Positions 1 to 21,545 of a stretch of DNA of 21,545 nt are shown piece after piece. Source of the stretch: Lachnospiraceae bacterium (GTDB lineage Bacteria; Bacillota_A; Clostridia; Lachnospirales; Lachnospiraceae); contig DMAZ01000260.1 of the NCBI GenBank assembly GCA_003446335.1, forward strand, positions 1-21,545, in the 5' to 3' direction. How positions within the stretch are numbered: position 1 is the first letter of the stretch; every line of letters begins with the position of its first letter. Under the pieces are notes generated by a model. The model did no database searches, was not told where the DNA came from, and worked only from the letters and a program-made list of their open reading frames with translations. Made by a program: the position numbers and the translations under genes.

Positions 1-50
1 TAATGCTTAATGCGACAGCTCCTTTCTGTTCTCTTTATAGTATACTTCAA
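1..50 (-). promoter_or_regulatory. Possible ribosome binding site of a gene beyond the left edge
   Basis: On the minus strand, downstream of the SEC-C protein gene, the sequence AAAGGAG lies at about 20-26, a strong Shine-Dalgarno match. No ATG, GTG or TTG occurs at normal spacing before the window ends. An ATT triplet lies 7 nt after the site, and rare ATT starts are known (infC). No terminator hairpin is visible between this site and the SEC-C stop, so co-transcription is possible. Only about 19 bases follow the site, so the gene cannot be named. Confidence 0.3.
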
Positions 51-620
51 TTACGCGTTTCTTCCGCAGCATTTCTTATACTTCTTGCCGGAACCGCAGG
101 GACACGGATCATTTCTGCCGATCTTCTTCGGCTTTACGATCGTACCTGACTTCTTCTGCTCGAGGTAGAGTTCATGAAGCTTCTTCTCCGGGAAAATGTT
201 TTTCCATGCCGGTATTTCGTACAGCCAGTCCGCTTTCGCGTCGACCATATTTTTATAAAGGCGTTCCTTATCAAAACCAAGATTCACTACGGTATCTTCC
301 GTCATCGTTTCAATAGGATTCTTTTCGATCAGACTGTCATTAATACCATCCAGGAAACCCGTCATGGTCTCAACAGATACGTCATATTTATCAGCCAGCT
401 CAGTGACTGTTCCGGTCACTACTTCATCCGGATTCTCAAGGAGCTGCTCATAAATACTTTTTTCGATCTGGAAATAGTCATTCCAGAAGTGTCTCAGAGA
501 CTCTTTTTCCGCATTCTGATTATATGCCTTTTTCCTCCACTGGCCGAGGAGAGTCTTTTCATCTACTTTCAGTTCATTTTCAATTGCGGAAGTTGTTCCG
601 CCTGTAATAGCATCTGCCAT
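51..620 (-). CDS. SEC-C zinc-motif protein, function unknown
   Basis: A 189-residue soluble protein with no signal peptide or membrane segment. The C-terminus (about residues 168-187) is a SEC-C motif: [19 protein letters not shown] with Cys173, Cys175, Cys184 and Cys185 (CxC-x8-CC), the zinc-binding knuckle first known from the SecA C-terminus and also found as a tail on many unrelated bacterial proteins. The first 160 residues look all-helical and acidic/lysine-rich, and I do not recognise a second domain. The start is supported by GGAG seven bases before the ATG at 620. The gene stands alone: a terminator-like hairpin (691-721) separates it from the upstream gene. I saw no clear sigma-70 promoter in the 70 bases before it. 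SEC-C tails often mediate binding to ribosomes or to SecB-type partners, but nothing here shows a partner. Confidence 0.85.
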
Positions 621-680
621 TGTCTCTCTCCAATCATTTCTAAATCAATTAAATTTCAAATACATCCCTGCCATAATACA

Positions 681-725
681 AGATAAAAGACAGGGCAGAG
701 GAAATGAATTCCACTGCCCTGCAAT
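681..725 (-). terminator. Rho-independent terminator of the secreted lectin-barrel gene
   Basis: CAGGGCAG (691-698) pairs perfectly with CTGCCCTG (714-721). After one A/A mismatch the stem is extended by GGAA/TTCC (700-703 with 709-712). Read on the minus strand, the stem is followed by TCTTTTATCTTG, a moderate T-tract. It lies about 50 bases after the stop at 771. On the plus strand no T-run follows, so it most likely serves the minus strand. Confidence 0.65.
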
Positions 726-770
726 AATATCACAGTGTTAGGGATTTTACAACCAACGTATTTTTCACAT

Positions 771-3700
771 TTACTTATTATTAAAGAAACTTGCATTAAA
801 TCCGTGGATTTTTGATTTCCAGTCGCTTCCTATATATGTATTCATATAATGTGCCACGTGTGCATTCCAGTTCTTCGTGTCCATATACTTGAATACATCT
901 GCAGATGGTTTTGGCGATCCGTTGCTGTTGTAGATGCCAAGCCACCATCCACCGGATGTCTCACCGGAATTATCATAATCTCTGTGAATCGCCAGCTGAT
1001 CAATGTTGGGATCGAACTCAGCCAGGTAATAAGCAAATGCAACGGCCGCGGCCTGTTCACCCTGCATCTGCCTGCCTTCATATACCGAAGACAGTCCGGT
1101 CTCCGACATAATGATTCGTGTCGAAGTCCCGTAGGTATTTTTAATATAAGCGGCAAAATATCGTGCGTTCAGCATGGTGATCTGCTGAGCCGCTCCGGAA
1201 TTTTCCACGGTAAAAGCTCTGTTCCAGATACGGCAGTCCTGTTCGGGCGACGGATACGGATGCATTGCCATATCCCAGTGGATCAATCCCTGACGCCTTA
1301 AATCCGTGTTGAAATCTGAGGTAAGCTTCATACCGCTGTACGATCCGCTCAAAGTCCATGACAGATTCCAGTTATGGTCAAGGGAGATGTATGTTCTGGC
1401 ATTTTTCCATCTGCTCTTGATGGCCGCGTTGAACATACGGAATTCCTCGGCCAGGACTTCATGATACTCACTGTAGGGGATGTCACCGGCGTAATGGTAA
1501 ACATTATACTGCTGGAGCTCATTTCCGTAAATCCAGTTCGCCAGTGTACAGCCGCTCGTGCACCAGTGATCCGTCAGGCATGCAAAGAGTGCTTCCAGTC
1601 TCTTTCTGTCGCTCGTCCTCGTATTCAGCGCGTAAAGAGTCGCCGCCCCTCTCCTGCTTCCGGAAGCCGCTGCCGGATACATATATCTTGTATTGGAACT
1701 GTCATACAGGTAGAAAATACCTGTGACAATTATGCCGGCCCGGTTATAGGCCAGAATACGGTCCCGATATACATCGATAATATGGCTGAAGTGATACGTT
1801 GTTCCTTCGTACTTGTAAGCGATCTCACTTCCGCTGAGGAAGGTGTCGATCGGAAGATCCAGGACAACATGGCTGCACTTAAGATCTTTCGCCAGATTGA
1901 TCGAATCAGCCCCGGTCTTTATACCTTTCTTGGTTCCGCGTGATGCTTTCGGGAATGCTTTGACGTTGGTCGCCGCAGCCTGAGGATTCTGAATGTAAAA
2001 GCCATTGCTTATAACGGTATATGTTCCATGACTAAGGGTTGCAATATAGAACTTCCTCATAAGAAGACTTCCGGCGGCATTCTTGTTCAGATTCGCATGG
2101 AACGTGTAACTGGTCCCCATCGGGGCCGACGCGATCGGTGTGTAGCCCTTCAATGTTCTTCCATACGGAGAAATTGCGAAAAGATATGCTCTCTCCGTAT
2201 CCGAATACTGCTTGGTACCACTTGCCAGGACAGTGATCGTTTTGTGATCATCAAAGTCAATATAATTCTTGGTGATCGTTACTGAAGTAAAATACCATTT
2301 CTGCTGAGCATTATTCGCATATGTACTCAGCTGGATATTGGCACCGTACGCTTCTGATCCTGTCATATCTATAGCCATGTTCTGATTGAGCGCAGACTTA
2401 ATTATGTAACTTCCGTCACTCATCAGGACCGGCCGCCATAACTGAGATTTTGCTCCTCTATAAGTGCCGAGCTGAATATTGGTACCCGCGTGGGCGGCTC
2501 CTCCTGCCGTTTCCAGTACCTTCCCGGAAAGGACAGACACGATCTTGAACCAGTAATTGGTCTTTCCCCCGAACGTTACCGCGACCAGCTTAAATTTCTG
2601 AGCTTTCGTCGCATTCCAGTCATAACAGTCAATGTTCGTTCCGTCTGCAGTTCCCGCTCCGGCGGCGTCCATGACCCGGTCGGAATTCAGAACGGAGCGA
2701 ATATATACTTCGCCGGTCGGAATTGCCGTTCCGTTATAGATTGTTGTATAAAACTTCTCGCTTGAGTAATCTTTATATGTCGAGAGGATGAATTTAGTTC
2801 CGGCAGCTTTCAATCCCTGATAGACAGCTATTGCCAGGGTGGAATTCAATCTGGATAGGAACGAATAGGTCCCGTTCGAGTTCTTCCTGATGAGCCATTG
2901 CTGACAGAACTTGTTGTTTCTTGTCTCCTGTATGATCGCAGCTCCGCTCTTGTTCTCGGAATTTTTGACAGATAAAACAAGCCCGTTGCTTCTGTTCACA
3001 AGAACATAATATCCTGCGGCATACTGAACAGCCGTGTATGTTAAGATCTTTGAATTCTCAGCTGCTTCCAGCTTGATAGCCACACCGCTTCTTGCAGAAT
3101 TTCCAGCAGGTGCCGCGCACATCTTCGTTGCATGAGACGGTCTCAGCTGCATCGTACCGGCATAGCTTGGAATCGGGGTCTCCGTGAAGATAAATTTCTG
3201 TGCAGCCGTATTGTTCCATTTATAAAGCTGAATATTTTGATTATTGGCAAGGGATCCCGCATAAATGTCAATGACATAATTCGTGTTCATCGCTGACGCA
3301 ATTCGATAGGAGCCATCATTATTTTTAATAAGCTTCCACTTGGCACACCTTGCACTGTTGAATTCGAACTGCCATATATTGGCGGAATTTTTGGGCTCAT
3401 TTCCCTCTATACGGAGAACCTTCCCGCTGTGGAAATTGGCAAATGTGACCGACCCGTCCGTAAACTTTCTGCACATGAATTTCTGATCAAGCGTTTTTGT
3501 CAGCTGATAAAGATTGATATTGGCCTGATTATTAATAGAATTTCCATGTACTGTCAGCGCAAAATTCCTGTTCGCCGCGCTGCGGATATAATAAGTCTTC
3601 CCGTCTTCCGGTACAGCTGATGTGTATGTCGATCCGACAACAGTCTCCTGAAGTCCTTTCTTTCCGGACGTACTGGAATCTGTCAGACTGTCTGTCTGAC

Positions 3701-4070
3701 CGGCGGAGCTGTCATCCGGTATAAGATCACCGACTGATTCATCCGGAATCACCTCTTCGACTGTCTCCGGTACCGCGTCCGTCGAGTCATCCGTAAGATC
3801 CTCCACCTCGGTCAATTCAGACTCATCAGACATCTCTTCTGCTGCGTCTTCCTCCAAAGCTTCTGCAGCACTTTCACTCTCAGCAATATCGGAGATTGAT
3901 TCATCGCCCGTCAGGATCTCAAGATTATCCCCCTCATCCATCTCGTTCTCCAGGGCAATGCCTACCGTATTTTCTGTTAAGGTGTCAGTGTCCGAACCGT
4001 ATACAGGCATAACTGACCCGGCTAACAGTGCTGCGGAAAGCAACCATGTTATCAGTTTTTTACCCTTCAC
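771..4070 (-). CDS. Secreted protein: three ricin-type lectin modules plus DUF5722-like barrel
   Basis: The frame is open to 4208, but the real start is probably GTG at 4070, preceded by GGAGG with 7 nt spacing and followed at once by a signal peptide (KGKKLITWLLSAALLAGS, cleavage near residue 25). This gives 1099 residues. In order: an acidic Ser/Glu/Asp linker (about 36-134), three beta-trefoil ricin-B-like modules (about 152-299, 301-444, 451-596) with degenerate QxW/QKF repeats, a beta-rich domain (597-699) and a C-terminal region (700-1099) that I match from memory to DUF5722. The barrel shows GNE (Glu851) and MSETGL (Glu990), in the order and spacing of the acid/base and nucleophile glutamates of clan GH-A glycosidases. 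It is probably an exported carbohydrate-binding, possibly carbohydrate-cleaving, enzyme. There is no LPXTG or SLH anchor. Substrate unknown; catalysis is inferred. Confidence 0.85.
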   Translation of the reverse strand: MKGKKLITWLLSAALLAGSVMPVYGSDTDTLTENTVGIALENEMDEGDNLEILTGDESISDIAESESAAEALEEDAAEEMSDESELTEVEDLTDDSTDAVPETVEEVIPDESVGDLIPDDSSAGQTDSLTDSSTSGKKGLQETVVGSTYTSAVPEDGKTYYIRSAANRNFALTVHGNSINNQANINLYQLTKTLDQKFMCRKFTDGSVTFANFHSGKVLRIEGNEPKNSANIWQFEFNSARCAKWKLIKNNDGSYRIASAMNTNYVIDIYAGSLANNQNIQLYKWNNTAAQKFIFTETPIPSYAGTMQLRPSHATKMCAAPAGNSARSGVAIKLEAAENSKILTYTAVQYAAGYYVLVNRSNGLVLSVKNSENKSGAAIIQETRNNKFCQQWLIRKNSNGTYSFLSRLNSTLAIAVYQGLKAAGTKFILSTYKDYSSEKFYTTIYNGTAIPTGEVYIRSVLNSDRVMDAAGAGTADGTNIDCYDWNATKAQKFKLVAVTFGGKTNYWFKIVSVLSGKVLETAGGAAHAGTNIQLGTYRGAKSQLWRPVLMSDGSYIIKSALNQNMAIDMTGSEAYGANIQLSTYANNAQQKWYFTSVTITKNYIDFDDHKTITVLASGTKQYSDTERAYLFAISPYGRTLKGYTPIASAPMGTSYTFHANLNKNAAGSLLMRKFYIATLSHGTYTVISNGFYIQNPQAAATNVKAFPKASRGTKKGIKTGADSINLAKDLKCSHVVLDLPIDTFLSGSEIAYKYEGTTYHFSHIIDVYRDRILAYNRAGIIVTGIFYLYDSSNTRYMYPAAASGSRRGAATLYALNTRTSDRKRLEALFACLTDHWCTSGCTLANWIYGNELQQYNVYHYAGDIPYSEYHEVLAEEFRMFNAAIKSRWKNARTYISLDHNWNLSWTLSGSYSGMKLTSDFNTDLRRQGLIHWDMAMHPYPSPEQDCRIWNRAFTVENSGAAQQITMLNARYFAAYIKNTYGTSTRIIMSETGLSSVYEGRQMQGEQAAAVAFAYYLAEFDPNIDQLAIHRDYDNSGETSGGWWLGIYNSNGSPKPSADVFKYMDTKNWNAHVAHYMNTYIGSDWKSKIHGFNASFFNNK

Positions 4071-4077
4071 AATGTTT

Positions 4078-4082
4078 CCTCC
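4078..4082 (-). promoter_or_regulatory. Ribosome binding site fixing the GTG start at 4070
   Basis: GGAGG on the minus strand, 7 bases before GTG 4070. The next codons encode the positive n-region of the signal peptide. The 46 upstream in-frame codons start with TTG, have no such site, and would bury the signal peptide. Confidence 0.8.
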
Positions 4083-4232
4083 ATTTCTGAAATATAGTCT
4101 TTTGAACGGAGATACCTTTTCCGTCCTTTTCCTGCTGAGAAGCCGCTTTAAAAGGCCTCGATCCACGAGCAGGGAACGTGTTGTGAGCGTCTGTCTTACT
4201 TGTAACAATTAAGTTAACACATAATTAAGATT

Positions 4233-4261
4233 ATTATACAAGATATTACGTTTAGACGCAA
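4233..4261 (-). promoter_or_regulatory. Sigma-70-type promoter of the secreted lectin-barrel gene
   Basis: On the minus strand TTGCGT (4256-4261) is followed after 17 bases by a perfect TATAAT (4233-4238). Transcription would begin near 4226, leaving a leader of about 155 nt before GTG 4070. The leader contains a 7-bp hairpin with one G-U pair (4104-4126). Confidence 0.65.
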
Positions 4262-4272
4262 CTTCTTAAATA

Positions 4273-4316
4273 GTATACATTCTCATTTGTTCAAAATTCC
4301 CAATAGCTATGTATAC
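4273..4316. repeat. Inverted repeat GTATACAT / ATGTATAC between divergent promoters
   Basis: GTATACAT at 4273-4280 and its exact reverse complement at 4309-4316 are 28 bases apart, and each contains the palindrome GTATAC. The copies lie between the -35 boxes of the two divergent promoters, where a regulator of both genes could bind. This is AT-rich intergenic DNA, so chance is possible. Confidence 0.35.
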
Positions 4317-4344
4317 AGAATATCTCACACATATGAAGCCCGGC

Positions 4345-4372
4345 TTGACTTTCACATCTTCTGGAATATAAT
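4345..4372 (+). promoter_or_regulatory. Sigma-70-type promoter of the membrane HAD gene
   Basis: TTGACT (4345-4350), a 16-base spacer, then a perfect TATAAT (4367-4372). Transcription would start near 4379, about 65 bases before the ATG at 4445. The leader holds a 7-bp stem TCCCGCT/AGCGGGA (4396-4402 with 4414-4420), followed by the GGAGGT ribosome binding site. Confidence 0.75.
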
Positions 4373-4444
4373 GATGATGACACTGACCACAGGTCTCCCG
4401 CTATCGTCTCATGAGCGGGACTTGCATCTAATACGGAGGTATTT

Positions 4445-5257
4445 ATGAACAGACTCAGGAGATATGCAGCACTCGCAGGGGTAATACTGCTTCTCGGCAT
4501 GTATGTTGCCACTTTTATTTTCGCCCTGTCGGGAGGACCTGCAGCCCAGTCTCTGTTCCGCGCTTCTCTCGGCTGTACTATTCTGGTCCCGGTCATTCTC
4601 TATGCTTTTTTGATTGCCATGAAAATGCTGCATCCGACAAAATCTCCGGTCATCGATGCAATCATTTTCGATGTCGGAAATGTACTTCTGGATTTTCCGT
4701 GGCTGGAATTTGCGAAAAATATGGATATATCAGAGGATGCGAAAAAATTTATTCTTGAAAATGTAATAGATCACCCTCTCTATGCAGAATGCGATCTCGG
4801 GCTGAAACCATTTGAAACGCTGGTCGAAGAGTTCTGCGCCATTAATCCGGTTTACAAAAAAGAAATACGGGAACTGATCGAGACGATGTATACATGTGTT
4901 GCTCCTTATCCTTATACAGAAGCATGGCTGGAAGAACTGCACGGGAAGGGTTACCGTCTGTATATTCTCTCGAACTGGTCTGAGCATGCCTACGAAAAAC
5001 TTAAGGCAGAAGGTATCATGGATTTTGAAAAATACATGGACGGCGCGATTTGGTCCTTCAGGGAGCATATGAGAAAACCGGACAGAGAAATATACGAGAA
5101 GCTTCTCAGAGATTTCAGGATCGATCCGGAACGTGCAGTTTTCATCGACGACAATCCGCAGAATATCGACTCAGCGAAAAAAATGGGTATTCGTTCTATC
5201 TTATTTACTGACATCGCCGACGCAAAAACTTCGCTAAGGAACCTTGGTGTCCTATAA
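4445..5257 (+). CDS. Membrane-anchored HAD-superfamily phosphatase (YihX-like)
   Basis: A 270-residue protein starting five bases after GGAGG. Residues 8-28 and 43-60 are two hydrophobic helices with positive ends (MNRLRRY before, KMLHPTK after), which would put the C-terminal domain in the cytoplasm. Residues 70-270 are a HAD hydrolase: motif I FDVGNV with nucleophile Asp76, motif II LSNWS with Ser176, motif III Lys211 in RKPD, motif IV Asp235-Asp236 in FIDDNPQN. The general acid two residues after Asp76 is Gly, as in YihX-type proteins (FDLGNV), which act on small sugar phosphates. The substrate here is unknown. It is the only plus-strand gene, with its own promoter and terminator. The helical hairpin resembles stand-alone small membrane proteins, so a gene fusion is plausible (inference). 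Confidence 0.85.
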   Translation: MNRLRRYAALAGVILLLGMYVATFIFALSGGPAAQSLFRASLGCTILVPVILYAFLIAMKMLHPTKSPVIDAIIFDVGNVLLDFPWLEFAKNMDISEDAKKFILENVIDHPLYAECDLGLKPFETLVEEFCAINPVYKKEIRELIETMYTCVAPYPYTEAWLEELHGKGYRLYILSNWSEHAYEKLKAEGIMDFEKYMDGAIWSFREHMRKPDREIYEKLLRDFRIDPERAVFIDDNPQNIDSAKKMGIRSILFTDIADAKTSLRNLGVL

Positions 5258-5263
5258 CAGAAT

Positions 5264-5315
5264 AAAAGGCTGCTGCTCCGCCGGTTAACGGTGAGCAGCA
5301 GCCTTTTTCTTTTTT
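5264..5315. terminator. Bidirectional rho-independent terminator
   Basis: AGGCTGCTGCTC (5267-5278) pairs perfectly with GAGCAGCAGCCT (5293-5304). On the plus strand a TTTTTCTTTTTT run follows (5304-5315); on the minus strand CTTTTATTC follows. It lies between the convergent stops of the HAD gene (5257) and the lipoprotein gene (5321) and can end both transcripts. Confidence 0.92.
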
Positions 5316-5320
5316 AGGGA

Positions 5321-6079
5321 TCAGAAAGCAGCAAAAGAATTTACGACTGCGTCAAATGTAGCTTCCGCAGATTTCCGGATACCTTTCGGCGCCCAGCAGC
5401 AGAACTGGTGATAACTTCCGGAACCCTCTACTGCATACACGAAGAAAACGACCTCCTGTGAATTATAAGTACCGGTAAGAACAGTCTTTATTCCGTCCAT
5501 TGTACTCTGCGTCAGTCGTACATTGGATCTCCCTTCCACCTGCGCGTTCTGAAGAGGTGATGTTACAGACGTGATATATTGAACAAGCCATCCACTGTAC
5601 TCATCAATATTTGTGATCGGTGCATTCTCAGCATCCGATTTTGCCTCATTGGTATAGATCAGGTACTGTGCCTCACCCGGACTTCCTGTCTGGATAATAT
5701 AACCGTCCAACGCTCCGCTCGCATCGATCTGTCCTTTCAGATCTGCCCATGTGCCGGGTACTTTGATCTGAATCGTTCCATCCGGTGATGCCATTGTCTG
5801 AGAGAGCGCCGGTACGCTGACAGCATCGGTCCTCGTCGTGACATCCGTAGTAGGAATCTCTACATCTCCGAGTTCCGCCTGCACCTGAGCGGCATATGAT
5901 TCGTTCGGATCTACAGTCGATGTTGCGACGATCGGCTCATCCGAGAGATCCGGCAGTTCCTGTGCCACAGATTCAGGCTCAGGTTCTTTTTTCTCTGTCT
6001 TTTTTCCGCATCCGGAAAACATCAGCGTTCCTGAAAGAATTGCTGTCAGAACCGCAGTCATGAGCTTCTTACCTGACAT
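5321..6079 (-). CDS. Small secreted lipoprotein, function unknown
   Basis: A 252-residue protein with a lipoprotein-type signal: KKLMTAVLTAILSGTLMFSGC, Cys24 being the likely lipidated residue. Phe rather than Leu at -3 makes the lipobox slightly atypical. Residues 25-90 are a charged, Pro/Glu-rich, probably disordered linker. Residues about 95-252 look like an alpha/beta domain beginning with a TIQIKVPGTWADL strand pattern, reminiscent of the PsbP/DcrB-type fold; that match is weak and from memory. The start is marked by AAGGAG eight bases upstream, overlapping the final base of the purA stop, with only 13 bases between the genes, so translation is probably coupled to purA. A terminator follows directly. 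No link to purine synthesis is apparent beyond the shared operon. Confidence 0.82.
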   Translation of the reverse strand: MSGKKLMTAVLTAILSGTLMFSGCGKKTEKKEPEPESVAQELPDLSDEPIVATSTVDPNESYAAQVQAELGDVEIPTTDVTTRTDAVSVPALSQTMASPDGTIQIKVPGTWADLKGQIDASGALDGYIIQTGSPGEAQYLIYTNEAKSDAENAPITNIDEYSGWLVQYITSVTSPLQNAQVEGRSNVRLTQSTMDGIKTVLTGTYNSQEVVFFVYAVEGSGSYHQFCCWAPKGIRKSAEATFDAVVNSFAAF

Positions 6080-6092
6080 AGCTAAATCTCCT

Positions 6093-7367
6093 TTATCTGT
6101 AGATTATATCCGTGCGGCCAGGGCCATTGGAAAGTATCGTAATCGGATATCCAAGTCTTTCCTCGATGAATTCAATATATTTTCTGCAATTTTCAGGAAG
6201 GTCTTCGTATTTCTTAATTCCTCTGATATCGCATTTCCAACCGGGCAGGATCTCGTAGACCGGCTTCGCCTTCTTGAGAAGAGCCGTCGGCGGGAAATCT
6301 GTCGTTCTCCTGCCATCGATCTCATATGCTACGCAGACCGGGATCTCTTCCAGATATCCCAGAACATCCAGTACGGTGAACGCTACATCCGTCGCTCCCT
6401 GCAGACGGCAGCCATATTTTGAAGCCACAAGATCATACCAGCCCATTCTTCTCGGGCGGCCGGTCGTTGCCCCATATTCGCCGCCGTCACCTCCTCGTCT
6501 TCTGAGCTCGTCCGCCTCTTCTCCGAAGATCTCAGATACGAATTCACCTGCTCCTACTGCGCTGGAGTATGCCTTGGATACGGTCACGATCTTTTTGATT
6601 TCATAAGGCGGTATACCCGCGCCTACTGCTCCGTACCCTGCTAATGTCGGGCTGGAAGTGACCATCGGATATATACCGTGATCCGTGTCCTTCATAGTTC
6701 CAAGCTGTCCTTCAAGAAGGATATTCTTCCCTTCTCGGACAGCATTGCCGAGATAAAGGGCTGTGTCACAGACATAAGGAGTAATCATTTCCTTATATTC
6801 TTCAAGTTCCTTCATTACATCTTCTACGGAAAGCTCCGGCTTATCGTAAAGATATTTCAGCATAATATTTTTCTTAAGTACGATATTCTCTACTTTTTCA
6901 CGGAGCGCATCCATATCCATAAGTTCGCTGACCTGAATACCGATCTTGGCATACTTATCGGAATAGAAGGGAGCTATTCCGGATTTCGTCGATCCGAATG
7001 ACCTGCCGGCAAGTCTCTCCTCCTCATACTGATCGAAAAGTATGTGGTAGGACATAACGATCTGAGCTCTGTCGGAGACCAGAACATTCGGCTTGGGAAC
7101 TCCCCGTTCTACAATCGAATTGATCTCACTGATCAATTTGGGAATGTTGAGTGCAACGCCGTTTGCAATGACATTTGTCGTATGCTGATAAAAAGCACCG
7201 GATGGAAGTGTATGCAGTGAAAATTTGCCGTACTTATTCACGATCGTGTGACCTGCATTGGCACCCCCCTGAAAACGTACGATTATATCCGCCTGCTCTG
7301 CCAGGGTATCTGTGATCTTCCCTTTTCCTTCATCGCCCCAGTTCGCTCCGACTACTGCTGTTACCAT
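6093..7367 (-). CDS. purA: Adenylosuccinate synthetase PurA (divergent subgroup)
   Basis: This enzyme joins IMP and aspartate using GTP to form adenylosuccinate, the first committed step to AMP, in the cytosol. It has 424 residues from ATG 7367, chosen because GGAGG lies 7 bases upstream; a TTG eight codons earlier lacks a site. The N-terminus has GDEGKGK (11-17) with catalytic Asp12, and GANAGHT with catalytic His40. TTGRPRRMGWYD (301-312) is the conserved late block, and the C-terminus ends SNGPGRTDIIYR. Odd points: the usual GAQGT segment, whose Gln224 contacts IMP in E. coli, reads GQLGT (220-224), and the usual TSSN reads TSSP (237-240). These fit a divergent clostridial form rather than a broken gene. 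The gene sits 44 bases after purB, its pathway partner, and is followed closely by the lipoprotein gene. Confidence 0.95.
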   Translation of the reverse strand: MVTAVVGANWGDEGKGKITDTLAEQADIIVRFQGGANAGHTIVNKYGKFSLHTLPSGAFYQHTTNVIANGVALNIPKLISEINSIVERGVPKPNVLVSDRAQIVMSYHILFDQYEEERLAGRSFGSTKSGIAPFYSDKYAKIGIQVSELMDMDALREKVENIVLKKNIMLKYLYDKPELSVEDVMKELEEYKEMITPYVCDTALYLGNAVREGKNILLEGQLGTMKDTDHGIYPMVTSSPTLAGYGAVGAGIPPYEIKKIVTVSKAYSSAVGAGEFVSEIFGEEADELRRRGGDGGEYGATTGRPRRMGWYDLVASKYGCRLQGATDVAFTVLDVLGYLEEIPVCVAYEIDGRRTTDFPPTALLKKAKPVYEILPGWKCDIRGIKKYEDLPENCRKYIEFIEERLGYPITILSNGPGRTDIIYR

Positions 7368-7411
7368 TTTTTGTCCTCCAACTTTAAACAAGATGTTTTT
7401 AGTATCATCCT

Positions 7412-8848
7412 TTACACGTTAATCTCAGATTTCCATCCGAGAATGTCCGCATTCTCCCTGAGCATCGGTTCCACATAATCCTTAAGGTATGCAGTCACCT
7501 GCTGCGGCGCGCGTCCGACATACTTTGACGGGTCAAGAGCATCCTCAAGTTCTTTTTTCCCGAGAGGGAATGCAGGATCTGCGGCAATCAGGTCAAACAG
7601 ATTGTTATCTTTTCCTTCGACCTTGACATTCCTTCCCGCTTCCATTGAGAGCTGTCTGATTTTTTCGTGGAGTTCCTGTCTGTCTCCGCCTGCCTTGACA
7701 GCATCCATCATAATATTTTCTGTCGCCATGAACGGAAGCTCCGCCATGAGATGTCTTCTGATGACTTTCGGATACACGACAAGTCCGTCAACAACGTTGA
7801 CCATCAGGTCAAGGATACCGTCCGTTGCAAGGAACCCTTCCGGAACGGACAGTCTCTTATTTGCCGAGTCATCCAATGTACGCTCGAACCACTGAACAGA
7901 AGAAGTGATTGCCGGATTAAGAGCATCCGCAATGACATATCTTGAAAGGCTGGCTATACGCTCCGAACGCATCGGGTTTCTCTTGTAAGCCATCGCTGAA
8001 GATCCGATCTGGCTCTTTTCAAACGGCTCTTCCACTTCCTTGAGATGCTGGAGAAGACGAATATCATTGGAGAATTTTGTGGCACTGGCCGCGATTCCTG
8101 CCAAAACATTCAGTACTCTTGTGTCCACCTTGCGGGAATATGTCTGTCCCGAAACAGGATAGCAGGAATCAAATCCCATTTTTTCGGCAATCATCTGATC
8201 TGCTTTCACGCACTTGTCATGATCCCCATTGAACAGTTCAAGGAAAGAAGCCTGAGAGCCCGTGGTCCCTTTCGAGCCCAGCAGTTTAAGGGATCCCGAG
8301 ACATAATCCAGATCCTCCAGGTCCATCATGAACTCATTGATCCAGAGGGTGGCCCGCTTTCCGACTGTCGTGGGCTGGGCCGGCTGAAAATGAGTAAATG
8401 CAAGTGTCGGAAGATCTTTATACTGATCGGCAAATTTCGCAAGTTCCGCAATAACATTGACCAGTTTTTCGCGGACAATACCAAGCGCTTCCCTCATGAG
8501 TATAATATCCGTATTGTCTCCGACATAACAGGATGTCGCACCGAGATGAATGATTCCCTTCGCTTTCGGGCACTGCAGTCCATATGCATAAACATGGCTC
8601 ATAACATCGTGGCGCACCTGCCGCTCACGTTCCTTCGCGTCAGCATAATTGATATCATCGGCGTGTGCTTTGAGTTCTTCAATCTGCTCATCCGTTATAT
8701 CAAGTCCGAGCTCCTTCTCTGTCTCGGCTAGTGCGATCCAGAGTTTTCTCCAGGTGCGGAACTTCCTGTCCGGAGAAAAGACCTCCTGCATTCTGCGGCT
8801 CGCGTAGCGTTCCGAAAGAGGACTTACATATCTGTCTGTAACTTCCAT
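7412..8848 (-). CDS. purB: Adenylosuccinate lyase PurB
   Basis: This enzyme cleaves adenylosuccinate to AMP and fumarate, and SAICAR to AICAR and fumarate, in purine synthesis. It has 478 residues from ATG 8848, preceded by GGGAG; the frame is open for 11 more codons without a better site. It belongs to the fumarase/aspartase superfamily. Seen: RHDVMSHV with His80, HLGATS (101-106), FTHFQPAQPTT with His153 (candidate general acid), and the signature loop IGSSAMAYKRNP (281-292) with the catalytic Ser283/Ser284. The usual loop reads SSAMPYKRNP, so Pro is replaced by Ala, which is not likely to abolish activity. It is the first gene of a purB-purA-lipoprotein operon and probably has its own promoter (8907-8935), though read-through from the TPR gene upstream is possible because no terminator is seen. 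Confidence 0.95.
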   Translation of the reverse strand: MEVTDRYVSPLSERYASRRMQEVFSPDRKFRTWRKLWIALAETEKELGLDITDEQIEELKAHADDINYADAKERERQVRHDVMSHVYAYGLQCPKAKGIIHLGATSCYVGDNTDIILMREALGIVREKLVNVIAELAKFADQYKDLPTLAFTHFQPAQPTTVGKRATLWINEFMMDLEDLDYVSGSLKLLGSKGTTGSQASFLELFNGDHDKCVKADQMIAEKMGFDSCYPVSGQTYSRKVDTRVLNVLAGIAASATKFSNDIRLLQHLKEVEEPFEKSQIGSSAMAYKRNPMRSERIASLSRYVIADALNPAITSSVQWFERTLDDSANKRLSVPEGFLATDGILDLMVNVVDGLVVYPKVIRRHLMAELPFMATENIMMDAVKAGGDRQELHEKIRQLSMEAGRNVKVEGKDNNLFDLIAADPAFPLGKKELEDALDPSKYVGRAPQQVTAYLKDYVEPMLRENADILGWKSEINV

Positions 8849-8906
8849 CCTGTTATCTCCCGTATTATATTCTATTAACATTGAGATTTACTGGTTCTCC
8901 GCGAAT

Positions 8907-8935
8907 AATATACACTATTCACCGACATTATTCAA
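8907..8935 (-). promoter_or_regulatory. Candidate promoter of purB-purA-lipoprotein operon
   Basis: Minus strand TTGAAT (8930-8935), a 17-base spacer, then TATATT (8907-8912). Transcription would start near 8900, about 50 bases before purB. It begins 11 bases after the stop codon of the TPR gene, in the only gap of this gene run with AT-rich promoter-like sequence. I saw no PurR-type operator that I could defend. Confidence 0.5.
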
Positions 8936-8945
8936 TATTTCTTCT

Positions 8946-9758
8946 TTATGTCCCCGTGGACGCATGATATTCTTCCGCCAGATCCTGTACGAAAGCATAA
9001 ATATCTTCAGGTATCTCTACCTCTATTCCCTTGCGCGCCACACTGAGAACTTCTTCCGCCTCACGGATGACGTCATCATCAAAATCCTTCTCATCCGGAA
9101 GCTCACTCAGATAACTGCGCAGTTTTGAGATATCCTCTCTGTATTTTCCTCTTGGGCGGGTCATCCCGAGCGCTTCGACGTAGCTCATAACGTGTTCTCT
9201 GGTCGGCCGCAGTTCCATTGATTTGCGCAGGGATGACAGAGCCTCGTCGAACAGCATGAGTTTCATCTCTGCTACTCCCCGGTTATGCCATACAGAACTT
9301 AAAAACGCGCTCTGAAATTCAACATTATCCGCTTCATCAATGATCTGTCGGTATACTCTGGCGGAAGCAGTATATTTTCCTGCCCTGCAGAGAGAATCAC
9401 CTTTCAGTTTCATTTTAAGCGGAGACGGCAGATTCAGGAATGCGCTCATATTATCCGTATAGCGGATCAGTTCGTTCTGGGAAAAGTATCCTATCTCCCG
9501 GAACACGGTCGTAACAAATTCCATGATGCTGTTTCTTCGAGTCATGGCATGTTCCATCTTGAGCGCCAGTCTGGGCTGACCAAGCTCGGTCGCCACCCAG
9601 GATGTCAGTCGTGTGTTCATGACAGTCGCGTCAAGAAGCGGGACATTGTTCGTAAAGAAATAGCACAGTTCTTCGATCGAATAAATATTGGTACTTATAT
9701 TCTCAAGAAAGAACGGATTTTCCGCGGTCTTCACGCGGCACAGTCGATATCCGGCCAT
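8946..9758 (-). CDS. TPR-like helical protein of the DUF5716/DUF5717 operon
   Basis: A 270-residue soluble, all-helical protein starting at ATG 9758, five bases after GGAGG. The frame is open 39 codons further upstream, but that part overlaps the previous gene and lacks a site. Residues about 115-146 (GDSLCRAGKYTASARVYRQI) and 155-188 (WHNRGVAEMKLMLFDEALSS) read as two tetratricopeptide-like helix pairs with the usual small residue at the turn. The N-terminal half has no family I recognise, and there is no signal peptide. It lies 14 bases after the Hsp70-like gene and is the last gene of that operon. TPR proteins commonly bind peptide tails of partners, often chaperones, so an adaptor for its neighbours is a reasonable inference, not a demonstrated role. 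Confidence 0.82.
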   Translation of the reverse strand: MAGYRLCRVKTAENPFFLENISTNIYSIEELCYFFTNNVPLLDATVMNTRLTSWVATELGQPRLALKMEHAMTRRNSIMEFVTTVFREIGYFSQNELIRYTDNMSAFLNLPSPLKMKLKGDSLCRAGKYTASARVYRQIIDEADNVEFQSAFLSSVWHNRGVAEMKLMLFDEALSSLRKSMELRPTREHVMSYVEALGMTRPRGKYREDISKLRSYLSELPDEKDFDDDVIREAEEVLSVARKGIEVEIPEDIYAFVQDLAEEYHASTGT

Positions 9759-9772
9759 ATTTCCTCCTTCCT

Positions 9773-11047
9773 TCATTCCTGTACATTCTGAGGGAATGCC
9801 ACCCTCTTCGTCCATCTCAGATGCGTGGCCGGGAAAAATCCTCCGAAGCCGAGATCCTCGGCAGTGATCACACATTCCGATGCGGAACTGCAGTGCAGTT
9901 CAAGCCGCATTCTTGTTGCTCTCGCGGGACGTCTGGGCAGGTCCGGAAGCTCCATCTTCACCAGTTTTCTCGCACTTCCGTCCATGGGGACCATGGCAAA
10001 TGTCAGATCATCTTTTCCGTCAAGTATGATTTCGCACACCCCTGTCTCCTCGAACCAGTTCTTTCCGGACATAAGCAGCGGGATGAACATCATTTTTCCG
10101 TCAACGATCATATCCATCCCAACTTCAGTCTTCAGAAGATCGGGACTCATATAGATCCTTCCCTTAATGGCCTTCTTCTCACATATTTCGTATGCGGCAT
10201 AGCAGGCTCCCTTAACGAACAGATTGTCACCGTAGAAGATTCGCCTTTTTCCTCTGTTAAGGAAACGAATTGATTTTTGCGGCCAGTCGGTGTCAAATCC
10301 GTCACCGGTTATAAGGACGCCCGAATAGATGTCCTGTTTCATATGCTTTGCGGCAAATTCCAGAAAGCGGTCATCTCTTTGAGAAGGATCTTCCGGAAGC
10401 TGGCAGATGTCATATGACTCCACTTTTACTACAGCGGGTCTTAACGCTTTCTGCTCACTCAGCTCATGATACTGAACCGTATTCCCGCCGAAAACAAAAA
10501 GTGCAATATTGCGGGTCCAAAAATCCGGTCTCTGGCTATAGGAATAATAATAGAAGCTTTCCATGTAATCCTGAAGTGAATACTGCTCCGTGGCAAAGCC
10601 GATCGAAGCAAGAGCCCTTCTCATATTCTCTACAAGAATAACGTCCAATTTTTCTGTCGTTATCATGATTTTCGACACGCCGGCCACAATATCCTTCAGG
10701 CCGGTCAGTTTCAGTGACTCCCTGAAGAAGAATGCCAGAAGCTGCCATGCACGGGGCAATTCCCCTTCTTTTACCGGTTCATCGGTCGGCATTTCTGTCG
10801 CTGCGCGTTCGTAAAGGTCGGCCAGATAGATGCCTCCCATCTTTTTGCCAAAATACTCCGCCTCCAGTCCGAAATGCCATTCATTCCGATCCGGTTTTCT
10901 GCCGATCGCTGTCGCGAACCTGTAAAGATTGGTCCCGACTTTCGTGGGTATGCAGACCGGTTCTTCCGCTTTTCGATCATAATAACAGATCTGTGAAAAC
11001 TCCCGGTTAAATTCAAATCCTATAAGGACATTGCGAACTTCGTTCAA
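9773..11047 (-). CDS. Divergent Hsp70/actin-like (ASKHA) protein, DUF5716-like
   Basis: A 424-residue soluble protein. It starts at TTG 11047, which overlaps the TGA of the previous gene as TTGA, with GGAGG seven bases upstream. I match it from memory to DUF5716. Reading it against DnaK suggests the ASKHA fold: residues 7-20 VLIGFEFNREFSQI take the place of the phosphate-1 loop (DnaK IGIDLGTT); 125-170 resemble the SKIMIT...A...G...YMESFYYY stretch before phosphate-2; 181-195 IALFVFGGNTVQYHE resemble phosphate-2 (DLGGGT); 243-257 GVLITGDGFDTDWPQ and 273-286 resemble the adenosine motif and its GAA helix. Key acids are changed (Asp to Glu13-region, Asp to Val185-region), so ATP hydrolysis is doubtful. 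A beta-rich C-terminus (about 295-424) follows. Function unknown. Confidence 0.8.
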   Translation of the reverse strand: MNEVRNVLIGFEFNREFSQICYYDRKAEEPVCIPTKVGTNLYRFATAIGRKPDRNEWHFGLEAEYFGKKMGGIYLADLYERAATEMPTDEPVKEGELPRAWQLLAFFFRESLKLTGLKDIVAGVSKIMITTEKLDVILVENMRRALASIGFATEQYSLQDYMESFYYYSYSQRPDFWTRNIALFVFGGNTVQYHELSEQKALRPAVVKVESYDICQLPEDPSQRDDRFLEFAAKHMKQDIYSGVLITGDGFDTDWPQKSIRFLNRGKRRIFYGDNLFVKGACYAAYEICEKKAIKGRIYMSPDLLKTEVGMDMIVDGKMMFIPLLMSGKNWFEETGVCEIILDGKDDLTFAMVPMDGSARKLVKMELPDLPRRPARATRMRLELHCSSASECVITAEDLGFGGFFPATHLRWTKRVAFPQNVQE

Positions 11048-14000
11048 AACTTATCCTCCAGTACGAATAATGTATCTACCAGCTGTCTTGTCTGACGATA
11101 CTGACTGATTTTCTCGATCAGGAGCTCCGGCTCCTCCGATTCACACAGCTCCAGCATCTGATTGATCATCTGATACTGGCTTCTCCCTTCCATATCACAG
11201 GTATCGGCCTTTGCGGAAAAATCTTCACTGCGCCACTCGTTCCCGTCTCTGCTGATCGTAATATAGTATTCCAGCGTCTCTCCGTAGAACAGAACAAATT
11301 CTTTCGAGAAGATTCCCTTATAGACCCGCTCCAGCGGTACCGTATCATAAGGCTTCTCCATTTCACCCGCCGACAGGAGCCTGTAATGCAGAATAACTGT
11401 GTCGTCAGGCCGTGCATGCTGCTCGACAAAAATTTTGTCATCAAGTTCATACTGAGCAAGGAAAGAGACCGGAAGATTCTTAAAGAAAGCGAATCGATAG
11501 CCTCTGATCGCACATTCATCGAGAATAGAATCGATCAGAGCCTCCTCATGGATCGTAAAACTGCTCTTTTTCTTTGTGTAATACAGAAGAAGTGCAATTC
11601 TCCAGATTTGTTCGGTTTCTTCCCCGTTATCGATGCACCGGACAATATATTTGGCGGAATAATCGTCAATAGCCTCACCGGCAGCAAAGCAGCGATCTGC
11701 CTCGAAAGTCAGGTAATTTGAAATCGTAGCGTTGCGTCCGAAATGTTCGGCATAGTTCTTTAGGATCTGTCCGCCCTCCGGCAGTATTCTCTGAACAAAT
11801 ATACACCTGTTCAAAATTCTTCCGTCCAGCTTTTCCGTGTCGACGACCAGGCCTTCGGCCGCTTTTCGGATTTTTAACATCTGATCCAGGCTGCCGTTAT
11901 AATACTCCGTAAGATATCTGAGCATTTCCTCATCATACTTATTCTGTCTGAAAGCGGCCAGAGCAAGCATGAGGATCTCCTCATCGTATTTTCCTTCGCC
12001 CCTGGTGATCACATAATTTGCCAGACGGACGAGCTGCCCCGGATCGATCCTGTCATATCCGAACTTACTGAGCAATAAAAAGGCTTCCTGATAAAATCCT
12101 CTGGAAATCATGGCATTTGCCAGAAGGACCTTGTCCTCACCTGCAAAAACACGGTAATCGACCCTCTGCAGATACTGGTCGAGAGATTCATTCTCCGCAT
12201 GGTCGGCAATATATCTGAGGATTCCGCTTCTTATTTTCGTTCGGAATTCCGGTGTGAACTCGGATGAACCCTCAATTCTCTTCATGGCGTCAAAGTTCTC
12301 GATGGAGATATCTTCAAGCACGCCCTGACCCATGGCTGTATTGAGAAGGAAACCTGTAGAATCACAGTCTTTGGCCCGGCAGATCCTGCTCAGTTCCGTG
12401 CGGTCCATGAGCGGTGTCTCGGAGAACGGTACTCCGTTGACGAATCGGTTGCCCCTCCCGTCGGAAAAGAGAATTTTGGCGTTCGGTGTATAGCGGCTGA
12501 TAAAAGCCTCCCCCTGACGCACCGTGTAAATGTCCTCTCTGCAGAGTTCCTCATGGCACACGATCACTTCGCGCACCCTTGAGTCATCCGTATAGACACG
12601 GTTCGTGAACATAACATCCGCAATTTCCCGTTCCAGATCAAGCAGTGCGAACTCTTCGCTGAATGTCTGATAGAGCACGGCGTAGCTGCTGTCAATTCTC
12701 CTCTTTTCAAGAGATTTGACGGCAAATTCTGACATTGCCTTTCTATACTGGTCAAATGTCTCGGGATCACGGTCACGATTGCGGATGACATTTGCATAAA
12801 CAAATGCCTTTCTGCGATCAGACAGCGATGTATTCAGCGCAAAATACTTGCGGATCGGTTTCGGCAGAAGTTTCTGATAAGTATCAGGCATGGTCTCTAC
12901 GTAAAATTCATAGAGCCTGGTAATATGATAATCGCTCTCCACGGCCAGTGAATACCATTTAAAGTACTCGGCATGTACCGGCATCCCCTTCATGAGCAGT
13001 CGTACGATAGCTTCCAGCAGTTCCGGAAGCGGATACATCTCGTATGCTCCTGTCAGAAGACGATATACGGGCTGCGTAAAAGTTTTCTCATTTTCGGACA
13101 AATGAGCCATTCGGCTTGCCAAATCCTTAGGAAGCACCTGCTTTCTGACCGCAAATACCATCACGTGACGCATAAAGGAATTCAGGCGTCTCATGTAGGA
13201 ACCGTCACGCCTTAAAAGATTGAGAGCTTCGATATATAGAAGCGGACTTCTGCACCCCGATTTGAAGATCTGCTCCATGGCATACATTTTCTTGGCGGGC
13301 GAACGCAGGAAGTCCGGATCGATCCTGAACAGGATCCAAAGGAGAAGAAAGCTCTCCTGATCTTTCCGGAACCACTCACGAACATGACCCACGATATCCA
13401 TCTGGCGGGGATCAAGATACCCCGTGATATGCCCCATATAAAGGAACATGGCCTTCGCTTCCGCCGATTCTCCCCGAAAATCTCTGGCGGAGAGTTCTTT
13501 CATGATGAGGCCCGCTCCCTGCCTGTTGCCAGCGGTCTCCTCAATATACGCTTCATACAGCTCATAGAGTGTCGGATAATCTCCCATCTCACGAATAGCG
13601 GTGAGGAGACTTCTTGTTCCGGTACAGTAAGCCTTCCGCTCAATTTTATCCGTCTCGTAATCCACATACAGACGTGTGAGTTTGATCAGATTCTTCCTCG
13701 AGATGGTCCCCATATCCACACGGATCGGGCCGTTCTTCGACGCAACGACCGGGATCTCGATGATCTGGCTTTGGGTACTGATCGTAATTTTTCCGAAATA
13801 GCAGCCCTTGCCCAGCCGGTCGCCATGCACGATATAATTAAAATCGCATACAGAACCGACAAAATCGTCAGACGTGATCCTCTTTCTGGGAATTTCCAAA
13901 AAATCCGAGTCAGCTTCGGCATGTATGTCCAGATAACCCCATCCGCTTCGATGGAGGATGACCGTGTTGCGCTGAGATCCGGTAAGATTATAGTATTTTC

Positions 14001-14625
14001 CTTCCTCCGCGTCAGCAGAGATCGATACGGGTTCCTTGCATCCGGTCGCAACAAGAAATTCCTCAACGCGCTGATAGGTGACCGGATTTCTCGACAGGCC
14101 CCTGTATAATGCTCTTGTCTCTTCATCACATCCTGCCAGGACGACCTGAAAGGCCGGACTCATAAAGACCCTGTACGCTTCCTCGTAGTTTCCTCTTGCC
14201 AGCTGAGCGAAATCCTTCAGATTCCGGATCATACCGTATGCAGACTCCACCGGGCTGACAACAACGTGAACTATCACCGGAATATTATATTCCCCGGCAC
14301 TGGTCGCGAGATGTATATTTCCGCGTATACAGTCGCCACCGGAAAGCCCGGTCGTAAAAACACCGAAATGCAGACGGAAAGAGGGACCGTTAAAACGCTC
14401 CCTTTCCGGAACTATGCGGGCATCGTCCGTCGATACATATGCGCGAAGCCTTATATTATCATCTGTGCTGACAATGAGATCAGCCTCATAGTTCTCCCCT
14501 TCATTCACGGTCGCCTCGAACCGTTCCGAAGAGAACGTCAGTTGTGTTGGAATGCTGTCGTATTTGTCATCATTTTCGTAGATCGTGCGAATCAAATCTG
14601 CTTCCGTCCTTATTTGTTTTTTCAA
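11044..14625 (-). CDS. Large beta-sandwich plus helical-solenoid protein, DUF5717-like
   Basis: A 1193-residue protein from TTG 14625 (AAAGG four bases upstream). The frame is open to a TTG at 14649, but that coincides with the predicted transcription start, so the shorter form is preferred. No signal peptide or membrane helix, so probably cytoplasmic. Residues about 24-125 and 197-297 are two beta-rich stretches with the same ending pattern (GNIHLATSAGEYNIPVIVHV and GKITISTQSQIIEIPVVAS), suggesting duplicated Ig-like domains joined by a helical linker. Residues about 310-1040 are helical, with TPR/solenoid-like periodicity. The end (about 1060-1150) is beta-rich again. I match it from memory to DUF5717. 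First gene of the operon with the Hsp70-like and TPR-like genes; it overlaps the next by four bases, so the products are likely made in proportion and may form a complex. Confidence 0.85.
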   Translation of the reverse strand: MKKQIRTEADLIRTIYENDDKYDSIPTQLTFSSERFEATVNEGENYEADLIVSTDDNIRLRAYVSTDDARIVPERERFNGPSFRLHFGVFTTGLSGGDCIRGNIHLATSAGEYNIPVIVHVVVSPVESAYGMIRNLKDFAQLARGNYEEAYRVFMSPAFQVVLAGCDEETRALYRGLSRNPVTYQRVEEFLVATGCKEPVSISADAEEGKYYNLTGSQRNTVILHRSGWGYLDIHAEADSDFLEIPRKRITSDDFVGSVCDFNYIVHGDRLGKGCYFGKITISTQSQIIEIPVVASKNGPIRVDMGTISRKNLIKLTRLYVDYETDKIERKAYCTGTRSLLTAIREMGDYPTLYELYEAYIEETAGNRQGAGLIMKELSARDFRGESAEAKAMFLYMGHITGYLDPRQMDIVGHVREWFRKDQESFLLLWILFRIDPDFLRSPAKKMYAMEQIFKSGCRSPLLYIEALNLLRRDGSYMRRLNSFMRHVMVFAVRKQVLPKDLASRMAHLSENEKTFTQPVYRLLTGAYEMYPLPELLEAIVRLLMKGMPVHAEYFKWYSLAVESDYHITRLYEFYVETMPDTYQKLLPKPIRKYFALNTSLSDRRKAFVYANVIRNRDRDPETFDQYRKAMSEFAVKSLEKRRIDSSYAVLYQTFSEEFALLDLEREIADVMFTNRVYTDDSRVREVIVCHEELCREDIYTVRQGEAFISRYTPNAKILFSDGRGNRFVNGVPFSETPLMDRTELSRICRAKDCDSTGFLLNTAMGQGVLEDISIENFDAMKRIEGSSEFTPEFRTKIRSGILRYIADHAENESLDQYLQRVDYRVFAGEDKVLLANAMISRGFYQEAFLLLSKFGYDRIDPGQLVRLANYVITRGEGKYDEEILMLALAAFRQNKYDEEMLRYLTEYYNGSLDQMLKIRKAAEGLVVDTEKLDGRILNRCIFVQRILPEGGQILKNYAEHFGRNATISNYLTFEADRCFAAGEAIDDYSAKYIVRCIDNGEETEQIWRIALLLYYTKKKSSFTIHEEALIDSILDECAIRGYRFAFFKNLPVSFLAQYELDDKIFVEQHARPDDTVILHYRLLSAGEMEKPYDTVPLERVYKGIFSKEFVLFYGETLEYYITISRDGNEWRSEDFSAKADTCDMEGRSQYQMINQMLELCESEEPELLIEKISQYRQTRQLVDTLFVLEDKF
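11055..11059 (-). promoter_or_regulatory. Ribosome binding site for the TTG start at 11047
   Basis: GGAGG lies seven bases before TTG 11047, inside the last codons of the DUF5717-like gene. With the TTGA stop/start overlap it fixes this non-ATG start and implies coupled translation. Confidence 0.85.
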
Positions 14626-14654
14626 GCTGCCTTTCAGGCAGTAACACAAAATGA

Positions 14655-14683
14655 ATTATACATCATAAAAAATAACCATGCAA
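14655..14683 (-). promoter_or_regulatory. Sigma-70-type promoter of the three-gene DUF5717/DUF5716/TPR operon
   Basis: Minus strand TTGCAT (14678-14683), a 17-base spacer, then a perfect TATAAT (14655-14660). Transcription would start near 14648, giving a leader of about 23 nt before TTG 14625. It lies 32 bases after the polC stop, and no terminator is visible between, so read-through from polC is also possible. Confidence 0.7.
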
Positions 14684-14714
14684 TGTTGCCTGATACGCAT
14701 TACGAAGACCGTTA

Positions 14715-17700
14715 TCAGAGCATATCGAACAGAGAGATCTGATTCGATTCGGGGATATCCCCCAGTATACCGTATTCGTTGAACAGATCTATGATCGTCT
14801 GAGAAACCTTGGTCCTCTGCCGGAAGTCATCTCTGGACAGGAAAGGTCCGTTCTTCGCTGCCTCCTCGATTGATTCGGCTGCGGATTCACCCAGTCCTGC
14901 AATGGAACTGAAAGAAGGCATCAGTTTTCCGTCCAGGATCGTAAACTTCGTGGCTTTAGCCTTGTACAGATCCAGTCTGTGGAATTCGAACCCGCGGGCA
15001 TACATTTCTCTTACGATCATCATGTCCTTGAGCATTTCCTCTTCTTTAGGCGATTTATCCGTCTTTTCTTCCAGTTCTTCCGCATGATGTTCCAGGACAT
15101 CCCTTCCCTGCGCCATAATGACATAGTCAAAAGTCGTGACACGAATGGAGAACATGGCAGCGTAGTATGCGAGAGGATAATTGATCTTATAATAGGCAAT
15201 ACGAAATGCATTCATTACATAGGCTGCGGCATGTGCCTTCGGGAACATATACTTGATCCTTTTGCAGGATTCTATATACCATTCAGGCACATTGTGCTCC
15301 CGCATTTCCGCTTCCTGATCCGGTTTTAATCCCTTTCCTTTTCGTACCGCCTCCATGATCTTGAAGGAATGTTCCGGCTCAACGCCCCATGCAATCAGGT
15401 TGAGCATGATATCATCACGGGTACAGATCGCGGTCGAAAGCGTGCAGTCCCCGTTCTTAATGAAATACTGGGCATTATCGAGCCATACATTCGTCCCGTG
15501 TGAAAGACCGGAAATTCGGATCAGCTCCGAAAGGCTCTTCGGCTTTGTATCTCTGAGCATGCCCATAACAAAGTTGGTTCCGAATTCCGGAACACCGAGT
15601 ACCCCGAGGTCTATACCGCCCATATCCTCCGGTCTTACTCCCAGAGCCTCTGTCCCTGTGAACAGAGAGAGGACACCCGGGTCGTCAAGGGGAACTTCCA
15701 GCGGATCCGTCCCGGTCAGGTCTTCCAGCATACGTATGATCGTGGGATCATCATGCCCGAGAATATCGAGCTTCAGAAGATTCCTGTCGATCGAGTGATA
15801 ATCAAAATGAGTAGTGATGATATCGGAAGTCATGTCATTTGCAGGATGCTGTACCGGTGTGAACCAGTTGATATCCATGCCTCTGGGCAGAACGATAACA
15901 CCTCCCGGATGCTGTCCGGTCGTTCTCCTGACACCGACGCAGCCCTGAGCAAGCCTCTCCAGCTCACAGTCTTTTTTGGTCATACCCTTATCTTCGAAGT
16001 AATGTCTCGCCAGACCATATGCAGTCTTTTCAGCGACCGTACCGATTGTTCCGGCTTTGAACGTCTGACCTTTTCCGAAAATGACTTCTGTGTAGGCCTG
16101 AGCGACCCCCTGTTCATCTCCGGAAAAATTCAGGTCAATATCCGGCTCCTTATCTCCCTTAAATCCAAGGAATGTTTCAAAAGGAATGTCAAATCCCATT
16201 TTCTTTAAGGGCGTTCCGCACACCGGGCATTTCCTGTCCGGCATATCCGCCCCGCATCTTCCGCCGTAGGCCCTGACTTCCTCGGAATCAAAATCCACAT
16301 AGTGGCATTCCGGGCACAGGTAATGAGGCGGCAGAGGATTTACTTCCGTTATATTGGACATCGTTGCCACCAGTGAAGAACCGACCGATCCTCTGGATCC
16401 CACAAGATAACCGTCTTCTCTGGATTTTTGGACCAGGCGCTGAGCGATGATATACATAACGGCATATCCGTTCTTGATGATGGATGTCAATTCCTTGTCC
16501 AGACGCGAAACGACCTGCTCAGGTATCGGATCACCATATATTTTCCGGGCTGTATCATAACACATATTCTGCAGATCTTCATCGGAATTCTCGATGACCG
16601 GCGGACATTTGTCCGGGTGGATCGGTGATATGTGCTCTATCATATCCGCAATTTTATTTGTATTCTCTACGACCACCTCATAAGCTTTCTTCTGGCCGAG
16701 ATAGGAAAATTCTTCCATCATCTCTTCCGTCGTATGAAGATACAGAGGCGGCTGCCCCTCATCTTTAAATCCGTGACCTGACTGTATGATCGTCCTGTAG
16801 ATTCCATCCTCCGGGTTGAGAAAATGTACATCACAGGTGGCGACGCACGGTTTCCCGAAATCATCCGCCAGTTTCACAATTTTTTTATTGATCTCCCGAA
16901 GATCATTTTCATTGCGGATACCGCGGGTATGTTCACGGACCATATATTCATTATTACCGACCGGCTGTATCTCCAGGTAATCATAAAAATTAACGATCTT
17001 GGCAATCTCCGAGTCCGGCTTTTCATTTAGTACCGCCTGATAAAGTTCACCTGCAGAGCAGGCCGATCCGATGATCAGTCCTTCACGATGTTTTAAAAGC
17101 AGGGATCTCGGAACTCTCGGTCTTTTCTTAAAATACCTGAGATGTGATTCAGACACGAGCGTATATAGATTTCTCCTGCCGGTCTCATTTTTAGCAAGAA
17201 AAATAATATGATAATAAGGAAGGTTCCGAATTCGTTCATCGGAGACCATTCCCTTTTCATTGAGCATTTTATACGTAGTCAGACCCTGTTTCTTCATGAT
17301 ATCCTGTATCTGAAGCCATGCATGAGCCATCGCCCTGGCGCGGTCATCCGCACGGACAGGATTGGGGCACTGTATTTTCAGGGCTTTACATAATTTTTCC
17401 AGCGTACCCCTGCTCACATGCGGCATAAGATACCGGACACAGGACGGTATATCAACAATCGTCCTTTCTGTCTCGACATCAGAGCCATCCGCGCCTTTGG
17501 TGCGTATATTCCATGACAGACCGGCTTTCCGCAGTGCATGCTCAATAAAAGCCGTTTCCGTCTCAGCGTCGAAGGATACGAGCGTCATATCACCTGCGAA
17601 TGCCAGAAATCTCTCCATTGCTGTCCGATTGTCCGGTGCGCCGGAGACCATGTCGTCATTTATTCTGGTCTCACGTATAAAAGAGAATGGGAGAGGTTTT

Positions 17701-19142
17701 CCGGGATTGATCAGAGTCGTAAAGCTTTCCGTGAGATTTCCCTTAACGATCTTCTGCGCAGATATCTCCACAAGATCATTCGATATGGCACTCGGTCCGG
17801 TAGCTACCGTCTGAAAGACAACGACCGGTTCGGCGGTCTCCCGGTCATCCGGTCCTTTTACGAGGCTCACCATATCATCCACCAGATACCCTTCACATCC
17901 GTAAATGACCTTAAAATCCGGATCTTTTTCGTCAGAAGCATGATGTGCTTCCGGGAAAGCCTGAACAACACCGTGGTCAGTAATTGCCAGAGCTTTCATT
18001 CCCCATCCTTTGGCCTGTCTGATGATATCCTTAGCCGATGATACAGCATCCATATCAGACATCTTCGTGTGGCAGTGCAGCTCAACACGTTTTACAGGTG
18101 CATGATCTGACCGGGTATCCCTGAAAGGACTGATCTTCTTTAAGGAATATACGGTTTTGATCATAATTTCCTTTTCGAACCGGTCAAAATCCATCATTCC
18201 TTTTACGAGAAAGCATTTCCCGCTTTTGATCTGCTCGGTGTAGATACCGAGTTCCTCAGGAAGCAGCCATAATTTGAACCGGATACTGTCCGTATAGTCC
18301 GTCAGAGCCGCTGTCAGTATAATTTTCCCGTTTCTGGTCTCATGGCTCTCCACCTGAAATACTTCACCGCGCACGACGACCTCATGCGGATCTTCTCCGA
18401 GGGAACTGATCGGCACGGGATCTTCCGGGATACCTTTTCCCAGGATAACGTCAGGATCATTTGCAATAAAGCCTTTCTGCTGACGATACTTTTTATCGGA
18501 AGCATTCGGAAGCTTCTGCGAAGGCTCCGCCTGCTTTTTCTCCTTTCGGCTGATGTTCTTTCGCACGACATCGGAAACCTTGCTGCGGATCCTCTCAGCG
18601 TCGACTTCAAAAAGTTCACTGACATCATTCGAGACGATCGTCCCCTCCACACGGACATAGGAAAACCCCGCACGCTCACAGAAGACCTTCTCCAGATAGT
18701 CAAGAAGTTCTTCCTTGCGCCTGCGGGCAATGATACTGTCCGGTATCTCGGCATAGACAAGACCGTTTTCACTGAATGTAAGCTTCGTATGCAGAAAAGT
18801 CTGATACAGAAGCGGGCTCACGTTCGAAAGCTCCGCATTCATACTGGTCCTGTAGACACGGTAAAAATTAGCGGGCGTATACTGGGAAGACAGGCGGAAA
18901 CGTTCTATGATATGAACCTCCATCTCGACATCCCCGAAGATCTGATCCGAGATTGCCTCCTCGATCTCATATATATGCTTTTTCTTTATCCAGTTATCAG
19001 AACAAATATAAACATGCAGGCGAGTCTTGCTCTGATTAACTGTCAGCCTGTTGACTGTGACATACTCGAGGAGACTTATGATCTCCCCGGAAAGTTTCAG
19101 AGATGGAAAAGCCTGCATGAAAGACATTTCTTTATTACTCAT
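14715..19142 (-). CDS. polC: DNA polymerase III alpha subunit, Gram-positive type PolC
   Basis: The replicative polymerase of Bacillota, 1475 residues, normal length. In order: an N-terminal domain (1-200), an OB-fold (about 250-335), a PHP domain split by an exonuclease domain (PHP 352-425 and 636-775; exonuclease about 440-612), a zinc-finger-like CPEC...CPVC block (943-976), the palm with PDIDLNFSG (catalytic Asp1001, Asp1003), and a C-terminal clamp-binding QISLF (1468-1472). All nine PHP metal ligands seem present: His356, His358, Asp365, His390, Glu417, His645, Cys695, Asp771, His773. The DEDDh exonuclease has lost its catalytic residues (Gln444, Val446, Glu529, Val596, Arg601 at the D, E, D, H and D positions). 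No clear Shine-Dalgarno precedes the ATG at 19142; Met6 or Met9 are alternatives. It follows ispG by 59 bases. Confidence 0.97.
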   Translation of the reverse strand: MSNKEMSFMQAFPSLKLSGEIISLLEYVTVNRLTVNQSKTRLHVYICSDNWIKKKHIYEIEEAISDQIFGDVEMEVHIIERFRLSSQYTPANFYRVYRTSMNAELSNVSPLLYQTFLHTKLTFSENGLVYAEIPDSIIARRRKEELLDYLEKVFCERAGFSYVRVEGTIVSNDVSELFEVDAERIRSKVSDVVRKNISRKEKKQAEPSQKLPNASDKKYRQQKGFIANDPDVILGKGIPEDPVPISSLGEDPHEVVVRGEVFQVESHETRNGKIILTAALTDYTDSIRFKLWLLPEELGIYTEQIKSGKCFLVKGMMDFDRFEKEIMIKTVYSLKKISPFRDTRSDHAPVKRVELHCHTKMSDMDAVSSAKDIIRQAKGWGMKALAITDHGVVQAFPEAHHASDEKDPDFKVIYGCEGYLVDDMVSLVKGPDDRETAEPVVVFQTVATGPSAISNDLVEISAQKIVKGNLTESFTTLINPGKPLPFSFIRETRINDDMVSGAPDNRTAMERFLAFAGDMTLVSFDAETETAFIEHALRKAGLSWNIRTKGADGSDVETERTIVDIPSCVRYLMPHVSRGTLEKLCKALKIQCPNPVRADDRARAMAHAWLQIQDIMKKQGLTTYKMLNEKGMVSDERIRNLPYYHIIFLAKNETGRRNLYTLVSESHLRYFKKRPRVPRSLLLKHREGLIIGSACSAGELYQAVLNEKPDSEIAKIVNFYDYLEIQPVGNNEYMVREHTRGIRNENDLREINKKIVKLADDFGKPCVATCDVHFLNPEDGIYRTIIQSGHGFKDEGQPPLYLHTTEEMMEEFSYLGQKKAYEVVVENTNKIADMIEHISPIHPDKCPPVIENSDEDLQNMCYDTARKIYGDPIPEQVVSRLDKELTSIIKNGYAVMYIIAQRLVQKSREDGYLVGSRGSVGSSLVATMSNITEVNPLPPHYLCPECHYVDFDSEEVRAYGGRCGADMPDRKCPVCGTPLKKMGFDIPFETFLGFKGDKEPDIDLNFSGDEQGVAQAYTEVIFGKGQTFKAGTIGTVAEKTAYGLARHYFEDKGMTKKDCELERLAQGCVGVRRTTGQHPGGVIVLPRGMDINWFTPVQHPANDMTSDIITTHFDYHSIDRNLLKLDILGHDDPTIIRMLEDLTGTDPLEVPLDDPGVLSLFTGTEALGVRPEDMGGIDLGVLGVPEFGTNFVMGMLRDTKPKSLSELIRISGLSHGTNVWLDNAQYFIKNGDCTLSTAICTRDDIMLNLIAWGVEPEHSFKIMEAVRKGKGLKPDQEAEMREHNVPEWYIESCKRIKYMFPKAHAAAYVMNAFRIAYYKINYPLAYYAAMFSIRVTTFDYVIMAQGRDVLEHHAEELEEKTDKSPKEEEMLKDMMIVREMYARGFEFHRLDLYKAKATKFTILDGKLMPSFSSIAGLGESAAESIEEAAKNGPFLSRDDFRQRTKVSQTIIDLFNEYGILGDIPESNQISLFDML

Positions 19143-19201
19143 AGAGATACGTTTTATTTTGCGCGTTCATTTCTAAAATCACGAGTATTCTGCGTCAGAG
19201 A

Positions 19202-20269
19202 TTAAATATCACCGGTCCAGTTCTCCAGCTCTTCTCTCAGAGCTCCGAGAAGTTCCCTTTCAGGCACCTTGCGGATGATTTCTCCGTGCCTGATCAGAAG
19301 ACCAGTGCCTTTTCCTCCGCATATACCGAGATCTGCTTCGGCAGCCTCACCCGGTCCGTTGACTATGCAGCCCATGACGGCGACCTTTATATCAAGCGGA
19401 ATCCCCTCCACCATACGCTCCACATCATTTGCCAGACTGATCAGATCGATCTGTGTTCTGCCGCATGTCGGGCATGACACGACTTCTATGCTCCCGCGGC
19501 GCAATCCGAGTGTCTGCAGAATTCTCTTGCCTACGCGTACTTCTTCCACCGGATCTCCGGTCAGAGAAACGCGGATCGTATCCCCGATACCCTTCGCAAG
19601 AATAACACCCAGACCCACAGACGATTTTATGGTCCCTGAATAGACCGTCCCGGCTTCTGTGATTCCCACATGAAGAGGGTAATCTGTCTGTTCCGCGATC
19701 AGCTCATGTGCACGGATGCACATCAGGACATCCGAGGACTTAATACTTATGACCATCTGATCATAGCCCAGTTCTTCAATTATTCGAACTTTATCCAGCG
19801 CGCTCTCCACAAGACCTTCGGCCGTGACATGTCCGTACTTCTGAATAATATCTTTTTCGAGAGAGCCCGAATTGACGCCGACCCGAATCGGGATGTGACG
19901 TTCCTTAGCCATATCGACGACAGCTTTGATCCGGTCATGTCCGCCTATGTTTCCCGGATTGATGCGAATCGCATCCGCACCGTTCTCCATTGCGGCGAGG
20001 GCCATTCTGTAATCGAAATGGATGTCCGCAACGATCGGAATATGAATACTCTTTTTGATTTTTGAAAATGCCTCAGCCGCCTCGAGTGTAGGAACGGTAG
20101 AGCGAATGATATCGCACCCGGCCTCCTCCAGCCGCAGGATCTGCGCTATAGTCGCGTCCGCATCCTCAGTATGTGTATTGGTCATGGACTGTACGGTAAT
20201 CGGATTTCCGCCTCCGATCATTCGGCTGCCGACCCGTATCTCCTTTGTTTTCTCTCTGAATGTGCTCAA
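19202..20269 (-). CDS. ispG: 4-hydroxy-3-methylbut-2-en-1-yl diphosphate synthase IspG (GcpE)
   Basis: The penultimate enzyme of the MEP isoprenoid pathway: it reductively opens the cyclic diphosphate MEcPP to HMBPP, using a [4Fe-4S] cluster in the cytosol. It has 355 residues, the usual bacterial length without the plant-type insert. The N-terminal TIM barrel (about 5-240) includes GGGNPITVQSMTNT (19-32), VADIHFDY and the substrate-binding RINPGNIGG. The C-terminal cluster domain has SCPTCGRTQ, giving CxxC, then MGCIVNGPGEA, with Cys and Glu ligands. The start is TTG 20269 with GGAGG six bases upstream. A perfect 11-bp inverted repeat lies just before that site. The gene is in a run with folA and thyA upstream and polC downstream, all apparently co-transcribed. 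Confidence 0.96.
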   Translation of the reverse strand: MSTFREKTKEIRVGSRMIGGGNPITVQSMTNTHTEDADATIAQILRLEEAGCDIIRSTVPTLEAAEAFSKIKKSIHIPIVADIHFDYRMALAAMENGADAIRINPGNIGGHDRIKAVVDMAKERHIPIRVGVNSGSLEKDIIQKYGHVTAEGLVESALDKVRIIEELGYDQMVISIKSSDVLMCIRAHELIAEQTDYPLHVGITEAGTVYSGTIKSSVGLGVILAKGIGDTIRVSLTGDPVEEVRVGKRILQTLGLRRGSIEVVSCPTCGRTQIDLISLANDVERMVEGIPLDIKVAVMGCIVNGPGEAAEADLGICGGKGTGLLIRHGEIIRKVPERELLGALREELENWTGDI

Positions 20270-20275
20270 AATATG

Positions 20276-20280
20276 CCTCC
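20276..20280 (-). promoter_or_regulatory. Ribosome binding site for the TTG start of ispG
   Basis: GGAGG (within GGGAGG) six bases before TTG 20269. It lies directly after the right arm of the hairpin at 20282-20319, so folding could affect access by ribosomes. Confidence 0.8.
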
Positions 20281-20281
20281 C

Positions 20282-20319
20282 GATCCCGGTAAAATGTCGT
20301 TCATTTCCTTACCGGGATC
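20282..20319 (-). repeat. Perfect intercistronic inverted repeat between folA and ispG
   Basis: GATCCCGGTAA at 20282-20292 and its exact reverse complement at 20309-20319 form an 11-bp stem with a 16-base loop. The outer arm overlaps the folA stop codon (20318-20320). On the minus strand no T-run follows; the ispG ribosome binding site follows instead. It is therefore not a classical terminator. It may stabilise or process the mRNA, or modulate ispG translation. Confidence 0.75.
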
Positions 20320-20809
20320 ACCCTACTTTACTGTATGTGACGAAGCGGTATGGAATGCCTTCATACTCTTTCACTTCGCTCTCTCTGACGACCTGCCAGG
20401 CTTCATCTGCATCAAGGTCCGGATACCATGTATCGGCCGGATAATCCTTTTCTATTCTGGTAACATAGCATGTATCGCAGTACGGTAAAAAAGCATTATA
20501 AATACTGCTGCCGCCTATTACATATACATTCTCCGGCTCTTCATCTTTTACCAGTTCCAGGGCTTCTTCTACGGATGAGGCTCTCTCAGCTCCCTTCAGA
20601 TCAGCATCCGGATTTGTCGTCAGAACGATATTCCTTCTCCCTTTCAGAGGTCTTCCTCCCGGAAAGGACTCAAGTGTTTTCCGTCCCATGATAACACATC
20701 TCCCTTTCGTCATGGAACGAAAGAATTTCATATCATCAGGGATGGAGACCAGCAGGTCTCCATCTTTGCCGATTGCCCATCCGTTATCTACGGCTACGAT
20801 CTGATTCAT
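20318..20809 (-). CDS. folA: Dihydrofolate reductase
   Basis: Reduces dihydrofolate to tetrahydrofolate with NADPH, regenerating the cofactor spent by the thymidylate synthase encoded just upstream. It has 163 residues from ATG 20809, preceded by AAGGAG; an ATG six codons earlier has no site. Seen: NQIVAVDNGWAIGKDGDLL (Met20-loop region), catalytic acid Asp26 in SIPDDMKFF, the NADPH-binding CVIMGRKTLESFPGGRPL (38-55), and VYVIGGSSIYNAFLP (second glycine pair). The Trp at E. coli position 22 is replaced by Val21, which I believe is common in related clostridial enzymes. The gene begins 34 bases after the thyA stop. The stop codon lies inside the inverted repeat shared with the ispG leader. Confidence 0.95.
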   Translation of the reverse strand: MNQIVAVDNGWAIGKDGDLLVSIPDDMKFFRSMTKGRCVIMGRKTLESFPGGRPLKGRRNIVLTTNPDADLKGAERASSVEEALELVKDEEPENVYVIGGSSIYNAFLPYCDTCYVTRIEKDYPADTWYPDLDADEAWQVVRESEVKEYEGIPYRFVTYSKVG

Positions 20810-20843
20810 CAAATGCTGCTCCTTCATAAAAGATATGGGTCTG

Positions 20844-21545
20844 TCAGATTGCTATCGGAATATTCTTGATCTGTTCGCCGTGCTGATAATTCTCCACGAT
20901 CAGATCATCCGTGGTAAACTCGTAAAAATCTTTTACTTCGGGATTAAGCGTTACCTTCGGAGCGTCATACGTCCGGCGGGATATTAATTCCTCAACGATC
21001 GGTACATGTCTGTCATAGATATGCGCGTCTGCGATCATATGGACCAGCTCGCCCGGATACATATCCACACTCTGAGCAAACATCATGAGCAGGATCGCGT
21101 ACTGGCAGACATTCCAGTTATTGGCAGCAAGTACATCCTGTGACCTCTGATTCAGGACTGCGTTCAGTGTCAGCTTATCCTCTCCCGGTCTCTGTGTAAC
21201 ATTGAATGTCATGGACCATGCGCACGGATACAGGTTCATCTCATGCAGATCTCTGTGATTATAGATACTGCTTATGATGCGGCGGCTGAACGGATTGTTC
21301 TTCAGATCATAGAGGATCCTGTCCGTCTGATCGAACATTCCTTCTTTATACTGACTCTTAAGACCGATCTGATAACCGTAGGCTTTTCCGATCGATCCGT
21401 CCTCATCCGCCCATTCATCCCAGATATGCGGCTTCAGATCATGGATATTATTGGATTTGCGCTGCCAGATCCACAGGATCTCATCCATTGCGCTCTTTAA
21501 CGCGGTACGGCGCAGGGTGATCGCGGGAAATTCTTCTCTCAGATC
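20844..21545 (-). CDS. thyA: Thymidylate synthase ThyA, 5' end outside the window
   Basis: Converts dUMP to dTMP using methylene-tetrahydrofolate and releases dihydrofolate. The frame runs unbroken to the window edge (visible N-terminal end DLREEFPAITLRRTALKSAM, a conserved early block), so the start lies beyond; about 50 residues are probably missing, judged from typical ThyA length. 233 residues are visible. Seen: LWIWQ, FSRRII, the catalytic Cys (visible residue 108, codon 21222-21224) in NLYPCAWS where many family members have PPCH, NQRSQDVLAANNWNV (the QRSxD phosphate-binding/substrate block) and HIYDRHVPI near the dUMP-binding His/Tyr. The PCAW variant keeps the nucleophilic Cys, so activity is expected. 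It is the first visible gene of the thyA-folA-ispG-polC group. Confidence 0.95.
   Translation of the reverse strand, partial: DLREEFPAITLRRTALKSAMDEILWIWQRKSNNIHDLKPHIWDEWADEDGSIGKAYGYQIGLKSQYKEGMFDQTDRILYDLKNNPFSRRIISSIYNHRDLHEMNLYPCAWSMTFNVTQRPGEDKLTLNAVLNQRSQDVLAANNWNVCQYAILLMMFAQSVDMYPGELVHMIADAHIYDRHVPIVEELISRRTYDAPKVTLNPEVKDFYEFTTDDLIVENYQHGEQIKNIPIAI

Follow-up and report, generated by a model that had tools for sequence, protein, structure and literature searches.

The PolC-type DNA polymerase III alpha encoded in the analyzed stretch of DNA (21,545 nucleotides of a Lachnospiraceae bacterium, contig DMAZ01000260.1; hereafter the window) carries replacements at all five catalytic positions of its DEDDh exonuclease domain, and the nine metal ligands of its PHP domain are complete. 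These residue losses are fixed in a genus-level clade, in which the altered domain is under purifying selection. What is unusual here is that the domain is retained but dead, rather than deleted. We infer that DEDDh activity was lost, that the domain has taken on a non-catalytic role and that the PHP domain proofreads. An active replicative PolC that keeps a pseudo-exonuclease for a non-catalytic job and has mismatched ends removed by PHP is the reading we consider fairly probable.

Domain layout and catalytic residues of the window PolC

The product of polC matches NCBIfam NF001688 (1614 bits, cut-off 873; ORF 14715-19142) and TIGR01405 (1474 bits, cut-off 1043), and the full-length match to the PolC family model places it among the PolC-type DNA polymerases III. 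The order of its Pfam domains is N-terminal domain, OB, PHP with inserted exonuclease, polymerase core and HhH, the exonuclease lying between two PHP parts as in canonical PolC. The features are:

14715 to 19142, minus strand: polC, PolC-type DNA polymerase III alpha, 1475 aa, full-length open ORF
17853 to 18089, minus strand: PHP domain, first part, residues 352-430, with ligands H356, H358, D365, H390 and E417
17268 to 17831, minus strand: DnaQ-like (DEDDh) exonuclease domain inside PHP, residues about 438-625, catalytic residues lost
17796 to 17816, minus strand: motif I, residues 443-449, FQTVATG (canonical FDxETTG), with D444Q, E446V and T447A; T448 and G449 kept
17556 to 17573, minus strand: motif II, residues 524-529, FDAETE (canonical HNAxFD), with D529E
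17475 to 17513, minus strand: insertion inside the exonuclease domain, residues 544-556
17340 to 17357, minus strand: motif III, residues 596-601, VRADDR (canonical HRAVDD), with H596V and D601R; R597-A598 kept
16818 to 17225, minus strand: PHP domain, second part, residues 640-775, with ligands H645, C695, D771 and H773
15303 to 16577, minus strand: polymerase core, residues 856-1280, with the PDIDLNF aspartates D1001 and D1003 and LKLDILGHDD at 1123
14727 to 14741, minus strand: C-terminal QISLF, from the sequence

The C-terminal QISLF is presumably of the usual sliding-clamp-binding type. Residues 544-556 are gapped in most of the dereplicated clade described below and in all intact relatives compared. 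Of 93 clade members, 92 have the palm catalytic aspartates of PDIDLNF, and the remaining row is gapped there.

The exonuclease motifs were placed by pairwise alignment of the window PolC against the E. faecium PolC structure 9QPC, which is itself exonuclease-null by design, with both motif I residues changed. A profile-profile alignment against 25 intact Lachnospiraceae exonuclease blocks (hhalign, probability 100, E 1.4e-53) and a third alignment of the block, as a profile against PDB, were added. Motifs I-III pair with their canonical counterparts in these alignments, which yields the replacements Asp444Gln, Glu446Val, Asp529Glu, His596Val and Asp601Arg. The preliminary description of this DNA had reported all five positions as changed, and this was confirmed by all three alignments: the window reads Q, V, E, V, R where an active DEDDh exonuclease has D, E, D, H, D. 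A misalignment hiding the DEDDh residues elsewhere was ruled out by the agreement of the three, in none of which a relocated conserved catalytic set was seen in the domain. An assembly or frameshift artefact was likewise ruled out by the open ORF, by a 13-member 90% protein cluster and by recurrence of the changes in the genus. Loss of DEDDh activity, as read from the sequence, is strongly supported and close to certain. By predicted fold and sequence profile the domain still belongs to the DnaQ/RNase_T fold superfamily, and it is predicted to keep the DnaQ exonuclease fold. Pfam RNase_T scores it at 26.7 bits, above the cut-off of 24, so that automatic annotation would call it an exonuclease and miss the loss.

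All nine PHP ligands were found where they had been described before. They read HHDHEHCDH and conform to HHDHEH[C/H]DH, the consensus for an active-type PHP exonuclease (PMC12926913). The interval 16900-17830, to which both domains had been assigned, does cover the exonuclease, but it includes just two PHP ligands out of nine, H645 and C695; the first five are located at about 17892-18077 and D771/H773 at about 16824-16832.

Extent of the loss and selection on the domain

Relatives were drawn from a scan of named GTDB genomes (42 loci), from the genus of genome G002 (42 genomes) and from the family Lachnospiraceae. Protein relatives came from a search over 5.8 billion proteins, the full-length search being represented by the best 120 of 7976 matches. 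The closest relatives from the GTDB scan are Lachnospiraceae MAGs, one titled goat ileum and others bearing RUG or RUI names, which we take to denote rumen sets. Within the genus of G002 the catalytic residues are altered in 39 of 42 genomes, the other three being without coverage of the site, and no intact DEDDh PolC was found among the 39 that cover it. In a search for a second, active PolC in the 42 genomes (E up to 1e-50), one extra PolC-like stretch that is not a main-gene fragment was detected, a divergent 800-aa frame in G007.

In a tree built from PHP and polymerase core, with the exonuclease left out, 92 altered PolCs form one clade (support 1.0, stem 0.139), which comprises 67 sequences after 90% dereplication. 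Its sister group consists of other Lachnospiraceae PolCs, namely 129 intact ones, one exo-deleted and one partly altered. Residues were counted over the 93 clade proteins that reach 1130 aa or more. None of the five catalytic residues is left in 78 of them, and exactly one in 15 (Asp444 in nine, His596 in four, Asp529 in two). Glu446 and Asp601 are lost in all 93 and Asp444 in 84, and Arg takes the place of Asp at 601 in 88. The loss of DEDDh catalysis put forward in the preliminary description thus held up, being fixed clade-wide, with no relocated conserved set in the alignments and a DnaQ fold that is predicted to be retained.

In the family survey PolC matches were obtained in 387 of 397 genomes, and 68 loci besides two clade loci were read (28 supplied by the search and 40 hand-picked among the higher-scoring rows listed). 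DEDHD was present in 67 of these 68. The exception is L160 (genome G206), a partial loss with the motifs VFRLETTG / HKAESQ / HRAVEY; the other two genomes of its genus have DEDDh intact. In the genus of G009 the exonuclease block is a 10-residue linker in 10 of 11 genomes, those covering the site, and PHP is complete in all 10; in the tree, the exo-deleted PolC L018 of this genus branches with intact PolCs (support 0.898). In the survey across the Lachnospiraceae that had been called for, the loss marks one fully supported clade, and two further losses were seen in the family. The best explanation is a single loss of catalysis in the ancestor of the genus-level clade.

For the phylum, 129 genomes were searched, 98 gave a match and 69 PolCs were read. 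The insertion is absent from 35 (PHP complete), DEDDh is intact in 33, including two whose eighth PHP ligand is Asn, and one PolC (L328) retains a 68-residue leftover of the exonuclease. As 40 of the loci were hand-picked and 29 supplied by the search, 35/69 is no unbiased share. By this draw, PolCs that lack DEDDh are frequent in Clostridia. In a 2013 survey, PolC without exonuclease accounts for 6% of all PolC and is found, with one exception, in Clostridia and Negativicutes (PMC3919608).

The dead exonuclease domain is under purifying selection. Based on hand-picked close pairs (six dead and five intact, the intact pair L031, L038 being from outside the family), dN/dS of the domain was 0.125 (interval 0.094-0.157) in dead and 0.078 (interval 0.053-0.105) in intact pairs, with slightly overlapping intervals, and the polymerase core, at 0.032, is under strong constraint. 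Medians over all pairs with a core pS below 0.62 (exonuclease: 0.35 dead, 0.18 intact) were not used, most of these pairs being apparently saturated. The mean pairwise identity of the domain is 0.471 in the dead clade versus 0.645 in intact relatives; the dead domain thus evolves faster, and the idea of a slow decay is partly true. Its length and predicted fold are maintained across the deep clade, and the former catalytic pocket is better conserved than the remaining domain. Tyr occupies position 524 in 0.85 of the dereplicated clade.

Candidate proofreaders and rival explanations

The nine PHP ligands are complete in all 96 altered PolCs (95 of the clade and L160) and in 35/35 examined PolCs without the exonuclease insertion. 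Since they are also complete in 141 of 142 PolCs with intact DEDDh, that is, in nearly all intact PolCs compared, PHP retention is not specific to exonuclease loss. The dead clade and the exo-deleted genus have few changes in common, at two PHP columns and six columns overall, a weak sign of convergence; the same count gave 0-2 in 13 of 14 control groups, but 6 in one. For DnaE1, 41 frames were examined, among them duplicates and frames from some comparison genomes; 40 have all nine PHP ligands, and the remaining one is truncated. The ligands were scored by alignment columns, earlier regular expressions having been dropped as too strict, and out of 52 candidate frames of more than 800 aa, 11 without DnaE1 recognition motifs, including the truncated DnaE1 L249, were dropped. 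MutS and MutL each exceeded the cut-off in 37 of 42 genus genomes; some of the genomes below it have fragments only, and three are without any MutL match.

A separate compensating exonuclease, the alternative raised in the preliminary description, found no clade-wide candidate: no extra RNase_T/DnaQ protein common to the clade was found in 11 clade genomes set against 6 comparison genomes, although such absence is weak evidence because the assemblies are incomplete. With PHP intact in both PolC and DnaE1 and no clade-wide added DnaQ, the PHP domains of both polymerases are the most economical proofreaders. A takeover of proofreading by PHP is likely, judging from these sequences. The shift suggested earlier is the best-supported account, in line with the complete ligands in the altered PolCs, in DnaE1 and in the PolCs without the insertion, and the PHP activity itself stays putative.

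In the pseudo-exonuclease reading that we favor, the DEDDh domain would have become a DnaQ fold that has lost its ligands for the catalytic magnesium ions. Its retention would be due to a non-catalytic job, namely bracing PHP and thumb and perhaps gripping single-stranded primer ends. Mismatched 3' ends would most likely be removed by PolC itself, at its intact three-metal PHP site; the PHP of the partner DnaE1 may assist, and MutS/MutL would catch leftover mismatches. A more specific proposal, which we regard as unlikely, is that the dead domain was rebuilt as a primer-end holder that hands frayed 3' ends over to the metal site in the PHP domain of its own chain. Arg601 would then act at the former metal-binding Asp, together with the pocket elements TTG (ATG in the window) and RA, which are kept. 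If true, this would be a two-domain proofreader, with the pseudo-exonuclease as receptor and PHP as nuclease.

The domain could instead be a passive relic that decays towards deletion and is kept only since its removal from inside PHP must be exact, fidelity being provided by PHP. The lower identity within the dead clade fits such decay, as do the deletions in other Clostridia (the 10-residue linker, the 35 of 69, the leftover in L328). However, the upper limit of dN/dS is only 0.157, length and predicted fold persist, new residues such as Arg601 and Tyr at 524 are near-fixed and the former pocket is the more conserved part, so that we hold this account to be possible but rather doubtful. We give little credence to a PolC without any proofreading, in which a higher error rate is tolerated and the cell relies on DnaE1 and mismatch repair. 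The presence of MutS and MutL agrees with it, but their retention is usual and hence not diagnostic; root-to-tip distances for PHP and polymerase core are slightly longer in the dead clade (0.526 versus 0.467 in intact relatives), but the difference is small, the core remains constrained and the nine PHP ligands are invariant in the clade.

Proofreading in trans by a separate DnaQ-type exonuclease appears very unlikely. Several clade genomes do have stand-alone RNase_T-type proteins, among them a DEDDh-like type of 320-372 aa with the start MNYIVLDLEWNQ or close to it. This type also occurs in comparison genome G015, whose PolC (L016) has DEDDh intact, and therefore is no specific compensation, and in G002 (4.1 Mb) its own PolC is the sole RNase_T match. 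For the domain to have remained an exonuclease, it would need an unusual active site that draws on residues such as Glu529 (64 of 93 clade members), Asp525 (0.73 of the dereplicated clade) and position 599, which is acidic in the window PolC and its nearest relatives. Against the universal loss of Glu446 and Asp601, the near-universal loss of Asp444 and the Arg at 601, and with no newly conserved acidic residue seen near motif I or III across the clade, the chance of this is close to negligible.

Comparison with known systems

We take B. subtilis PolC to be a canonical PolC of the same layout. The window PolC resembles the canonical enzymes of E. faecium (9QPC) and G. kaustophilus (3F2B) in domain order, in the exonuclease inside PHP and in the polymerase core, and differs from them in its replaced DEDDh residues. 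Its PHP consensus is complete; in G. kaustophilus PolC, by contrast, the eighth ligand is Asn (PMC3666897), and this enzyme, with one PHP ligand changed, is said to have no PHP exonuclease activity (PMC5636811). DnaE-type enzymes, including M. tuberculosis DnaE1, do have a documented PHP exonuclease activity (PMC5636811). The clade PolC shares with that DnaE1 a complete nine-ligand PHP in a replicase that would not rely on DEDDh; M. tuberculosis DnaE1, however, is of the DnaE type, has no inserted exonuclease and has a PHP activity that was measured (PMC5636811).

PolCs without the insertion have been known since 2013 (PMC3919608), and the clade enzyme probably parallels them as a PolC without DEDDh activity and with complete PHP ligands; unlike in these, the domain is present in the clade, predicted to be folded and under selection. 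In the open-access literature, we came across no description of a conserved but inactive exonuclease left in place. Close parallels are Pol I orthologs, PolA2/APEX and PolB2, in which DEDD residues are replaced and the exonuclease domain is retained, the remnant in PolA2 bearing a clamp motif; unlike PolC, these are A- and B-family enzymes (PMC12926913). For Pol III alpha, the same 2026 survey states that PHP is inactivated and the DnaQ proofreader is not (PMC12926913), to which the dead clade is an exception. On at least three occasions, one of them an insertion into PHP in Firmicutes, DEDDh exonucleases are believed to have taken over proofreading from PHP (PMC5636811). The dead clade looks like the reverse of this replacement, caught with the domain still present, and offers a natural test of whether the PHP of a PolC is able to proofread and of the other functions that an exonuclease fold embedded in a polymerase serves.

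Neighbours of polC and a lectin-repeat protein

The window also encodes the following features, all on the minus strand:

771-4208, minus: 1145-aa protein with seven RicinB_lectin_2 stretches and a DUF5722 domain at the C-terminus, probably secreted
9773-14649, minus: adjacent pair of DUF5717 and DUF5716 proteins of unknown function, immediately downstream of polC
19202-20269, minus: frame immediately upstream of polC, which we take by eye to be IspG-like

Additional PolC-like frames

In G007, one of the genomes of the genus marked by the DEDDh loss, a divergent PolC-like frame of ~800 aa (L193 / L114) was found on a 16 kb contig (C230) of a metagenome bin. Its DnaQ-like block sits N-terminal to PHP instead of being inserted within it, and its PHP positions read HHKCEP--- in a rough alignment. 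This frame may be a contaminant or a mobile element. A separate PolC-like frame, L042 (728 aa), lacks the exonuclease insertion, has HHDRDGCNH at the PHP positions and carries an altered first palm Asp (PVIDLNI); it looks like a dead paralog.

PolC proteins with a reduced exonuclease block or degraded PHP positions

The 1372-aa PolC of genome G522 (L328) retains a 68-residue remnant at the expected place of the exonuclease block. In another PolC, L032, DEDDh is intact while the PHP positions are degraded (HHDLETGDR), a pattern reciprocal to that of the window PolC, in which DEDDh is lost and PHP is complete.
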